From: Acidobacteriota bacterium
Lineage (GTDB): Bacteria; Acidobacteriota; Thermoanaerobaculia; Gp7-AA8
Length of the DNA: 64,000 bases
Direction: 5' to 3'
Assembly (NCBI GenBank): GCA_003223645.1
Contig: QHVT01000004.1
Span: 247,334 to 311,333, forward strand
Shown here in pieces: positions 1 through 64,000 of the stretch. The notes below the pieces were generated by a model. It was given only the letters and a program-made list of their open reading frames with translations. It was not told where the DNA came from and made no database searches. Position numbers and translations under genes: made by a program. Numbering within the stretch: the first letter of the stretch is position 1; the number at the start of each line of letters is the position of its first letter.

Positions 1-421
1 TCAGCTGGTCGAGAATCATGTCGATGAGATGCGCCTGCGTTTTCACGCGGCGGCGCAGCGACGGGAACGCGCACGCGTGAAGAATGAGCTCGCGCAGCAG
101 CGGCGAGACGTTCACGACGCAGCAGTTGGACAGGAAGCGGACGAGGCGCGGCTTGATGTAGAGCGTGCGCATCGAGACCGCGCCGTGCATCGAGACGCCG
201 TGCGGCGTTGACGCCGGAATCCACACCGCGCGCTGCGACGGTACGACCCATGTCCCCTCCGCGGTCCACACCGTCATCACGCCGCGGCTCGCGTAGATCA
301 GTTGATGTTCAGGATGGAGATGCCGCGGGATCTCGTGCGCGGACGCGAATTCGTACGACAGCGTCGTGATCGGATTCGGCAGCGGCGGACAGATCTCGAC
401 GTGCTGTCGTTTTTGCGACAT
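1..421 (-). CDS. AraC-family transcriptional regulator, N-terminal part (runs off the left edge)
   Basis: The minus strand is open from ATG at 421 to the window edge, giving 140 codons without a stop. The N-terminal half looks like the cupin ligand-binding domain of AraC/XylS regulators: residues near 32-37 read EIPRHLHPEHQL, followed by a beta-rich stretch with YASRGVMTVW and WVVPSQRAVWIPAST, typical of the arabinose-binding fold. The end of the visible part (LRELILHA, then QAHLIDMILDQL) corresponds to the helical linker before the DNA-binding domain. The two helix-turn-helix motifs would lie outside the window. It is divergent from the VOC gene that follows, so it may control that gene, but this is only inferred from position. 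Confidence 0.8.
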   Translation of the reverse strand, partial: MSQKRQHVEICPPLPNPITTLSYEFASAHEIPRHLHPEHQLIYASRGVMTVWTAEGTWVVPSQRAVWIPASTPHGVSMHGAVSMRTLYIKPRLVRFLSNCCVVNVSPLLRELILHACAFPSLRRRVKTQAHLIDMILDQL

Positions 422-474
422 CTTTTGTCATCGTAGTGAAAGCGCGGTCCGCGCTCAACGCGTACATTGACCGC

Positions 475-849
475 ATGCTCGGCACAAACAAGATCGTCGC
501 CTTCCTTCCCACCACCGACTACGACGCCGCGCGCGCGTTTTTCGAAGGCGTCCTCGGCCTGCGCTTCGTCAGCCAGGACGGATTCGCGATGGTGCTCGAC
601 GCGAACGGAATCATGATCCGCGTGACGAAGCTCCGCGAGCACACTCCGCTCCCCTACACGATCCTCGGCTGGGAAGTCTCCGACATCGAGCGCACCGTCT
701 CCGCGCTCACGGAGCGCGGCGTGACGTTCGAGCGCTTCGGATTCTTCGAACAGGACGCGCTCGGAATCTGGACCGCGCCGACGGGCGACAAGGTGGCGTG
801 GTTCAAGGATCCGGACGGCAACACGTTGTCCGTGTCGCAGCACGTGTAG
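475..849 (+). CDS. VOC family (glyoxalase/bleomycin-resistance fold) protein
   Basis: A 124-residue protein, the usual size of a single vicinal-oxygen-chelate module pair. It begins MLGTNKIVAFLPTTDYDAA, matching the first beta strand and helix of this fold, continues with FFEGVLGLRF, and ends with the characteristic KDPDGNTLSVSQ strand found before the C-terminus of VOC proteins. An upstream GTG at 436 would add 13 residues, but ATG 475 puts the fold start at the normal position. The substrate cannot be read from the sequence: members include glyoxalases, dioxygenases and antibiotic-binding proteins. The gene is convergent with the next one, with an inverted repeat between them. Confidence 0.85.
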   Translation: MLGTNKIVAFLPTTDYDAARAFFEGVLGLRFVSQDGFAMVLDANGIMIRVTKLREHTPLPYTILGWEVSDIERTVSALTERGVTFERFGFFEQDALGIWTAPTGDKVAWFKDPDGNTLSVSQHV

Positions 850-857
850 CGCTTCGC

Positions 858-923
858 GGAGTGGTGCGCGCCTCCGGCGCGCCTTTGGGGGACGGGAGGC
901 GCGCCGGAGGCGCGCACCACTCC
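858..923. repeat. Intergenic inverted repeat, 26-bp arms, between convergent genes
   Basis: Arms at 858-883 and 898-923 are perfect reverse complements built on the word GGTGCGCGCCTCCGGCGCGCC. A 14-bp loop separates them. There is no T-tract, so a standard intrinsic terminator is not obvious, although the stem would be extremely stable. Confidence 0.9.
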
Positions 924-925
924 GG

Positions 926-1501
926 TTAAAACTTCCACGTGATGCGCGCGATGTCCTGCTTCGCGTCGTCGGCCGCGGTCACGACGAACAGTTTCTCCGC
1001 GCCGTTCGGCGCGACGAGCTTCACGTTGTAGCTTCCCGGCTCGGCGAAGTCGTAGACCTCGTCCATCGAGTTGAACTGCGTCACCTGGCCGATCGGAAGA
1101 TCGTTGACGTACACGAGCACGTCGTCCGGCAGCACGTTGAATACGACGCCGCGGCGCGCCCAGTAGCGGGACGTCGCTTGAACGCCGCCGCTGTCGTTGG
1201 TGATCACGGTGCGCGACGTGCCGGGCACGGGCTCGTTCGCGACGGGAGTGTTCTCCGGCAGCACGAGCGATGCGCCGGCGCCCGGCTCGCCTCCCGGCGC
1301 GGGCGCGGTGGGACGCGCTTTGCGCGCCGGCACGTGCGCGAGGATCGTGTCGTCGCTGCGGAAGCGCAAGCCGGTGTAGACCGCGAGCGCGGCGAGCGTT
1401 ACGAGGACGACGCCGATGAAGATCGGGATCCAGCGCGGCATCGGCGCGGACGGCTCTTCATCGTCGCGCGAGAGATCGGCCTCAGGAGGTTGCTCCGTCA
1501 T
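926..1501 (-). CDS. Membrane-anchored PEGA-like periplasmic protein (hypothetical)
   Basis: A 191-residue protein. An acidic, proline-containing cytoplasmic tail of about 24 residues is followed by one hydrophobic segment (IPIFIGVVLVTLAALAVYTG, about residues 26-45). A low-complexity Pro/Ala/Gly linker comes next, then a C-terminal domain of about 80 residues containing VLPDDVLVYVNDLPIGQV and FAEPGSYNVKLVAPNGAEKL. That pattern resembles the small PEGA-type beta domain usually found outside the cytoplasmic membrane. Its start overlaps the end of the DUF2007 gene by 20 nt, so it is the last gene of the selD-DUF2007 operon. Function unknown. Confidence 0.7.
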   Translation of the reverse strand: MTEQPPEADLSRDDEEPSAPMPRWIPIFIGVVLVTLAALAVYTGLRFRSDDTILAHVPARKARPTAPAPGGEPGAGASLVLPENTPVANEPVPGTSRTVITNDSGGVQATSRYWARRGVVFNVLPDDVLVYVNDLPIGQVTQFNSMDEVYDFAEPGSYNVKLVAPNGAEKLFVVTAADDAKQDIARITWKF

Positions 1502-1844
1502 CGCTCTCCGCCTGCGCGTTCTCGTCGATCTCGGCGACGCCCTCGTCGGTCACGAGCGTGTCGTCGTCGTCATCGATGTGGTCTTCGTATTCGCGCTCGC
1601 GCTCGCGCAACAACTGCATCGCGCGCGGCTCGTCCTCGGCGGTGACGAAGATCCGGATCTCCCCCATCGTTCCGAAGTTGATCGGCTCCATGTGGAACTT
1701 CACGTCCTCGATCTGCGCGGGAATGCCTTCCGCCTCGAGAAATCCCCGCAACAGGTTCGCTTCGTCCTCGGTGCCGACGCTCGCAATCTCCACGAGTGTC
1801 GTGCCGTCCTCGGCGGTAATGGTGTTGGCGGTATCGTCAGGCAT
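1482..1844 (-). CDS. DUF2007-type putative signal-transducing protein
   Basis: A 120-residue protein. The core TLVEIASVGTEDEANLLRGFL, followed by AEGIPAQIEDVKF and IRIFVTAEDEPRAMQLLRE, matches the alpha/beta DUF2007 fold, where a short ferredoxin-like domain is predicted to bind a regulator. The last 40 residues are highly acidic (EYEDHIDDDDDTLVTDEGVAE) and probably disordered. The gene starts 12 nt after the selD stop, with an AAGGAG sequence in the gap, so translation from the selD message is expected. It overlaps the downstream membrane protein gene. A selenium link is only positional. Confidence 0.75.
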   Translation of the reverse strand: MPDDTANTITAEDGTTLVEIASVGTEDEANLLRGFLEAEGIPAQIEDVKFHMEPINFGTMGEIRIFVTAEDEPRAMQLLREREREYEDHIDDDDDTLVTDEGVAEIDENAQAESDDGATS

Positions 1845-1856
1845 TCCTTTGACTCC

Positions 1857-2924
1857 TTACGTTATGAGAGTGATTCGGCCCTTGTCGGCCGTCATCCTTC
1901 CGATCTTTGCATAGAACAGACCGCTTTCGCTCAGCCGTGCGACGAGCGCGGCCTCGCGCTCCGGCGAGATTGCGATGAGCAAGCCGCCGGACGTTTGTGC
2001 ATCACACATCAATGTGTATTCGCTCTCCGGAACCGACAAGCGGACTCGATCGCGAAAGGTCTTTGCGTTTCGATTGGTGCCCTCGGGACGATATCCCTGC
2101 GCGAGCAGCTCGCGCACGTGATCGAGCACCGGAACCGCGCTGACGATGATCTCCGCGCCGAGGCTCGCACCCTGACACATCTCGAGCAAATGACCGATGA
2201 GACCGTAGCCGGTGACGTCCGTCGCCGCGCTCGCGCCGGCGGCGACCATCGCCTGTGCAGCGTCGCGATTGAGCATCGTCATCCACGTGATCGCTTCGTC
2301 GAGTGACGGCGGCTCGCGTTTGAAAAACTTGCGCGTCGTCGCCGCGCGGTACGCGCTGACGAGAATCCCGTTGCCGATCGGCTTGGTGAGATACAGCAGA
2401 TCGCCTTCGCGCGCGGTGGAGTTGCGCACGAGCTTGTCGACGGCGACGACGCCGGTGACGACGAGTCCGTACTTCGGCACGTCGTCGATGATCGTGTGAC
2501 CGCCGGCAACGCTGAAGCCCGCCTCCTGCGCTTTCTCCGCGCCGCCGCGCAGGATCTCCTGCAGCACGTCGAGCGGAAGCACCTCGGTCGGGAAGCCGGC
2601 GATCGCAAGGCCGAGGATCGGAGTCGCGCCCATCGCGTAGACGTCGGAGATCGCGTTCGCCGCGGCAATCTGTCCGAAGAGATACGGGTCGTCGACGATC
2701 GGCGTGAAGAAGTCGACGGTCTGCGCGATTGCGATGTCGCCGGCGATGCGAATCACTGCCGCGTCATCGCACGTCGACGTTCCGACAAGAAGATCCCCGA
2801 CCCCTTCGGTGGAGGGGAGCTTGGAAAGGATCGAGCGCAGGTCATCCTGACCCAGCTTGCACGCTCAACCGCCGGTCGTCGCGAAGGACGAGAGCGCCGG
2901 ATAGCGCCGCAGCGAGTGCTTCAC
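1857..2924 (-). CDS. selD: Selenide, water dikinase SelD, selenoprotein form with in-frame UGA
   Basis: SelD makes selenophosphate from selenide and ATP, the selenium donor for selenocysteine and selenouridine. From ATG 2756 the reading frame gives a SelD missing its N-terminus. Extending the frame upstream shows TGA at 2867-2865 in the context GG-U-ACKLG, exactly where SelD carries its catalytic Cys or Sec (Cys17 in E. coli), with the conserved Lys three residues later. The frame remains open beyond it to GTG 2924, giving 355 residues with Sec at position 20, close to the E. coli length of 347. Further support: the TSTCDDAAV strand, FFTPIVDDPYLFGQIAAANA, GGHTI, TDVTGYGLIGH and CDAQTSGGLL. 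TTG 2951 is an alternative start; an in-frame stop lies just above it. Standard gene callers would truncate this gene. First gene of a three-gene operon. Confidence 0.9.
2832..2867 (-). promoter_or_regulatory. Candidate bacterial SECIS hairpin of selD
   Basis: Immediately at and after the UGA codon (2867-2865) the mRNA can fold. GAGCG (2866-2862) pairs with CGCUC (2837-2833), and GGUCA (2852-2848) pairs with UGACC (2844-2840), closing a GGA apical loop that starts about 18 nt after the UGA. A G-rich short apical loop at this distance fits known bacterial SECIS elements, which recruit SelB. The fold was drawn by eye. Confidence 0.6.
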
Positions 2925-2947
2925 GCGCGCGATGTTACCGCGCCGCA

Positions 2948-3142
2948 AGGCTCATAGGCGCATAGGCGCACAGGCTCATAGGCGCACGGGCTCATGGGCG
3001 CACAGGCTCATAGGCGCACGGGCTCATGGGCGCATAGAGAAGCAAGAAGAACCTATGAGCCTATGCGCCTATGCGCCTATGCGCCTCTGAGCCCATGCGC
3101 CTATGAGCCTGTGCGCCTCTGAGCCCATGCGCCTCTGAGCCT
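2948..3142. repeat. Word-repeat inverted array, GGCTCATAGGCGCA family
   Basis: The left arm (about 2950-3034) repeats GGCTCATAGGCGCA and GGCTCATGGGCGCA about six times. The right arm (about 3050-3140) consists of the complementary words (TATGAGCCTATGCGCC). The arms match in sequence but not exactly in word order. The left gene boundary is selD's start and the right boundary is the stop codon of the next gene, whose TAG lies inside a CATAGG word. Confidence 0.9.
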
Positions 3143-3410
3143 ATGCACCCGGTTCTTCTCCGAGAACTTCCGCCCGCGCGTGCTCGACCGCCGCGAGGAT
3201 CTCCTGGTACAGATCGTACTTCACGTCGTCGGAGAGCGCGACGTCGCGGTTCACGATCTCGGCGATTTGCGCCGCGTAGTACGACGCGAGCGGAAGGCGC
3301 TCGCCGCTTTCGTGGATCTGGCGAAAGCCGATCGTCAGCTCGTCCTGCAGGTTCTGGCGGAACGTGCCGTTGAAGATGTCCTCTTCGATGTTGTTGTAGT
3401 CGATGTTCAT
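3141..3410 (-). CDS. Hypothetical protein, 89 residues
   Basis: A soluble, mostly helical, acidic protein beginning MNIDYNNIEEDIFNGTFRQN. It has no motif I recognise. ATG 3410 overlaps the stop of the upstream metallopeptidase-like gene by the ATGA arrangement, so the two are probably translationally coupled. An in-frame upstream extension inside that gene is rejected for this reason. Its last codons run into the word repeat, which provides the TAG stop. A role together with the protease (for example as partner or inhibitor) is speculative. Confidence 0.6.
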   Translation of the reverse strand: MNIDYNNIEEDIFNGTFRQNLQDELTIGFRQIHESGERLPLASYYAAQIAEIVNRDVALSDDVKYDLYQEILAAVEHARAEVLGEEPGA

Positions 3411-4537
3411 TTCGGGGCGGTGTAGGTCGTCGTCACTTCGACTCCGCTCTTCGCGATTTTCGCGTCGATGCCGCGCTTCTTGAGAAACGCTCCGTACGTG
3501 TCCGCGAACGCGCTCGCACGCTCGGGCGACTCCCACTTCGTCCACGTTTCCACGCGGCCGTCGCGCCACACGGCGGCGCGATCGTTGATCCAGCCGCGCG
3601 CGGCGTCCACGCCGACGAGGTAGCGCCAGTGAAATTCGCCGAGGTGTTCGACGGCGATGACGTCGCCTTCCGGTTTCTTGTTGTTGAAGGGCTCGTACTT
3701 CGACTGGTGTGCGAAGTATTCGCCGGAGTGGAGAATCTCGCGCGTGCTGCGCGGCGGGTTCGCGTGCACGGCGTCGATCGCTTTCCAGCCGCCGCCGCGC
3801 TTGTACGCGGTGATCACGAACTTCAGTCCGTCGAGGTAGGGGAACTTCAGCATCTCGACGAAATACTTCGGCGTCTTCGGATCGATCATCTGATCGGCGG
3901 CGGCGCTGTTGGACATCATGTTCATGACCGCATCGTCCTTGAGCACTTCGTCGAGCTCCACGCCGTTCTGCTTGAGCATGTGCGCGACCATCACCAGCAC
4001 GGCTTCGCCTTCGAGCACGGAGTGATACGCCATCATCGCGTCCGTGTCTTTCATCAGCTCTTTCTCGCGCGGGCCGAGCTTGAAGTACTGGTCCTGCAGC
4101 GCGTGCGTGAGCTCGTGCACCATCACCGTCTCTTCGAGCACTTTCGGATCGGCGAGCTTCGCCGCGTCCGGAAGGTTGGGCATCTGTTTGATCGAGTAGT
4201 ACGTATGGGAATGCGGGTCATAGAACGCGAGGACCTGCGACTCGTAAAGCTGCAGCATCGTCGGGACGATCTCGCTGGACTTGATGTCGACGAGCTGCAG
4301 CGCGCGGAGCAGCGTTCCCCAGTCCTCGAGCGAGTAGGGAACGGACTCCTCCATCTGTTCACGAAGAAGTTTCTTCAGCTCACTGCGATCGATGCTGACA
4401 TTCCGCACTTCGGCGATGAACTTCTTGCCGCGAATCTCCTCCACCGCTTTCATGCCCGGCGCGAGAGGAGAAGCCTGCGCGCAGGCGGTGAGCACGAGCA
4501 GAAGTACGGCGAGTCGCGAACGGCGGAGCGGTGTCAT
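3407..4537 (-). CDS. Putative HExxH zinc metallopeptidase lipoprotein
   Basis: A 376-residue protein when started at ATG 4537, which gives a clean lipoprotein signal (basic start, LAVLLLVLTAC with the lipobox Cys near residue 20). The longer reading frame to 4633 only translates the upstream ATGGCGG repeat. The zinc-protease motif VMVHELTHALQDQ is followed about 40 residues later by LEGEA, a suitable third ligand (gluzincin-like HExxH...E). The rest is helical. The substrate is unknown. It is likely exported and anchored to a membrane. It is divergent from the RsbW-like gene and coupled to the small downstream gene. Confidence 0.75.
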   Translation of the reverse strand: MTPLRRSRLAVLLLVLTACAQASPLAPGMKAVEEIRGKKFIAEVRNVSIDRSELKKLLREQMEESVPYSLEDWGTLLRALQLVDIKSSEIVPTMLQLYESQVLAFYDPHSHTYYSIKQMPNLPDAAKLADPKVLEETVMVHELTHALQDQYFKLGPREKELMKDTDAMMAYHSVLEGEAVLVMVAHMLKQNGVELDEVLKDDAVMNMMSNSAAADQMIDPKTPKYFVEMLKFPYLDGLKFVITAYKRGGGWKAIDAVHANPPRSTREILHSGEYFAHQSKYEPFNNKKPEGDVIAVEHLGEFHWRYLVGVDAARGWINDRAAVWRDGRVETWTKWESPERASAFADTYGAFLKKRGIDAKIAKSGVEVTTTYTAPK

Positions 4538-4573
4538 GCGCTGCGGAACGGGACGTACCCACCCGCCCATTCC

Positions 4574-4643
4574 GATGGCGGACGGCCGATGGCGGATGGC
4601 AAAGATCCGGATTCGCCATCCGCCATCTGCCATCTGCCATCCC
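4574..4643. repeat. ATGGC(G/A)G word inverted repeat in a divergent promoter gap
   Basis: GATGGCGG-type words at 4574-4600 are followed after a short spacer by GCCATCCGCCATCTGCCATC-type words to 4643. The element lies between two divergent start codons, so it cannot be a transcription terminator for either gene. It is close enough to affect promoter geometry. Confidence 0.9.
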
Positions 4644-4674
4644 GTTCTGTGTAGAATGCGCGGCGATTCAGCTC

Positions 4675-5130
4675 ATGGAACGCGGCGACAGCGAGCGTAT
4701 CGAGATCACGATCAGCAGCCGCTTCGAGAACATCGAACTGGTTCAAGTGATCGCGGAACACCTCTGCGAGAACGCAGGTGTCGACGAGGATGGTTCCCAC
4801 TGGATCGGCATGGCGGTGCGCGAAGCGGTCGCCAACGCCATCAAGCACGGCAACAAACTCGATGTACGGAAGAAAGTGAACGCCACCTTCGAGCTCACCG
4901 GCCCGGAGCTGGAGATCACGATCTCCGATGAAGGAGAAGGATTCGATCCCGCGAAGGTCGGGGACCCGCTCAATCCCCAGAACCTGATGAAGACGAGCGG
5001 CCGCGGCATCTTTTATATGAAGACGTTCATGGACCAGGTGCACTACTCGTTTCAGTCCGGCGGCGGAACGTCGCTGGTGATGACGAAGAACCTGACCAGG
5101 GGCAGCGGCATCGCAAGCACGAAAGCATGA
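4675..5130 (+). CDS. RsbW/SpoIIAB-type ATP-binding anti-sigma factor or regulatory kinase
   Basis: A 151-residue GHKL ATPase. The N box reads AVREAVANAIKHGNKL, the G1 box DEGEGFDP and the G2 region SGRGIFYMKTFMDQV, followed by GTSLVMTKNL at the end. There is no phosphoacceptor His domain, which is the form of the serine kinases that bind sigma factors or phosphorylate a STAS partner. ATG 4675 was chosen because upstream codons fall in the repeat. A TAGAAT hexamer about 18 nt before it could be a -10 element. The STAS gene follows after 22 nt, so the two probably form a switch pair. The target sigma factor is not in the window. Confidence 0.85.
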   Translation: MERGDSERIEITISSRFENIELVQVIAEHLCENAGVDEDGSHWIGMAVREAVANAIKHGNKLDVRKKVNATFELTGPELEITISDEGEGFDPAKVGDPLNPQNLMKTSGRGIFYMKTFMDQVHYSFQSGGGTSLVMTKNLTRGSGIASTKA

Positions 5131-5152
5131 ATCGGAAAGAAGGAGAGTCAGT

Positions 5153-5488
5153 ATGAGAGCCACTTCCCGGACGTCCGGAAACGTCGAGATCATCAGCCTG
5201 GACGGAAAGATCACCATCGGTGCGGGAGACACGCAGCTGCGCGAGGTGATCACGAACGCCGTGAGCGCGGGCAAGACCAACATCCTGCTCGACCTGAGCA
5301 AAGTCACGACGATCGATTCGTCAGGCATCGGCGAGCTGGTCGGCTCGTACACGACGGTGACGAATCGCGGCGGCAAGCTGAAGCTGCTTCACCTGCCGGC
5401 GAAGCTGAACGAGCTGTTGCACGTGACGCAGCTCATCACGGTGTTCGAAGTCTACGAAAACGAGAACGAGGCGGTCGCCAGCTTTTAG
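5153..5488 (+). CDS. STAS-domain anti-anti-sigma factor (SpoIIAA/RsbV type)
   Basis: A 111-residue protein that is a complete STAS domain. It begins with the first strand (VEIISLDGKITIG). The phosphorylation loop is LLDLSKVTTIDSSGIGELVG, in which the Ser after ID is the usual target of the partner kinase, and the C-terminal helix ends at VFEVYENENEA. AAGGAG lies 8 nt before ATG 5153. It is downstream of and probably co-transcribed with the RsbW-like kinase, so phosphorylation by that kinase is the expected control. The TAG stop forms the first bases of the following inverted repeat. Confidence 0.9.
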   Translation: MRATSRTSGNVEIISLDGKITIGAGDTQLREVITNAVSAGKTNILLDLSKVTTIDSSGIGELVGSYTTVTNRGGKLKLLHLPAKLNELLHVTQLITVFEVYENENEAVASF

Positions 5489-5545
5489 TGGAGCGGCGGG
5501 CTTTAGCCCGCCGGATCGTCGGTGGGCAAAGCCCACCGCTCCACT
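5487..5545. repeat. Inverted repeat filling the gap between two convergent stop codons
   Basis: The outer arms AGTGGAGCGG (5487-5496) and CCGCTCCACT (5536-5545) enclose two smaller hairpins, GCGGGCTTTAGCCCGC and GGTGGGCAAAGCCCACC. The left arm includes the STAS gene's stop codon, and the right arm ends one base before the stop codon of the opposing gene. Confidence 0.9.
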
Positions 5546-6193
5546 CTAAGGCCGGCGACCTCTCCGTCCCGGCGCCACCGGCGTGGGCGCAAATACCGGC
5601 TGATCGCCGAGGTTCGACCAGCGCACCGGAAGCGCATTCGTGACCACGACCTCGTTGCGCTCCAGCCACGTTCCGAAGAGCTCGTCGGCGCGCTTGGCGT
5701 CGGCGATCGCGTGCTCGGGAATGTCGAGCAGTTCCGCGAACGGCTTCGTGTCGCCGAGGAAATTCACTTTGAGGCGGAGGTTCGCGGGGACGCGCACGCG
5801 AGGATCGGGCGACGTCGCCTGCATCGCGAACGCGAGCCGCGCCGATGCGGTGAACACTTTCTTTTCGCCCGGCGCAATCGTGATCAATCGCGGCAGCATC
5901 ACCTGTCCCGGCACTTCCGATCCGATGTTGACGGTGATGGTCTGCGTCTCGGCGTCGTACGTCGTCACCGGAATGATGTCGGCGATCGCGATCGCCTGAT
6001 CGCGCTCGTTCGTGATCTCGTAGGTGATCGGCAACTGCAGCCCCGGCCGGATCTCCTCGGCGCGAATCTCCGCGTCGACGCGAACGGCGCTCTCCGTTCC
6101 GACGACGCGCCGCGGCTCGTTCATGTCGACGGGACGCGTGGCACAACCAGCAGCGACGACGAGTGCAAAGGCAGCAGCGGACCAACGGTTCAC
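5546..6193 (-). CDS. Hypothetical lipoprotein, paralogue of the upstream gene
   Basis: A 215-residue protein from GTG 6193, which has AGGGAG at a suitable distance. An upstream ATG at 6229 would add a non-signal-like leader. The signal ends in VVAAGCATR with a lipobox Cys. The mature part has beta-rich blocks shared with the gene at 6276-6902: [32 protein letters not shown] and [11 protein letters not shown]. This looks like an immunoglobulin-like fold similar to DUF-type 'intracellular proteinase inhibitor' or adhesion modules. No catalytic motif is visible. Function unknown. Confidence 0.7.
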
Positions 6194-6250
6194 GGGGTTG
6201 TCTCCCTTGTGCAGTTCGGAACCCCGCAACCGTGGCCGAATATTGCTGTG

Positions 6251-6269
6251 GGCGCCCGAAGCGGGCGCC
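6251..6269. repeat. Short GC-rich hairpin (GGCGCCCG/CGGGCGCC)
   Basis: A perfect 8-bp stem with a 3-nt loop, just downstream of the minus-strand gene that ends at 6276. It is embedded in the words GTGGGCGCCCGAAGCGG and GCCGCTCC. No U-tract follows. Confidence 0.7.
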
Positions 6270-6275
6270 GCTCCA

Positions 6276-6902
6276 TTAAAAACCCTGCGCGCGGGCGATG
6301 CGCTGCGAGGCGTCGACTGTGGCGTTGGGATCGTGCGACGTCCAGCCGATCGGCACCGCGTTGAGCAGAATCGTGTCGCTGTTCTCCATCCACTGCGTGA
6401 ACTGCGCGTCCGACAGCTGTTGACGCACGCGCAGCGTCGCGAACGGCGCGAGGTCGCGCAGGATCGTGACTTTCACCTGCACGTAGCGCGGTGCCTGCCC
6501 GAGAGTATCGCGCATTGCCGAAGCGGAGACCGAGGGGATCGCGGCCGCGCGCAGCACTTTCTTTTCGCCGGGACCGATCGTCACCATGTGCGGCATCGTG
6601 CCGTCAGCCGGCACCTCGGAGCCGATGGACACCGTGATCGTGCGCTGGTCTTCGTCATACGACGCAGCGCTGAGCTTGTCCGCGATGGCGACGGGAGTGG
6701 CGGTGAAGTTCTGGATCTGGTACGTGACGCCGATTGGGGCACCGGGTGATGCCGTGTCGCGCGAGAGCTGCGCGTCGATGCGAACGTTGTCTTCGCGCGC
6801 GACCGAGCGTCGCGGATCATTCATGTCGATGGACTCGGCCGCACCGGCGGCCAGCGAGAGGATCGTGCTGGCGGCAACCGCCAGAATCATTTTCGAGCTC
6901 AT
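6276..6902 (-). CDS. Hypothetical secreted protein, paralogue of the downstream lipoprotein
   Basis: A 208-residue protein from ATG 6902, preceded by AAGGA about 6 nt upstream. It has a Sec signal ([19 protein letters not shown]) without a lipobox Cys. The mature part repeats the blocks of its neighbour: [29 protein letters not shown] and [11 protein letters not shown]. The two genes are therefore a tandem duplication in which one copy is lipid-anchored and the other soluble. It has the C-terminal marker [11 protein letters not shown] where the partner has [11 protein letters not shown]. Function unknown. Confidence 0.7.
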
Positions 6903-7008
6903 GGCATCCTTCTGTCTCATAGTGACGTCCGCGGCCGGATCGTTTCCCGGTCGGGAGCACTAAGATCAGAATGCGTGCCAGGTTATTTGCGGTTGGCGCA
7001 AAGCGAGG

Positions 7009-8805
<1,797 letters not shown>

Positions 8806-8848
8806 TCGCGGGCCATCTAACACGAACTGCTGGCGTTGTCATCCCGGT

Positions 8849-8923
8849 TTAGATGGCAGATGGCAGATGGCGGATGGCAAATTCCAAAGCGGCGCCATCT
8901 GCCATCCGCCATCCGCCATCTAA
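8849..8923. repeat. AGATGGCAGATGGCGG word inverted repeat
   Basis: TTAGATGGCAGATGGCAG and GGATGGC words from 8849 to about 8879 are mirrored by GCCATCTGCCATCC and GCCATCTAA ending at 8923. The right arm contains the TAG stop of the zinc-ribbon gene (CTA at 8920-8922 on the plus strand). Confidence 0.9.
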
Positions 8924-9141
8924 TGTCCCTGCCACTGATGCCCGCAATCCACGCATACCCGCTGGTTGATCGCGAGGTGTGCGACCACGATCACGGCGAT
9001 CATGATTCCGGCAACGATCGCGGCATTGAGATGAAACACGAGCACGGCCGGAATCGCCAGCGCGACGAGCACGAGGTAGACGATCCAGATCGCGTTGCCG
9101 CCGCGACGCGTTTTTTCGGAGCCGCAGTTGGGACATTCCAT
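8920..9141 (-). CDS. Small membrane protein with split zinc ribbon
   Basis: A 73-residue protein. CPNCGSEK at residues 3-10 and CVDCGHQW near the C-terminus form a four-cysteine zinc ribbon. The two halves are separated by two hydrophobic segments (IWIVYLVLVALAIPAVLVF and IVAGIMIAVIVVAHLAI), so the ribbon would be assembled on the cytoplasmic side of a hairpin membrane anchor. Proteins of this shape are common in bacteria and mostly uncharacterised. The start codon lies immediately at the edge of the divergent inverted repeat. Confidence 0.75.
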   Translation of the reverse strand: MECPNCGSEKTRRGGNAIWIVYLVLVALAIPAVLVFHLNAAIVAGIMIAVIVVAHLAINQRVCVDCGHQWQGH

Positions 9142-9235
9142 ATCCTTTGGACTGCGGCGGCTACGCCGCCGCTTTTCTATACAGTGTCATACGGTGTGAG
9201 AAAGCGGCGGCGCAGCCGCCGCAGTCCAAAGGATA
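9141..9235. repeat. Long inverted repeat between divergent genes
   Basis: The arms TATCCTTTGGACTGCGGCGG... (9141-9177) and their near-perfect complement (9199-9235) are separated by about 20 bp of AT-richer sequence (ATACAGTGTCATACGGTGTG). It occupies nearly the whole gap between the zinc-ribbon start (9141) and the SDR start (9246), so any promoter must lie inside it. Confidence 0.92.
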
Positions 9236-9245
9236 AACTCTGAAA

Positions 9246-10004
9246 ATGGATCTCGGAATCAGCAACCGCGTCGCGATGGTCGCCGCCGCCAGCAAGGGAC
9301 TCGGACGCGCAACCGCGGAGGCGCTGCAGGCAGAAGGCTGCCGGGTCTCCGGTCTCGCGCGCTCGATCGAAGCGTGGAACGACGACATGCTTGCCGTCCG
9401 CGGCGACATCTCGAATGCGGAAGACGTGCAGCGCTGGGTCGATGAGACGATCGCGAAGTTCGGGCAGGTCGACATCCTCGTCACGAACACCGGCGGTCCG
9501 CCTGCGGCTCCGTTCATGAAGCTGACCGAAGAAGAGTGGCGCGGGGGCATCGACTCGACGCTGATGAACGTCGTGCGTCTCTGCAAGCTCGTGATTCCGG
9601 ACATGCAGAAGCGGAGGTGGGGGCGCATCGTGAACCTCACGTCGTTCGTCGCGAAGCAACCGATCGAGCTCCTGACGATCAGCTCCACGTTGCGCGCGGG
9701 ATTGTCGGCGCTGACGAAAACGCTCGCCGATCAAGTCGCGCGCGACGGGATTCTCGTCAACGCGATCCTGCCAGGCCATTTCCTCACCGACCGCCAACGC
9801 CACCTCGGCGAGATTCGCGCCGAACAGCAGGGCATCACACTCGACGAATACTTCGCGAAGACGGAAGCGGGGATCCCCATCGGACGCTACGGACGCGCCG
9901 AGGAGCTCGCGAACGTGATCGCGTTCCTCTGCAGCGAGCGCGCGTCGTATCTCACCGGCGCGTCGATCCAGGTCGACGGCGGGTTAGTGCGCTCGACGTT
10001 CTAG
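9246..10004 (+). CDS. SDR-family oxidoreductase lacking the catalytic tyrosine
   Basis: A 252-residue short-chain dehydrogenase/reductase. The nucleotide-binding turn is [15 protein letters not shown] (A instead of the usual TG), followed by NTGGPPAAP and the C-terminal [28 protein letters not shown]. Where the family normally has YxxxK, this protein reads [21 protein letters not shown]. No Tyr stands four residues before the Lys, a state seen in a known subgroup of FabG-like SDRs that conserve the fold. It may be an atypical reductase or a non-catalytic binder. The substrate is unknown. Monocistronic between two inverted repeats. Confidence 0.85.
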
Positions 10005-10005
10005 A

Positions 10006-10065
10006 AAGTGGAGGACAGGCAATCCTGCCTGTCCATGGACAGACAAGATTGTCTGTCCTCCACTT
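10006..10065. repeat. AAGTGGAGGACAGGC inverted repeat
   Basis: The outer arms AAGTGGAGGACAG and CTGTCCTCCACTT enclose two small hairpins (GACAGGCAATCCTGCCTGTC and GACAGACAAGATTGTCTGTC). The element starts two bases after the SDR stop codon. Confidence 0.9.
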
Positions 10066-10117
10066 GTCTAGGCGTCTTTGCGGAGACCGCGCTCGCGCTG
10101 CTTCAACAACGAATCAA

Positions 10118-10220
10118 GTGTCATTCCGAGCCGCGTAGACGGCGAGGAATCCCCGGCGTAAGGACGCTGCTCGCTTCGTCGGCGGGGGATCCTTCGCCGT
10201 CTTCGCGGCTCAGGATGACA
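10118..10220. repeat. GTCATTCCGAGCC/GGCTCAGGATGAC family inverted repeat
   Basis: The left end GTGTCATTCCGAGCCGCGTAG and right end CGTCTTCGCGGCTCAGGATG are complementary ends of the family seen again at 13401, 15787, 27578, 52608 and 52764. The internal words GGAATCCCCGGCG and GGGGGATCC are partly complementary. Confidence 0.85.
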
Positions 10221-10252
10221 TATTTGTTTTGACGTCGAAGTACGACGACCAA

Positions 10253-11125
10253 TCAATCCCAACTCGTCCCGTTCATCTTCGCCACGATCTTCGCGACTTC
10301 GATGTAGTCCGCGCCTTCGCCGAGCTCGTTCAGCGACGCGGTGAAGAGCTGTTGCGTGAGCGCGAGCATCGGCGTCGACGCGTGCTGCTGATGCGAGAGC
10401 GCGTTGGCGATGCGGATGTCCTTGTCGTGATGCGCGAGCTTGAATACGAGCGGCCACTTGTGATCGCGGAGACGCATCGGAAGAAGATTCTCCGATGCGT
10501 TCGAGCGTCCGCTGCCGGCGTTCGTCACTTCGAGTGCGGTCTTGATGTCGATGCCGAGGCGCTTCGCGAGGAGCAGGCACTCCGAGGTGATCCACACCGT
10601 TGCGCCCATGATCGAGTTCGTCAGCACCTTGATCGCGTGACCCGCGCCGACGTCGCCGACGTGAATCAGCGTCTTGCCGTTGAGTCGCAGCACTTCTTTC
10701 GCGCGCTCCACGTCCTCCGCCCGCCCGCCCATCATGATCGTGAGCGTCGCGTTCTCCGCGCCGACGACCGCGCCCGTCACCGGCGCGTCGACGAACGCGA
10801 CGCCTTTTTCCGCGAGCCGCTTCTCCGTCTCGCGGCTCACGTTCGGATCGCCGCTCGTGGCATCGATCCACAACGTTCCCGTTTTCAGATGCGGCAATAA
10901 CGGATCGACGATCTCGTCGACCTCTTTGCTGGTCGGCAGCATCGTGACGATCACCTCGGCATTCGCACACTCTGCGAGATCGTTCGCGAGCTTCGTCCCA
11001 TGCTCGCGCGCGTGCCGCTCCGCTTTCTCGCGCGTGCGATTCCACACCGTTACGTCGTGTTCTTTCGAGAGATGGCGCGCCATGGGATAGCCCATCGCAC
11101 CGAGTCCGATGAATGCGATCTTCAT
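10253..11125 (-). CDS. NAD(P)-dependent beta-hydroxyacid dehydrogenase (3-hydroxyisobutyrate dehydrogenase family)
   Basis: A 290-residue protein. It has an N-terminal Rossmann GxGxxG (IAFIGLGAMGYPMARHL), an NRT after the second strand typical of NADP use, the substrate-binding DAPVTGAVVGAENATLTIMMGG, and the catalytic GHAIKVLTNSIMGATVWITSE block whose Lys (residue about 170) is the conserved catalytic base. The C-terminus is all-helical (WPLVFKLAHHDKDIRIA), as in the family. These enzymes oxidise 3-hydroxyisobutyrate or reduce tartronate semialdehyde or glyoxylate. The exact substrate is not visible. Divergent from the HerA-like ATPase gene. Confidence 0.9.
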   Translation of the reverse strand: MKIAFIGLGAMGYPMARHLSKEHDVTVWNRTREKAERHAREHGTKLANDLAECANAEVIVTMLPTSKEVDEIVDPLLPHLKTGTLWIDATSGDPNVSRETEKRLAEKGVAFVDAPVTGAVVGAENATLTIMMGGRAEDVERAKEVLRLNGKTLIHVGDVGAGHAIKVLTNSIMGATVWITSECLLLAKRLGIDIKTALEVTNAGSGRSNASENLLPMRLRDHKWPLVFKLAHHDKDIRIANALSHQQHASTPMLALTQQLFTASLNELGEGADYIEVAKIVAKMNGTSWD

Positions 11126-11132
11126 GGGCGCG

Positions 11133-11242
11133 AGAGTAGGCGCAAAGGCTCATAGGCGCAAAGGCGCAAAGTGGAACCGCTCGCGACGATCTCCTTTGAG
11201 CCTTTGCGCCTATGAGCCCATGAGCCTTTACGCCTATGCTTC
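11133..11242. repeat. GGCGCAAAGGCTCATAGG word inverted repeat in a divergent gap
   Basis: The words AGGCGCAAAGGCTCATAGG (11138-11170) are mirrored by CTTTGCGCCTATGAGCCC and TGAGCCTTTACGCC (11196-11235). It is the same family as 2948-3142 and 25211-25375. It sits between divergent start codons at 11125 and 11247. Confidence 0.88.
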
Positions 11243-11246
11243 GCCC

Positions 11247-12824
11247 ATGACCTTCGACGAAACCTACCGCGCCGCCTTCGGCTTCACCGACCCCGCCCTC
11301 GATGTCGGCCGCGTTCTTCGCGAGGGCTCGCCCGCCGCGGAGCTCGCAGTGAAGATTCCGCTGCGGATGATGAACCGGCACGGTCTCATCGCCGGTTCGA
11401 CGGGCACGGGGAAGACGCGCACGCTGCAACTGATCGCCGAAGACTTGTCGCGCAACGGCGTTCCCGTTTTTCTCGCGGACGTGAAGGGCGATCTCGCCGG
11501 GATGTGCGTGCAGGGCGAATCGAACGAGCGCCTCAACGCGCGGCGCGTGCATCCAGCCGAGGCGTTTCCGGTCGAGTTCTTCAGCCTCACCGGAAATCGC
11601 GGCATTCAGTTGCGCGCGACGGTCTCGTCGTTCGGCCCCGTCCTCCTCGGCAAGGTGCTCGATCTCACCGACGTGCAGCAGAGCGTCCTGGCGATGGTCT
11701 TCAAGTACTGCGACGACCGCCGCATGCCGCTCCTCGACTTTGACGATCTCCGCGACGTTCTCAATTACCTGGTTACCGACGGCAAAGACGATTTGAAGCA
11801 GTACGGCGGCATGTCCGCGGCGACGGTCGGCGTGCTGGTGCGCAAGATGGTCGAGCTGGAGCAACAGGGCGCGGCGAAGTTTTTCGGCGAGCCGGAGCTC
11901 GACATCAACGACTTGATGCGCGCCGTGCCTACGCAAAACGGCATCCGCGGCATCGTGAACATCCTTTCGCTCGCCGACGTGCAGGACAAGCCGCGCCTCT
12001 ACTCGACCTTCCTGATGTGGCTCCTCGGCCAGTTCTATTTCAAGATGCCGGAGGCCGGCGATCCCGACAAGCCGAAGCTGGTGTTCTTCTTCGACGAAGC
12101 GCATCAGCTGTTCGACGACGCGTCGTCCGCGCTCGTCGAGCACATCGAACAAGTCGCGCGTCTCATCCGATCGAAAGGGATCGGCGTCTTCTTCATCACG
12201 CAGACGCCGAAGGACGTCGACGAAGACGTGCTGGCGCAGCTCGGCAATCGCGTGCAGCACGCGATCCGCGCGTTCACGCCGAAGGATGCGAAGAACATCA
12301 AGGCGACGGCGTCGACGTTTCCGCCGAGTGAGCACGTCGACGTTCCGAAATCGCTGACGTCCCTCGGCATCGGCGAAGCGCTCGTCAGCGTGCTCGATCC
12401 GAAAGGCGTTCCGACGCCGGTCGCGCCGGCGCAAGTCCTCGCGCCGTCGTCGTGGATGTCGGCGATCGACGACGCGCAATATCAGCGTGTGATCTCCGCG
12501 TCGACGCTCAACGCGAAGTATTCGACGGCGATCAATCGCGAGAGCGCGCACGAGATCCTGCAGGCGAAGCTTGCGAAGAGTGCGGAGGCGGAGCCGCCGC
12601 AACCGAGCGAAGGAGACGACTTCGATTGGCGGCAGAGCGCGCCGGCGGCGCGTTCTACATCGCGTAGGAAATCTACGACGCTGAGCACGTCGGGAGCACG
12701 CAGATCCTCACGATCGACGGCGGAACGGGTGTTCGAGTCTGCAGCCCGTGGAGTGGCGAACCAGGTGGGACACGAAGCGGTGCGGGCGTTGAAGCGAGGA
12801 CTGCTCGGGATGTTGAAGTTCTGA
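11247..12824 (+). CDS. HerA/YjgR-type (DUF853) P-loop ATPase
   Basis: A 525-residue AAA-type ATPase. Walker A is GSTGTGKTRT (about residues 49-58). VFLADVKGDLAG follows the first strand and is typical of the DUF853 family. Walker B is LVFFFDEAHQLFDD, and the sensor/arginine-finger region IGVFFITQTPKDVDEDVLAQLGNRVQHAIRAFT is present. The C-terminal 80 residues are basic and low-complexity, ending GHEAVRALKRGLLGML. The family is related to the HerA-FtsK translocases, but no biochemical role is firmly assigned. There is no NurA-like nuclease gene beside it. ATG 11247 was chosen over upstream frames that only translate the word repeat. Confidence 0.88.
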   Translation: MTFDETYRAAFGFTDPALDVGRVLREGSPAAELAVKIPLRMMNRHGLIAGSTGTGKTRTLQLIAEDLSRNGVPVFLADVKGDLAGMCVQGESNERLNARRVHPAEAFPVEFFSLTGNRGIQLRATVSSFGPVLLGKVLDLTDVQQSVLAMVFKYCDDRRMPLLDFDDLRDVLNYLVTDGKDDLKQYGGMSAATVGVLVRKMVELEQQGAAKFFGEPELDINDLMRAVPTQNGIRGIVNILSLADVQDKPRLYSTFLMWLLGQFYFKMPEAGDPDKPKLVFFFDEAHQLFDDASSALVEHIEQVARLIRSKGIGVFFITQTPKDVDEDVLAQLGNRVQHAIRAFTPKDAKNIKATASTFPPSEHVDVPKSLTSLGIGEALVSVLDPKGVPTPVAPAQVLAPSSWMSAIDDAQYQRVISASTLNAKYSTAINRESAHEILQAKLAKSAEAEPPQPSEGDDFDWRQSAPAARSTSRRKSTTLSTSGARRSSRSTAERVFESAARGVANQVGHEAVRALKRGLLGMLKF

Positions 12825-12967
12825 GATGTCGGTCGAGACCCTCCGGCTCGCGTTGCAGAGAGAGAGAGGTAGCTTCAGCAAATTCCACGGAGGCACGCCC
12901 ATTCGCCCGCTCTTCCGTGGTTGGGTCCGAGGTGGGCGCGAAACTGAAGGGTCTCGATAGACATCTC
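12823..12967. mobile_element. MITE-like element with 20-bp terminal inverted repeats
   Basis: GAGATGTCGGTCGAGACCCT at 12823-12842 and AGGGTCTCGATAGACATCTC at 12948-12967 are reverse complements at 18 of 20 positions. The 105 bp between them has no coding signal. The left end overlaps the last two bases of the HerA-like gene's stop codon. It encodes no transposase, so it would be non-autonomous. No target duplication is obvious. Confidence 0.6.
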
Positions 12968-12982
12968 AAAGATCTGGACAAG

Positions 12983-13003
12983 AAAAAAGGGGCGTTACGC
13001 CCC
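12983..13003 (-). terminator. Intrinsic terminator downstream of the ferredoxin gene
   Basis: Read on the minus strand, GGGGCG-TAA-CGCCCC forms a 6-bp stem with a 3-nt loop followed immediately by six T (12988-12983). It lies about 90 bp after the ferredoxin stop and is one of the few textbook Rho-independent terminators in the window. Confidence 0.85.
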
Positions 13004-13090
13004 TTTGTTGCCGCTTTTCCGGCCCGATTGCTACCCGGCGAGCAATCTACATCTGTGTCCTGCTCAATGTAGTGAGCTGGATCACAAAAC

Positions 13091-13357
13091 TCAAGCGTTG
13101 TTTTTGTACCAGTCCGCGTTGATCTGGGTGTACTGCTTCCACTGGTCGGGAACGAGGTCGGCCGGAAAGATCGCCTGGACCGGACAGGCCGGCTCGCACG
13201 CCCCGCAGTCGATGCACACTTCGGGGTCGATGTAGAGCATGGTTGCCTCGGCGAAACCTGTTTCGTCCTTGCGCGGGTGGATGCAATCGACGGGGCAGAC
13301 ATCGACACACGCGGTGTCCTTCGTGTTGATGCACGGCTCAGCAATCACATAGGCCAT
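13091..13357 (-). CDS. Ferredoxin with two iron-sulfur cluster motifs (7Fe/8Fe type)
   Basis: An 88-residue cytoplasmic electron carrier. The first cluster region is CINTKDTACVDVCPVDCIHP and the second is CIDCGACEPACPVQAI. The spacing of the first motif (extra residues between the first two Cys) fits a 3Fe-4S or modified 4Fe-4S centre, so a 7Fe ferredoxin is most likely. The C-terminal extension (DLVPDQWKQYTQINADWYKN) is common in this subgroup. A strong GGAGGAAA Shine-Dalgarno precedes ATG 13357. Monocistronic with its own terminator. Confidence 0.93.
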   Translation of the reverse strand: MAYVIAEPCINTKDTACVDVCPVDCIHPRKDETGFAEATMLYIDPEVCIDCGACEPACPVQAIFPADLVPDQWKQYTQINADWYKNNA

Positions 13358-13400
13358 CTGGGGTCATTTCCTCCGACCGTAGGTTCGCGCATTGTAACTC

Positions 13401-13475
13401 GTCATCCTGAGCGTAGCGAAGGATCTCAGGTTACGCAGCACGAGATCCTTCGCCGTCTTCGCGGCTCAGGATGAC
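13401..13475. repeat. GTCATCCTGAGC family inverted repeat
   Basis: GTCATCCTGAGCGTAGCGAA at the left and GCGGCTCAGGATGAC at the right are complementary ends, with GGATCTC and GAGATCC as inner arms. It is followed directly by a small GACGGCC/GGCCGTC hairpin (13472-13489) touching the stop codon of the next minus-strand gene. Confidence 0.9.
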
Positions 13476-13488
13476 GGCCTTTCGGCCG

Positions 13489-15561
13489 TCACTCGTTCCA
13501 GCGCCGAATCGACTCGATCATGTAGTCGTTGCCCATGAACGAGACGATGTCGCCGGAGGCGTGGCCGATGAGTTTTTTCGCGACGTCGGATTGATTCGAG
13601 TAGACGCCGTGCTCGGGATCGGACTCCCACGGACCGAGGATCGTGACGTCGCGGCGGACGTCTCCGTTGGAGAGCTCGATCTTCGTGCCGACGCGCGCGA
13701 CGCTCGTGTCGATCTGCGCCGGATCGAGGACGCGCACGCGCGAGATCTCGCCGGCGAGCTCGCCGACGCGCGCGGACAAATACTCAGCGCGCTGCCGCGC
13801 TGCCTTGTATTCGAAGTTCTCGCGCAGATCGCCCATCTCGCGCGCGGCCTGCAAGGCCTTCGAGTTCGCGGGAATCTCGACAGCCTTGAGGTGCGTGAGC
13901 TCCGCGCGTTTTTTCTCGAGTGAATCCGCGGTCGCGTAGACCGGCTCCTCCTGCGGCTCGCGCAGCGTCGGATACTTCATGTGCGCGGCCTGCTTGAGCG
14001 TGTCGCGGCGATACTCCTCGAGCGCGCCGTAGCGGTCGAGCGTCTCGACAAGCTTGCGCGCGCCTTCTTCGTTCTCCTGCCCCATCACGATGCGGACGGC
14101 CAGTCCGCCTTTGTCGAACAAGTCCTTGAGCCGCGCGCGCACCGGCGCGAACTCGTCGTGCGTCAGCGCGTCGAGGAGCTGAAAGAGCAGGTTGTAATTC
14201 GCGCGATCGCTCAGCGTCTCGTCATCGTGGAGGCGCTTGGCGAGCCAGTAGAACGCGTGCGGATGGCGGCGCGGATAGCGCAGCGTCTCGTCGAACAGGC
14301 GATCGCGGATGTCGTTCTGCCCCGCTTCTTCGAGCGCGTTCATGATGTTCGTGAGGATGCGCGGCTCGGAGTCGAGAAAAAACTCCTCGGCGTAGACCTT
14401 CGGCCAGTCGGGATGGTTCTCGCGCACGACGGCCAGCGCTTTCTCGCGCATCGGCTTGTCGTTGATGGCCGCGATCGTTCGCGACGCCATCGCGCCGCCG
14501 AGGAGAGAGGACGCTTCCAGCGGCGACGTGTACGTGCCGGGCAATGACTCGAGTGTCGTCAGAATCTGCCACGCCATCGCCGCGTCGGTGCGCGCGATCC
14601 TGGCCGCTTCTGTTGCGAGCGCGGACGAGAACGCGTTCGCCAACTCTTTGCTGCGGCCGCTGTGCTTGCGCGCGAGCTCGAGCTTCGTTTTCGCATCCGC
14701 GCGATCGAAGTCGCGGCGGATCGCCGCTTCGGCGTCGGACTCCGATCCCGCGAACGCATATGTCGCCTTCGCGCCGGTGCCGCTCGTGATGACCTGCGGA
14801 TTCTTTCTCGCCGACGTCCACCACGAGTTCCACTTCTCCTGGGGAACAATGCCGATCACCGCGTCGCGCACTTCCGACATCACCATCGGACGTCCGAAGC
14901 TCTGGAGAATGCGCGCGAAGAATTCGGGCGGCGAGTCTTTCGCTGCCGCCTTCAACTTCTCGCCGTTCGTGAACTTCTCGCGCAGCACGTGGCCCTCGGG
15001 CAGCGGCATGAGAAACTTCGCGGCCGCGCCGAGAGGAACGGAGACGCGTTTGTCTTTTTCGAAATCGAGGCGGCAGATGCCGAGCTCCGGATTCAGCTCC
15101 GTCACGCATCCGGCGCCGCGGCCGGTCATGAAGAAGCACTGCCCTTCGTCGTACGTGAGCCACGTCTCGATCTTGTCCGCGCGCTCGACGGGATTGCTCT
15201 GCACGTCGGCGAAGCCGGCAAACTTGTACGCGCGCTCGAAGCTGCGATGCGTGCCGAGGCTCTTGCGCAGCGCTTCTTCGATCTGCGGACGCAGCTGCGC
15301 GGGATGTTTGGAAAGGCGGCCGAGCTCTTTCAGCACCGCGAGGCGCTGCGGCCAGAGGTGCTTGTCTTTGAGAGCGTCGGAGAGGAGACCGAGGAGCGTG
15401 TCCGACTGCGTGCGCTGCTCGGACTTGCGGAGCTGCTTGCCGAGATGAAGAAAAGTGTCGACGTCCTTCGGGTCGCTCTCGATCTGGTTCATCCAGAGCG
15501 ACTCGAGCTCATCGAACTTTTTTTGTTGGATCAGAACCTGCGCGTCTTCGCGAAAACCCAT
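13489..15561 (-). CDS. Large protein with C-terminal GreA/GreB domain and helical N-terminal extension
   Basis: A 690-residue protein, against about 158 for ordinary GreA. Residues from about 535 form a full Gre module: a coiled coil (LTHLKAVEIPANSKALQAAREMGDLRENFEYKAARQ), whose tip carries the acidic DLRENFEY sequence that inserts into the RNA polymerase secondary channel, then the FKBP-like domain (VGTKIELSNGD..., SDVAKKLIGHASGDIV). The upstream 530 residues are helical and repetitive, TPR-like at the start (FDELESLWMNQIESDPKDVDTFLHLG), with no known domain by eye. It probably acts on paused transcription complexes, with the extension as a scaffold. A separate short greA is not in this window. 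Confidence 0.85.
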   Translation of the reverse strand: MGFREDAQVLIQQKKFDELESLWMNQIESDPKDVDTFLHLGKQLRKSEQRTQSDTLLGLLSDALKDKHLWPQRLAVLKELGRLSKHPAQLRPQIEEALRKSLGTHRSFERAYKFAGFADVQSNPVERADKIETWLTYDEGQCFFMTGRGAGCVTELNPELGICRLDFEKDKRVSVPLGAAAKFLMPLPEGHVLREKFTNGEKLKAAAKDSPPEFFARILQSFGRPMVMSEVRDAVIGIVPQEKWNSWWTSARKNPQVITSGTGAKATYAFAGSESDAEAAIRRDFDRADAKTKLELARKHSGRSKELANAFSSALATEAARIARTDAAMAWQILTTLESLPGTYTSPLEASSLLGGAMASRTIAAINDKPMREKALAVVRENHPDWPKVYAEEFFLDSEPRILTNIMNALEEAGQNDIRDRLFDETLRYPRRHPHAFYWLAKRLHDDETLSDRANYNLLFQLLDALTHDEFAPVRARLKDLFDKGGLAVRIVMGQENEEGARKLVETLDRYGALEEYRRDTLKQAAHMKYPTLREPQEEPVYATADSLEKKRAELTHLKAVEIPANSKALQAAREMGDLRENFEYKAARQRAEYLSARVGELAGEISRVRVLDPAQIDTSVARVGTKIELSNGDVRRDVTILGPWESDPEHGVYSNQSDVAKKLIGHASGDIVSFMGNDYMIESIRRWNE

Positions 15562-15583
15562 AGAAGGTGCGCATTGTATTGAA

Positions 15584-15742
15584 CTAGTGGCGCAGTTTCA
15601 CAAGTGCTTTGAATACGTCGAACGGCAGCTCTTCGGCGTGGACGATCTGACGGAGATGGTGCAGCGAAGTGCGCCGCTCCTTCACATCGCTGAGAGAAAT
15701 ATTGTGCTTCCGCAGGAGGTCGTGTGCTTTCTGTTCGTGCAT
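15584..15742 (-). CDS. Possible small protein, 52 residues
   Basis: The minus strand has an open frame from ATG 15742 to TAG 15584: a basic helical peptide MHEQKAHDLLRKHNISLSDVKE... ending FDVFKALVKLRH. Codon third positions are mostly G/C like the neighbours, and it lies in a gap with no other gene. No good Shine-Dalgarno is visible. It could be a real microprotein or chance. Confidence 0.4.
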   Translation of the reverse strand: MHEQKAHDLLRKHNISLSDVKERRTSLHHLRQIVHAEELPFDVFKALVKLRH

Positions 15743-15786
15743 GGTGCCGCGTCGAACGGGCTGGGCCAGGGAGCTATTCCCCCTTC

Positions 15787-15879
15787 GTCATCCTGAGGCG
15801 CGGAGACGCCGAAGGATCTCGTGCGACGCAAACGTCTCGCATTCAGAGATCCTTCGCCGTCTTCGCGGCTCAGGATGAC
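15787..15879. repeat. GTCATCCTGAGGC family inverted repeat overlapping the mpl stop
   Basis: The left end GTCATCCTGAGGCGCGGAGA and right end TCTTCGCGGCTCAGGATGAC match the family, with AAGGATCTC and GAGATCCTT as inner arms. The right arm encodes the last residues and the TGA stop of mpl (TCA-TCC-TGA on the minus strand). Confidence 0.9.
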
Positions 15880-17312
15880 GATGCCGTCACCTTCAATTCC
15901 GCCAAGATCTTCTCGTGCACGCCACCAAAGGCGCCCGACGACATCACGAGAACCACGTCCCCGTCTTTTGCGTCCCGTGCAACCCGCTTCGCAATGTCGT
16001 CAATGTCGTCGATCTGTTCTGTCGGCACGCTGAGGCTCTGCATGATCGCCGGCACCGACATCATCTTGTCGAGTCCGTAGCGTGTCTCGTAGCGCTGCAG
16101 GTGAAAGATCGGTCCGATGATCACGCGGTCGGCGTTGGCGAACGCGTCGATGTAGCCGCTCTCGAATTCCTTGCGCGACGACGAGATCGAGCGCGGCTCG
16201 AAGAGCGCCCAGATGCGCTGCCCCGGATAACGGTCGCGCGCGCCTTTGAGCGTCGTCGCGATCGCGGTCGGATGATGCGCGAAATCGTCGATGACCGTGA
16301 CGCCGCGCTCGGTACCGCGTACTTCCATGCGCCGCTTGATGCCCTGGAAGGTCTCGAATCCTTTTTGAATGTCGGCATCGGAGACGCCGCGCAACTTCGC
16401 GATCACCGCGTCGGCGAGCGCGTTGAGCACGTTGTGTTTTCCGGAGAGCGTCGTGCGGAAACGCGCCCACTCCTTCCCTTCCCACCACGCCGTGAACTCC
16501 GTTCCCTCCGGATGCTCGGCAGCGTCCATCGCGAACGCGTCGCACTTGCGGTCCCAGCCGAACGTCACCCAGCGCGCAACCGCGTTGCCGCGCAGTCCCA
16601 TCACGTGCTCGTCGTCGCCGTTGGCGACGATCACATCCTCGCGCGCGACGCGCTCGACCGCCACGCGGAACGCGGCGATGATCGCATCGAGATTCGCGTA
16701 GATGTCGGCGTGATCGAACTCGATGTTGTTCACCAGCAGCGTGTTCGCGCGGTAGTGCAGAAACTTCGGTCCCTTGTCGAAGAACGCGGTGTTGTACTCG
16801 TCGCCCTCGATGACGAAGTCGGGTCCGTCGCCGAGCTTGAAGTTCTGATTGAAGTTGAGCGGGATGCCGCCGACGACCATGCCGGGATCGCGTCCCGCGG
16901 CCTCGAGCATCCACGCCATCAGCGACGTCGTGGTCGTCTTTCCGTGTGTGCCGGTGATGACGATCGAGTGTTTGCCTTTGATGAAGAGGTGATAGATCGC
17001 CTCCGGCATCGACGTGTACGGCAGGTCCATCTCCACCGTCGCGGCCGCCTCGGCGTTGGTATTCGCCGCGGCATTGCCGATCACCACGAGATCGGGACGG
17101 AACGTTTCCAGATGCTCCTTCGTATACTCTTCGAGCACGGGAATCCGCAGTCGTTCGAGGTATGTCGACATCGGCGGATAGATGTGCTCGTCGGATCCCG
17201 AGACTTCGTACCCGCGCTGCTGGAGCATCCCGGCCAGCGAGGCCATCGCCGTCCCGGAGATACCGATCAGGTAAACGCGTTTTACGTTGGGGATTTCAGT
17301 GAGGTGCGGCAT
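15870..17312 (-). CDS. mpl: UDP-N-acetylmuramate:L-alanyl-gamma-D-glutamyl-meso-diaminopimelate ligase
   Basis: A 480-residue Mur ligase that joins recycled murein tripeptide to UDP-MurNAc. The N-terminal domain reads YLIGISGTAMASLAGMLQQ and GSDEHIYPPMS, the Mpl (not MurC) variant. The ATP loop is TGTHGKTTTTSL (about residues 117-128). The diagnostic sequence EYNTAFFDKGPKFLHY and LLVNNIEFDHADIY follow. The C-terminal domain contains DDFAHHPTAI and FEPRS. The protein ends TASSS, where the last two Ser codons and the stop are contributed by the adjoining repeat. No other mur gene is adjacent. Confidence 0.93.
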   Translation of the reverse strand: MPHLTEIPNVKRVYLIGISGTAMASLAGMLQQRGYEVSGSDEHIYPPMSTYLERLRIPVLEEYTKEHLETFRPDLVVIGNAAANTNAEAAATVEMDLPYTSMPEAIYHLFIKGKHSIVITGTHGKTTTTSLMAWMLEAAGRDPGMVVGGIPLNFNQNFKLGDGPDFVIEGDEYNTAFFDKGPKFLHYRANTLLVNNIEFDHADIYANLDAIIAAFRVAVERVAREDVIVANGDDEHVMGLRGNAVARWVTFGWDRKCDAFAMDAAEHPEGTEFTAWWEGKEWARFRTTLSGKHNVLNALADAVIAKLRGVSDADIQKGFETFQGIKRRMEVRGTERGVTVIDDFAHHPTAIATTLKGARDRYPGQRIWALFEPRSISSSRKEFESGYIDAFANADRVIIGPIFHLQRYETRYGLDKMMSVPAIMQSLSVPTEQIDDIDDIAKRVARDAKDGDVVLVMSSGAFGGVHEKILAELKVTASSS

Positions 17313-17347
17313 CGGTCGTCACTTCGCAAATATCATGCTTTGAACCG

Positions 17348-17427
17348 AGATGGCAGATCGCGGATGGCAGATGGCAGAGCACGAACAGCGTTTTTTCGCC
17401 ATCTGCCATCTGCCATCCGCCATCCAA
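17348..17427. repeat. ATGGCAGATGGCGG word inverted repeat in a divergent gap
   Basis: GAGATGGCAGATCGCGGATG and GGCAGATGGC words (17348-17375) are mirrored by GCCATCTGCCATCTGCCATC and CGCCATCC (17399-17426). It lies between the divergent starts of mpl and the DUF1573 gene, and is the same word family as 4574, 8849 and 21720. Confidence 0.9.
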
Positions 17428-17512
17428 TCAAGGGGAATGGCCGTTTTCACGCCGGTGTTCGGAACGCTGGCCTGACCAACAGGTCTTCTAAACCACAGGA
17501 GGGTTTCGCGCA

Positions 17513-18574
17513 ATGTCGAAGCGATTGGTTTTCATCACGCTCGCGGTTCTGATGCTCACGGCATCTTTTGCTGCCTTCGCCGAGGATGAGGTGAAGGGCC
17601 CGCGGCTCACCCTCGTCGATCCGCTGAAGGATTTCGGCACGGTTGCCAAGGGAGAGAAGCTGGAATGGTCGTTCCTGGTGAAGAACACCGGCACGACGGA
17701 CCTGGAGATCATCGCCGCGAAGCCGACCTGTGGCTGCACGGTCGCCGACTTCGACAAGATCATCAAGCCGGGCGCGACCGGAAAGGTGTCGGCGCACGTC
17801 GATACCACCAACTTCGCCGGCCCGATCAACAAGGGCATCACGATCGAGACGAACGATCCGACGACGCCGAACGCGCAGGTGACGATCACCGCCGTGGTGA
17901 AGCCGTTCGTCGAGGCGTATCCGGCGGGCTTCATCCGCTTCAACATGCTGCAGGGCGACTCCGAGAAGCAGTCGGTGACGCTCTACTCCGACGAGACCGA
18001 GCCGTTCCAGATCACGAAGGTCGAGTCGCCGCAGGAGTGGATCAAGGTCGACGTCAAGAAGAATGAAGGCCTCGACGTCATCCCGAACGTCGGACGCGAA
18101 GGTCAGAACCAGTACAAGCTCGACGTCACCGTCGGCGGCCCCGACTCCAAGGTCGGCCCGCTCGCCGAGAAGGTCCACGTGTTGACCAACTCCAAGCACC
18201 AGCCGGAGTACTGGATCAGCGTGACCGGCGTGGTCCGCCCGTCCATCCGCGTCGAGCCGACCGCGCTCAACTTCGGCGAAGTCGCTCCGAGCGACGCCGC
18301 CGCGACGCGCATCATCATGCTCCGCTCGAACGACCTCAAGACGCCGGAGTCCTTCCAGGTGACGAAGGCCGAGTCGAACGTCCCGGGCGTCAGCGTCTCG
18401 GTCGCGCCAAGCGCGAACAAGGGCGAGTACGAAGTGACGGTGCAGGTCGACAAGGCCGCGAAGAGCGGCGCCCTCGACGGCACGGTCACGATCCAGACGA
18501 ACGACAAGGTCCATCCCGTGGTGACGATCCCCGTAAAGGGCATGGTCAAAACCGCGAGCGTGGCAACGAAGTAA
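17513..18574 (+). CDS. Secreted DUF1573 (HYDIN/ASPM-like beta domain) protein
   Basis: A 353-residue exported protein. Its Sec signal LVFITLAVLMLTASFAAFAE is cleaved near residue 23. It has three immunoglobulin-like repeats: residues 28-130 with the DUF1573 signature KDFGTVAKGEKLEWSFLVKNTG and KPTCGCTVADFDK, a middle repeat, and a third starting VEPTALNFGEVAPSD. The CGC in the first repeat is typical of the family. An AGGAGG sequence precedes ATG 17513 with good spacing. Function unknown; members are thought to be structural or binding modules. A strong terminator follows. Confidence 0.85.
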   Translation: MSKRLVFITLAVLMLTASFAAFAEDEVKGPRLTLVDPLKDFGTVAKGEKLEWSFLVKNTGTTDLEIIAAKPTCGCTVADFDKIIKPGATGKVSAHVDTTNFAGPINKGITIETNDPTTPNAQVTITAVVKPFVEAYPAGFIRFNMLQGDSEKQSVTLYSDETEPFQITKVESPQEWIKVDVKKNEGLDVIPNVGREGQNQYKLDVTVGGPDSKVGPLAEKVHVLTNSKHQPEYWISVTGVVRPSIRVEPTALNFGEVAPSDAAATRIIMLRSNDLKTPESFQVTKAESNVPGVSVSVAPSANKGEYEVTVQVDKAAKSGALDGTVTIQTNDKVHPVVTIPVKGMVKTASVATK

Positions 18575-18600
18575 GTTTCGACAAACGCGAAAAGTGAAGC

Positions 18601-18628
18601 GGCGGGCTTTAGCCCGCCGTTTTCTTTT
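18601..18628 (+). terminator. Intrinsic terminator after the DUF1573 gene
   Basis: GGCGGGC-TTTA-GCCCGCC forms a 7-bp stem with a 4-nt loop, followed by GTTTTCTTTT. It lies 27 nt after the stop codon on the plus strand. Confidence 0.85.
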
Positions 18629-18690
18629 GGTGTGGGGCAGGCTTTCCAGCCTGCCTCCCGGGGCGCAGGCTGGAAAGCCTGCGCTACACC
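18629..18690. repeat. GTGTAGCGCAGGCTTTCC inverted repeat overlapping a stop codon
   Basis: GGTGTGGGGCAGGCTTTCCA (18629-18648) pairs with TGGAAAGCCTGCGCTACACC (18671-18690). The right arm contains the TAG stop of the O-methyltransferase gene (CTA at 18684-18686). Confidence 0.9.
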
Positions 18691-19325
18691 ACGACCGAGA
18701 TCCCTGTCCCATCCCCGAGAGGCAGGATGATCGTGAGCAATCGCGGATCATTCGAGATGCGCTTGTTGAACGCGCGCAGCGCGTCCGTCGGGCCATCGTG
18801 CGTGCCCGCCGCGACTTGTCCCTTCCAGAGCAGGTTGTCGCAGACGATCACGGCGTCACGCGCGACCTTCGGCAGCAGCGCGTCGAGGTAGTCGCCGTAC
18901 TCGGTCTTCACGCAGTCGATGAAGACGAAGTCGAATGGGCCGGTGAGGCGCGGGATCACGTCGAGCGCAGCGCCTTCGTGGAAAACGACGCGGCACGGCA
19001 GCTGCGCTTCGCTCACGAACCGCTTCGCGGTGGTGAGCGTGTTGTGGTCGATCTCGATCGTCTCGATCACCGCCTCGGAATCGCTCTCGCGTCCGAGGAC
19101 GATCACCGAGTAGCCGATGTTCGTACCGACTTCGAGAATGCGCCGCGGCCGTTTCATCCGCACGATCGTCCGCATCAGCTGCGTGACTTCGGGATCGGCG
19201 ATCGGATGATTGTTCTCATCCGCGAATTTCTCCATCTCCTCGAGCAGCGCGTCGCGCGGCGGAAGCAGCGACTCGAGATACTCCCCCTGATTGCGCCGGA
19301 GGATGGCGTCCACACGTTCTTTCAT
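18684..19325 (-). CDS. Class I SAM-dependent O-methyltransferase
   Basis: A 213-residue protein of the catechol/caffeoyl-CoA O-methyltransferase type. The SAM-binding loop is RILEVGTNIGYSVIVLG (about residues 62-78), motif II is IETIEIDHNTLTTA, and the metal/catalytic block is DFVFIDCVKTEYGDYLDALLP, with the later DNLLWKGQVA. The usual Asp residues for the divalent metal (FIDC and CDNLLW) are present. The N-terminal helices (LPPRDALLEEMEKFADENN) match the family. The substrate is unknown. Downstream and on the same strand is only a truncated glycosyltransferase. Confidence 0.9.
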   Translation of the reverse strand: MKERVDAILRRNQGEYLESLLPPRDALLEEMEKFADENNHPIADPEVTQLMRTIVRMKRPRRILEVGTNIGYSVIVLGRESDSEAVIETIEIDHNTLTTAKRFVSEAQLPCRVVFHEGAALDVIPRLTGPFDFVFIDCVKTEYGDYLDALLPKVARDAVIVCDNLLWKGQVAAGTHDGPTDALRAFNKRISNDPRLLTIILPLGDGTGISVVV

Positions 19326-19347
19326 GGGGGAGAGATTCTAAACGTTG

Positions 19348-19655
19348 TCAGGCCGCGATCTGAATCATCTCCGTGTCGCGGCCGATGCGCGCGCGGTAGC
19401 CGCGCCAGGTGATCTCGTTCGAGAAAAACGGCACGAACCACGTGTACAGCATGATGAGATCGAGCAGCGGTACGGCCGCGAGCTGCTTCCACGTCAGGTG
19501 CGCGAGCGTGGAGCGATTGAGCGCGATGAATTGCAGGTAGCGGACGATCAATACGCCGAGGAGGAGCTGCGGCGCGGCGAACGCGGCGAGGATCGCGAAC
19601 GGAAGCGGATTCGTGAGCATCTCGCCGCTCGAAATTCGCGAGCGTGCGCGCGAGC
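19348..19655 (-). pseudogene. Truncated glycosyltransferase (ceramide glucosyltransferase/HpnI-like), C-terminal remnant
   Basis: The frame ending at 19348 encodes about 100 residues of the membrane-bound tail of family-2 glycosyltransferases: RISSGEMLTNPLPFAILAAF, then two hydrophobic segments and the diagnostic WKQLAAVPLLDLIMLYTWFVPFF and ITWRGYRAR. The catalytic N-terminal domain is missing. Upstream of about 19655 the same frame translates the antisense of a different gene fragment. ATG 19620 could start a short membrane peptide, but a complete enzyme is impossible. The break could be genomic or an assembly join. Confidence 0.7.
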
Positions 19656-19656
19656 G

Positions 19657-19887
19657 CGTCCGGCGATCGTGCGCGCCAACGGAACGAGGCGCACCGAGGA
19701 AGTCGACGTCGACTACCCGGCGAACTACTACACGCAGACGGAGTCGAGCCAGCTCCTCGGCTTCGCGCTGCAGGCCGGCGAGTACGTCGTCGTGCGCATG
19801 GGCACCGGAGCGGCGTTCGTCTACAGCTCGATCGTCGACAACGTCTCGCAGGACCCGAGCGTGCAGTTCGCGTCGGTCGTGAAATGA
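19657..19887 (+). pseudogene. C-terminal fragment of a secreted beta-rich protein
   Basis: The plus frame ending with TGA 19887 encodes about 74 residues: IVRANGTRRTEEVDVDYPAN, a strand pair containing LLGFALQAGEYVVVRMGTG, and the ending AFVYSSIVDNVSQDPSVQFASV. The SSIVDNVSQDPS pattern is, in my experience, common at the C-terminus of secreted multi-domain proteins of Acidobacteriota. No start codon, signal peptide or preceding domain exists, because the sequence to the left is the opposite-strand glycosyltransferase tail. It is therefore a broken gene end that abuts array A. Confidence 0.6.
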
Positions 19888-19937
19888 GCGCCGCGCGCAT
19901 CTGCTCGAAGGCAAAGAAGCGGAGCTCCAAGGTAAAG

Positions 19938-20461
19938 CGTTGACAAGCGAGTCAAGCGGTTTGATTCACGCGTCAATGACTTTGCCCCGCGAAGCAAGGG
20001 AGCTTGATTCGCGCGACAACAAGCTCGCTCCGCGCGACAACAAGCTCGCCCTGCGCGACAACGGGGCTTGATTCGCACGGCAACAAACTTGATTGGCGAC
20101 CAATCGATTTTGATTGGCGAGGCAATGGAGCTTGATTGTCGCGACATGGGGGCTTGATTGTCGCGAAATGGCAATTGATTGTCGCGACAGCACCTTTGCC
20201 TCGCGAGGCAAAAGGTTTGATCCCTCGCGCCTTGCAATTCGACGTGCGAGGCTGGCTTCTGACCACGCCAGGCAAGGAATCTTGTCTCACGAGGCAATGG
20301 GGCTGGTCTCGCGCATCAAAAAACTCGCCTCGCCAATCAAAGATCATGTCGCGACAATCAAGCACGTATGTCACGCCAGGCAAGGAGCCTTATCTCGCCC
20401 ATCAAAGATGTTCACTCGGCAGGCAGACGCTTTGATTGGTGATTCAAAACCATTGACCCAT
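19938..20461. repeat. Array A: about 24 palindromic units, 21-bp period, no spacers
   Basis: Units of 20-22 bp follow one another directly. Each is a small dyad with TTG at the left, a CGCG-like centre and CAA at the right; the ideal unit is TTGATTGTCGCGACAATCAA. Clear examples are TTTGCCTCGCGAGGCAAA (perfect 18-bp palindrome, near 20195-20212), TTGATTGGCGACCAAT, TTGAC...GTCAA (19941-19956) and TGTCGCGACA (20179-20188 and 20347-20356). Units differ in sequence, but many keep self-complementarity. The right end is TTTGATTGGTGATTCAAA (20431-20448) plus TTGACCCAT (20453-20461). Apparent reading frames here follow from the period being seven codons and are not genes. The stretches 19888-19937 and 20462-20557 show nothing recognisable. 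Confidence 0.85.
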
Positions 20462-20557
20462 CTGATCCGCATACCGGCGAGGTGAAGGCACGACGATCAC
20501 TCTGTCGGTTCACGGCGATCCTACCGTATCGACGACACCGCTTCCGTTCGTCCGCCA

Positions 20558-21187
20558 TCACTGACGCACATAGCGCAGGTGTGTGGCGGCTGGTCCGTCA
20601 AGAACCCTGTCAATGCGAAACTGCGGCCCGGGCTCGCGCAGGTTCTCGAAGAGACGCCGTCCGCCGCCGAACAACACGGGTGCCAGCGCGATTTCCAGCT
20701 CGTCGACGACACCCAGGTTCAGATACTGCTGGATCACATCCGCTCCACCCGCGATTCGAATATCCCGACTGCCCGCGGATTCCCGAGCCAGTTCCAGGGC
20801 ACGCTCAGGCCCGTCATTGATGAAGTGAAAGGTCGTCCCACCGGGGCGCGCCCACGGTTCGCGTTTCTCATTGGTAAGAACGTAGACCGCTGTGTGAAAC
20901 GGAGCATCCTCCGGCCAGGCGCGCTCGCCCTGGTCGAACATTCGCTTACCCATGATGTTGGCGCCGATGCGCTCCGTGGTGCTGCGAACCAGGTCATTGA
21001 CCGGGCCGGTCTCTCCCCCTGGTCCGAACTTGAGGTTCTCGCGGAAGTACTGCTGATTGAGGAGCCAGCCCATCAGCGCACCCCACTTGGCGCCCCAGTT
21101 CTTGTACCCGGGATTCTCCATGGTCATTCCTTCCGGTGCCATGTAGCCATCGAGGCTAAGTCCGATGTTGACGAATACTTTGCTCAT
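20558..21187 (-). CDS. Dihydrofolate reductase-family (RibD C-terminal-like) protein
   Basis: A 209-residue protein from ATG 21187, which begins MSKVFVNIGLSLDGYMAPEG, the normal first strand and loop of the YyaP/RibD-C subgroup. Further family blocks are GANIMGKRMFDQGERAWPED, VYVLTNEKREPW, FHFINDGPERALELARESAG and IRIAGGADVIQQYLNLGVVDELEIALAPVLFGGG. This group probably reduces pteridine- or flavin-like substrates, but few members are characterised. The reading frame continues upstream to 21373 over non-coding sequence; that part is rejected. The gene lies directly beside array A and on the same strand as DUF523. Confidence 0.88.
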   Translation of the reverse strand: MSKVFVNIGLSLDGYMAPEGMTMENPGYKNWGAKWGALMGWLLNQQYFRENLKFGPGGETGPVNDLVRSTTERIGANIMGKRMFDQGERAWPEDAPFHTAVYVLTNEKREPWARPGGTTFHFINDGPERALELARESAGSRDIRIAGGADVIQQYLNLGVVDELEIALAPVLFGGGRRLFENLREPGPQFRIDRVLDGPAATHLRYVRQ

Positions 21188-21210
21188 GTTGCGAGGGTGT
21201 AAATCACGCG

Positions 21211-21690
21211 TCAATTCGCAGTTTCCAGCGAGCGTACATACGCGTCCGCAACGTCGAGCTCTTCTTCCGAGAACACGGTGATGCCGCGCGCGCGGAGCAG
21301 CGCCGTCGTCACGCCGTCGCCCGCGATCTTCGTGCTGGTGAACGTCCCGTCGTAAACAACACCGCTTCCGCACGACGGACTGTTGCTCTTCAAGATCGCC
21401 ACGCGCACGTCGTGACGCTTCGCTTCCTCCGCCGACGCGATCGCGCCGCGTTCAAACTCGCGCGTGACGTCGCGACCCTGATTCGTCATCACGCGGCGCG
21501 CGCCGTCAACGTGCACGATCTCCGACGGAGGACGCGGCGTTCCGAGTCTGCCGAGCATTTCCGGACACACAGATACAACCCGTCCTTCGTCGATCCAGCG
21601 TTGAAGAACAGCGTGATCACACTTCTTGTCGCGCGCGTCGTGACGCACGGGCGAGCCGAGGAGACAGGCGCTGACGAGGATCTTGATCAC
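21211..21690 (-). CDS. DUF523 family protein
   Basis: A 159-residue protein. It begins KILVSACLLGSPVRHDA, then CPEMLGRLGTPRPPSEIV and ILKSNSPSCGSGVVYDG, the three conserved blocks of DUF523, with Cys residues at 9, 42 and in SPSCG that may bind a cluster or metal. It ends FSEEELDVADAY. In other bacteria the domain is found alone or fused to DUF1722. Function unknown. It is followed by the DHFR-family gene after 23 nt, so the two may be co-transcribed. Confidence 0.88.
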   Translation of the reverse strand: MIKILVSACLLGSPVRHDARDKKCDHAVLQRWIDEGRVVSVCPEMLGRLGTPRPPSEIVHVDGARRVMTNQGRDVTREFERGAIASAEEAKRHDVRVAILKSNSPSCGSGVVYDGTFTSTKIAGDGVTTALLRARGITVFSEEELDVADAYVRSLETAN

Positions 21691-21719
21691 GGGGGGATGA
21701 TAGCGCTGTGCTGCGCTGT

Positions 21720-21895
21720 GGGCAGCTGCGCGGATGGCGGATGGCGGATGGCGAGGTTCGGTGCGAAGTGCGAAGAAGTTTCTTCATTCGTAATTCGCAC
21801 CTCGAGCTTCGAACTTCAACTCCTCGCCATCAGCGAAGCTGCCATCTGCCATCTGCCATCTGCGAAGCTGCCATCAGCGTAGCCGCCACCAGCGA
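21720..21895. repeat. Nested word inverted repeat (ATGGCGG / CTGCCATC)
   Basis: GGATGGCGGATGGCGGATGG at 21732-21751 is mirrored by CCATCTGCCATCTGCCATC at 21842-21860. Inside lies a second, imperfect inverted pair (GGTTCGGTGCGAAG with GAATTCGCACC, and CGAAGAAG with CTTCATTCG). The outer right part repeats CAGCGAAGCTGCCATC. The element fills the gap between DUF523 and ppk2. Confidence 0.85.
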
Positions 21896-21900
21896 AGCCC

Positions 21901-22701
21901 TTACTCAATCACCACGTTCCCCACATCCACCGTCGGATACTTCATCCTGAACTTCTTCATCGTCTCGATCACCACCGAGCCGATCACGTAATTGCGATAC
22001 CACTTTCGGTTCGCGGGGACGATGTACCACGGCGCGTGATCGGTCGTCGTTTTCTCGAGCGCGTCTTCGTACGCTTTCTGATATTCGTCCCACAGCTTCC
22101 GCTCTTCGAGGTCGCCGGCGTTGAATTTCCAGTGTTTTTGCGGGTCGGCGACGCGTTCCTGGAGGCGCTCTTTCTGTTCGTCTTTGCTGATGTGCAGGAA
22201 GAACTTGAGGATGGTGGTGCCGCTCTCGGTCAGCATCCGCTCGAAGTCGTTGATCTGCTCATAGCGCTGGCGCCAGACGTCTTCAGGCACGAACTCGTGC
22301 ACGCGGACGATGAGGACGTCTTCGTAGTGGCTGCGGTTGAAGATGACGATCTCGCCGTTGCCGGGAACTTGTTGATGGATGCGCCAGAGAAAGTCATGAT
22401 CGAGCTCGGGCGCCGTCGGTTTCTTGAACGACGCCACGCGCACGCTCGCGGCGTTGAAGCCGTCCATCAGGTAACGGATCGTGCCGTCTTTGCCCGCCGT
22501 GTCCATCCCCTGCAGGACGATGAGCAATCGGCGGCGATGCTCGGCCCACATCAGCTCCTGCAGCTCGTCCAGCGTCGTGCGCATCTTGTCGCGCTTCTCT
22601 TCCGCGGCGGCCTTCGATCCGCGAAAGTCGGGAGTGGCGTCTGGATCGATGTCGTGCAGCCGCACCTTCTCGCCGGACTCGAGTTTTCCCCACTTCTTCA
22701 T
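21901..22701 (-). CDS. ppk2: Polyphosphate kinase 2 family phosphotransferase
   Basis: A 266-residue PPK2 domain protein that transfers phosphate between polyphosphate and nucleotides. Walker A is LQGMDTAGKDGTIRYL (about residues 61-76), followed by FKKPTAPELDHDFLWRIHQ, Walker B NRSHYEDVLIVRVH, and the lid and C-terminal sequences KFFLHISKDEQKERLQERVADPQKHWKF and APWYIVPANRKWYRNYVI. The length fits the short single-domain PPK2 class, which mostly phosphorylates AMP or ADP from polyphosphate. It is divergent from the small gene and ppk1 to its right, so the region forms a polyphosphate locus. Confidence 0.95.
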   Translation of the reverse strand: MKKWGKLESGEKVRLHDIDPDATPDFRGSKAAAEEKRDKMRTTLDELQELMWAEHRRRLLIVLQGMDTAGKDGTIRYLMDGFNAASVRVASFKKPTAPELDHDFLWRIHQQVPGNGEIVIFNRSHYEDVLIVRVHEFVPEDVWRQRYEQINDFERMLTESGTTILKFFLHISKDEQKERLQERVADPQKHWKFNAGDLEERKLWDEYQKAYEDALEKTTTDHAPWYIVPANRKWYRNYVIGSVVIETMKKFRMKYPTVDVGNVVIE

Positions 22702-22798
22702 GACGGCGGTACGCTTCGCACGCCCGAGCGAGCGATGTCAAGAACAAAATCGAATGACGCGATTTTTTACACGCTCTCCACACACGTTACAGCCCAAT

Positions 22799-23023
22799 AT
22801 GAACAGACTGTCGCCCATGCGAGCGATCTACACGTGGTCCGGCGGCGCGTTGCAGAAATCGGGAGCGGTCTCGGAGCCGCATCTGCGCGCGTGGGAATAT
22901 GAGATCACGTCCGATGCGGCGTGGACGGCGAGCAACGACGAGGACGAGACGGTGCGCCTGTGGCGCACGCGGCGTCCCGACCTTGCTCCGCCGGAGTTGT
23001 GGGTGGGCGACCGCGAAGCCTGA
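22799..23023 (+). CDS. Small hypothetical protein between ppk2 and ppk1
   Basis: A 74-residue frame (68 if started at ATG 22817) reading MRAIYTWSGGALQKSGAVSE, then HLRAWEYEITSDAAWTASN and PDLAPPELWVGDREA. Codon use matches the neighbours and the composition is that of a folded soluble protein rich in Trp. The stop lies 45 nt before ppk1. I do not recognise the family. Its place between two polyphosphate kinases suggests a related role, but this is inference. Confidence 0.5.
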   Translation: MNRLSPMRAIYTWSGGALQKSGAVSEPHLRAWEYEITSDAAWTASNDEDETVRLWRTRRPDLAPPELWVGDREA

Positions 23024-23035
23024 GCGGTCGCCGGA

Positions 23036-23061
23036 CGGCGAGTTGATACGGCGAGTTGATA
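23036..23061 (+). repeat. Two tandem copies of CGGCGAGTTGATA before ppk1
   Basis: CGGCGAGTTGATA occurs at 23036-23048 and again at 23049-23061, ending 7 bp before ATG 23069. Each copy includes TTGATA, which resembles a -35 box, but no matching -10 lies between this and the start. It may be a replication-slippage duplication. Confidence 0.6.
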
Positions 23062-23068
23062 CGATCCC

Positions 23069-25216
23069 ATGGTGGCGACCACTGACGTCGCGCCGGGCGA
23101 GTTCTTCAACCGCGAGCTGAGCTGGCTCGAGTTCAACCGGCGCGTGCTCGCCGAGGCGGAAGACGAGCGCGTGCCGCTGCTCGAGCGCGTGAAGTTCCTC
23201 AGCATCGCCGCGAACAATCTCGACGAGTTCCTGATGGTGCGCGCCGGCGCGATCCACGCGCTGATCGAGAGCGGCATCCGCGAGCGGTCCGTCGACGGGC
23301 TCACGCCGAAGCAGCAACTCAAAGCGATCCGCGCGCGCGTGAAGTCGTTCCTGCGCGAAATGCACGCGGTGTACGAAGACGTCGCGACCGCGCTGCGCGG
23401 CGTCGGCGTGCGCATCGGAACCGTGAAAGGCGCGACGAAGAAACAGGACGCGGCGCTCGCGGAAGAATTTGAAGCACGCATCGCGCCCGTGCTCACGCCG
23501 CTGGCGTTCGATCCCGCCCACCCCTTCCCCTTCCTCGCCAGTGGCGCTCTCACGCTCGCCATCGTCCTCGGCAGCGACGGCGAGACACACATCGCCTTCA
23601 TCCGCGTCCCGCCGACGCTGCCGCGCTTCATCGCGCTGCCGGGGACCGCGGCGAGCTACATCCCGATCGAAGACGTGATCCGCCTGCATGTCGCGCGATT
23701 CTTCCCCGGTCTCAAAGTCGAGGAGGTCGTGCCGTTCCGCGTCATCCGCAACGCCGACATGCTTCTGCGCGAAGAGGACGAAGTCGAAGACCTGCTCAAG
23801 TCGGTCGAGACGGAGCTGCGACGGCGCGAGCGGAAGGAAGTCGTCTGGATGGAGATCGGCCGCGACGCCAGCGACTTCATCGTCGCGCTCCTGCAGAACG
23901 AGCTCGAAGTCGAGCGCGAGGACACGTGGCTTTCCGCGCGTCTGCCGAAGCTCGGCGATCTGATGCAGATCTACACGCGCATTGACAAGCCGTCGTTGCG
24001 CGACGAGCCGTTCAATCCGCGCATGCCGGCGGAGCTGGCGACGAGCGGCGACATGTTCTCGATCATCCGCGCGACGGACGTGCTGCTACATCGCCCGTAC
24101 GACTCTTACAGCGCGGTCGTCGAATTCCTTCAGAGCGCGGCCGACGATCCGAACGTCGTCGCGATCAAGCAGACGCTCTATCGCAGCGGCCCGGAGTCGG
24201 TCGTGGCCGAGGCGCTCGCGCGCGCGGCCGAGCGCGGGAAACAGGTGACGGTGGTCGTCGAGCTGCAGGCGCGCTTCGACGAGGCGCGCAACATCGTCTG
24301 GGCGCGGCGGCTCGAAGAGGCGGGCGTGCAGGTGGTGTATGGACTCGTCGGCATCAAGACGCATTGCAAGATCTGTCTCGTGGTACGCAACGAGGGGAAC
24401 GAGCTGCGGCGATACGTGCACCTCTCGACCGGCAACTACAGCGCGGCGACCGCGCGGCTGTACACCGATCTCGATCTCTTCACCGCGCACCCCGATTTCG
24501 GCGACGACGCCGCGCAGCTGATGAACCTCCTCACCGGCTACAGCGCCGACACCGCGCAGGAAGTGTTTCAAAACCACGGGGCGGACTGGAAGTGGAAGCG
24601 CTTCGTCGCCGCGCCGATGCATTACCACGCGTGGGTGCTGTCGATGATCGAGCGCGAGGAGAAGCACGCGCGCGCGGGACGGCCGGCGCAGATCACCGCG
24701 AAGATGAACGCGCTCGTGGAAACGGAAGTGATCCGCGCGCTGTACCGCGCGGCGGCGGCGGGCGTGAAGATCGATCTCATCGTGCGCGGCATCTGCTGCC
24801 TCGTGCCGCGCGAGAACATCCGCGTCGTGTCGATCGTCGATCGCTTCCTCGAGCACAGCCGCATGTTCGTGTTCCGCAACGGCGGCGCGACCGAGGTGTG
24901 GATCGCAAGCGGCGACTGGATGCCGCGCAATTTCTTCAGCCGCATCGAAGTCGCGTGGCCCGTCCTCGGCGCCGCGCTCTGCGACCGCATCGAGCACCAG
25001 ATCCTCGCGACGAGTCTCTCCGACGACGTGAAAGCATGGCGACTCCAGCCGGACGGCACCTATCGCCGCCGCAAGTCCAGTGCACGCGGCGTACGCAGCC
25101 AGCAACGCTTCATCGAGATCGCGCGCGCGGAAGCAGTGCGGATCCCGCGGTATGACGAGGCGATCAAGCGGCCGGGGGTGGCGCGGCGGAAGGCGAAGAG
25201 GAAGAAAGGCTCATAG
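23069..25216 (+). CDS. ppk1: Polyphosphate kinase 1 (first copy)
   Basis: A 715-residue enzyme that polymerises the gamma phosphate of ATP into polyphosphate. The N-domain is RELSWLEFNRRVLAEAED and NNLDEFLMVRAGAI, the H-domain and C1 region contain DVLLHRPYDSYSAVVEFLQSA and IKQTLYRSG, the active-site His is in VGIKTHCKICLVVR, the second His is in YVHLSTGNYSAATARLYTD, and C2 is VRGICCLVPRENIRVVSIVDRFLEHSRMF. The C-terminus is basic (RRKAKRKKGS), with Lys-Gly-Ser-stop encoded by the first repeat word (AAAGGCTCATAG). A GTG at 23072 is an alternative start. Convergent with the second copy. Confidence 0.95.
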   Translation: MVATTDVAPGEFFNRELSWLEFNRRVLAEAEDERVPLLERVKFLSIAANNLDEFLMVRAGAIHALIESGIRERSVDGLTPKQQLKAIRARVKSFLREMHAVYEDVATALRGVGVRIGTVKGATKKQDAALAEEFEARIAPVLTPLAFDPAHPFPFLASGALTLAIVLGSDGETHIAFIRVPPTLPRFIALPGTAASYIPIEDVIRLHVARFFPGLKVEEVVPFRVIRNADMLLREEDEVEDLLKSVETELRRRERKEVVWMEIGRDASDFIVALLQNELEVEREDTWLSARLPKLGDLMQIYTRIDKPSLRDEPFNPRMPAELATSGDMFSIIRATDVLLHRPYDSYSAVVEFLQSAADDPNVVAIKQTLYRSGPESVVAEALARAAERGKQVTVVVELQARFDEARNIVWARRLEEAGVQVVYGLVGIKTHCKICLVVRNEGNELRRYVHLSTGNYSAATARLYTDLDLFTAHPDFGDDAAQLMNLLTGYSADTAQEVFQNHGADWKWKRFVAAPMHYHAWVLSMIEREEKHARAGRPAQITAKMNALVETEVIRALYRAAAAGVKIDLIVRGICCLVPRENIRVVSIVDRFLEHSRMFVFRNGGATEVWIASGDWMPRNFFSRIEVAWPVLGAALCDRIEHQILATSLSDDVKAWRLQPDGTYRRRKSSARGVRSQQRFIEIARAEAVRIPRYDEAIKRPGVARRKAKRKKGS

Positions 25217-25375
25217 GCTCATGGGCTCATAGGCTCATGGGCTCATGGGCTCATGGGCTCATGGGCTCATAGGCTCATGGGCTCATGGGCTCATAGGCTC
25301 ATAGGCTCATGGGCTCATGGGCTCATGGGCTCATGGCTTCTATGAGCCTTTGCGCCTATGAGCCTGTGAGCCTGC
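25211..25375. repeat. GGCTCATGG/GGCTCATAG 9-bp tandem array between convergent ppk1 genes
   Basis: From 25209 to about 25335 the 9-bp words GGCTCATAG and GGCTCATGG alternate about 14 times. They are followed by a short complementary stretch (CTATGAGCCTTTGCGCCTATGAGCC) at 25341-25365. Both ppk1 genes end inside this array with the same AAA-GGC-TCA-TAG codons. Confidence 0.92.
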
Positions 25376-27484
25376 TTTCGCCTTCTTCCTCCGAATCCGC
25401 GGTGCTTCTTCAATCGACTCGTCGTACGGTCCCATCGCCACGGCCTCGGCGCGGGTGACGTCGATGAAGCGTTGTTGCGCGGAGAACGTTCCGTTCGAGC
25501 GGATCCAGCTGCCGTCGGGCTGCAGGGTCCACGAGGATGCGCTGTCCTGCAGGACGATCTCGAAGATCTGGTCGGCTTGCTCGCGCACGCCCGGGTCGCG
25601 CAGGGGGAACATGACTTCGACGCGGCGGTGGAAGTTGCGCGGCATCCAGTCGCCGCTGGAGAGGAACGTCTCGGGGTTGCCGCCGTTCTCGAATCGGATG
25701 ATGCGCGAGTGCTCGAGGAAGCGGTCGACGACGGAGACCACGCGGATGTTCTCGCGCGGCACGAGGCAGCAGATGCCGCGCACGATGAGATCGATCTTCA
25801 CGCCGAAGGACGCGGCGCGGTAGAGCGCCTCGATGATCAGGGGATCGACGAGCGCGTTGAGCTTCGCCGCGATGCGCGCCGGCTTCTTGTCCTTCGCATG
25901 CTTCGTCTCGCGCTCGATCTTCGCGAACAGCACCTTCTGATACTCGAACGGCGCGATCACGAATTCCTTCCACTGCGGGCGCGGCCCCTGCCGTTCCAGC
26001 ACCTGCGACAGACTGGCCTTGCTGAATCCGGTCAACACGTTGACGAGCTGCGAGGCCTCGTGGCCGAACGTCTCGTTCGCGGTCAGCAGATCGAGATCGG
26101 TATACGCGCGCGCGGTGTCGGTGTTGTAGTTGCCGGTCGAGAGGTGGACGTAGTGCCGCAGCCGCCCCTCTTCCGCGCGCACGATCACGCACACTTTCGC
26201 GTGCGCCTGGATGCCGACGAGCCCGTACACGACCTGCGCGCCGGCGTCGTGCAGGCGCTCGGCGAGCGCAATGTTGCGCTTCTCCTGGAACCGCGCCTGC
26301 AGCTCGATCACGACCGTGACCTGTTTGCCGTTGCGCGCCGCGAGCACGAGCTTGTCGACGACCGGCGACTGTTCGTCGGTCTGATACAGCGTCTGCTTGA
26401 TCGCGACGACCGCGGGATCGTTCGCCGCCGCGTGCAGCAGCTCGATGATCGCGGTGAACGAGTCGTACGGGCGATGCAGCAGCACGTCGCCGTCGCGGAT
26501 GATCGAGAAAATATCGGCGCTGGTGACGAGTCGCTGCGGCAGCCGCGGATTGAACGGCTGATACTGCAGCTTCGGATCGTCGACCGCGTCGCACAGATCC
26601 GCGAAGTCGCTCAGCTTCAGGAATCCGCTGATGCGATAGACATCCTCGGCGCGCGCACGCGTCCCTTCCATCAGCACGCCGAGGAGCTCGTCGCTGGCGC
26701 GCGCGTCGATCTCGAGACAGACCACCTGCTTCCGCTCGCGCCGCCGCAGCTCCGCTTCGACGGAGTCGCGCAGGTCTTCGATCTCGTCGTCGTCGATGCT
26801 CAGCTCGGAATTGCGAATCACGCGAAAGAGCACCGCGCGCCGCACTTTCAGCGCGGGAAAGAAATGATCGAGCTTCGCGACGAGCAGCGACTCGATCGCG
26901 ACGAAGCGCCGCTCGCCGACGGGGATGAATCGCGGCACGAGCGGCGGCAGTTTGAACAGAACGACGTGCTCGCCGCCGCGCGCCGACTCGACGAGCACGG
27001 CGATGTTGAGCGTCTGGTTCGCGACGAACGGAAACGGATGTCCGGGATCGATCGCCAGCGGCGTGAGCAGCGGCGCGACGCGGTCGCGAAAGTAATCGCC
27101 GAGCCGCTTCTGCTCGTCGGCGGAGATCTCGGTGAACGATTGCACTGAGACGTCGTGCTCGCGCAGCGACGGCAGGATCTGCTCGTTGATGCAGCGGCTC
27201 ATGTCATCGAGCAGCTCGCCCGCGCGTTTGCGGATCGCGGCCATCTGTTCGGACGGCAGCATGCCGTCCGGCGTGCGCTCGGCGATGCCGGCGTCGAGGA
27301 GATCGCGCGTTGCGCCCGCGCGCACCATGAAGAACTCGTCGAGATTTTTCGAGCAGAACGTGACGAAGCGCAGCCGGTCGAGCAGCGGCACCGCGCGGTC
27401 TTCTGCCTTCGCAAGAACGCGGCGGTTGTAGTCGAGACGGCTGAGCTCGCGGTTCAGCAGCGGAAGCGGGCTGGCTCCGGGCAC
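25340..27484 (-). CDS. ppk1: Polyphosphate kinase 1 (second copy)
   Basis: A 714-residue paralogue with the same architecture as the gene at 23069: NRELSRLDYNRRVLAKAEDRAV, KNLDEFFMVRAGATRDLL, DVLLHRPYDSFTAIIELLHAA, IKQTLYQTDE, His in VGIQAHAKVCVIVR, YVHLSTGNYNTDTARAYTD and VRGICCLVPRENIRVVSVVDRFLEHSR. All catalytic residues appear intact, so both copies may be active. The two proteins clearly differ throughout, so the duplication is old. The C-terminal residues AGSQAHRRKGS are encoded entirely by the word repeat. The promoter region at 27485-27700 contains another repeat element. Confidence 0.95.
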   Translation of the reverse strand: MPGASPLPLLNRELSRLDYNRRVLAKAEDRAVPLLDRLRFVTFCSKNLDEFFMVRAGATRDLLDAGIAERTPDGMLPSEQMAAIRKRAGELLDDMSRCINEQILPSLREHDVSVQSFTEISADEQKRLGDYFRDRVAPLLTPLAIDPGHPFPFVANQTLNIAVLVESARGGEHVVLFKLPPLVPRFIPVGERRFVAIESLLVAKLDHFFPALKVRRAVLFRVIRNSELSIDDDEIEDLRDSVEAELRRRERKQVVCLEIDARASDELLGVLMEGTRARAEDVYRISGFLKLSDFADLCDAVDDPKLQYQPFNPRLPQRLVTSADIFSIIRDGDVLLHRPYDSFTAIIELLHAAANDPAVVAIKQTLYQTDEQSPVVDKLVLAARNGKQVTVVIELQARFQEKRNIALAERLHDAGAQVVYGLVGIQAHAKVCVIVRAEEGRLRHYVHLSTGNYNTDTARAYTDLDLLTANETFGHEASQLVNVLTGFSKASLSQVLERQGPRPQWKEFVIAPFEYQKVLFAKIERETKHAKDKKPARIAAKLNALVDPLIIEALYRAASFGVKIDLIVRGICCLVPRENIRVVSVVDRFLEHSRIIRFENGGNPETFLSSGDWMPRNFHRRVEVMFPLRDPGVREQADQIFEIVLQDSASSWTLQPDGSWIRSNGTFSAQQRFIDVTRAEAVAMGPYDESIEEAPRIRRKKAKAGSQAHRRKGS

Positions 27485-27545
27485 CGCCCGCGATTCTAGT
27501 GCGGCACGCGCGGCGGCGGCGGACTTTACACGGATTTACGCGGGG

Positions 27546-27674
27546 CATGTCATCCTGAAGCGAACGACGTCTTCACCGTCATCCTGAGCCGCGAAGACGG
27601 CGAAGGATCTCTAAATGCGAAACGTTTGCGTAGTTAGAGATCCTTCGCTGTCTTCGCGGCTCAGGATGACGGTG
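27546..27674. repeat. GTCATCCTGAGCC family inverted repeat (double left end)
   Basis: GTCATCCTGAAGCGAACGAC at 27549 is followed by a second GTCATCCTGAGCCGCGAAGA at 27579. The latter pairs with TCTTCGCGGCTCAGGATGAC ending at 27671, with AAGGATCTCTAA and TTAGAGATCCTT as inner arms. It lies between divergent start codons of ppk1 (27484) and the CHAD gene (27700). Confidence 0.9.
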
Positions 27675-27699
27675 TCGTCAGAAGCAGGATCGAACGAAG

Positions 27700-28584
27700 A
27701 TGGCCTACGCGATCGAGCACGATGAGACGACGGGCGCTGCAATCGCGCGCATCGTGCGCGAACAGATCGCCCGGGCGCGCGAGCAGCTGACCGATCGCAA
27801 GGCGCCGGTCGAGAAGCGCGTGCATGACGCGAGAAAACGATTCAAGGAAATCCGCGCGGTGCTGCGCCTCGCGCGCGAGCCGTTCGGCGCGCAGTTCGAC
27901 GTCGAGAACGCGTGGTACCGCGACGCCGGACACACGCTCGCCGGCGCGCGCGACGCCGACGCCGTGCTCGAGGCGCTGGAGAAACTCGCGAAGATAACGC
28001 CGTTGCCGGGCGCGACGCTGCGTCGCACGCGGAGGCTGCTCAAAAAGCGACGCCCCTCGGCGCACGAGTTGTCCGCGCACATCGACGGCGCGCTCGCGCT
28101 CTTGCAAACCGCGTTGGATCGCGTCGACTCGTGGCCGCCGCTCGCCGACTCGTTCGACACGATCGCCGACGGACTCGCGCGCACGTATCGCAACGGACGG
28201 CGCGCGATGAGAGTCGCCGTCGACACGAAACTGCCGGACGACTTTCACGAATGGCGCAAGCGCGTGAAGGAGCACTGGTACCACACGCAGCTCTTGCGTC
28301 ACGTCTGGCCCGACGTGATGAAGCCGTACGCGACGGTGATGGAGACGATGTCGAAAACACTCGGCGATCATCACGACCTCACGGTGCTGCGCCGCGTCGT
28401 CGCATCCGACGCGCGTCACCTCGGCCGCCGCGCGTTCGTCGTGGCCATGCTCGACGCCATCGCCGCGCGCCAGCTCGAGCTTGAACGCGAAGCGGAGACG
28501 ATCGGCGCGCGCGTGTACGCGGAGCCGCCGCGCCAGTGGCTGGCGCGAATGTCGAATTACTGGAGCACATGGCGCGGGAACTGA
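27700..28584 (+). CDS. CHAD-domain protein (polyphosphate-binding helical domain)
   Basis: A 294-residue all-helical protein. The CHAD signature is present: VEKRVHDARKRFKEIRAVLRLAR (about residues 36-58) with the conserved His and basic residues, AHTLAGARDADAVLEAL-like second helix (GHTLAGARDADAVLEAL), FHEWRKRVKEHWYHTQLLRHVWP, and TLGDHHDLTVLRRVV. CHAD domains bind inorganic polyphosphate through these His/Arg/Lys faces, and the protein may localise to granules. There is no fused CYTH domain. It overlaps the next gene by 16 nt and lies beside ppk1, which supports the polyphosphate role. Confidence 0.93.
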   Translation: MAYAIEHDETTGAAIARIVREQIARAREQLTDRKAPVEKRVHDARKRFKEIRAVLRLAREPFGAQFDVENAWYRDAGHTLAGARDADAVLEALEKLAKITPLPGATLRRTRRLLKKRRPSAHELSAHIDGALALLQTALDRVDSWPPLADSFDTIADGLARTYRNGRRAMRVAVDTKLPDDFHEWRKRVKEHWYHTQLLRHVWPDVMKPYATVMETMSKTLGDHHDLTVLRRVVASDARHLGRRAFVVAMLDAIAARQLELEREAETIGARVYAEPPRQWLARMSNYWSTWRGN

Positions 28585-29288
28585 TTTACGAGCCGGTGCG
28601 CGCGTCCGCGAATGCGCGCGTGATCGTCATCGGCGACATCCACGGATGCTTCGACGAGCTGACGGAATTGCTCGCGCGCGTCGAGCCGCGCCGCAACGAT
28701 CTCGTCGTCTCCGCCGGCGACATCGTGACGAAAGGTCCCGCGCCCGCGCGCTGTCTCGATCTCTGGCGCGAGCGCGGCTATCGCGCCGTGCGCGGCAACA
28801 ACGAGATCAAGCTCCTCGATGAGTCGAAGTCGCTGCTGCGGCTCTTCTCGCGCGACAGCCGCGACGTCTTGAAACGCCGCGATCTGCTGCGCTTCATCGC
28901 GTCGTGGCCGCTCGTCATCGACATCGAGAGCCACGACGTCGCGGTCGTGCACGGCGGCTTTCTCCCGCAGATGCAGGTCACGCAGGACGAAGTCGAGCGC
29001 GAGAAAGACGTCGTCCATCGCCTGCGCTGGATCCGCAAGTCGAACGGATCGTGGAAGTACGTGCCGAAGGAAAAGCGCCGCAAGGGCGACGTGCTGTGGT
29101 CCGAGAAATGGCGCGGCGACCGCTTCGTCGTGTACGGCCACACCCCGCTGCGCGAGCCGAAGTTCGACCGCTGCGCGCTCGGCCTCGACACCGGCTGCGT
29201 CTACGGCGGCTCGCTCACGGCGGCGATCCTCGAGAACGGCAAGTGGAAAACGGTGAGCGTGGCGGCGAAGAAAAAGTACGCGGAGTAG
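28569..29288 (+). CDS. PPP-family metallophosphatase (ApaH/PrpE-like)
   Basis: A 239-residue phosphoesterase. The metal motifs are GDIHGCFDELTELL (about residues 21-34), SAGDIVTKGPAPARCLDL, RGNNEIKLL (a GNNE variant of the usual GNHE, where Asn replaces His), VVHGGFLP and VVYGHTPLREPKFD, with GLDTGCVYGGSLTAAIL. This is the pattern of diadenosine tetraphosphatases and protein phosphatases of the PPP class. GNNE is also found in ApaH-like proteins, so activity is plausible. ATG 28569 was chosen because it preserves a normal first strand. It is co-transcribed with CHAD by a 16-nt overlap. Confidence 0.88.
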   Translation: MARELIYEPVRASANARVIVIGDIHGCFDELTELLARVEPRRNDLVVSAGDIVTKGPAPARCLDLWRERGYRAVRGNNEIKLLDESKSLLRLFSRDSRDVLKRRDLLRFIASWPLVIDIESHDVAVVHGGFLPQMQVTQDEVEREKDVVHRLRWIRKSNGSWKYVPKEKRRKGDVLWSEKWRGDRFVVYGHTPLREPKFDRCALGLDTGCVYGGSLTAAILENGKWKTVSVAAKKKYAE

Positions 29289-29302
29289 CGCAGGCTCCAC
29301 AC

Positions 29303-29935
29303 CTAGAGCAGCTCGCGCAGCGACTCCAGCACGCGGTCCGGCTTTGCCGCGAGGAGCGCGTCGCGATTCGGGTACCCGCCCGGAATCGCGATCGATCGCA
29401 CTCCCGCGCCGCGCGCCATCTCGATGTCCTCAGGGCTGTCGCCGACGTACAGCGCGTCGCGCGCGGGGACGCCGAGGGATTCGAGGCAGCGCAGCAATCC
29501 CTCGGGGTGCGGTTTCTTTTGCGTGACGTCGCATCCGTAGACGCACGCGTGGATGTGCGCGGCGATGCCGTGCGTTTCGAGCTCGCGCGAGACGCGCACG
29601 CGGTTGCCGCTCGTCACGATGCCGGTCGCGATTCCGTTGGCGGTAAGGCCTTCGAGCACGCCGCGCGCGCCGTCCATCAGCGCGGTCTGTTCATCGGCGA
29701 AATTCGCGAGCCAGCGCTGGTCGGCCGCCGGCCAGTGCTCCTCCGGCAATCCGATCGCGCGGAACGTGTGATACCAGTTCGGCGAGTACGTACGCGTGTA
29801 GGTCACGCGATCGAATGGGATCGCGAAGGACTCGAAAGTGCGCACGTAGCAGCGAAAGGTCGCTTCCGCCGTATCGGCGAGCGTGCCGTCCCAATCGAAC
29901 AGGACGGCACGCACCGATGAAAACTTCGCTACCAA
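29303..29935 (-). CDS. HAD-family hydrolase (phosphoglycolate phosphatase-like)
   Basis: A 210-residue HAD phosphatase. Motif I is LFDWDGTLADT (nucleophile Asp about residue 15), motif II is IVTSGNRVRVS, motif III Lys is in VTQKKPHPEG, and motif IV is YVGDSPEDIEMARGAG. The cap is a small helical insertion (YTRTYSPNWYHTFRAIGLPEEHW). This resembles phosphoglycolate phosphatases and pyrophosphatases. The substrate is not defined by the sequence. It overlaps the end of the upstream TonB receptor gene by 7 nt, so it probably shares that transcript. Confidence 0.9.
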   Translation of the reverse strand: MVAKFSSVRAVLFDWDGTLADTAEATFRCYVRTFESFAIPFDRVTYTRTYSPNWYHTFRAIGLPEEHWPAADQRWLANFADEQTALMDGARGVLEGLTANGIATGIVTSGNRVRVSRELETHGIAAHIHACVYGCDVTQKKPHPEGLLRCLESLGVPARDALYVGDSPEDIEMARGAGVRSIAIPGGYPNRDALLAAKPDRVLESLRELL

Positions 29936-32900
29936 AGCACCCGCACGGCCAGCTGCATCTGGCGCGGATCGCCGTTGCCGCTCTGGACCGTTCCGTCGAA
30001 GTTGAAGATGAGGTTCGTGACTTCGGGGCGGCGGAAATTCGAGGCATTGAAGAGATTGAAGACGTCGAGCGCCGGCTCGACCGTCACACCGCCGACTGCG
30101 AACTGCCGCGACACGCGGAAGTCGAACGACGAGAACTCATTGTCCTTGCGTCCGAGGTTGCGGCGCGTCACCGAGCCGTCCGGATTGATGCGGTCCTGCG
30201 GCGTCGCCGCGATGGCATTGAAGCGGGAATTTCCGAACTGGTCCTTGCCGCAATACGCCGCGCTCACGACGCAGGAGATCGACTGCGGCTGCGCGGAACG
30301 ATAGGAATAACGGATATTGAGGTCGACGCCGTATGGCGCGTTCCACAAGAGCCAGGAATTGAAGCGATGGCGCTGGTCGCGATCGGAGTAGCCATATTCG
30401 GCCGCCAGGTCCGTCACCTTCGCATAGCGGAACGTAAACGGATCGCGCTCGTTGTCGTCGTCCGACATGTCTTTCGAATAGGTGTAATAGGCCTGGAATT
30501 GCACATTGTGCGACGGCCGCTTCGTGATGCCGAGCGTCACTCCCTTATAGAGGCTCTTCGCGGACGACTCGACCACGGTCAGCGTATTGATGCCGTTCGC
30601 TCCACCCGGCGCGAGCCCGCTGCCCCACGGCGATCCGAGAAGCGGATCGTTGCGGTTGATGAACCGCGTGATGTGCGAGCCCTTCGCATAGTTGTATTTC
30701 ACGAGGAACGCGTAATCCTTGATCAGCTCCTGCTCCCACGACGCGCTGTACGACGTCGTGCGCGGATTCTGGAAGTCTTTATCGAACACGAACACGTCGG
30801 GGAGGAACGGCGCGCCGATCTGACTCGCGGGAATCAGGTTCGGATAGGCCGGCACCGGACCGAGAATCGCCGTCAGCGCGCTATTGCGGAAAATCGACTG
30901 GCCGCGGCTGCCGTTCGTGGAGCGCGTAGAAGCGAGGGAGAGGCCGGGAATGCGGCCATAGAAGATGCCGGCGCTGGCGCGGAACACCTTCTTGCCGTCG
31001 CCGCCCGGATTCCACGACAGGCCGAGGCGAGGCTGCCACATGTTGTAATCAGACGGGATTTTTCCATTGGACGGAAATTCCTGTCCTTTGCTGGTCTTGC
31101 CGATGAACGGCGCAAAGAACACTTTGTCGGCCGGCGTAATGGGGTCGGGCTCGATCTCCGCTTCCCAACGCACTCCGTATTGAACGTTCAAATTCGGATT
31201 GACCTGCCACGCGTCCTGAACGAAGACGGCCGGCTCGTTCTGCGGAATCTCCTGCGTGCCCGCTTCTTCGACGGACAGTCCGCCGACGCCGGCTTGCTGC
31301 AAATACAAGAGCACCGGGCCGGTAATGCTCGTTCCGGCAGGACACGTGCCATTCTGCGACGAACTGCCGTTCGAGCACTCGACGTAATTCGAATTGTGCA
31401 GGTAATTGAGGAATCCGTCGGTCGAGCTGAAGATGTAGCGGCCGTTGGCGAATCCGACGAACGTCTGAATGGAGTTGACGCGGTTGAATTCGGCGCCGAG
31501 CTTGATCGAGTGCGCGCCTTTGAGCCACGACACGTTGTCGTTGAACTGCACGCGCGTGTCGTAATACTCGACGGGGATGAAGAACGGCATGCCGAAGCGA
31601 TAGGCGCTGCCGAAATCGAATGCCGTATCCGGCAGCGGGCGATTCTGTCCCGTGATGTTCGGTCCATTGTAGGGACGGGGACGGTCTTCGCGCGCGTACT
31701 GGAAGCGCAATTCGTTCAATAGATTGCTGGTGAACGTCGTGATCACGCTGCCGGTGCCGGCGTTCGAATAATCCTTTTCGATCGCATTGGCGCTGCGGCC
31801 CCAGGAGTCGACGTCGAACGTGCCGTTCTCCTGCTCCGACCACGTGTAGTTGTAGCGCAAGGTGACGAGGTTCTTCTGGCTCGCGTTCCAGTCGCCCTTC
31901 AACAGGAACACGCGCGCGTCGTTGGTGCGCGTAATGGGACCATTTTCATTGGGGCTGCCGAGCGCCGCCAGCGCATCGACGACGCGCTTTTCAATGCGGC
32001 CCAGCTCCGTCTGTTTCGTCGAATCGGCTTTCTGGAAATCGAGCGCGGTGAAGTAGAAGAATTTGTCGCGCACGATCGGGCCGCCGAGGGTGAATCCGGT
32101 CTGATACTGGTTGAAATCGAATTTCGGCGCTTCGCCGCCGGCCGGTTTCTTCGAGCGTCCGGACAACGCGTCGTTCTTGAAGACGAAATGCACCGTACCG
32201 GCCGATTGATTCGTGCCCGATTTCGTAATGACGTTGACGAAGCCCGACGTGGAGCGGCCGAATTCCGCGTTCGCGCCGTCGGCGACGACGACCAGCTCCT
32301 TGACCGCGTCGAGATTGAACGTAAATGCGGGGCGCTGGCCGCCGCGCTGTTCGCCGAAGAACGGGTTATTGAAGTCCGCGCCGTCGACGGAGATATTGTT
32401 GGAAATACCCTTCTGTCCATTGATCGACAGCTCGTCGCCGTCGGGCCCCTGCACAACGGTGACGCCCGGTGTGAGCTTCGTCAGATCGAGGAAATTGCGG
32501 CCGTTGTTCGGCAGATCCGAAACCGCGTCTTCATCGAGCCGCGTCGATCCCTCGGTGCGCGCCGTCTCGATGAGCGGCGCCGCCGCGGTGACGACGATCT
32601 CCTCGGCGACCGCCGCCTGCGAGAGCTTGAGGTCGACCGTCAGTGTCTGGCCGACACCGAGGTTCAGGCCCTTCACGAGCTGGGGGCCGAAGCCTTCGAG
32701 CTTCGCGCTCGCCTCGTATGGACCGAGAGGAAGCAGCACACCGCGGAAACGGCCGGTGCTGTCCGTGACCTGCACCTGCTCGAAGTTCGTGCCGGTGTTG
32801 TGAAGCGTGATGGTCACGCCGGGTAACGCGCCGCCGGTGGCGTCGGTGACCGTGCCCTCAATGACGCCGGTGGTGGCCTGCGACTGTGCAAGCGCCACAG

Positions 32901-32958
32901 AGGAAAAGAGAATGAGAGAGAGGATGAGAAACGACCGGAGCGGTGCGAGGCGGTGCAT
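29929..32958 (-). CDS. TonB-dependent receptor with carboxypeptidase-regulatory domain (Oar-like)
   Basis: A 1009-residue outer-membrane receptor. ATG 32958 has AAAGGAGA 8 nt upstream and gives a Sec signal ending SSVALAQS; the longer frame is rejected. Residues 30-115 form the CarboxypepD_reg-like beta domain (GVIEGTVTDATGGALPGVTITL). The plug region reads VVVTAAAPLIETARTEG and DLPNNGRNFLDLTKLTPGV, followed by LSINGQKGISNNISVDGADFNNPFFGE. The remaining 750 residues are the barrel, ending QMQLAVRVLW with the terminal aromatic. By eye this gene uses more ATT and AAT codons than its neighbours. The ligand is unknown; such proteins import large molecules in Acidobacteriota. Confidence 0.93.
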   Translation of the reverse strand: MHRLAPLRSFLILSLILFSSVALAQSQATTGVIEGTVTDATGGALPGVTITLHNTGTNFEQVQVTDSTGRFRGVLLPLGPYEASAKLEGFGPQLVKGLNLGVGQTLTVDLKLSQAAVAEEIVVTAAAPLIETARTEGSTRLDEDAVSDLPNNGRNFLDLTKLTPGVTVVQGPDGDELSINGQKGISNNISVDGADFNNPFFGEQRGGQRPAFTFNLDAVKELVVVADGANAEFGRSTSGFVNVITKSGTNQSAGTVHFVFKNDALSGRSKKPAGGEAPKFDFNQYQTGFTLGGPIVRDKFFYFTALDFQKADSTKQTELGRIEKRVVDALAALGSPNENGPITRTNDARVFLLKGDWNASQKNLVTLRYNYTWSEQENGTFDVDSWGRSANAIEKDYSNAGTGSVITTFTSNLLNELRFQYAREDRPRPYNGPNITGQNRPLPDTAFDFGSAYRFGMPFFIPVEYYDTRVQFNDNVSWLKGAHSIKLGAEFNRVNSIQTFVGFANGRYIFSSTDGFLNYLHNSNYVECSNGSSSQNGTCPAGTSITGPVLLYLQQAGVGGLSVEEAGTQEIPQNEPAVFVQDAWQVNPNLNVQYGVRWEAEIEPDPITPADKVFFAPFIGKTSKGQEFPSNGKIPSDYNMWQPRLGLSWNPGGDGKKVFRASAGIFYGRIPGLSLASTRSTNGSRGQSIFRNSALTAILGPVPAYPNLIPASQIGAPFLPDVFVFDKDFQNPRTTSYSASWEQELIKDYAFLVKYNYAKGSHITRFINRNDPLLGSPWGSGLAPGGANGINTLTVVESSAKSLYKGVTLGITKRPSHNVQFQAYYTYSKDMSDDDNERDPFTFRYAKVTDLAAEYGYSDRDQRHRFNSWLLWNAPYGVDLNIRYSYRSAQPQSISCVVSAAYCGKDQFGNSRFNAIAATPQDRINPDGSVTRRNLGRKDNEFSSFDFRVSRQFAVGGVTVEPALDVFNLFNASNFRRPEVTNLIFNFDGTVQSGNGDPRQMQLAVRVLW

Positions 32959-33045
32959 GCAATCTCCTTTGGACGTCGATTCCGATTTCGATTTGTTCCA
33001 CTCTACGTCTGACCGCAAAACGTTGCAAGATCGCGCCGGAAAGAT

Positions 33046-33690
33046 TTACTTGCCCAATTCCCGCAAGTCGCGATTCTCGAGCACGCGTTTCGGCGCGCCT
33101 TCGCGCGCGGCGCGGATCATCGCGCGTCCGAGCTCCTCGCTGGTGATGACCATGCCGGGCGCAATGCGCCGGATCAGCGGCAGCAGCGGACGGAAAATCA
33201 TGTAGCTGATCCGCGTCCAGCGCGTTTTCGACACTTCGCGATTCATCGGCATCAGCATCGCCAGCCGAAACATGTATGCGCTCGGAAACAGCGCCAGCAA
33301 CGCGTCCTCGGTGCGCTTCTTCACCTGCGCCCACATCGCCTTCCCGCCCGTGCCCGCGCCGGAGACGTAGATGAAGGTCATCGATGGCTGGATGTGCGCG
33401 AGCGCGCGCGCCCAGCTGAGCGTGAGGTCATGCGTGAGGCGCGTGTACTCCGCTTCGCCCATGCCGGCGGACGAAACGCCGAGGCAGAAGAAGCAAGCGT
33501 CATAACCGAGAAGGTCCAGCGCTGCGCAGTCGAAGAGATCCTTGCAAATCTGCTCGCGCAATTTCGGATGCGTGACGCCGGTCGAGCTGCGGCCGACGAC
33601 CAGAACGCTGTCGACGCCGTCGTCGCGCAGGCATTCTCGAAGAACGGCCTGCCCCACCATGCCGGTCGCGCCGAAGAGGATGACGTTCAC
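33046..33690 (-). CDS. NAD(P)-binding epimerase/atypical SDR (NmrA-like)
   Basis: A 214-residue Rossmann protein. The dinucleotide-binding loop is ILFGATGMVGQAVLRECL (residues 4-21). The catalytic region includes CFFCLGVSSAGMGEAEYTRLTHDLT and SMTFIYVSGAGTGG, in place of the usual YxxxK. It ends RVLENRDLRELGK. Related proteins include HTATIP2/TIP30-like NAD-binding proteins of unknown substrate. The start ATG overlaps the stop of the MATE gene (ATGA), so it is the last gene of the efflux operon. Function is not defined. Confidence 0.8.
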   Translation of the reverse strand: MNVILFGATGMVGQAVLRECLRDDGVDSVLVVGRSSTGVTHPKLREQICKDLFDCAALDLLGYDACFFCLGVSSAGMGEAEYTRLTHDLTLSWARALAHIQPSMTFIYVSGAGTGGKAMWAQVKKRTEDALLALFPSAYMFRLAMLMPMNREVSKTRWTRISYMIFRPLLPLIRRIAPGMVITSEELGRAMIRAAREGAPKRVLENRDLRELGK

Positions 33691-35069
33691 GCCGGCATGC
33701 TACTGCGGATGTCGACCGCGATGTTCCGCCAGCGTCCCTGCCTGAAGCGGAGGACGCTCAGCGCGGCGCGCGTGAAGTGGCCGAGGACAATGGCGAGCCA
33801 GATGTCGCTCGCGTGCAGGCCGCGCGTCATTTGCAGATAGGTGCACATGCCGATCGGCACGACGATCTGCGAAATGATCGAGATGAAGAGCGGGCTGCGC
33901 GTGTCGCCGGTGCCCTGCAGGCCGCCGGTGTAGCTGAGCGCGATGGTGACGAGGAAGCCGGAGACGCTGAGGTAGCGGAGGAGTTGCGAGCCGATCGTCG
34001 TGACGAGCGGCTCGGTCATGCCGAACACGCCGAGCAACGCCCCGGGGATGAGGACGAATGCCGTGCCGACGATCGCGGCGACGCCGAGACCGATGCGCGC
34101 GGAGAGCGCGACTCCGCGCGCGGCGCGATCGGGCTGGCCGGCGCCGAGGTTTTGTCCGGCGATCGTCGATGCGGAGCCCATCAGGCCGAAGGACGTCCAG
34201 GTGATGAGCGAGAAGAGCTCCGTGTATCCGACCGCGTACGCGGCCTGCGCGGCCGCGCTCTGCGGGAGCGAGCCGATGAAGCGCACGAGCAGCACGCCGG
34301 CGACGTTCATCGCGATTCCCTGAAATCCCGCCGGCAGTCCGAAGCGGAACAGCGAGCGGATGATCGCGAAGTCGGGCCGGAGGCTCATGCCCTTGCCGAA
34401 GTGAATCACCGAGCCGGGCACGAAGAACTTGCGCAATCCGTACGCGGCGACGATCAAGCTGCTGCCGATCGTGCCGAGCGCAGCGCCGCGCGTGCCGAGG
34501 CGCGGGATGAGCGCGACGTTGAAGACGATGGTGAACGCCGTTAACGCGACGCCGAGGCGCAGCGGCGTGCGCGCGTCGCCGGCGGCGCGAAAGGCGGCGC
34601 CGAGCATGAAGAAGAGCATCATCCCGCCGATGCCGGCGAACATCGTGCGCAGGAACGGCAGCGCTTCGTGCTGCACCGCGGGCGCGGCGCGCACGACGTC
34701 GAGCAGCATCGGCGCGGACGTGTAGCCGACGACGCCCATGATCGCGGAGAGCGCGATCGCGGCGAGGAGCGCCTGATAGACGACGCGGTTCACTTTCTCC
34801 GGATCGTTCGCGCCGGCGAAGCGCGTCACCAGCACGACCATGCCCGTGAAGAGAGAGCTGATGAAGACGATGACGACGATAATGATCTGCCAGCTGACGC
34901 CGATCGCCGCGTTGGCGGTGTAGCCGACGTAGTGACCGACCATCACGTGGTCGATGATTCCCTGCAGACCGGCGATCGCGTTCTGCAGCATCGTCGGCCA
35001 GGCGATCTTCCAGACCGCCCGCCCCAGCGGACCGTCGACGATCGAGCGGTCGAAGGTTTGTGCGGGCAT
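33687..35069 (-). CDS. MATE-family multidrug efflux transporter
   Basis: A 460-residue integral membrane protein with 12 predicted hydrophobic segments. It begins PLGRAVWKIAWPTMLQNAIAGLQ, the first helix of MATE proteins, with TNAAIGVS-type, FAGANDPEKVNR and the mid-protein GLPAGFQGIAMNVAGVLLVRF and AGQNLGAGQPDRAARG motifs of the second half. Expected to export cationic drugs in exchange for Na+ or H+. The ATG overlaps the stop of the RND-OMF gene by one base (TGATG), so it is translationally coupled within one efflux operon. Confidence 0.92.
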   Translation of the reverse strand: MPAQTFDRSIVDGPLGRAVWKIAWPTMLQNAIAGLQGIIDHVMVGHYVGYTANAAIGVSWQIIIVVIVFISSLFTGMVVLVTRFAGANDPEKVNRVVYQALLAAIALSAIMGVVGYTSAPMLLDVVRAAPAVQHEALPFLRTMFAGIGGMMLFFMLGAAFRAAGDARTPLRLGVALTAFTIVFNVALIPRLGTRGAALGTIGSSLIVAAYGLRKFFVPGSVIHFGKGMSLRPDFAIIRSLFRFGLPAGFQGIAMNVAGVLLVRFIGSLPQSAAAQAAYAVGYTELFSLITWTSFGLMGSASTIAGQNLGAGQPDRAARGVALSARIGLGVAAIVGTAFVLIPGALLGVFGMTEPLVTTIGSQLLRYLSVSGFLVTIALSYTGGLQGTGDTRSPLFISIISQIVVPIGMCTYLQMTRGLHASDIWLAIVLGHFTRAALSVLRFRQGRWRNIAVDIRSSMPA

Positions 35070-38000
35070 CAGGCGATGCTCAAAGGCTCAAAGGCGCAGA
35101 GGCTCATGGGCTCATAGAAAACGCTATGAGCCCAGGCGATTTTTCTTCGTCCCGCGCCCGCCCCCGGGGTGGGCGAGCGAAGTGATTGGCGTTCCCCCGT
35201 CCCGGGCGCGGAAGCGGGCGTGGGCGCGGGAAGCTCGCGCTGTTGCACACTGGAGGCCGGGTGAGGGGTGTCGATTCCACCAAGCGCTTTGTACACCGCA
35301 ACCACGCTCGTGAACACTTCCGCCTCGGCTTGTGCCACCGCGTCTTCCGCCTGCAGCTGCGTGCGTTCCGCGTCGAGCAGCGCGAGGAAGTCGGCTACGC
35401 CTTCGCGGTAGCGCGCTCGCGCGATCGCCGATGCACGCGCGCTTTCACGAGCCTGATCGTTCAGTTTCACCAGCCGCTGTTGCTGCTCGCGGTAATGGAC
35501 GAACGCGTTTTCGGTTTCTTCGAGCGCGCGGAGGACGGTTTGTTCATAGATCGCGGCGGCTTCGCGCGTCGATGCTTTCGCGCCGCGGAGGCGCGCGCGG
35601 GCGCTGCCGAGGTCGAACGCGGCCCAGGAGAGCGCGGGAGTGACGGCCCACGTTTGCGACTCGCTTTTTCCGAAGAGACTTCCGCGGCCGGCGAGAAATC
35701 CGAGGACGCCGGTGATGCTGATGCGCGGATAGAGATCGGCGCTGGCGATTCCTTCGCGCGCGGTTGCTGCGGCGAGGCGACGCTCCGCCGCGCGGACGTC
35801 GGGGCGGTTCTGCACGTCGCCGACCGGCAGCTCTTTCGCGAGCGGCGGATAGGCGCGCGGCGCGAGCTCGGCGTCGAGCTCGCCCGGCTTGCGTCCGGTC
35901 AGCACGGCGACGCGATACATGTGCGCGGCGATGGCGATGCGCAGCGGGGACAGATCGGCATCGATGGCCGCGACGCGTGCCGAAGCGCGCGCGACGTCGA
36001 GCTCCTCGCCAATCCCCGCATCGCGCCGCGCGGTCGTCAGGCGAAGCGTATCGCGCTGATTGGTGAGACTCTTCTCCGCGACGGCGAGCTGCTGCTGCAA
36101 TCCGCGGAGCTCGAAATAGTTGCGCGCGATTTCCGCGGCGATGATGACGCGTACGTCGTCGAGCGACGCCTGAAAGCTTTCCGCGTTCGCCTTCGCCGCC
36201 TTCACTTGCGAGCGCACGCGTCCGAAGAGATCGAGCTCCCAGAACGCGTCGAAGCCGGCGCGGTACGTCGTCGTCTCGACTTCGAACTCCTTCCGCTTGT
36301 CGACGAACGCGTTCGCGGTGACGTGCGGATAGCGATCGCGCGACGACTCGGTGAAGAACGCGCGCGCTTCATCGAATCGCGCGACCGCGATGCGCACGTC
36401 GTGATTCGATTCGACCGCGTCCGCTTCGAGTTTCTCGAGCACCGGGTCGTCGAACTGATGCCACCACGTGTCCGCTTTCGCGGGAATGCTGACGAACAGC
36501 ACGAGCAGCATCGACGCGGCGGCTGCCGCGGGGACGAGCTTGCGGCGCGAGAAACGGTCGACGAGATTGCCGAGGAACGTGAAGAAGACGGGCGTGAGGA
36601 AGAGACCGAAGAGGGTGACGCCGAGCATGCCGGCGAAGACCGCGATGCCCATCGCGCGGCGAATCTCCATGCCGGCACCGTGCGAGAAGACGAGCGGGAG
36701 CACGCCCATGATGAACGCGATCGACGTCATCAGCACGGGACGCAGCCGCACGCGGCAGGCTTCGAGAATCGCGGTCACGCGATCGTCGCCCTGTTCCTCG
36801 CGGTGCTTCGCGAACTCGATGATGAGGATCGAGTTCTTGCATGCGAGTCCCGCGAGCACGAGAAACGCGATCTGTGTGAAGACGTTGTTGTCGCCGCCCG
36901 TCACCCACACCCCCGCGATCGCGGAGAGGATCGTCAGCGGCACGACGAGGATGACGGCGAGCGGCAGCCACCAGCTCTCGTATTGCGCGGCGAGCACGAC
37001 GTACACGAGCAGCACGCACAACGGAAAGATCAGCACCATCGTGTTGCCGGAGAGAAGTTCCTGATACGCGAGCTCCGTCCATTCGAACGACATTCCGTCC
37101 GGCAGTTTCTTGCGCAACACATTCGCGATCGCGTTCTGCGCCTGTCCCGAGCTGGATCCCGGCGCGGGGGCGCCGTTGATCTCGGCCGCGGGAAATCCGT
37201 TGTAGTGCATCACCTGCTCGGGTCCGTATCCGCTGCCGATATTGACGAGCGATCCGAGGGGAACCATCGCGCCGCGATCGTTGCGCGTTTCGAGTCTCTG
37301 AATCGTTTCCGGTTGGATGCGGAACTTCGGCTCGGCTTGCACGTTGACCTGGTACGTGCGACCAAAGCGATTGAAGTCGTTGACGTAGAGCGATCCGAGG
37401 TAGACCTGCAGCGTGTCGAAGACATCGGTGAGCGGCACGCCGTAGGTCTTCGCGCGCTCGCGGTCGACCTTCGCGTCGATCTGCGGCACGCTGACCTGGA
37501 AGCTGGAGAAGAGTCCGGCCAGCTCCTTCTGTTTGTAGCCTTCGCCGATCGCGCTCTGCACGTTCGCGTACAACTCTTCGAATCCCGCGCCGCCGCGATC
37601 TTCGACGAACAACTTGAAGCCGCCGATGCTGCCGAGCCCCTGCACGGGCGGCGGCGGAAAGATCGCGACGTACGCCTCCTGGATGCCGGAGTACTTTGCA
37701 TTCAATGCGGCGGCGATCTTCTCCGCGCTCTCTCGCTCTTCCTGCGGCTTCAGCGTCACGAAGACGATGCCGGTATTCGACGCGTTCACGAATCCGTTGA
37801 CCGACAGTCCCGGAAACGCGACCGAGCTCTCGACACCCGGATGCTTCAACGCGATGTCTGACATCCGCCGAATCACCGCCTCGGTGCGATCCAACGTCGC
37901 CGCATCGGGCAGTTGCGCGAACGCGACGAGATACGACTTGTCCTGCTGCGGCACGAATCCCTGCGGCACTTTGTTGAGACCGAGCCAGCCGAGGGCGACG

Positions 38001-39667
38001 AGGCCGACGTAGACGACGAGCGCGGCGACGGAGACGCGCAGCACGCGCGCGACGCCGGACGAATAGACCGACGACGCGCGCTTGAAGCCGCGATTGAAGA
38101 GGCGGAAGAACCAGCCGAAGAGACGATCGATGGCGCGCTGCAGACGGTCGCGCGGCGCGCCATGCGGAAGCAGCAGGCGGGATGCGAGGGCGGGGCTGAG
38201 GGTGAGGGAGTTGAAGGCGGAGATGACCGTCGAGATGGCGATCGTCAATGCGAACTGGCGATAGAACTGGCCGGTGAGGCCGCTGATGAACGCCGTCGGA
38301 ATGAAGACGGCGCTGAGCACGAGCGCGATGGCGATGATCGGGCCCGACACTTCCCTCATCGCCGCGCGCGTCGCTTCGAGCGGCGACGCGCCGAGCTCGA
38401 TGTGCCGCTCGACGTTCTCGACGACGACGATCGCGTCGTCGACGACGATGCCGATCGCGAGCACGAGCCCGAACAAGGACAGTGTGTTCAGCGAGAAGCC
38501 GAGCATCAACATCACGGCAAACGTGCCGATGAGCGAGACCGGGACGGCGACGAGCGGAATGACCGACGCGCGCCACGTCTGCAGGAACACGATCACGACG
38601 ATGACGACGAGGAGGATCGCTTCGAACAGCGTCTCCACGACCGCGCTGATCGAATGGCGCACGAAGATCGTCGGGTCGTAGACGATCTTGTAGTCGACGC
38701 CGGCGGGGAACGATCTCTTCAGCCGCTCCATCGTCGCGCGGACTTCGTTCGACGCCTGAATCGCGTTCGTGCCGGGACGCTGGAAGATGCCGATGGCGAC
38801 GGCATTCTGATTGTCGAGGAGGCTGCGCATCGAATAGCGGTCCGCGCCGATCTGCACGCGTCCGACGTCGCGAATGCGCGTGATCTGCCCGTCCGGCGTC
38901 GCGCGCACGACAATGTTCGCGAACTCTTCTTCGGTCGTGAGGCGTCCCTGCGCGTTGATGGAGAGTTGGAACGTCGTATCGCTCGGCGCGGGCGGCGCGC
39001 CTAACACGCCCGCCGCAACCTGCACGTTCTGCTCGCGAATCGCGCGCACGACGTCCGTCGCCGTCAATTGACGCGACGCGAGGCGGTCGGGATCGAGCCA
39101 CACGCGCATGCTGTACTCGCCCGCGCCGAACACCTGCGCGGCGCCGACGCCGCTGATGCGGGCCAGCTCGTCCTTCACGCGCAGGTGCGCGAAGTTCGAG
39201 AGGTAGAGCATGTCGTAGCGGTTGTCGGGCGAGAGGAGGTGCACGACCATGATGAAGTCGGGCGAGGCCTTCTCGGTGACGACGCCGATGCGCTGTACTT
39301 CCTGCGGCAGCCGCGGCAACGCCTGCGCCACGCGGTTCTGCACCTGCACCTGCGCGTTGTCGAGGTCTGTGCCGACGGCGAACGTCGCGGTCAATTGCAT
39401 GTGACCGTCGGACGTCGACTGCGAAAACATGTACAGCAGTCCCTCGATCCCGTTGAGCTGCTGCTCGAGCGGGCCGGCAACGGTCTCGGCGATCACTTTC
39501 GGATTCGCGCCGGGATACGCCGCGCGCACGACGACGGTCGGCGGCGCGACGCTCGGGTATTCGCTCACCGGCAGGTTGAAGAGCGCGATCGCGCCGCCGA
39601 CCACGATGAGGAGCGAGAGCACGGCCGCGAAGATCGGCCGCGGGATAAAGAATTGTGCGAGTCTCAT
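35069..39667 (-). CDS. RND permease fused in frame to a TolC/NodT-type outer-membrane factor
   Basis: A 1532-residue fusion. Residues 1-1035 are a complete HAE1/AcrB permease: IPRPIFAAVLSLLIVVGGAIALFNLPV, SQSTSDGHMQLTATFAVGTD, GIVVDDAIVVVENVERH in helix 4 with the proton-relay Asp pair, and LAGLACKNSILIIEFA. After the last helix the sequence RRKLVPAAAAASMLLVLFVS and a signal-peptidase-like AKA|D site (Asp about residue 1066) follow. The OMF then runs to about 1465: WWHQFDDPVLEKLEADAVESN, AEIARNYFELRG, GVADFLALLDAERTQLQAE. The last 70 residues translate two word repeats. It ends by TGATG overlap with the MATE gene. A single frame covers both parts and no stop or frameshift was seen. Confidence 0.9.
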   Translation of the reverse strand: MRLAQFFIPRPIFAAVLSLLIVVGGAIALFNLPVSEYPSVAPPTVVVRAAYPGANPKVIAETVAGPLEQQLNGIEGLLYMFSQSTSDGHMQLTATFAVGTDLDNAQVQVQNRVAQALPRLPQEVQRIGVVTEKASPDFIMVVHLLSPDNRYDMLYLSNFAHLRVKDELARISGVGAAQVFGAGEYSMRVWLDPDRLASRQLTATDVVRAIREQNVQVAAGVLGAPPAPSDTTFQLSINAQGRLTTEEEFANIVVRATPDGQITRIRDVGRVQIGADRYSMRSLLDNQNAVAIGIFQRPGTNAIQASNEVRATMERLKRSFPAGVDYKIVYDPTIFVRHSISAVVETLFEAILLVVIVVIVFLQTWRASVIPLVAVPVSLIGTFAVMLMLGFSLNTLSLFGLVLAIGIVVDDAIVVVENVERHIELGASPLEATRAAMREVSGPIIAIALVLSAVFIPTAFISGLTGQFYRQFALTIAISTVISAFNSLTLSPALASRLLLPHGAPRDRLQRAIDRLFGWFFRLFNRGFKRASSVYSSGVARVLRVSVAALVVYVGLVALGWLGLNKVPQGFVPQQDKSYLVAFAQLPDAATLDRTEAVIRRMSDIALKHPGVESSVAFPGLSVNGFVNASNTGIVFVTLKPQEERESAEKIAAALNAKYSGIQEAYVAIFPPPPVQGLGSIGGFKLFVEDRGGAGFEELYANVQSAIGEGYKQKELAGLFSSFQVSVPQIDAKVDRERAKTYGVPLTDVFDTLQVYLGSLYVNDFNRFGRTYQVNVQAEPKFRIQPETIQRLETRNDRGAMVPLGSLVNIGSGYGPEQVMHYNGFPAAEINGAPAPGSSSGQAQNAIANVLRKKLPDGMSFEWTELAYQELLSGNTMVLIFPLCVLLVYVVLAAQYESWWLPLAVILVVPLTILSAIAGVWVTGGDNNVFTQIAFLVLAGLACKNSILIIEFAKHREEQGDDRVTAILEACRVRLRPVLMTSIAFIMGVLPLVFSHGAGMEIRRAMGIAVFAGMLGVTLFGLFLTPVFFTFLGNLVDRFSRRKLVPAAAAASMLLVLFVSIPAKADTWWHQFDDPVLEKLEADAVESNHDVRIAVARFDEARAFFTESSRDRYPHVTANAFVDKRKEFEVETTTYRAGFDAFWELDLFGRVRSQVKAAKANAESFQASLDDVRVIIAAEIARNYFELRGLQQQLAVAEKSLTNQRDTLRLTTARRDAGIGEELDVARASARVAAIDADLSPLRIAIAAHMYRVAVLTGRKPGELDAELAPRAYPPLAKELPVGDVQNRPDVRAAERRLAAATAREGIASADLYPRISITGVLGFLAGRGSLFGKSESQTWAVTPALSWAAFDLGSARARLRGAKASTREAAAIYEQTVLRALEETENAFVHYREQQQRLVKLNDQARESARASAIARARYREGVADFLALLDAERTQLQAEDAVAQAEAEVFTSVVAVYKALGGIDTPHPASSVQQRELPAPTPASAPGTGERQSLRSPTPGAGAGRRKIAWAHSVFYEPMSLCAFEPLSIA
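35090..35245. repeat. Two word inverted repeats inside the 3' end of the RND-OMF gene
   Basis: GCTCATGGGCTCATAG with CTATGAGCCCAGGC (35093-35135) belongs to the GGCTCAT family. CGTCCCGCGCCCGCCCCCGG with CCGGGCGCGGAAGCGGGCG (35148-35240) belongs to the GCGCCCG family seen again at 63543. Both are read through in frame by the fused gene. Confidence 0.85.
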
Positions 39668-39685
39668 GATTTTCCCTTCTCGTCG

Positions 39686-39813
39686 CCCCTCATCCGGCCT
39701 TCGGCCACCTTCTCCCCGCCAGCGGGGAGAAGGGCTACCTGCCATGCTTGGGGTCTTGTTGCCCCTCTCCCCGCTCGGCGGGGAGAGGGTGGCGCGAAGC
39801 GCCGGGTGAGGGG
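39686..39813. repeat. CCCCTCATCCGGC/GCCGGGTGAGGGG inverted repeat with inner hairpins
   Basis: The outer ends CCCCTCATCCGGCCTTCGGC and GCGAAGCGCCGGGTGAGGGG pair imperfectly. Inner parts TTCTCCCCGCCAGCGGGGAG and CTCTCCCCGCTCGGCGGGGA form their own hairpins. This CCCCTCACCCGG-type sequence is a widespread bacterial intergenic repeat. It lies between the adaptor gene's stop and the permease's start. Confidence 0.9.
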
Positions 39814-39821
39814 ACGTGCCA

Positions 39822-40961
39822 TCAAGCGCGACCGTCCATCGCAGCCTTTTCGACGTCGACCGGCACGCCCGGACGGATGCGCTGCAGTCCGTTGATGACG
39901 ACGAGGTCGCCCGATTTCAATCCGCTGCGCACGACTCTCAAGCCGTCAATGACCGGCCCGAGCTGGACGGCGCGATATTCGACTCTGCCGCTGTTGACGA
40001 CGTAGACGTAGCGCTTGTCGAGGTCCGTGCCGACGGCGCGGTCCTGGATCAGCAGCGCGTGATAGCGCGCGCCTCCCGGCACACGCAATCGCACGAACGA
40101 CCCCGGCGTGAGCGACACGTCCTGGTTGCGGAAGATCGCGCGGCCGCGAATCGTGCCGGTCGCCGAGTTGATTTGATTGTCGAGAAAGTTGAGCGTGCCT
40201 TCGCGCGAGAACTTTTCATCGTCGGCGAGCGCCATCCGAATCGGCTGTCCGTTATGCCGTCCGCTCCAGCGCCGGAACGATTGCTCGTCCGCATCGAACG
40301 ACGCGTAAATCGGATCGAGCGAGACGATGGTCGTGAGGAGCGTCGCTTCACCCGGACCGCTCGACACGAGATTGCCGGACGTGACAATCGCGCGTCCGAC
40401 GCGTCCGCTGATCGGCGCCGTGACGCGCGTGAACTCGAGGTTCAGCTCCGCCGCGCGCAGCGCCGCCTGCACGGCCTTCACCTGCGCCGCCGACTCTTCC
40501 GCGAACGCCGCGCGGCGGTCGATCTCCTCCGGCGACATCGCGTTGTCGGACGAGAGATGTTTCGCGCGCTCGAGATCGTTCTCCGCGCGGCGCACGGTCG
40601 CCTCGACGCGCGCGACTTCCGCGCGCAGCCGGTCGACTTCCGCCTGGAACGGACGCGCGTCGATCTCGAACAGCAGATCGCCTTTCTTCACGAGCGCGCC
40701 TTCATCGAAGCGCGCCGCGGAGACGAATCCGGACACACGCGGCCGAATCGCGACGCTGTTCACCGCCTCGAGCCTTCCCGTGAGCTCATCCCACTCCGTC
40801 ACATCCCTCCCCACCACCTCGGCCACCGTGACTTTGGGCGGCGGCGGCGCGCTCGACGCCTGCGCATCCGCACGCGAGCACGCGGTCGACAACAGAATCG
40901 CGGACACCAGGCCCGCGATCAGAACGAACATCCCGAATGCACGGAGTCGAATCACTTTCAC
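39822..40961 (-). CDS. RND efflux periplasmic adaptor (membrane fusion protein), lipoprotein
   Basis: A 379-residue protein from GTG 40961, preceded by GGGAGGA; a longer frame from 41027 lacks a signal. The lipobox is LLSTACSR. The MFP pattern follows: first lipoyl half RLEAVNSVAIRPRVSGFVSAARFDEGALVKKGDLLFEID, a coiled coil of about 60 residues (VDRLRAEVARVEATVRRAENDLERAKHL), the second lipoyl half VTAPISGRVGRAIVTSGNLV, and the beta barrel ending GLKSGDLVVINGLQRIRPG. It would bridge the fused permease and OMF encoded downstream in the same operon. The distance to the next gene is 154 nt, filled by a repeat. Confidence 0.92.
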   Translation of the reverse strand: MKVIRLRAFGMFVLIAGLVSAILLSTACSRADAQASSAPPPPKVTVAEVVGRDVTEWDELTGRLEAVNSVAIRPRVSGFVSAARFDEGALVKKGDLLFEIDARPFQAEVDRLRAEVARVEATVRRAENDLERAKHLSSDNAMSPEEIDRRAAFAEESAAQVKAVQAALRAAELNLEFTRVTAPISGRVGRAIVTSGNLVSSGPGEATLLTTIVSLDPIYASFDADEQSFRRWSGRHNGQPIRMALADDEKFSREGTLNFLDNQINSATGTIRGRAIFRNQDVSLTPGSFVRLRVPGGARYHALLIQDRAVGTDLDKRYVYVVNSGRVEYRAVQLGPVIDGLRVVRSGLKSGDLVVINGLQRIRPGVPVDVEKAAMDGRA

Positions 40962-41112
40962 TTCGGCGTCCTCCCAGCAATCAGACGATTGGTCGTGCAT
41001 GGAATCGACAAACGACGTTGTTTTCATGGGACGTAAAGATGCTTCCGCGAGAGCCCGCGAACAATCGGGCAGTGGTGCGAGGGAGGGGCCTCACGAATGG
41101 GCTAGAGGGATG

Positions 41113-41129
41113 TCGTACCTTTGGACGAT
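41113..41129 (+). repeat. Left copy of the 17-bp sequence flanking the vapBC-like module
   Basis: TCGTACCTTTGGACGAT, identical to 41812-41828. The sequence is itself an imperfect dyad (CGTACC/GGACG). It is either a duplication made when the toxin-antitoxin genes entered or a pair of regulator sites. Confidence 0.75.
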
Positions 41130-41139
41130 AAGAACGCGA

Positions 41140-41158
41140 ACCGTAAATACGGTAATAT
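41140..41158 (+). promoter_or_regulatory. Candidate vapBC promoter and operator
   Basis: ACCGTA-AA-TACGGT is a perfect 6-bp-arm dyad (41140-41153) that overlaps a TAATAT -10-like hexamer (41153-41158), 7 bp before the antitoxin start. This is the usual layout for autoregulation by a VapB-VapC complex. Confidence 0.6.
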
Positions 41159-41164
41159 GGGTCC

Positions 41165-41416
41165 GTGAAGACGACACTCGATTTGCCGGATGAAATTGTC
41201 AAGGACGCCAAGGCATCGGCGGCAATCCGAGGAGAGACTCTGCGCGATTACGTAGCCGGCGCTCTCGAAGCTCGCTTGCAGCATGAGACGGCGCGCAAAC
41301 GATCGCATGCCGGATGGCGAAGTGTCTTCGGAGTGGCGCGACGCGCCGATGTTGCTGCAGTCGATCGAATCGTGGCGCGCGATCTGGAAACGATCGATCC
41401 CGAAGATTGGCGATGA
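41165..41416 (+). CDS. VapB-type antitoxin
   Basis: An 83-residue protein from GTG 41165. It begins MKTTLDLPDEIVKDAKASAAIRGETLRDYVAGALE, a ribbon-helix-helix DNA-binding domain of the VapB/DUF2191 kind, followed by a charged C-terminal tail (RSHAGWRSVFGVARRADVAAVD) that would bind the toxin. The stop overlaps the toxin ATG as ATGA. It would neutralise the PIN toxin and repress the module via the upstream dyad. Confidence 0.88.
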   Translation: MKTTLDLPDEIVKDAKASAAIRGETLRDYVAGALEARLQHETARKRSHAGWRSVFGVARRADVAAVDRIVARDLETIDPEDWR

Positions 41417-41790
41417 TTCTTGACACAAATGCCATCTCGGCCCTTCTCTCCGGTAATGGCGGCCTGGAAACAGTGCTGGACGAAGAATCGGTCCATCATC
41501 TTCCTGTCATCGCCATCGGCGAATACAGGTATGGCCTTGCGAGGTCGAAATATGGACAGCGACTCGAACGTCTTCTCGACCTGTTGATTCAAGAATCGGT
41601 CGTGCTTCCAATTGATGAGTCGACGACTCGGCATTACGCAAGACTGCGAGAACAACTGCGTCGTGCCGGTACTCCGATTCCGGAAAACGATGTCTGGATC
41701 GCTGCCTTGGCGCAGCAGCACGATTTGCCAATCATCAGCCGCGACTCGCATTTCGACACCGTCGATCCGCGCATTCGGCGAGCTTGGTGA
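41413..41790 (+). CDS. VapC-type PIN-domain ribonuclease toxin
   Basis: A 125-residue PIN domain. The acidic residues are at ILDTNAIS (Asp4), VIAIGEYRYGL (Glu near 40) and PENDVWIAALAQQHDLPIISRDSHFDT (two Asp in the C-terminal half). The length and order fit VapC. It probably cleaves tRNA or rRNA when freed from the antitoxin. The start overlaps the antitoxin stop, so translation is coupled. The upstream ATG at 41314 lies in the antitoxin and is rejected. Confidence 0.92.
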   Translation: MILDTNAISALLSGNGGLETVLDEESVHHLPVIAIGEYRYGLARSKYGQRLERLLDLLIQESVVLPIDESTTRHYARLREQLRRAGTPIPENDVWIAALAQQHDLPIISRDSHFDTVDPRIRRAW

Positions 41791-41811
41791 GTACAAAGCC
41801 GCAGCCACACC

Positions 41812-41828
41812 TCGTACCTTTGGACGAT
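41812..41828 (+). repeat. Right copy of the 17-bp sequence flanking the vapBC-like module
   Basis: TCGTACCTTTGGACGAT, identical to 41113-41129. It lies 25 bp before the histidine kinase start. The related sequence TCGTACTTT occurs again at 43778, just after the response regulator gene. Confidence 0.75.
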
Positions 41829-41853
41829 TCCCTTCGCGCGAGCCGGGGCGATA

Positions 41854-43149
41854 ATGAATAGCGTGACGTCACCGGTGAAAGACGAGAAGTGCCCGATGGA
41901 AGAGGTCGTCGATCTTTCGGCGACGACCATCGAGGCGGAGATCGAGAAGCGCAAACGCGCGGAGTGCATGGCGCACATGCAGTCGGCCACCGTGCAGCTC
42001 GCGCTCGATCTGCTCGTGCGCGAGCCCGATCTCAAGGGCTTCTTCCGCGGCTTCGTGAAGATGCTGATCGAGCAGGGCGAGAGCGATGCGTGCGGCGTGT
42101 TCATGCTCGATGAGAGCGGCGAGCACTGCCTGCTGAAGATGGCGTACGCCGACAACCGCTTCTACGCGAAAGACGAGCCGGACTGGAACACGCTGAGCCT
42201 TCCGGGTGAGGCGATGGCCGCGCATCTCATGGCGCACGAGGAAGGGTGGAACGCGACCATCGAGTACGCGGGCGATGATCCGCGTCTGCCGGAGGCCGTG
42301 CGCGCGTTCAATCGCGCGTCCAATCTCCGCTGGCTCGCCGTCGCGCCGCTCACCGCCGGCTCGCAAAACCTGGGATGGCTCGCGCTCTCCACCACCGACG
42401 ACGAAGCCGCCGAGTGGGCGCCGTGGCGTCGCATGCTGCTCGAAGCAGTCGCGCTGCAGGTCACGCTCGCGCTGCATCACAACCGCATGTCGAAACGCGC
42501 GCGCGACGAAGAGCGGCGCAAAGCGGTGCTCGAAGAGCGCAACCGCATCGCGCGCGACATCCACGACACGCTCGCGCAGGGATTCGCCGCGATCCTGATG
42601 CAGCTGCAATCGACTCAGCGCTTGCTGCCGTCGCTGCCGAGTACCGCGGCGGAAAGCATCGAGACGGCAGTCGATCTCGCGCGCACGCACATGATCGAAG
42701 CGCGGCGCTCCGTCGGCGCGCTGCGTCCGCAGGATTTCGAGATCGGCGACGTCGCGGCGGTGCTGGAGCGCACGACCGAGCTCGCGCGACGCACGACCGA
42801 CGTACCGATCGAGCTCGTGATCGAAGAGCTCCCCGACCTCGGCGCCGGTGTCGAGCGCGAGATCGTCGCGATCGCGCAGGAAGCGCTCACGAACGCCGTG
42901 CGTCACGCCCGCGCGCGCAAGATCACCGTGCACGCGGCCGGATCGCGCGCCGTCGGCTTCCGCCTCTCCGTCGCCGACGACGGACGCGGCATCGCCAAAG
43001 AACGATTCGGCGCGGGCTTCGGACTCACCAGCATGCAGGAGCGCGCCGAGCGCATCGGCGGATCGCTCACCATCGTGACGGCGCCGCGCGCGGGAACGGA
43101 AGTCGTTCTCGCCTGGGCGCCGCCGTCCTTCAGCATCCCCACTCCATGA
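41854..43149 (+). CDS. NarL-type sensor histidine kinase with GAF domain
   Basis: A 431-residue kinase without transmembrane segments. Residues about 45-205 are a GAF-like sensor domain (LLVREPDLKGFFRGF..., ACGVFMLDESGEHCLLKMAY). The dimerisation and phosphoacceptor part is EERNRIARDIHDTLAQGFAAILMQLQ (HisKA_3, His in RDIHD). The ATPase has AQEALTNAVRHARA as N box and VADDGRGIAKERFGAGFGLTSMQERA as G boxes. It is soluble, so it probably senses a cytoplasmic signal. It overlaps the response regulator gene (ATGA), forming a two-component pair. Confidence 0.93.
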   Translation: MNSVTSPVKDEKCPMEEVVDLSATTIEAEIEKRKRAECMAHMQSATVQLALDLLVREPDLKGFFRGFVKMLIEQGESDACGVFMLDESGEHCLLKMAYADNRFYAKDEPDWNTLSLPGEAMAAHLMAHEEGWNATIEYAGDDPRLPEAVRAFNRASNLRWLAVAPLTAGSQNLGWLALSTTDDEAAEWAPWRRMLLEAVALQVTLALHHNRMSKRARDEERRKAVLEERNRIARDIHDTLAQGFAAILMQLQSTQRLLPSLPSTAAESIETAVDLARTHMIEARRSVGALRPQDFEIGDVAAVLERTTELARRTTDVPIELVIEELPDLGAGVEREIVAIAQEALTNAVRHARARKITVHAAGSRAVGFRLSVADDGRGIAKERFGAGFGLTSMQERAERIGGSLTIVTAPRAGTEVVLAWAPPSFSIPTP

Positions 43150-43775
43150 ACGCCTCTCACTCCGTGCTCGTCGTCGACGATCACGCGCTCGTTCGCACGG
43201 GCGTCGTGAAAATCATCAGTCATGAATCCGACTTGCAGGTCGTCGCCGAAGCGGCCAACGGCGCGGAAGCGGTCGAGGCGTACGCGAAGTTCCGTCCCGA
43301 CGTCACGCTCCTTGATCTGCGCATGCCGGTGATGGAAGGCGTCGAAGCCGTGCGGCAGATTCGCGAGATGGATCCGCAGGCGAAAGTGATCGTGCTGACG
43401 ACGTACGACACGGACGAAGACATCACGCGCGCGCTCAAAGCGGGAGCGAAGGCGTACGCGCTGAAAGACATCAGCGCCGACGAGCTGGTGACCTGCATCC
43501 ACGACGTGCTCGCGGGAAAAACCTATCTCGCGCCGGCGGCAGCGGCGAAGCTCGCCGAGGGAATGGCGCGCATGCAAGTGACGCCGCGCGAGCTCTCGAC
43601 GCTGCGTCTGATGGCCGACGGCAAGAGCAACAAGGAAATCGCCACCTCCCTCGGCATCAGCGAGCGCACCGTCAAATCGCACCTCGGACATCTGTTCGAG
43701 AAGCTCGGCGTCACGAGTCGCACCGAGGCAGTGAAGGTGGCGACACGTCGCGGGCTCGTGCGTTTCGATCAGTGA
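43146..43775 (+). CDS. NarL/FixJ-family response regulator
   Basis: A 209-residue protein. The receiver begins SVLVVDDHALVRTGVVKII. The phospho-Asp is in VTLLDLRMPVMEG and the Thr/Lys switch in VIVLTTYDTDEDI and KAYALKDI. The C-terminal LuxR helix-turn-helix is TPRELSTLRLMADGKSNKEIATSLGISERTVKSHLGHLFEKL. The partner is the overlapping upstream kinase. Its target may be the TCGTACCTTTGGACGAT dyads that lie in front of the operon and in degenerate form after it; this is a guess. Confidence 0.94.
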   Translation: MNASHSVLVVDDHALVRTGVVKIISHESDLQVVAEAANGAEAVEAYAKFRPDVTLLDLRMPVMEGVEAVRQIREMDPQAKVIVLTTYDTDEDITRALKAGAKAYALKDISADELVTCIHDVLAGKTYLAPAAAAKLAEGMARMQVTPRELSTLRLMADGKSNKEIATSLGISERTVKSHLGHLFEKLGVTSRTEAVKVATRRGLVRFDQ

Positions 43776-43818
43776 CATCGTACTTTCGTACAGGGTCGTT
43801 TCGCCCTTCGGTACGATG
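43776..43818. promoter_or_regulatory. CATCGTAC/GTACGATG inverted repeat after the response regulator
   Basis: CATCGTAC (43776-43783) and GTACGATG (43811-43818) are perfect inverted copies, with TTTCGTACAGGGTCG between. The left half begins immediately after the response regulator's stop codon. The right half contains the ATG of the following small frame. It may be an operator. Confidence 0.45.
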
Positions 43819-43929
43819 CGCGCGCGACCGTCGCGGAACCATCATGTGCACGTGGACATGATCGGAATCCTGGCGCTCTTCCTGATGGCCTTCGTCGTTC
43901 TCGGAAAAGATCCCGAGGAGATGGACTGA
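43816..43929 (+). CDS. Possible single-pass membrane microprotein, 37 residues
   Basis: Open frame from ATG 43816: a basic, His-rich start (MRARPSRNHHVHVD), one hydrophobic segment (MIGILALFLMAFVVLG) and an acidic end (KDPEEMD). This order, positive inside and acidic outside, is typical of small membrane proteins. It lies after the NarL-type regulator gene and before an inverted repeat. No homologue is known to me. Confidence 0.45.
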   Translation: MRARPSRNHHVHVDMIGILALFLMAFVVLGKDPEEMD

Positions 43930-43931
43930 TT

Positions 43932-44003
43932 TGTGGAGCGGCGGCCGCTTCGGCCGCCGGATTCTCGCGAGAGGTCGGCGGCCGAAGCGGCCGCCGCTCC
44001 ACA
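43932..44003. repeat. TGTGGAGCGGCGGCCGC inverted repeat
   Basis: TGTGGAGCGGCGGCCGCTTC (43932-43951) and GAAGCGGCCGCCGCTCCACA (43984-44003) are perfect complements. The centre has the palindrome TCTCGCGAGA. A near-identical element is at 62342-62417 and a half copy at 52534-52567. Confidence 0.93.
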
Positions 44004-44021
44004 GATTCGTCATTGAAGGAA

Positions 44022-44951
44022 CTAACCGCCCGGCAGCTCGTACGGCGTGGCGCCCCAATACGCATAGAACGTGTCGTCGAGCTTCTTCCAGTTGGTCAGG
44101 ACTTCGGGCTGATTGGCTTCCAGCCATCGCACGAAATGCGGACGCGATCCGTCGGCATCGTTGACTTCGTATCGATCGCCGAGGTCCCACGATGCGATCA
44201 CGCGGCCGTTCAATGCGCGCGCGTTCGGATCGGCCGCGAGACCGGCGATGCCGCGGCCGACGAAGAGCGGCGTCTCCGAGGCGATGAACTCCGGGGCCTT
44301 CTTCGCGGCGTCGCGCCAGTTCGCTTCGGTGACGCCGAAGTGATCGAGCATCCATTCGGAGCGGAGGAAGCCGGGCGTGACCGCGACCGCGGTGACGTTG
44401 CGTCCGCGCAACTCCTGCGAGAGCGCGAAGGCCATGCGGATGACGGTTGTCTTCACGAGGTCGTAGAAGAAATGACCGCGATAGAAAAACGCGTCGCCGT
44501 CCGTGATCTCGACGACGAGGCCGCCGGCGCGCAACCGCGGCAGCGCGTGGTACGACGTGATGATGTGCGTCTTGATCGCGCGATCGATCAGCGTCAGACC
44601 GTCGTCGAGCTTCGTCTCCCACAACTTCTTGCCCCACTCGACGAGATCGTCGCCGCCCCAGATGTCGTTGATGAGGATGTCGAGCTTGCCGATCTCCTCG
44701 AGGAGCGCGGCGACTTGTGCGGGATCGGTGTGATCGACGCGTTTCGCGATTCCGCGTCCGCCGCGCGCGGTGACGATGTCGGCGGTCTCGTGGATCGTCT
44801 CGGGACGATTCTTCATACCCGGATTTCCCGCGACGCTGCGGCCGGTGCAATAGACCGTGGCGCCGGCTTCGCCGAGGGCGGTGGCGATGCCGCGGCCGGC
44901 GCCGCGGGTAGCGCCCGCGACGAGAGCGACTTTCCCTTCGAGCGGTTTCAT
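44022..44951 (-). CDS. SDR-family oxidoreductase
   Basis: A 309-residue short-chain dehydrogenase. It begins LEGKVALVAGATRGAGRGIATALGEAG with the TGxxxGxG-like loop, YCTGRS, then DILINDIWGGDDLVEW, VEITDGDAFFYRGHFFYDLVKTTVIRMAFALSQEL (Tyr and Lys in the YDLVK segment form the active site) and TPGFLRSEWM. The C-terminal part is longer than in classical SDRs and contains LFVGRGIAGLAAD. It matches SDRs annotated as dehydrogenases of unknown substrate. ATG 44951 overlaps the stop of the SixA gene by ATGA. Confidence 0.9.
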   Translation of the reverse strand: MKPLEGKVALVAGATRGAGRGIATALGEAGATVYCTGRSVAGNPGMKNRPETIHETADIVTARGGRGIAKRVDHTDPAQVAALLEEIGKLDILINDIWGGDDLVEWGKKLWETKLDDGLTLIDRAIKTHIITSYHALPRLRAGGLVVEITDGDAFFYRGHFFYDLVKTTVIRMAFALSQELRGRNVTAVAVTPGFLRSEWMLDHFGVTEANWRDAAKKAPEFIASETPLFVGRGIAGLAADPNARALNGRVIASWDLGDRYEVNDADGSRPHFVRWLEANQPEVLTNWKKLDDTFYAYWGATPYELPGG

Positions 44952-45421
44952 CGCTTGCGCAGAACGCGCGGCGTGAGAATCCACTCCAGCGTCGTGCCGC
45001 GGATTCCGTAGCAGCCGCCTTTATCCAACTCGACTCGTCCCGACTTGATGCCGGTGATCGCGCGCATGTTCTCCGTCAGGTCCGGCTCGTGGCCGACGAG
45101 GATGACGCGGCCTTTCAACAACGCCGCTACATCCTTCGGCGCTGAGCCGGGCTTGAGTGCGTCGGTTGTCGTGACGTCGACGTCGTACGCCTTCGCGATG
45201 CGCTTCGCCGTTTGCATCGCGCGCAACAGCGGACTCGAATAAATGGCGTCGACGTTCTTGAACACGCGCTTCAGGCCGCGCGCGATCTCTTTCATCTGCG
45301 CCTCGCCCTTCTTCGTCAACGCGCGGTCTTCGTCTTTCTGATTCGCCGCCGCGTCTTCGGCGATGCCGTGGCGCAGCAGGACGATGAAGCGTTCAGCCGG
45401 TGCTGGTTTCGAAGTCGACAT
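44948..45421 (-). CDS. sixA: SixA-type histidine phosphatase
   Basis: A 157-residue phosphohistidine phosphatase. It has the RHG motif FIVLLRHGIAED (about residues 12-23), a phosphate-binding Arg region DRALTKKGEAQMKEIA, SSPLLRAMQTAKRIA, and the second catalytic His in ILVGHEPDLTENMRAI. SixA removes phosphate from His-containing phosphotransfer domains. It overlaps the upstream ppx gene by 29 nt and the SDR gene by ATGA. The pairing with Ppx/GppA recurs in other bacteria, and a role in polyphosphate metabolism is possible. ATG 45421 is preferred over 45487. Confidence 0.88.
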   Translation of the reverse strand: MSTSKPAPAERFIVLLRHGIAEDAAANQKDEDRALTKKGEAQMKEIARGLKRVFKNVDAIYSSPLLRAMQTAKRIAKAYDVDVTTTDALKPGSAPKDVAALLKGRVILVGHEPDLTENMRAITGIKSGRVELDKGGCYGIRGTTLEWILTPRVLRKR

Positions 45422-46919
45422 TGCGGTCAAACACCTTTCCCAAATAGCGTCCGCGCTTCTCCGCGGCCGCGACCTCCACGTCCGCACTGCTGCGCAGCCG
45501 CAGGCGGAACTGGAGCTGATGATCGGTCGCGTCGATATGCACGTCGCGAACCGCGCGGCTGCGGCTGCGGTCGAGCGCGTCGGCGACGCGGAAGATGGCG
45601 ACGAGCCGGCGCACGATCTCCTGCTGCGACGACGAGAGCTGCGCGAAGTTGTCGTCCGCGGCGTCGGGCGTCGACTTGCGGTGATAGCGCGCGACGTTCG
45701 CCATCACCGCGACCTGATCGGCGGTGAAGCCGCGCAGTCCCGCGTGGCTGATGAGGTAGTACGAATGTTTGTGATGGCTCTGATACGACACGTGCATTCC
45801 GACTTCGTGCAGCAGCGCCGCGTACTCGAGCAGCTCCCGCTCGCCTGTCTGGAACCGATGCAGCTCCTCGGTCTGATCGAAGATGCGCAGCGCGAGGCGC
45901 GCGACATGCGCGGCGTGCGCGCGGTCGACGCCGCTGCGGTCCGCGAGCGCGAGCACCGAAGAGCGGCGCACGCTGCCGCGCTGCTGCGGACGCGGCGCGT
46001 CGCGCGTGGCGTCGAGCACGTACTCGACGATCCCTTCGCGCAGCGCCGCGTCGCACGAGCGGATCTGGTCCATCTCCAGCTTGCGCATCACTTCGTGCAG
46101 CACGATCGCGCCGGCGAGAATCGTCTCCGCGCGCTTCGCATCGATCGCGAACCGCTGCGTGCGCGCGTCGACGGAGAGCGGCGCGAGCTCGCCGATCAAC
46201 TCACCGAGACGCTTGCGTGAAAGCCAGCGCAATCCCGAGGCGGTGGTGTCGGCGGAGGCGATCGTCCCGAGCGTCATGATCGTCCCTGAAGTGCCGACCG
46301 CGAAGTCGAACCCGATCGCGCTGATGCGGCTCAGCGTCTTCTTCAACCGCTTGCGCGCCCACGAGCGGCACGCATCGACTGCCGCCGGCGACGACGCGCG
46401 ATCGAGCTCGAACATCTGCGCCATGCGCAGAGCGCCTAACGGCTCGCTCGCGGTCAGATACACCTCGTCTGCCGTGCCGGCGATCAACTCGAGACTCCCG
46501 CCGCCGATGTCGATGACGAGCGCGGTCCCGCCATGAAAATCGAGCGCGGCGCGAACCGCGCGATAAATGTAGTCCGCCTCTTCTTCACCGGAGACGACGC
46601 GAATCCGGATGCCGGCCGCCTTTTGCGCCGCGGCGATGAACCGCCGCCGGTTCGGCGCCTCGCGAATCGCGCTCGTCGCGACCGCGACCACTTCTTTCAC
46701 CTGCCACCGCTCCGCGATCGCCGCCATCTTCCGCAGCGCCTCGACGCCTCGCTCGATCGCGTCATCGGTCAGCGGCCGCCCCTCGAGCGACCCCCGCCCG
46801 AGCTGGACCATTTCCTTCTCTTTGTCGATGACGCGATAACTCGCCCCGCGCTCCTCGACGATGATCATGTGGATCGAGTTCGTCCCGATGTCGATGGCCG
46901 CGATGCGGTTGCGGGGCAT
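45393..46919 (-). CDS. ppx: Ppx/GppA-family exopolyphosphatase
   Basis: A 508-residue protein. The ASKHA ATPase fold is seen at IAAIDIGTNSIHMIIVEE (residues 5-22), SGEEEADYIYRAVRAAL and VIDIGGGSLELIAG (phosphate-binding loop), plus TSGTIMTLG. The C-terminal third is an HD-type domain (LLEYAALLHEVGMHVSYQSHHKHSYYLISHA), as in full-length Ppx/GppA. It removes terminal phosphate from polyphosphate or pppGpp. The SixA gene overlaps it downstream. Together with ppk1 and ppk2 20 kb away it provides both polyphosphate synthesis and breakdown. Confidence 0.95.
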   Translation of the reverse strand: MPRNRIAAIDIGTNSIHMIIVEERGASYRVIDKEKEMVQLGRGSLEGRPLTDDAIERGVEALRKMAAIAERWQVKEVVAVATSAIREAPNRRRFIAAAQKAAGIRIRVVSGEEEADYIYRAVRAALDFHGGTALVIDIGGGSLELIAGTADEVYLTASEPLGALRMAQMFELDRASSPAAVDACRSWARKRLKKTLSRISAIGFDFAVGTSGTIMTLGTIASADTTASGLRWLSRKRLGELIGELAPLSVDARTQRFAIDAKRAETILAGAIVLHEVMRKLEMDQIRSCDAALREGIVEYVLDATRDAPRPQQRGSVRRSSVLALADRSGVDRAHAAHVARLALRIFDQTEELHRFQTGERELLEYAALLHEVGMHVSYQSHHKHSYYLISHAGLRGFTADQVAVMANVARYHRKSTPDAADDNFAQLSSSQQEIVRRLVAIFRVADALDRSRSRAVRDVHIDATDHQLQFRLRLRSSADVEVAAAEKRGRYLGKVFDRNVDFETSTG

Positions 46920-46967
46920 GCGGAGGGGGATTATGGCGCGCGAAGCGGCGCGATCGATAGATCGCCG

Positions 46968-47180
46968 TCAGTCTTCGTCCGACCAGAACTCTTCGAGCGT
47001 CAGGCCGGGATCTTCGCCGCTTTCCATGCGTTGGTAGCGCCGCTCGGCTTCCGCGATCCACGCTTCCTGAACTTGCGGATCGAACGGAACGCTGGCAACG
47101 AGATGCTCTGCAAGCTTGAGTCGGTCGGAATCGTCGAGCTCCATCGCGATCCGTTTCGCTTCTTCGAGAGTCGTTCCCAT
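46968..47180 (-). CDS. Addiction-module antitoxin-like protein (second copy)
   Basis: A 70-residue acidic helical protein: MGTTLEEAKRIAMELDDSDRLKLAEHLVAS, then VQEAWIAEAERRYQRMESGE and LTLEEFWSDED. It matches the short antitoxins of the addiction module component family. The gene lies directly after the RelE/ParE-like toxin, and a related antitoxin lies directly before it; both share the EAWIAEAxRR block. It could be a true duplicate antitoxin or belong to a lost toxin. Confidence 0.8.
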   Translation of the reverse strand: MGTTLEEAKRIAMELDDSDRLKLAEHLVASVPFDPQVQEAWIAEAERRYQRMESGEDPGLTLEEFWSDED

Positions 47181-47201
47181 TGGGTCAATGTACCTCGGGA
47201 G

Positions 47202-47507
47202 TCAGCGCCGGAGGCGCTTCCGCCAGTAGCCCGGACGGCGGCTGTCGTGTGCAATTGCCCACACCACGATGATTGCATCTTCTATCGCGTAAATGATTTT
47301 GTAGGGCCAATCCGCTAATGCAAATGACCGTACGCCGCCGTAGAGCTTGTGGCCGGCTTCTGGATAATCAACGAGCAGCTCGATGTCGTAATGAACGGCT
47401 TCAAGAAACTCGAAGCCTCGGCCGGCTCGCTGACTTTCCAAGAATCCGATTGCCTCGTCGAGCTCCAAGCGTGCGTCAGCGCCGAGTTCGTACGTCTCGA
47501 CCGGCAT
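47202..47507 (-). CDS. RelE/ParE-superfamily toxin
   Basis: A 101-residue toxin from ATG 47507 (GTG 47516 would add three residues). The fold is VETYELGADARLELDEAIGFLESQRAGRGFEFLEAV (two helices), followed by ELLVDYPEAGHKLYGGVRSFALADWPYKIIYAIEDAIIVVWAIAHDSRRPGYWRKR, with the basic C-terminal Arg/His cluster that binds RNA or gyrase. It overlaps the upstream antitoxin gene by 32 nt, so the two are coupled. It probably acts as a ParE- or RelE-like inhibitor of replication or translation. Confidence 0.9.
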   Translation of the reverse strand: MPVETYELGADARLELDEAIGFLESQRAGRGFEFLEAVHYDIELLVDYPEAGHKLYGGVRSFALADWPYKIIYAIEDAIIVVWAIAHDSRRPGYWRKRLRR

Positions 47508-47730
47508 ACTTCGCACGCAACTCGCGGAACACTTGCTCGCCCGGAATCGTCTGAGATCGGCCGGCCTTCCACTCTTCGCGGCGCCGTATAGCCTCCGCGA
47601 TCCACGCTTCCTCGATCTCGCGCTCTTCGTCTGTCATCGTGCTCGCATACAACTGCTGCGAGAGTTGGAGGCGCTCTTCGATCGGAAGTGACATCGCATC
47701 CCGAAGAATCTGCTGGTGTGTGCGTCCCAT
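47476..47730 (-). CDS. Addiction-module antitoxin
   Basis: An 84-residue protein: MGRTHQQILRDAMSLPIEERLQLSQQLYAS, then EIEEAWIAEAIRRREEWKAGRSQTIPGEQVFRELRAKY. The first helix pair and the last charged helix follow the addiction module component family, whose genes precede RelE/ParE toxins. The stop lies inside the toxin gene (32-nt overlap). It is 20 nt from prfA but on the same strand and likely has its own promoter. Confidence 0.85.
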   Translation of the reverse strand: MGRTHQQILRDAMSLPIEERLQLSQQLYASTMTDEEREIEEAWIAEAIRRREEWKAGRSQTIPGEQVFRELRAKYAGRDVRTRR

Positions 47731-47750
47731 GTGTTCAGTCTACCTCGGTC

Positions 47751-48821
47751 CTACCGCGCCTCCACCGCCTCCCGCAATTTCTCCGCCTGGAAGTGCGCGA
47801 TCAGGGGCTCGATCACGACGTCGATGTTGCCGTTCATGATGTCGGGGAGGTTGTGCACGGTGAGGCCGATGCGGTGGTCGGTGACGCGGTCCTGGGGGAA
47901 GTTGTAGGTGCGGATTTTCTCCGACCGGTCGCCGGTGCCGATCATGCCTTTGCGGGTGGCGGAGAGCTCGGCTTCGCGTTTCTGGCGCTCGATGTCGTAG
48001 AGGCGCGCCTTCAGCACCTTGAGCGCTTTCGCGCGGTTTTTGATCTGCGACTTTTCGTCCTGGCAGGAGACGACGACTCCGCTCGGGAGGTGGGTCATGC
48101 GGACGGCGGAGTAGGTCGTGTTGACGGACTGTCCGCCGGGACCGGACGAACAAAACGTGTCGATGCGCAGGTCTTTTTCATTGATCACGATGTCGATGTC
48201 TTCGACTTCGGGGAGGACGGCGACGGTGATCGCGGACGTGTGAATGCGTCCCTGCGTTTCGGTCTGCGGGACGCGCTGCACGCGGTGGACTCCGGACTCG
48301 AATTTCAGCCGCGAGTAGACCTTGTTGCCTTCAATCTGGATCGTGGCGTCTTTGATGCCGCTCACGGATGAATAGTTCGCGTCGGTGACTTCGACTTTCC
48401 AGCGCTTGATCTCCGCGTAGCGGATGTACATGCGCATGATCTCCGCGGCGAAGAGAGACGCTTCGTCGCCTCCCGTGCCGGCGCGGATCTCGACGAACAC
48501 GTTCTTCTCGTCGTTCGGATCTCTCGGCTGGAGGAGCACTTTCAGCTCCGCTTCGAGTGTCGGCTCCTGCGGCCCGATCTCCGCCAGTTCCAGCTCCGCG
48601 AGCTCGCGCATCTCGTCGTCGCTGCGCAGCATGTCGCGCGCGTCGGCGATGCGCTTCTTCACGTCGCGCAGCTGGCGATACTTCGCGACGACTTCTTCGA
48701 TCTCGGCGATCGCTTTCATCGTGTCGCGAAACAGCTTCACGTCGGTGGCGACGGACTGATCACCGATCTTGTGCTGCAGCTCTTCGTAGCGTTTTTCGAT
48801 GTCGTTGAGTTTTTCGTACAT
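47751..48821 (-). CDS. prfA: Peptide chain release factor 1
   Basis: A 356-residue class I release factor for UAA and UAG. Domain 1 is coiled ([21 protein letters not shown]). The ribosome-binding [22 protein letters not shown] precedes domain 2, which contains the [20 protein letters not shown] region. The catalytic GGQ is in [38 protein letters not shown], and the end is [16 protein letters not shown]. Length and order are normal (E. coli 360). No prmC gene follows; the addiction module does. Confidence 0.97.
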
Positions 48822-48872
48822 GGCTGCGCACCTCTGGCAGAAACGTCAGAAGAGAGATGAGGGAGTGCGTAG

Positions 48873-49928
48873 CTAAGCGACGGCCGCTTGCTCGGGCTCG
48901 ACCGCGTCGTAGAGCAGCGCTTCTTTCAGCGCGATGATCGCGATCTCGAGCTGCTTGTCGTCCGGCTCTTTGGTGGTGATGCGCTGGAGCCAGAGGCCGG
49001 GCGTGATGAGCATGCGGCAGGCGGCGCTGTCGAGGTGACGCGCGGAGAAGCGGATGACTTCGTACGCGAGCCCGGCGATGAGCGGGATGAGGACGACGCG
49101 CGCGCCGAACTTGATGGCGAAGTGCGCGCTCGACGGAATCAGCGAGAAGACGAGGATCGAGATCGCCATCACGAACATGAGGAAGCTCGTGCCGCAGCGC
49201 GGATGGAGCGTCGACTTGCCGCGCGCATTCTCGACCGTCAGGTCCTGGTTCGCCTCGAAGGTGTAGACCGTCTTGTGCTCGGCGCCGTGGTACTGGAACA
49301 CGCGGCGGATGTCTTCCATCATCGAGATGGAGGCGATGTAGACGAAGAAGAAGACCGCGCGCAGGACGCCGTCGACGGCGTTGTAGGCGAAGTTCCCCAT
49401 CGCCGGCCAAACGTATGCGCGAAGCAGGTTCGTGAGTCCGAGCGGCGCGAGGATGAAGAGGCCGACGCCGAGAACGATCGACATCAGCAGCGTGGCTGCG
49501 ATCGCCCAGTTCGACATCTCCTGTTCGCCTTCCTCGCCCGCCGACGCCACGCTCGCCGAGTAGTTGAGCGCGCGGACGCCGAGGATCAGCGACTGGATGA
49601 GCACGACCGATCCGCGAAGCACGGGGAACTTGAGGAACGGATACTTCTGCGTGATTGACGTCAGCTTGTCCTTGCGGATGGAGACGCCGCCGTCCGGCTG
49701 GCGGACGGCGACGGAGTAGCCGGTGAGCGAGCGCATCATCACGCCCTCGATCACGGCTTGGCCGCCGATCAGCATGTCGACGTTTTTGTCCGTCGATAAA
49801 GCGACCTTACGATCGCCCGACAAGGCGACCTTACGATCGCCCGAGCTCGGCATCGACGAAGTCAGACCGTTCGTGAACGCGTTGAACGCGCCGATGATCA
49901 CCTTCGCTGCGCCGAGCCACGGTCTCAT
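48873..49928 (-). CDS. DUF1385 membrane protein with an in-frame repeat insertion
   Basis: A 351-residue membrane protein. The family core begins [26 protein letters not shown]. Helices include [57 protein letters not shown] (conserved in DUF1385) and [24 protein letters not shown]. It is often located near prfA and rpmE. The N-terminal segment before the core contains a duplicated GDRKVALS, encoded by a 24-bp tandem repeat. The start overlaps the rpmE stop by ATGA. Function unknown. Confidence 0.88.
49794..49845 (-). repeat. Tandem 24-bp repeat inside the DUF1385 gene
   Basis: GCGACCTTACGATCGCCCGA occurs twice, 24 bp apart (starting 49801 and 49825). It encodes two GDRKVALS units in the poorly conserved leader of the protein. 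It keeps frame (24 = 8 codons). Confidence 0.8.
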
Positions 49929-50140
49929 GCTTGTTTCTTTTCCCTGTTCGCGTACTTCTTCTGGAACCGGTCGATGCGGCCCGCGGTGTCGACGAGTTTC
50001 TGCTTGCCGGTGAAGAACGGATGGCACTTGGAGCAGATCTCGATGCGCAGGTCTTTGCGCGTCGAGCCGGTGGTCCAGCCCTCGCCGCACGCGCAGTGCA
50101 CGTTGACCTGCTGATATTTCGGATGAATTTCTGGCTTCAT
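49925..50140 (-). CDS. rpmE: Ribosomal protein bL31, zinc-binding form
   Basis: A 71-residue protein. It begins [22 protein letters not shown], the zinc-type bL31 signature with CAC, and has [15 protein letters not shown] providing the second pair. It ends [17 protein letters not shown] frame from 50203 is rejected since ATG 50140 gives the exact family start. It is translationally coupled to the DUF1385 gene and close to prfA, a gene order seen in many bacteria. Confidence 0.95.
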
Positions 50141-50212
50141 TGACGTCCTCGTAGCTCTTAGGTCCTGGGTGTTAGCTCTTAGGGAACGGGGGAGTATAGC
50201 CAAATATTCTAA

Positions 50213-50267
50213 GGAGAGGGGGCGTCCCGCCCGCCCACGGGGAGGCGGGCGGGACGCCCGCTCTCCT
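50213..50267. repeat. GGAGAGGGGGCGTCCC inverted repeat before rpmE
   Basis: GGAGAGGGGGCGTCCCGCCC (50213-50232) pairs with GGGCGGGACGCCCGCTCTCC (about 50247-50266). It starts about 73 bp upstream of rpmE and ends one base before the pit stop codon. Upstream of it, 50158-50182 carries a direct duplication of TAGCTCTTAGG. Confidence 0.88.
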
Positions 50268-51260
50268 CTACCCCTGGAACGGCATCACGCACCAGAAAAC
50301 CAGCGAGCCGATGAGTGCCGACATCGGGATCGTCAACACCCAGGCCCACACGATCTTTCCCGCGATTCCCCACCGGACCGCGGACAGGCGGCGGGTTGCG
50401 CCGACGCCGACGATCGCGCCGGTGATCGTGTGGGTGGTCGAGACCGGTACGCCGAAGCTCGTGGCCATGAAGAGCGTGATCGCACCGGCGGTCTCGGCGG
50501 CGAAGCCGCCCACCGGCTGGAGGCGCGTGATCTTGCTGCCCATGGTGTGAATGATCCGCCAGCCGCCGCTGAGCGTGCCGAGGGCGATCGCGGCGTGCGC
50601 GGAGAGGATGACCCAGACCGGGATGTCGAACGTCTTCATGTAGCCGGCCGTCACGAGGACGCCGGAGATGATGCCCATCGTCTTCTGAGCGTCATTGCCG
50701 CCGTGTCCGAGGGAGTACGCGGCGGCGGAGAGGAGCTGCAGCTTGCGGAACGTGCGGTCGACGCGCAGCGGCGTCATCCGCTGGAAGAGGTTGTAGATGA
50801 GGATCGCGATGATGAGCGCGAGGGTGAGTCCGATCAGCGGGGCGAGGACGATGTACAGCAGCGTCTTCGTCCATCCGGAGATGATGATCACGTCCCAGCC
50901 TCCGTGCGCGACCGCCGCGCCGGCGTAGCCGCCGATGAGCGCGTGCGAGGAGCTGGTCGGAAGGCCGAGGTACCAGGTGATGAGGTCCCAGATGATGGCG
51001 CCCATCAAGCCGCCGAAGATGACGGAGAAGTTGACGGCTTTGAGATCGATCATCCCGTTGCCGATCGTCTTCGCGACGGCGGTGCCGAACGTGAACGCGG
51101 CGACGAAGTTGAAGAACGCGGCCCAGATGACGGCCTGACCGGGCGAGAGCACGCGCGTCGAGACGACGGTGGCGATCGAGTTCGCCGCGTCGTGAAAGCC
51201 GTTGATGAAATCGAAGGTCAGTGCGACGGCGATGATCCCGATGACGGTGAGCAGCAGCAT
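50268..51260 (-). CDS. pit: Low-affinity inorganic phosphate transporter, PiT family
   Basis: A 330-residue membrane protein with about 10 helices. The duplicated PiT signature [18 protein letters not shown] (residues 21-38) and [16 protein letters not shown] in the second half is present, along with [19 protein letters not shown] and [18 protein letters not shown]. It imports metal-phosphate with protons. It follows the DUF47 gene by 9 nt in the same direction, as in many genomes where the DUF47 protein controls PiT. Its 3' end stands at an inverted repeat. Confidence 0.96.
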
Positions 51261-51269
51261 GCGCGCAGG

Positions 51270-51890
51270 CTACCCGTGCTTCACGACGACGTTCTCGAGG
51301 AGGTTCGCGACGTCTTCACACGCGTCGGTCGCCTCTTCCAGCACGTCGAAAATTTCTTTCCACTTCATCACGGTGATCGGATCCTTCTCGTCGTCGAACA
51401 ACTGTCCGATCGCCTGCTTGTGAATGCGGTCCGCTTCATTTTCGAGTCGATTGATCTCGATCGCGCGGTCGAGCACGCCTTTGCGATTCTCGAGCGCTTC
51501 GACGGCCGCACGCAGCTCATCGCATTGTTTGACGATCACGGCCGTGAGCTCGCGCGTGCCGGGGCGGCACTTCTCGATGCGATAGAGCGGGATGAGCGCG
51601 GCGACGCTGTCGATCGCGTCCATGACGTCGTCGAACGTGCGCGCCAGCTCGTGAATGTCTTCGCGGTCGATCGGCGTGACGAAGGTCTTGTTGAGGCGCT
51701 GGATGATTTCGTGCGTCAGGAAATCGCACTGATGCTCGATCTCCTTGATCTCGTGCGCCTTGTCGGCGATCGGAGGATCGGACGCCATCATCTGCTCGAG
51801 CAGCCGCGCGCCGACCCGCAGCTGGTCCGCCATCATCCTGAAGTCGTCGTAGAACTTCTCCTCGCGGGGAATGAGACGGAATCTCGCCAC
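51270..51890 (-). CDS. DUF47/PhoU-like regulator of Pit
   Basis: A 206-residue helical protein from GTG 51890, preceded by GGAGG with 7-nt spacing. It begins ARFRLIPREEKFYDDFRMMADQL and contains HEIKEIEHQCDFLTHEIIQRLNKTFVTPIDREDIHELARTFDDVMDAID, the PhoU-like metal-binding helical signature, and ends DVLEEATDACEDVANLLENVVVKHG. DUF47 proteins pair with PiT permeases, probably to gate transport. It is the first gene of the pair and is divergent from the truncated Tat gene. Confidence 0.93.
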   Translation of the reverse strand: MARFRLIPREEKFYDDFRMMADQLRVGARLLEQMMASDPPIADKAHEIKEIEHQCDFLTHEIIQRLNKTFVTPIDREDIHELARTFDDVMDAIDSVAALIPLYRIEKCRPGTRELTAVIVKQCDELRAAVEALENRKGVLDRAIEINRLENEADRIHKQAIGQLFDDEKDPITVMKWKEIFDVLEEATDACEDVANLLENVVVKHG

Positions 51891-51963
51891 TGGTGATCCT
51901 CCTCTGGGGAAAGGCGGCGCGATTCTACAGTGAACTGGCCTGTTCCCCGCACGCGCGATTTTC

Positions 51964-52485
51964 ATGACACTTCCGCCCTGTGATCAACCACCGGATGACG
52001 AGCCGGAAGATCCCTCGCGGCGCGAGTTTCTGATCGGATCGGCCGGCGCGGTGATCGTCGCGCCGCTCCTGGCCGGCGCAGCGGAAACCGCGGCGCCGAA
52101 AAGCGAGCCGGAGAGGCTCCAAATTACGACGGTCTGTCAAATCAGGATGGTGGTCCGTCAAATCGCGAGTGGTGGTCCATCCAATCAACACCGTGGTCCA
52201 TCAAATCATCACCAGTGGTCTATCCAACGAACACGTCGTCCATCAAATCACGACTGGTGGTCTATCCAATCAACACCGGGGTCCATCAAATCATCACCAG
52301 TGGTCTATCCAATGAACACGTCGTCCATCAAATCACGACTGGTGATCTATCCAATCAACACCGCGATCCATCAAATCATCACTAGTGGTCTATCCAATCA
52401 ACACCGTGGTCCGTCAAATCAACACCGTGGTCCATCAAATCGGGACCGCGGTCCATCAAATCGATCTATCAGGCGGCGAGTTTGA
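51964..52485 (+). pseudogene. Tat-signal protein broken by array B
   Basis: ATG 51964 starts a normal twin-arginine leader: DDEPEDPSRREFLIGSAGAV, hydrophobic core, then LLAGAAETAAP. After about 10 residues that look like the first strand of a mature protein (ERLQITTV), the frame enters array B near residue 55. From there it reads heptad repeats (GPSNQHR-like) to 52485. The leader resembles those of secreted (2Fe-2S) or xanthine-dehydrogenase-type proteins, but the mature domain is missing. Either a gene was cut by the array or the repeat is translated. I favour truncation. Confidence 0.6.
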
Positions 52486-52533
52486 CCCCGCACAGTCAAA
52501 AGTTTGATTGGTGAAGCAAAGTTTTTGACCCAT
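52128..52533. repeat. Array B: about 16 units with 21-bp period, ending in array-A-type units
   Basis: The unit consensus is GGTCCATCAAATCAACACC plus 2 bases. Neighbouring units alternate between GGTCTATCCAATCAACACC, GGTCCATCAAATCATCACC and GTCCATCAAATCACGACTGG, and a four-unit block (about 84 bp) repeats twice (about 52218-52301 and 52302-52385). The right end changes to dyads of array-A kind: TTTGACCCCGCACAGTCAAA (52481-52500) and TTTGATTGGTGAAGCAAA (52503-52520), then TTGACCCAT (52525-52533). No spacers and no nearby cas genes, so this is not CRISPR. Confidence 0.88.
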
Positions 52534-52539
52534 TCGGCG

Positions 52540-52800
52540 GCCCGAAGGCGGCCGCCGCTCCACAGATTCGCGACCTAAGTACTCCATTCGCCAAGTTCAA
52601 ACACACGTCATCCTGAGCGTAGCGAAGGATCTCAAGTTACGTATTTTGAGATGCTTCGCCGTCTCTGCGGCTCAGCATGACGGTGCGATGGTCCTGTGAT
52701 CGAATTTAGCGAATGAAGTACTAAGTACTGCATTCACTGGGTTCGACGACACAGAAGTTTCGTCATCCTGAGCGCCCAGCGAAGGATCTCAAGCTACGTA
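52540..52800. repeat. Repeat cluster: half GTGGAGCGG element and duplicated GTCATCCTGAGC blocks
   Basis: 52534-52567 is one arm (GGCGGCCGCCGCTCCACA) of the family at 43932. Two blocks then follow, each with TAAGTACT, CATTC and GTTC before GTCATCCTGAGCG and AAGGATCTCAA (about 52574-52645 and 52719-52795). The first carries its complementary end GCGGCTCAGCATGAC; the second has only the left end. AAGTACTAAGTACT is at 52714-52727. No gene is visible in the approximately 290 bp between array B and phoR. Confidence 0.75.
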
Positions 52801-52820
52801 GGAGGAGAGCGGCTGAAGTA

Positions 52821-54122
52821 CTACGGCAACCGCACTTCGAATATCGCCCCGCCTTCGGCTCGGTTCCAGGCGCGGATGCTGCCGCCGTGGAGGGCGACGA
52901 GGTGTTTCGCGATCGCGAGGCCGAGGCCCGTGCCGGGCTGGGAGCGGCTGCGGTCGACGCGGTAGAAGCGGTGAAAGATGCGATCGAGCTCGTTGGCGGG
53001 AATGCCGGGGCCGTGGTCGGACACGCGCACGACGCCTTCGCCGTTTTCCTGCGCGACTTCGACCGCGACTTCGCCGCCGCCGTGGCGCGCCGCGTTCTCG
53101 AGCAGGTTCGAGAACACCTGCTGCACGCGCGCTTCGTCGATCGTCGCGAACGCGTCGCTGCCGCTGAGCGTGAAGCGAAAGTCTTCGCCGAGATCGCGCA
53201 GCACGTCTCGCAGGTTCACGCGGCGGCGCTGCAGCGCGATGCGGCCGGTCTCGATCTGGTTGAGATCGGAGAGATCGTGCACGAGCCGCTCGATGCGCGT
53301 GAGCTGCCGCTGCATCACGCTGCGCAGCGTCTCTTCCTGTTCGCGCGCGAGTCCCCCCCCTTCGAGCGTCTCGGCCGCCGATCGTAATCCCGCCAGCGGC
53401 GTGCGCACTTCATGGGAGAAGTCGTCGAGAAAGTCTTTGCGGACGCGCTCGAGTTTCTGGAGCTGCGTGACGTCGATGAAGAGCGCGACCGCGGCGATGT
53501 CGGGCGACGCCGCGACGGGAAACGCGCGGATCTCGATCTGCTTGTCTTCGAGCACGACGCGATCGGTCGACGTCTCGCCGTGCAGCGCCTTGTCGATCGC
53601 CGCAACGACGGACATCTTGCGCACGACTTCGACGACCGACTTGCCGACGACGTCATGCATCGAGCCGAACATCTCAGCGACGCGCGGATTGGCAACGACG
53701 ACGCGGCTCTGCGGACTGACGGCGAGGATTCCTTCGCCGAGGGAGCCGACGATCTCCGCCATCGCGGCCTGATGCAGTTCGTGCGATGCGCGCTGGCGAA
53801 GAATGATCACGCGCAACTCCTCGACCGCGCGCGCGAGATCGTCGAGCTCGCCGTGATACTCGCGGTCCGCAACCGGCCGCTCGAACATGCCCTCGGCAAC
53901 GCCGCGCGTGCGATCGGTCAGCACGTCGAGATCGCCCGCCCGCCGCACCGCCCAAAGAAACACGCCCCCCCACGGCACGAGGAACGCGACGAATGCGACG
54001 ACGGCCAGCGTGACCGCCGCCGACTGCGCAACGCCCGCATGATGCAGCGCAGCGCCGAATCCCCACGCCACCGCGATGGCGACGACGAGGGAAACGTAGA
54101 GGAGGACGCGAAGGGGGTGCAT
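52821..54122 (-). CDS. phoR: PhoR-type phosphate sensor histidine kinase
   Basis: A 433-residue kinase. It has two N-terminal hydrophobic segments (LLYVSLVVAIAVAWGFGAAL and LAVVAFVAFLVPWGGVFL), a linker, and a PAS domain (IVGSLGEGILAVSPQSRVVVANPRVAEMFGS). HisKA has FSHEVRTPLAGLRSAAETLEGG, the N box QVFSNLLENAARHGG and the G boxes SDHGPGIPANELDRIFHRFYRVDRSRSQPGTGLGLAI. It has the PhoR domain order and lies downstream of phoB in the pst-pho cluster. A repeat of 128 bp separates it from phoB, so its level may be uncoupled. Its periplasmic loop is very short, as expected when Pst/PhoU supplies the signal. Confidence 0.9.
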   Translation of the reverse strand: MHPLRVLLYVSLVVAIAVAWGFGAALHHAGVAQSAAVTLAVVAFVAFLVPWGGVFLWAVRRAGDLDVLTDRTRGVAEGMFERPVADREYHGELDDLARAVEELRVIILRQRASHELHQAAMAEIVGSLGEGILAVSPQSRVVVANPRVAEMFGSMHDVVGKSVVEVVRKMSVVAAIDKALHGETSTDRVVLEDKQIEIRAFPVAASPDIAAVALFIDVTQLQKLERVRKDFLDDFSHEVRTPLAGLRSAAETLEGGGLAREQEETLRSVMQRQLTRIERLVHDLSDLNQIETGRIALQRRRVNLRDVLRDLGEDFRFTLSGSDAFATIDEARVQQVFSNLLENAARHGGGEVAVEVAQENGEGVVRVSDHGPGIPANELDRIFHRFYRVDRSRSQPGTGLGLAIAKHLVALHGGSIRAWNRAEGGAIFEVRLP

Positions 54123-54129
54123 GGTGATG

Positions 54130-54257
54130 GGTGCTCAGGGCTGGGTGCTGGGTGCTGGGTGCTGAGTGCTGGGTGCTGGGTGCTGGGTGCTGAGTAAAAC
54201 CCGGCACTCGGCACTCTGCACTCTGCACTCAGCACTCGGCACTCAGCACTCAGCACT
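54130..54257. repeat. GCTGGGTGCTGGGT/CAGCACTCGGCACT word inverted repeat
   Basis: About nine GGGTGCTGA/GGGTGCTGG words (54130-54192) are mirrored by GGCACTCGGCACTCTGCACT and CAGCACTCAGCAC words (54202-54257). It lies between phoR and phoB and is the same family as 55604. Confidence 0.9.
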
Positions 54258-54262
54258 GTGGA

Positions 54263-54943
54263 CTATTCAAACCGATACCCATACCCAATCACCGTTTCGA
54301 TCCTGTCCTTCCCGATCTTCTTCCTCAAATTGCGAATGTGCGCATCCACCGTCCGCGTCTCGATGTCATCCGACATCTGCCAGACCTCGGACAGGATGCG
54401 ATCGCGCGACACGACCGCCGGCCGGTTGCGCACGAGCATCAGCAGCAGCTCGAGCTCTTTCTTCGCGAGTTTCACTTCGGCTCCGCCGACGTAGACGCGC
54501 AGCGTGCGGCTGTCGATGCGGAGCTGGCCGTCGTCGTAAACCGCGGCGTCGCCCTCGGTGCTTTTCGAGCGGCGCAGGATCGCCGCGACTCTTGCGAGGA
54601 GCTCGCGGACACTGAACGGCTTGCCGAGGTAATCGTCGGCGCCGAGCTCGAGCCCCATCACGCGGTCGGCTTCGGAGGTGCGCGCGGTGAGCATGAGGAT
54701 CGGCAGGGTGGCGGTGCGCGGATCGCGGCGCAGCTCGCGGCAGATCGTGAAGCCGTCGAGGTCCGGCAGGTTCAGATCGAGGATCAGGAAATCGAAGCCG
54801 CCCTGCTGCACGGCGACGAGGCCGGCATGTCCGTTGTCGAAGTGCGTGACGCTGTATCCCTGCCGCTCGAGATTGAGACGGATGGTGTAGGCCAGGTCGG
54901 CGTCGTCTTCGATAATCGCTAAGCGCGCGTCACTCGGCGTCAT
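54263..54943 (-). CDS. phoB: PhoB-type response regulator (OmpR family)
   Basis: A 226-residue regulator. The receiver has EDDADLAYTIRLNLERQGY, phospho-Asp in FLILDLNLPDLDG, the Thr in ILMLTARTSEADRV and Lys in LGADDYLGKPFSVRELLARV. The winged-helix domain has AEVKLAKKELELLLMLVRNRPAVVSRDRILSEVW and TVDAHIRNLRKKIGKDRIETVIGYGYRFE. It would activate the pst operon under phosphate limitation. It overlaps the phoU gene by 14 nt, so it is expressed with the pst genes. I could not identify a clear Pho box by eye. Confidence 0.92.
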   Translation of the reverse strand: MTPSDARLAIIEDDADLAYTIRLNLERQGYSVTHFDNGHAGLVAVQQGGFDFLILDLNLPDLDGFTICRELRRDPRTATLPILMLTARTSEADRVMGLELGADDYLGKPFSVRELLARVAAILRRSKSTEGDAAVYDDGQLRIDSRTLRVYVGGAEVKLAKKELELLLMLVRNRPAVVSRDRILSEVWQMSDDIETRTVDAHIRNLRKKIGKDRIETVIGYGYRFE

Positions 54944-55598
54944 GGTGTCCGCTGTGTTTGATCACTTTACCTTCCGCGAGATAAACCACCATCTCGCAGA
55001 TGTTCGTCGCGCCGTCGGCCATCCGCTCGAAGTATTTGTTGACGAACGTGAGGCGGATGGCGCGCGAGATGTTGCGCGAGTCTTCGAGCATATACGTGAG
55101 CAGCTCGCGGAACGACTGCTCGGTGAGGAGATCGACCTGGTCGTCGCGGTCGATCACCTGCCGCGCGAGCGCGGTGTCGCGGCGCACGAATGCGTCGAGT
55201 GCCTGCCGCACCATGTCCTGCGCCATGCGCGCGAGGCGCGGGATGTCGAGGAGCGGCTTGAGCGGCGGCTCGGCGTTCAGCTCCATCGCGCGCTCGCAGA
55301 CGTCGACGGCGAGATCGGCGATGCGCTCGAGCTCGGGCGTGATCTTCATCGCCGCGGCGACGAAGCGGAGATCGACCGCGGCCGGCTGCATCGTAGCGAT
55401 CAATTCGATCGTGTGCTGATCGATGTCCAGCTCCATCTGATCGACAGCCGTGTCGCTGTCGATGACTTTCTGCGCGATGGCGGAGTCGCGGTCGAGCAGT
55501 GCGCGGATCGACTCGTTGATCTGGTCTTCGACCAGCGCGCCCATCCGCAGCAGCAGCTCCTTGAGTTGGTCGATTTCTCTATCGAAGTGTCTGAGCAT
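54930..55598 (-). CDS. phoU: Phosphate signalling regulator PhoU
   Basis: A 222-residue helical protein with two PhoU three-helix bundles. Metal-binding motifs are IDQLKELLLRMGALVEDQINESI, DMELDIDQHTIELIATMQPAAVDLRFVAAAMKI and ELERIADLAVDVCERAMEL; the second is IDRDDQVDLLTEQ and FEKMADGATNIC-type (YFERMADGATNICEMVVYL). It connects Pst transport to PhoR inhibition. It follows pstB with an intervening 75-bp inverted repeat and overlaps phoB by 14 nt. Length normal. Confidence 0.95.
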   Translation of the reverse strand: MLRHFDREIDQLKELLLRMGALVEDQINESIRALLDRDSAIAQKVIDSDTAVDQMELDIDQHTIELIATMQPAAVDLRFVAAAMKITPELERIADLAVDVCERAMELNAEPPLKPLLDIPRLARMAQDMVRQALDAFVRRDTALARQVIDRDDQVDLLTEQSFRELLTYMLEDSRNISRAIRLTFVNKYFERMADGATNICEMVVYLAEGKVIKHSGHHDAE

Positions 55599-55603
55599 AG
55601 AAA

Positions 55604-55678
55604 CGTGCTGCGTGCTGGGTGCTGGGTGCTGGGTCGCGCGAGATCAATCGCAGCACCCAGCACGCAGCACCCAGCACG
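55604..55678. repeat. GTGCTGGGTGCTGGG word inverted repeat between pstB and phoU
   Basis: CGTGCTGCGTGCTGGGTGCT (55604-55623) and GGTGCTGGGT words are mirrored by CAGCACCCAGCACGCAGCAC (55651-55670) and CCAGCACG. It fills the gap from the phoU start to the pstB stop, leaving almost no other sequence. Confidence 0.92.
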
Positions 55679-56437
55679 TCATCCAAACCTCCCTGTAATG
55701 TAGTCCTCGGTCAACTTCACCGACGGGTTCATGAAGATCGTACGCGTGTCGTCGTACTCCACGAGCTTGCCGAGCATGAAGAACGCGGTGCGGTCCGACA
55801 CGCGCGCGGCCTGCTGCATGTTGTGCGTCACGATCACGATCGTGTAGTTCTTCTTCAGATCGAACACCAGCTCTTCGATCTTCTGCGTGGCGATCGGATC
55901 GAGCGCGGACGCCGGCTCGTCCATCAGCAGCACGTCGGGATCGACGGCCAGCGCGCGCGCGATGCAGAGGCGCTGCTGCTGTCCGCCGGAGAGCGCGAGC
56001 GCGCTGGCGTTGAGGCGGTCCTTCACTTCGTCGAGCAGCGCCGCGCGATCGAGCGAGCGCGACACCGCTTCGTCGAGCTTGCGCTTGTCGCGCAGTCCGT
56101 TGATGCGCAGGCCGTAGGCGACGTTCTCGTAGATCGACTTCGGGAAGGGATTCGATTTCTGGAAGACCATGCCGACGCGGCGGCGCAGCGACACGACGTC
56201 GATGCCGGAGCCGTAGACGTCGACGTCGTCGACGAGGATTTTTCCGTCGACGCGAATGCCCGGGATGATGTCGTTCATCCGGTTGATCGAGCGGAGAAAC
56301 GTCGACTTGCCGCAGCCCGACGGACCGATGAGCGCGGTGACGCGGTTCTTCGGGATGTCCAGCGAGATCGCGTGCAGCACCTTGTTCGTGCCGTAATAGA
56401 AATCGAAATCGCGGACGGTGATCTTCACTTCATCCAT
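55679..56437 (-). CDS. pstB: Phosphate ABC transporter ATP-binding protein PstB
   Basis: A 252-residue ATPase. ATG 56437 gives [30 protein letters not shown]. Walker A is [21 protein letters not shown] (about residues 37-56), the Q-loop is [20 protein letters not shown], the signature [16 protein letters not shown], Walker [15 protein letters not shown] and the switch [18 protein letters not shown]. All match PstB. An upstream frame in the pstA gene is rejected. It is 5 nt from pstA. Confidence 0.97.
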
Positions 56438-56442
56438 TGCTT

Positions 56443-57276
56443 TTACCCACGGGCCATCCTCTCCAGCCTGCGCGTGGCGACGCGGGCGATGATCGAGAGG
56501 ATGAGGATCATCGTGACGAGCACCAGCGCGCCGGCCCAGGCTTGGCGGATCCAGTCGTCGTACGGCGACAGCGCGTACGTGAAGACCTGCACGGTGAGCG
56601 AGCCGATCGGCTGCGTGACGTTCGTCGAGAAGAAGCGATTGTTGAACGCCGTGAACAGCAGCGGCGCCGTCTCGCCGGCGACGCGCGCGAGCGCGACGAG
56701 AATGCCGGTGAGGATGCCGGGCAGCGCGGCCGGAAGAATGACGCTGAACATCGCCTTCGCGCGCGTTGCGCCGAGGGCGAGGGCAGCTTCTTTCAATCCG
56801 CCGGGAACGAGGCGCAGCAGCTCTTCGGTCGTGCGCGCGACGACCGGAATCACGATGATCGCGAGCGCGAAGCCGCCGGCGATCGCGCTGAATCGCTTCA
56901 GCGGCAGCACGATGATCGCGTAGGCGAAGATGCCGATGACGATCGACGGCACGCCGTTCAACACGTCGGCCGCGAAACGCACCATGGACGAGAACCGCGT
57001 CCCTTTGAACTCGGCGAGATGCACGCCGCTCAACACGCCGACGGGAATCGCGATCACTCCGGCGATCACGATGAGGATCAGCGTCCCGACGATCGCGTTG
57101 CCCATGCCGCCGCCCGCCTCGCCGACCGGCTTCGGCGTCTGCGTGAAGAACGCCCAGTTCAGCGCGGAGAAGCCGCGGCTGATCACGTAGAAGAGGATCA
57201 TCGCCAGCGGCACGAGCGCGAGCAGCACGGACGCACCGCACAACGCGACGATCAAATTCGATTTGAATTTCCTCAT
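56443..57276 (-). CDS. pstA: Phosphate ABC transporter permease PstA
   Basis: A 277-residue permease from ATG 57276. It has about six helices, with [19 protein letters not shown] (PstA characteristic) and the cytoplasmic EAA loop [51 protein letters not shown]. It ends with RRLERMARG. The ATG overlaps the pstC stop (ATGA). A frame starting at 57582 is an antisense-like extension and is rejected. Confidence 0.96.
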
Positions 57277-58178
57277 GCGCGCACCACCCGCCGCGTGAGG
57301 ATGCGCGAGAGCGCGTTGACGACGATCGTGATCAGAAACAGCACGAGTCCGATCTCGATCAACGCGTGCAGATACAACTCGTCCGCCGCCTCGGTGAACT
57401 CGTTCGCGATGACCGCCGCCATCGTGTACTGCGGCGCGAAGAGCGACGTGCTGACCTGCGGGTTGTTGCCGATGACCATCGTCACGGCCATCGTCTCGCC
57501 GAGCGCGCGTCCGAGGCCGAGCATGACCGCGCCGATGATTCCGGTGCGGCCGTAGCCGAGGGCGATGCGGATCGCTTCCCATCGCGTCGCGCCGAGGGCG
57601 AGCGCGGCTTCACGCTGCGTCATCGGCACGCCGCGCAGAATCTCGCGCGCGACCGACGACGTCAGCGGCACGACCATCACGGCGAGGATGACTCCGGCAG
57701 AGAGCATTCCGACGCCGAGCGGCGGCCCTGTGAAGAGCGGCACTTTCTTCAGCCATTCGGGCGCGAGCAGCTCGAGCTTCCGCACGATCGGCACGAGCAC
57801 GAAGATGCCCCACAGCCCGTACACGATCGACGGAATCGCGGCGAGCAATTCGGTGAGATACGACAGCGGCTGCCGCAGCTTCAGCGGCGAGATTTCGTTG
57901 ATGAAGATCGCGATGCCGAGCGCGATCGGCGCGGCGATCAGGAGCGCGATCAGCGACGAGTAGAGCGTCCCCCAGATGAACGGCAGCGCGCCGAACTCGC
58001 CCGACACCGGGTTCCAGGTCGAGCGCGTCCAGAACGCGAGTCCGAATTTGCGGATCGACAGCACCGATTGCTGCGTCAGCACGACGCCGATGCCGGCGAC
58101 GAGCAGGACCACAAAAACCGCGAATGCGCCTGTTCCCAGGCGCAATGCGCGGTCTTCGGAGGTCTTGATGATCGGCAT
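57273..58178 (-). CDS. pstC: Phosphate ABC transporter permease PstC
   Basis: A 301-residue permease. It begins with a cytoplasmic segment and helix [24 protein letters not shown], then [45 protein letters not shown] (PstC-specific), [19 protein letters not shown], and the EAA loop [44 protein letters not shown]. It lies 35 nt after pstS and overlaps pstA by ATGA, so the genes are translated from one message. Confidence 0.96.
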
Positions 58179-58213
58179 CGCTTACACGGTTGTGCAGTTA
58201 CGCGGTCGCGCCA

Positions 58214-59260
58214 TCAGTGAATCCTTCCCAGCGCCGCCATCTCCTTGTCCACCACCGCCTGCGGCAGGGGCGCGTATCCGAGCTCGCCGATCTGCTTCTG
58301 GCCCGCGGTGAGCGCCCACTTCATGAGCTCGACCATGGCCTGCGCGCGTGCGTGGTCGTCGTTGTTCTCGTAGAGGAGGATCCACGTGAACGACGCGATC
58401 GGGTACGCGGCGTCGCCGTCGGCGTTCGTGATCGACACGCGGAAGTCATCCGGAATCGCCGCGTTCGCGGCGGCGGCGGTGACGCTGTCGAGGCTCGCGG
58501 TCACGAACTTGCCGGACTTGTTCTGCACGGCGCCGAACGGAATGTTGTTGTGGCTCGCGTAGATCAACTCGACGTAGCCGATCGCGCCGGGCGTCTGCTT
58601 CACGAGTCCGGAGACGCCTTCGTTGCCCTTCGCGCCGACTCCGACCGGCCAGCTGACCGACGTCGCCACGCCGACTCTCGTCTTGAACGCGGGAGAAACC
58701 TTCGACAGGAAGTCGACGAAGATGTAGGTCGTGCCCGATCCGTCGGAACGATGCACGACGGCGATGTCGCTGTCCGGCAGTTTCACGCCGGGATTCCCCT
58801 TCGCGATTCCCGGATCGTTCCACTTCTTGATCGTGCCGAGGTAGATGTTGGCGAGCGTCTCGCCCGTGAAGTGGAGCGGCGCGGTGATGCCGGGGACGTT
58901 ATAGATCGGCACGACGCCGCCGAGGACGGTCGGCAGATGCACGATCGGTCCCGGTGCCGCTTTCAGCTGCTCGTCCGACATCGGGCCGTCGGTCGCGCCG
59001 AAGAAGACAGTCTTCGCGGTCAGCTGGCGAATGCCGCCGCCCGAGCCGATCGGCTGATAGTTGATGCCGACGTGCGGATGCAGCTTGCCGTAATCCGAAA
59101 ACCACTTCGAGTAAATCGGGTTCGGGAACGTCGCGCCCGCGCCGTTGATGGTGAGCGCGCTCGAGGAGGACGAAGTCGCGTTGGTCGCGGTGACGGGCGT
59201 TTCCGATTTACCACAAGCGAGGAAAGCGAGAACTGCGAACGTGATGACTGTTTTTTTCAT
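58214..59260 (-). CDS. pstS: Phosphate-binding protein PstS
   Basis: A 348-residue periplasmic lipoprotein. The lipobox is LAFLACGK (Cys about residue 16). The mature start is SALTINGAGATFPNPIYSKWF, the conserved PstS phosphate-binding entrance. Phosphate ligands occur in GSGGGIRQLTAKTVFFGATDGPMSDEQ and HRSDGSGTTYIFVDFLS, with NEGVSGLVKQTPGAIGYVELIYA near the end. It delivers phosphate to PstCA. Upstream of it is a 93-bp inverted repeat and the porin gene. Confidence 0.97.
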   Translation of the reverse strand: MKKTVITFAVLAFLACGKSETPVTATNATSSSSSALTINGAGATFPNPIYSKWFSDYGKLHPHVGINYQPIGSGGGIRQLTAKTVFFGATDGPMSDEQLKAAPGPIVHLPTVLGGVVPIYNVPGITAPLHFTGETLANIYLGTIKKWNDPGIAKGNPGVKLPDSDIAVVHRSDGSGTTYIFVDFLSKVSPAFKTRVGVATSVSWPVGVGAKGNEGVSGLVKQTPGAIGYVELIYASHNNIPFGAVQNKSGKFVTASLDSVTAAAANAAIPDDFRVSITNADGDAAYPIASFTWILLYENNDDHARAQAMVELMKWALTAGQKQIGELGYAPLPQAVVDKEMAALGRIH

Positions 59261-59278
59261 ACTCGTTTGTTCCTCAAT

Positions 59279-59371
59279 GTCATCCCGAGCGGGAGCGAGG
59301 GACCTGGGCGGGTGAGTGGCTCGGGGATCGCGCCCCGCCCACCCAGGTCTCTCGCTCTCGCTCGGGATGAC
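59279..59371. repeat. GTCATCCCGAGCGGGAGCG inverted repeat between the porin and pstS
   Basis: GTCATCCCGAGCGGGAGCGA (59279-59298) and TCGCTCTCGCTCGGGATGAC (59352-59371) are complementary with small mismatches. The inner GGGACCTGGGCGGG and CCCGCCCACCCAGGTC arms also pair. It is the CCCGAG variant of the GTCATCC family. Confidence 0.9.
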
Positions 59372-59376
59372 TCTCC

Positions 59377-60477
59377 TTAGAACGTGATCAGCAGTTTCAC
59401 GCCGTAGCGCGTGTCGTCAGGGCGGGGAGTGGAGAAGCCTTTCTGCTCGAGCGAGTCGCGGTCGAGCATGATGGCGGCGGTCACGTGATCGAGGTTCGGG
59501 ACCCAGTACGCGACGCCGATGATGTTGCGATTGCGCTCCTGGCTCGTGTTGGTGTTCGGCTCGAAGTGATCGCGGCGGAGGAGCAGCTCCCAGAGGTGCG
59601 AGAGCTTCGGCGTCGCCCAGATCCCCCACCCTTTTCCTTCGACTTCGGCGACTCTCGCCGACGTCTGATCTTTTGTGTGCAGCGCGTCGAAGCCGACGTT
59701 GACGCGCGGATGCTCCCACGTCACCGAGAGGTCGAAACGGTCCTTCTTCCCGTCCTGCACGTAGTCATCGACGACCGCGAACGCGTGGACGCGCAGGCCT
59801 TTCGTCCACACCGTGCCGGTCGGGAACGGGCGAACCGTGCCGCGAATCTGAAACGCCTTCTGATCGTTCGTCTCGGCGCGGCTGTAGCCCTCGCCGTTGT
59901 AGAAGCCGCCGTGCACTTCGCCGTAGTTCTTCGGGAAGACCCAGCGCGACGACAGGCCGGCATCGGCCGACGTGATGAAGCCCTCGCGCTCCGGGAACAT
60001 CGTTCCCTGGAAGCGATAGCGATAGATCCCTTCCATGAAGTCGAGGTACGGCGTCTGATGAATGCCCGCGCGCACCCACGATCCGGGCGTCGTCCAGTCA
60101 TCGAGATTCAGCTGTGCGTACGCGTACTTCAGGCGGAACGTGTAGCTGCCGTTGAGCGAGCTGCCGCTGCCGCTCTCGCGCGTGATGTCCGGCGTGACGC
60201 GGAACGCGATGCGGTGATTGAGCGTGCCGGTGACGTTGATGTACGCGCGGCCGATGTTGAACGAGGAAGGATTGATCTTGTTGCCGTCCGCGTCCGTCGC
60301 CTTCGGCGATTCAATGTAGGTGTAATCGGCGAACAACGTCCCGCCGATCTTCCAGGTCGGCGAGTCACTCGGCACCGCGGCGCCGGTCCCCGGCGTGACC
60401 TGCGCTATCGCCGTTCCCGCGAGGAGCAGCACCAGCGTCAATCGAGATACACAATTTCTCAGTAAGAACATCTGCAT
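59377..60477 (-). CDS. Phosphate-selective porin (OprO/OprP-like)
   Basis: A 366-residue outer-membrane beta-barrel protein. The signal ends LLLAGTAIAQVT. Residues 40-120 read KIGGTLFADYTYIESPK, FNIGRAYINVTGTLNHRIAFRVTPD and LKYAYAQLNLDD, the OprP N-terminal strands. It ends RYGVKLLITF with a terminal Phe typical of porins. The position before pstS strongly supports phosphate uptake. ATG 60477 is used; ATG 60471 gives nearly the same protein. The next 300 bp upstream hold a repeat and no gene. Confidence 0.85.
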   Translation of the reverse strand: MQMFLLRNCVSRLTLVLLLAGTAIAQVTPGTGAAVPSDSPTWKIGGTLFADYTYIESPKATDADGNKINPSSFNIGRAYINVTGTLNHRIAFRVTPDITRESGSGSSLNGSYTFRLKYAYAQLNLDDWTTPGSWVRAGIHQTPYLDFMEGIYRYRFQGTMFPEREGFITSADAGLSSRWVFPKNYGEVHGGFYNGEGYSRAETNDQKAFQIRGTVRPFPTGTVWTKGLRVHAFAVVDDYVQDGKKDRFDLSVTWEHPRVNVGFDALHTKDQTSARVAEVEGKGWGIWATPKLSHLWELLLRRDHFEPNTNTSQERNRNIIGVAYWVPNLDHVTAAIMLDRDSLEQKGFSTPRPDDTRYGVKLLITF

Positions 60478-60602
60478 GGCGCGGAGTTTAGGGACGACGG
60501 GTTGGGGGAAGTGGGAGGGGAAGTAAATTCGGTGTGAAGTGGGGGCGCGGGTGGCGTGAATGCACGCACGTGGGCTCAGGCGTGCTTTTCGCGCACCGGC
60601 CA

Positions 60603-60709
60603 GGAATGCAGAAGGCAGAACGCAGAAGGCAGAATTGAGAAACCCGCCCACCCGAGTGCGCGGGGTGTGCTTCTCAATTCTGCGTTCTGCGCTCTGCGCT
60701 CTGCATTCC
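60603..60709. repeat. GCAGAAGGCAGAACGCAGAA word inverted repeat
   Basis: GGAATGCAGAAGGCAGAACG (60603-60622) and AGGCAGAATTGAGAA words pair with TTCTCAATTCTGCGTTCTGC (60670-60689) and CTCTGCATTCC (to 60709). The loop is a GC-rich segment. Between the porin start and this element, and from it to the MFS gene stop at 60787, no gene is visible. Confidence 0.92.
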
Positions 60710-60786
60710 CGTGCCGTGCGCGCACGACCGCGTCGGCATCGAATGCATGACGAGCCGACACCCGCGCCCAGAAACCTGCCCCAGCG

Positions 60787-62301
60787 CTAGCACTCCGGCT
60801 CGTGTTCGGCGTCGATTGTCGTCATCTCCGCCATCATCATCCGTTCGGTGTGCGCGCTCTCGACTTTGCCGCCGGGGAGCGCGAGGGCGAAGAGGAGCGA
60901 CAGGACCACGATGATCGCGCAGATGAGGAAGATGTTGTGCAGCGTTCCTTCGAGCGCGTGTTGCAGCTGCACCAGCGTGGCCTGCGGCATGTGCGCACGC
61001 GCCTCGGCATTCACGAGCGCGTTTGGGTTGTCGGAGAACGATGCCAGGCCGGACGCGAGGACCGCGCCCAACAACGCGACGCCGAGCGCGCCGCCGATCG
61101 AGCGCGAGAACTGATTGAGCGACGTCGTGATGCCGAGCTGCTCGCGCGGCACGGAATGCTGCGCGGCGATGAGAAGCGTCAGCATCACGAGTCCGAGTCC
61201 CGCGCCGATGATCACGAGATCGAACACCAGCACGGACCACGGTGTCGTCTTGTGGAACGCCGCGAGCGCGAAGAAGCCGGCGATCATCAGCGCGAGTCCG
61301 GCGATCACGAGCGGGCGCGAGCCGAGCTTGATGAGCAAGCGTCCGCCGACGATCGAGGAGAGCACCCACGACAGGAGCAGCGGGGTGAGCAGCGAGCCGG
61401 CGGCAGTCGCGGACGTGCCGAGAACGCCCTGTGCGAGGAGCGGGACGAACGTGATCGCCGCGAACATCGCCACGCCGGCGAGGAAGCCGACGATGATCGA
61501 CACGGTGACGACGCGGTTGCGGAACAGCGAGAACGGCACGACCGGATCGGGCGCGCGGCGCTCGATGCGCGCGAAGAGCGCGAACAGCACGACGACCAGC
61601 ACCATCAACGCGAGCACGCCCGGCTCGAGCAGCGCGCGCGGCGAGCTGCCTTCGGTGAAGACGAGCAGGAGAATCGTCACCGCCGCGGTGAGCACGAACG
61701 CGCCCGCGTAGTCGATCTTCGGACGCTCTTCGCGCTTCTCTTCGACGAGCGCGATGCCGATGATGATCGCCGCCGCGATGCCGACGGGAAGATTCAGATA
61801 GAACACCCAGCGCCACGACCACTGATCGGTGATGAATCCGCCGATGAGCGGACCGACGACGCTCGCGAGTCCCCACACGCCGCTGAAGAGTCCCTGCATC
61901 TTCGCGCGCTGTTCGAGCGTGTAGATGTCGCCGATGATCGTCATCGCCAGCGGCACCAGCGCGCCCGCGCCGAGTCCCTGCACCGCGCGCGCGACGATGA
62001 GGAACGTCATCGAATGCGCGAAGCCGCACGCGGCGGACCCGAGGACGAACACCGCGATGCCGATCTGAAACATCGGACGGCGTCCGAACAAATCGGACAG
62101 CTTTCCCCAGATCGGAACCGTGACGGTGGACGTGAGCAGGTACGCGGAGAATACCCAGCTGTAATGCGCAAGCCCGCCGAGCGCCGCCACGATCGTCGGC
62201 ATCGCCGTGCCGACCACCGTCGCCTCCAGCGCCGCCAGCAGCATCCCGGTCATGACGCCGATGGTCACGGCCCATCGGCGTCGAGGCGACAACGGCAACA
62301 T
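60787..62301 (-). CDS. MFS drug exporter, DHA2 (EmrB/QacA) family, 14 helices
   Basis: A 504-residue permease from ATG 62301, the first ATG giving the short basic N-terminus (MLPLSPRRRWAV). Motif A-like sequences are WGKLSDLFGRRPMFQIG. Motif C-like is GLASVVGPLIGGFITDQWSWRWVFYLNLPVG, typical of DHA2. The central LNQFSRSIGGALGVALLGAVLASG is also family-specific. It should export drugs or other amphipathic compounds with protons. The frame continues upstream to 62415 across the GGAGCGG repeat and is rejected there. Substrate unknown. Confidence 0.92.
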   Translation of the reverse strand: MLPLSPRRRWAVTIGVMTGMLLAALEATVVGTAMPTIVAALGGLAHYSWVFSAYLLTSTVTVPIWGKLSDLFGRRPMFQIGIAVFVLGSAACGFAHSMTFLIVARAVQGLGAGALVPLAMTIIGDIYTLEQRAKMQGLFSGVWGLASVVGPLIGGFITDQWSWRWVFYLNLPVGIAAAIIIGIALVEEKREERPKIDYAGAFVLTAAVTILLLVFTEGSSPRALLEPGVLALMVLVVVLFALFARIERRAPDPVVPFSLFRNRVVTVSIIVGFLAGVAMFAAITFVPLLAQGVLGTSATAAGSLLTPLLLSWVLSSIVGGRLLIKLGSRPLVIAGLALMIAGFFALAAFHKTTPWSVLVFDLVIIGAGLGLVMLTLLIAAQHSVPREQLGITTSLNQFSRSIGGALGVALLGAVLASGLASFSDNPNALVNAEARAHMPQATLVQLQHALEGTLHNIFLICAIIVVLSLLFALALPGGKVESAHTERMMMAEMTTIDAEHEPEC

Positions 62302-62341
62302 CGAGGTGCCATTGTGCACGATGCGAGCCTCGGGCGATGCA

Positions 62342-62417
62342 CTGTGGAGCGGCGGCCGCCCTCGGCCGCCGAGTCGTCGCGAGTATTCGGCGGCCGAGAG
62401 CGGCCGCCGCTCCACAG
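62342..62417. repeat. CTGTGGAGCGGCGGCCGC inverted repeat
   Basis: CTGTGGAGCGGCGGCCGCCC (62342-62361) and GAGCGGCCGCCGCTCCACAG (62398-62417) pair almost perfectly; the centre contains GTCGTCGCGAGTATT. It is the same family as 43932-44003. It is followed directly by the gmd stop. Confidence 0.93.
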
Positions 62418-63494
62418 TTACGCGCGTGCGGCGCGCGCGTTTCGTAAATCCGCTTCATCCGCCGCCAGGCGGAGGTCGTTGTCGACCATCAATTCCACCA
62501 ACTTCTCGAACGCCGTCGTCGGCGTCCATCCGAGGACTTCGCGCGCTTTCGTCGCGTCGCCCAACAGCAAGTCCACTTCCGTCGGACGCAAATAGCGCGG
62601 ATCGATCTCGATCACGACGTTTCCGCTGCGCGTGTCGTGGCCCTTCTCGTCCATTCCTTCACCGCGCCATTCGATCGGAATGCCCACTCTGGTGAACGCC
62701 AGGTCGCAGAACTCGCGCACCGTGTGCGTCTCGCCGGTGGCGATCACATAGTCCTGTGCGATCGGCTGCTGCAGCATGCGCCACATCGCGTCAACGTAGT
62801 CGCGTGCGTAGCCCCAGTCGCGCTTCGCGTCGAGATTGCCGAGGTACAGACGATCCTGCAGACCGTACTTGATGCGCCCCGCCGCGCGCGTGATCTTGCG
62901 CGACACGAACGTCTCGCCGCGCCGCGGCGACTCGTGATTGAAGAGGATTCCGTTCACGGCGAAGAGGTCGTAGGCCTCGCGATAGTTGACCGTCATCCAG
63001 TACGCGTACAGCTTCGCCACGCCGTACGGACTGCGGGGATAAAACGAAGTCGTCTCGCGTTGCGGCACTTCCTGCGCCTTGCCGAACATCTCCGACGACG
63101 AGGCCTGATAAATCCGCGGCCGGATGCTCAGCTCGCGCACCGCCTCGAGCAAACGAATCGCGCCGAGTCCCGTCACTTCGCCCGTGTATTCGGGCGTGTC
63201 GAACGAGACCTTCACATGGCTCTGCGCGCCGAGGTTGTAAATCTCCTCGGGGTCGACGACGCGGAGGATGTGATTGAGCGACGACGCGTCGTTGAGATCG
63301 CCGAAGTGCAGGAACAGCGTCCGGTTCTCTTCCTGCGGGTCCTGATAGAGGTGATCGATGCGCTCGGTGTTGAAGGTCGACGCGCGGCGGATGATGCCGT
63401 GCACTTCGTAGCCCTTTTCGATCAACAGCTCGGCGAGGTACGAGCCGTCCTGGCCGGTGATTCCCGTGACGAGCGCGCGTTTTCTGCGAGGCAT
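62418..63494 (-). CDS. gmd: GDP-mannose 4,6-dehydratase
   Basis: A 358-residue enzyme of the extended SDR family that converts GDP-mannose to GDP-4-keto-6-deoxymannose for fucose, rhamnose or perosamine pathways. The NADP loop is [32 protein letters not shown] (residues 7-38). [48 protein letters not shown] and [25 protein letters not shown] (YxxxK) are all characteristic of Gmd, with [18 protein letters not shown] after them. ATG 63494 is used; ATG 63503 is also possible. No fcl partner is adjacent. Confidence 0.96.
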
Positions 63495-63542
63495 GTGAGC
63501 CAACGGACTCTATCTGCCTCACGACACCCACGCAACCTCGTT

Positions 63543-63716
63543 CCCGCGCCCGCGCCCGTGCCCGCTCCCGCGCCCGGGGCGGGGGGCGCGCAGCGATGCC
63601 ACCGCGATTACGCACTGCGCGCGCCCACCCCGGGCGCGGGAGCGGGCACGGGCGCGGGCACGGGTTCGCGAGCCGGTTCGGGCGCGGGTTCGCGAGCGGG
63701 TTCGGGCACGGGACGC
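63543..63716. repeat. GCGCCCGCGCCCGTGCCCGC word inverted repeat plus GGGTTCGCGAGC direct repeats
   Basis: CCCGCGCCCGCGCCCGTGCC (63543-63562) and CGCTCCCGCGCCCGGGGCGG pair with CACCCCGGGCGCGGGAGCGG (63625-63644) and GCACGGGCGCGGGCACGGG. It is followed by three GGGTTCGCGAGC/GGTTCGGGC words (63662-63710). It lies between the divergent gmd and GNAT starts. Confidence 0.9.
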
Positions 63717-63738
63717 GAGTGGCATCTATGATCTCCAT

Positions 63739-64000
63739 GTGAAAATTCGTCCCGCGAACGCCGCCGACCGCGCGCGCATTCAGGAAGTGCTCGTCGCCAC
63801 CGCGCGGTTCACGCGGCAGGAGGTCGGGTGGGCGATGGAGCTGGTCGATCTGGCGATCGATCGTCCGGAGCGCGGCGAGTATGAGATCCACGTCCTCGAA
63901 GAGCCGGACAGCGGGCCGCGGCGCAAGATTCAGGGGTACGTCTGCTTCGGGCCGACGCCGCTCACGCAGGGAGTGTTCGATCTGTACTGGATCGCCGTCG
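63739..64000 (+). CDS. GNAT-family acetyltransferase, N-terminal part (runs off the right edge)
   Basis: The frame from GTG 63739 remains open to the edge (87 codons). It begins KIRPANAADRARIQEVLVAT, a typical first strand and helix of GNAT enzymes, and the third and fourth strands are visible (YEIHVLEEP, GYVCFGPTPLTQGVFDLYWIAV), which lead into the acetyl-CoA loop. The acetyl-CoA motif itself is outside the window. Substrate unknown. Divergent from gmd across the GC-word repeat. Confidence 0.82.
   Translation, partial: MKIRPANAADRARIQEVLVATARFTRQEVGWAMELVDLAIDRPERGEYEIHVLEEPDSGPRRKIQGYVCFGPTPLTQGVFDLYWIAV

Follow-up and report, generated by a model that had tools for sequence, protein, structure and literature searches.

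Tripartite efflux pumps are conventionally seen as assemblies of three separately made parts. RND permeases have 12 helices, with N- and C-termini both cytoplasmic, and the N-terminus of the outer-membrane factor (OMF) lies far from the inner membrane. Pseudomonas MexEF-OprN comprises the adaptor MexE, the RND permease MexF and the OMF OprN; permease and OMF are distinct genes there, read in different frames, and their ends lie close together or overlap. CusA-TolC fusions may occur in Bacteroidota, and OqxAB operons are not known to carry a fused OMF. TolC is a non-lipidated OMF with an ordinary Sec signal and a mature chain that begins near the first helix. Outside efflux, the single gene for FbcH, the cytochrome b/c1 precursor of Bradyrhizobium japonicum, reportedly encodes a polytopic inner-membrane protein, an internal signal and an exported protein, which are parted by a signal-peptidase cut.

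The locus described here lies in a 64,000-nucleotide stretch of DNA from a soil-type member of the Acidobacteriota, the whole of which we call the window. It resembles MexEF-OprN in gene order and OMF fold, and the Pseudomonas-type loci found share 68-71% identity with it in the permease and 46-51% in the OMF. It differs in encoding permease and OMF as one ORF, and its OMF has an Ala-x-Ala signal and lacks both the lipidated Cys and about 33 residues of the N-terminus, whereas the Pseudomonas-type OMFs displayed for comparison carry a lipobox signal. Scored with the OqxAB models, the permease reaches 1,368 bits with OqxB, below the cut-off of 2,200, and the adaptor 313 bits with OqxA. The OMF shares its fold with TolC, which is by contrast the product of a separate gene and a member of another sequence subfamily (14-15% identity, Foldseek). 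FbcH belongs to a respiratory complex, both of its products are inner-membrane proteins and no outer-membrane protein is involved, whereas the window ORF joins a pump to an outer-membrane channel.

The single-chain permease and OMF proposed in the initial annotation are borne out by the sequence, in that the minus-strand frame runs through 1,532 stop-free codons from the ATG at 39667 to the stop at 35069 and both domains are full length (Table 1). A second in-frame ATG, at 39745, lies upstream of this start, inside a dispersed repeat. The Pfam domain ACR_tran (PF00873) is complete over aa 4-1032 (1,181 bits), and the permease part scores 1,445 bits with NCBIfam RND_permease_1 (NF000282; cut-off 1,250), as expected of the HAE-1 MexF/OqxB type. 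Proton-relay motifs, mapped by eye to AcrB positions, are retained: the TM4 Asp pair (GIVVDDAIVV), the TM10 Lys (LACKNSILI) and the TM11 Arg (RLRPVLMTS). The C-terminal part is matched twice by the Pfam domain OEP (147 bits; best stretch aa 1286-1463) and scores 291.6 bits with TIGR01845 outer_NodT against a cut-off of 210, but that match begins only at profile position 46. Pfam and NCBIfam together place a NodT-type OMF from aa 1064 onwards, in agreement with the TolC/NodT-type factor first suggested. The three separate genes of a MexEF-OprN operon are not found, because RND and OMF share one ORF, and the fused RND-OMF gene is real in the assembled sequence.

Table 1 Features of the fused pump locus, in window coordinates
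Feature	Coordinates	Strand	Basis
Fused RND permease and outer-membrane factor, one ORF, 1532 aa	35069..39667	-	ORF list, Pfam, NCBIfam, indel simulation
RND permease part, MexF/OqxB type, aa 1-1040	36548..39667	-	ACR_tran 1181 bits; RND_permease_1
Internal signal-peptide-like segment RRKLVPAAAAASMLLVLFVSIPAKA, aa 1041-1065, predicted cut after AKA	36473..36547	-	Sequence; A/V/S-x-A rule
Outer-membrane factor part, OprN/NodT type, without lipidated N-terminus, aa 1066-1464	35276..36472	-	phmmer, AlphaFold, Foldseek
C-terminal run-on tail (aa 1465-1532, 68 residues) and stop, largely translated dispersed repeats	35069..35275	-	78 genomic matches
Periplasmic adaptor (MFP), MexE/OqxA-like, first gene of the operon	39822..41027	-	NCBIfam MexE 437 bits; RND_mfp 274 bits
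Adaptor-permease spacer, a dispersed repeat	39670..39790	.	52 matches in own genome
MATE-like transporter, downstream, possibly translationally coupled	33687..35069	-	ORF list; family by inspection only

The junction between the two domains reads ...LFLTPVFFTFLGNLVDRFS-RRK-LVPAAAAASMLLVLFVSIPAKA↓DTWWHQFDDP, where the arrow marks the predicted cut and aa 1041-1065 correspond to window positions 36473-36547. Three basic residues are followed by a hydrophobic core (KD 2.58) and AKA↓D, exactly the arrangement claimed for it. The segment thus has the basic n-region, hydrophobic core and A-x-A of a signal peptide and stands at the start of an exported domain, although its position is internal rather than N-terminal. 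Between AKA and the conserved WW of the OMF lie just two residues, D-T. The topology put forward with the segment, a cytoplasmic permease C-terminus followed by an N-in/C-out helix, survived our tests and is judged right.

The OMF half aligns with OprN (5azo; phmmer E 8e-112) from residue 34 of the mature OprN chain and thus lacks about 33 residues at the N-terminal end of that chain, the lipidated Cys among them; the predicted mature start, DTWW, has no lipobox Cys. As TolC illustrates, an OMF can work without lipid and without that N-terminal segment. AlphaFold gave a mean pLDDT of 86.7, with most of the OMF above 90; the OprN-like fold is modelled confidently from the WW motif onwards, the junction only with low confidence. 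OprN also ranked first in a Foldseek search with the OMF part (5azp, TM 0.76-0.80). The DNA of the run-on tail (35072-35275) lies outside OMF homology and consists mostly of dispersed repeats with 78 matches in the same genome, so that the true OMF ends near aa 1464.

The adaptor gene lies upstream of the fused ORF in the same direction, giving the order adaptor-RND-OMF, and its best NCBIfam score is with MexE, while RND_mfp is also over its cut-off. At the other end, in the TGATG at 35065-35070, the TGA of the fused ORF overlaps the ATG of the MATE-like gene, and translational coupling is possible. Divergent from the operon, at 41314-43775 on the plus strand, inspection indicated ORFs resembling a PIN-domain protein, a GAF-type sensor kinase and a NarL-type regulator, the latter two being a candidate regulatory pair.

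The survey of orthologues for which the initial annotation had called showed both isolation and recurrence: within the MexEF-OprN type the window fusion stands alone and the rest are split, while fusions recur in other RND families. The closest relatives in named genomes are mostly MexF-type loci of Pseudomonas and other proteobacteria (permease 68-71%, OMF 45-51% identity), in which the OMF occupies another frame; in the cases displayed the OMF opens with a lipobox signal, and its start spans or closely follows the stop of the permease. No fusion was found among the MexEF-OprN-type orthologues checked, and among the loci read from 149 genomes of the same class there was no second fused MexF-like permease. 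One locus, L110, had seemed a second MexF-type fusion from its frame length of 1509 and is actually split. We rejected a fusion ancestral to MexEF-OprN, as the MexF-type orthologues examined are unfused. Among the pumps compared, the window fusion is therefore lineage-specific and isolated within the MexEF-OprN type.

The nearest orthologue (L010/L029; MAG gp7, QHVY01000287.1) has 87% identity in the permease and 74-75% in the OMF. At its junction (L010 around 1450-1530, minus strand) RND and OMF lie in different frames, the junction is shorter than that of the window, and as assembled it has no plausible OMF start or signal. This arrangement suggests a locus at which decay or assembly errors may arise easily, and the orthologue itself may be either a decayed copy or an assembly error. 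Between the window and this orthologue, dN/dS was 0.093/0.707 for the RND part, 0.158/1.22 for the OMF and 0.171/0.873 for the adaptor, which puts the ratio near 0.13 in RND and OMF alike and near 0.20 in the adaptor, with third-position changes dominating. The OMF part is under purifying selection, and its ratio indicates that it was held by selection over most of the divergence between the two loci.

Two full-length matches prompted a search for fusions elsewhere in the phylum. When all retrieved loci were searched with profiles, 18 distinct ORFs proved to be RND-OMF fusions, the window ORF among them and the 17 others belonging to other RND families in the same phylum; ACR_tran and OEP were both over cut-off in all five further fusions tested (Pfam). 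Like the window ORF, these fusions (L128, L139, L147, L150, L152 and relatives) combine RND, a signal-like segment and OMF in one ORF, of 1469-1600 aa, but their RND subfamilies differ from that of the window. A hydrophobic core is present at all 18 junctions despite differing sequence and length. It is followed by a strict A/V/S-x-A motif in 17 of the 18, compared with 32 of 208 hydrophobic segments (15%) in the same permeases (Fisher p 6e-12). When the alanine-rich c-regions are shuffled with their composition preserved, however, 11.2 of 18 are already expected to fit; composition thus accounts for part of the result, and the motif by itself says less than the comparison with permease helices would imply.

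On a quick FastTree permease tree of 110 rows, which counts changes but not their direction, the fused/split label changed at least 10 times, all forced by well-supported (starred) branches, and the window fusion was remote from the others. Fusion is thus recurrent in the phylum, through separate events in other RND subfamilies, and some of the fusions are conserved across several genomes. In split sisters of the fused pumps the OMF begins with a signal peptide immediately at the stop of the permease, and several of them show a 4-nt ATGA-type overlap (L157-L162, L173). In the split L158, for instance, the permease ends ...EAGR and a 4-nt ATGA overlap leads into MIGRAAPVLLAVGATLGALATPAAA↓EVLTL, and the fused L137 beside it reads ...RRRWDAKGAVAAAIVALLAWGGGAARA↓ETPPPRVLTL. 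At such a stop/start overlap a small indel would join the two reading frames without loss of the signal, a simple route to a polyprotein.

Five genomes of one family (L139-L143) all carry a fused RND-OMF with a well-conserved junction core and a cut-site-like motif before Q, and we judge this clade a better experimental candidate than the window fusion. At L155:866-5041 (minus strand) an RND permease is fused in frame to a periplasmic adaptor (ORF of 1392 aa; HlyD_D23 and HlyD_3 over cut-off), the link between them being a lipoprotein-type signal inside the chain, ...LLLIAGLTVTGAAC↓TAEKAD. The long open frames of L131-L133, L146, L151 and L154 proved to be something other than RND-OMF fusions. 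A plasmid search with the clade B junction and OMF stretch returned a single spanning match, which corresponds to two annotated genes, and no fusion among the matches listed.

We consider it reasonably probable that the window ORF encodes a polyprotein that is inserted co-translationally and cut by signal peptidase I at the internal Sec signal, yielding a non-lipidated TolC-like OMF. The chain would be inserted into the inner membrane during translation as an ordinary 12-helix permease with a cytoplasmic C-terminal end, and RRK would orient the 13th hydrophobic segment N-in/C-out. The OMF half would then be exported through SecYEG, and cleavage by signal peptidase I after AKA would free a permease carrying the leftover 13th helix together with a soluble OMF, which would presumably trimerise and be inserted by BAM as a non-lipidated, TolC-like channel. 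Given the distance of the OMF N-terminus from the inner membrane, and with just D-T between AKA and WW, an uncut tether is hardly compatible with assembly; the uncut chain could hardly span both membranes, and a cut by signal peptidase I is the reading that needs the fewest assumptions. The 3:3 permease:OMF ratio of known pumps would fit equal synthesis, a possible benefit, and the machine encoded in the window presumably pumps. The sequence comparisons themselves establish the intact fused frame, the order of the parts, the signal-like junction, the constraint on the OMF and the recurrence of the layout in other pumps.

The evidence from the OMF half also bears on an unlikely alternative, in which that half no longer works or is being lost, the fusion arose incidentally when the 5' end of the OMF was deleted, and the pump relies on another OMF of the genome. 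Such decay would agree with the isolation of the fusion in its pump family, with the lack of an OMF start or signal in the nearest orthologue as assembled, and with the loss of the OprN N-terminus and the repeat-derived C-terminal run-on; further OMF domains are indeed encoded at other loci of the source genome. It is harder to reconcile with about 400 stop-free OMF codons and their low dN/dS, with the retention of nearly invariant OMF motifs and with a clean signal-like segment in frame. That the chain stays uncut, with segment 13 serving as a transmembrane anchor that tethers the OMF to the permease, is improbable: the hydrophobic stretch is long enough to span the membrane, but the frequency of A/V/S-x-A after the core far exceeds that in permease segments, split sisters place the OMF signal peptide at the same point, and there is almost no linker from AKA to the OMF.

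The remaining alternatives concern how many genes or products there are. The genome is a draft of 51 contigs and the orthologues are split, as would be expected if a sequencing or assembly artefact had joined two separate genes; we nevertheless find this quite improbable, given 1,532 open codons and the 17 comparable fused ORFs from other genome assemblies. The assembled sequence has no stop or frameshift near 36540, a finding that by the initial annotation would have spoken for two separate genes, and one indel could not produce such a layout. Among 540 simulated single-base insertions or deletions (aa 1030-1066), none yielded an early permease stop plus an OMF with its own start and signal, frameshifted versions staying open for 33 or 88 codons beyond the junction, and we rejected a sequencing frameshift on these grounds. 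Two products might also arise through internal translation initiation rather than proteolysis, for which the sole in-frame ATG in the junction, at 36511, is in the right place. This is highly improbable, as the junction has no Shine-Dalgarno-like motif, the resulting signal (MLLVLFVSIPAKA...) would be without a basic n-region, and the upstream frame passes through without a stop.

The claim that few or no studied efflux pumps are made in this way holds in part: our literature search of open-licence papers found no experimental study of an RND-OMF fusion pump, but the architecture is not unique, given the 17 further fusions in the phylum. In the parts of two reviews that we consulted, the fusions mentioned are of other kinds (PMC8277102, PMC4446572). 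The combination of RND and OMF domains is visible to standard domain models. Best-hit annotation hides the channel and its signal within 'RND permease' entries. As a tentative generalization, which may well fail, Acidobacteriota might repeatedly make RND pumps as permease-channel (once permease-adaptor) polyproteins split by signal peptidase at an internal signal, gained by collapse of a stop/start overlap and kept for 1:1 supply or for channel export coupled to permease insertion. Should the window case be one of decay, it would still have to be explained why fusions with signal-like junctions recur elsewhere in the phylum. If the polyprotein reading is true, one chain can yield both a 12-helix protein and an outer-membrane protein through the action of Sec and signal peptidase I, and such fusions would be a natural way of fixing pump stoichiometry, with two proteins of two membranes supplied by one translation event.
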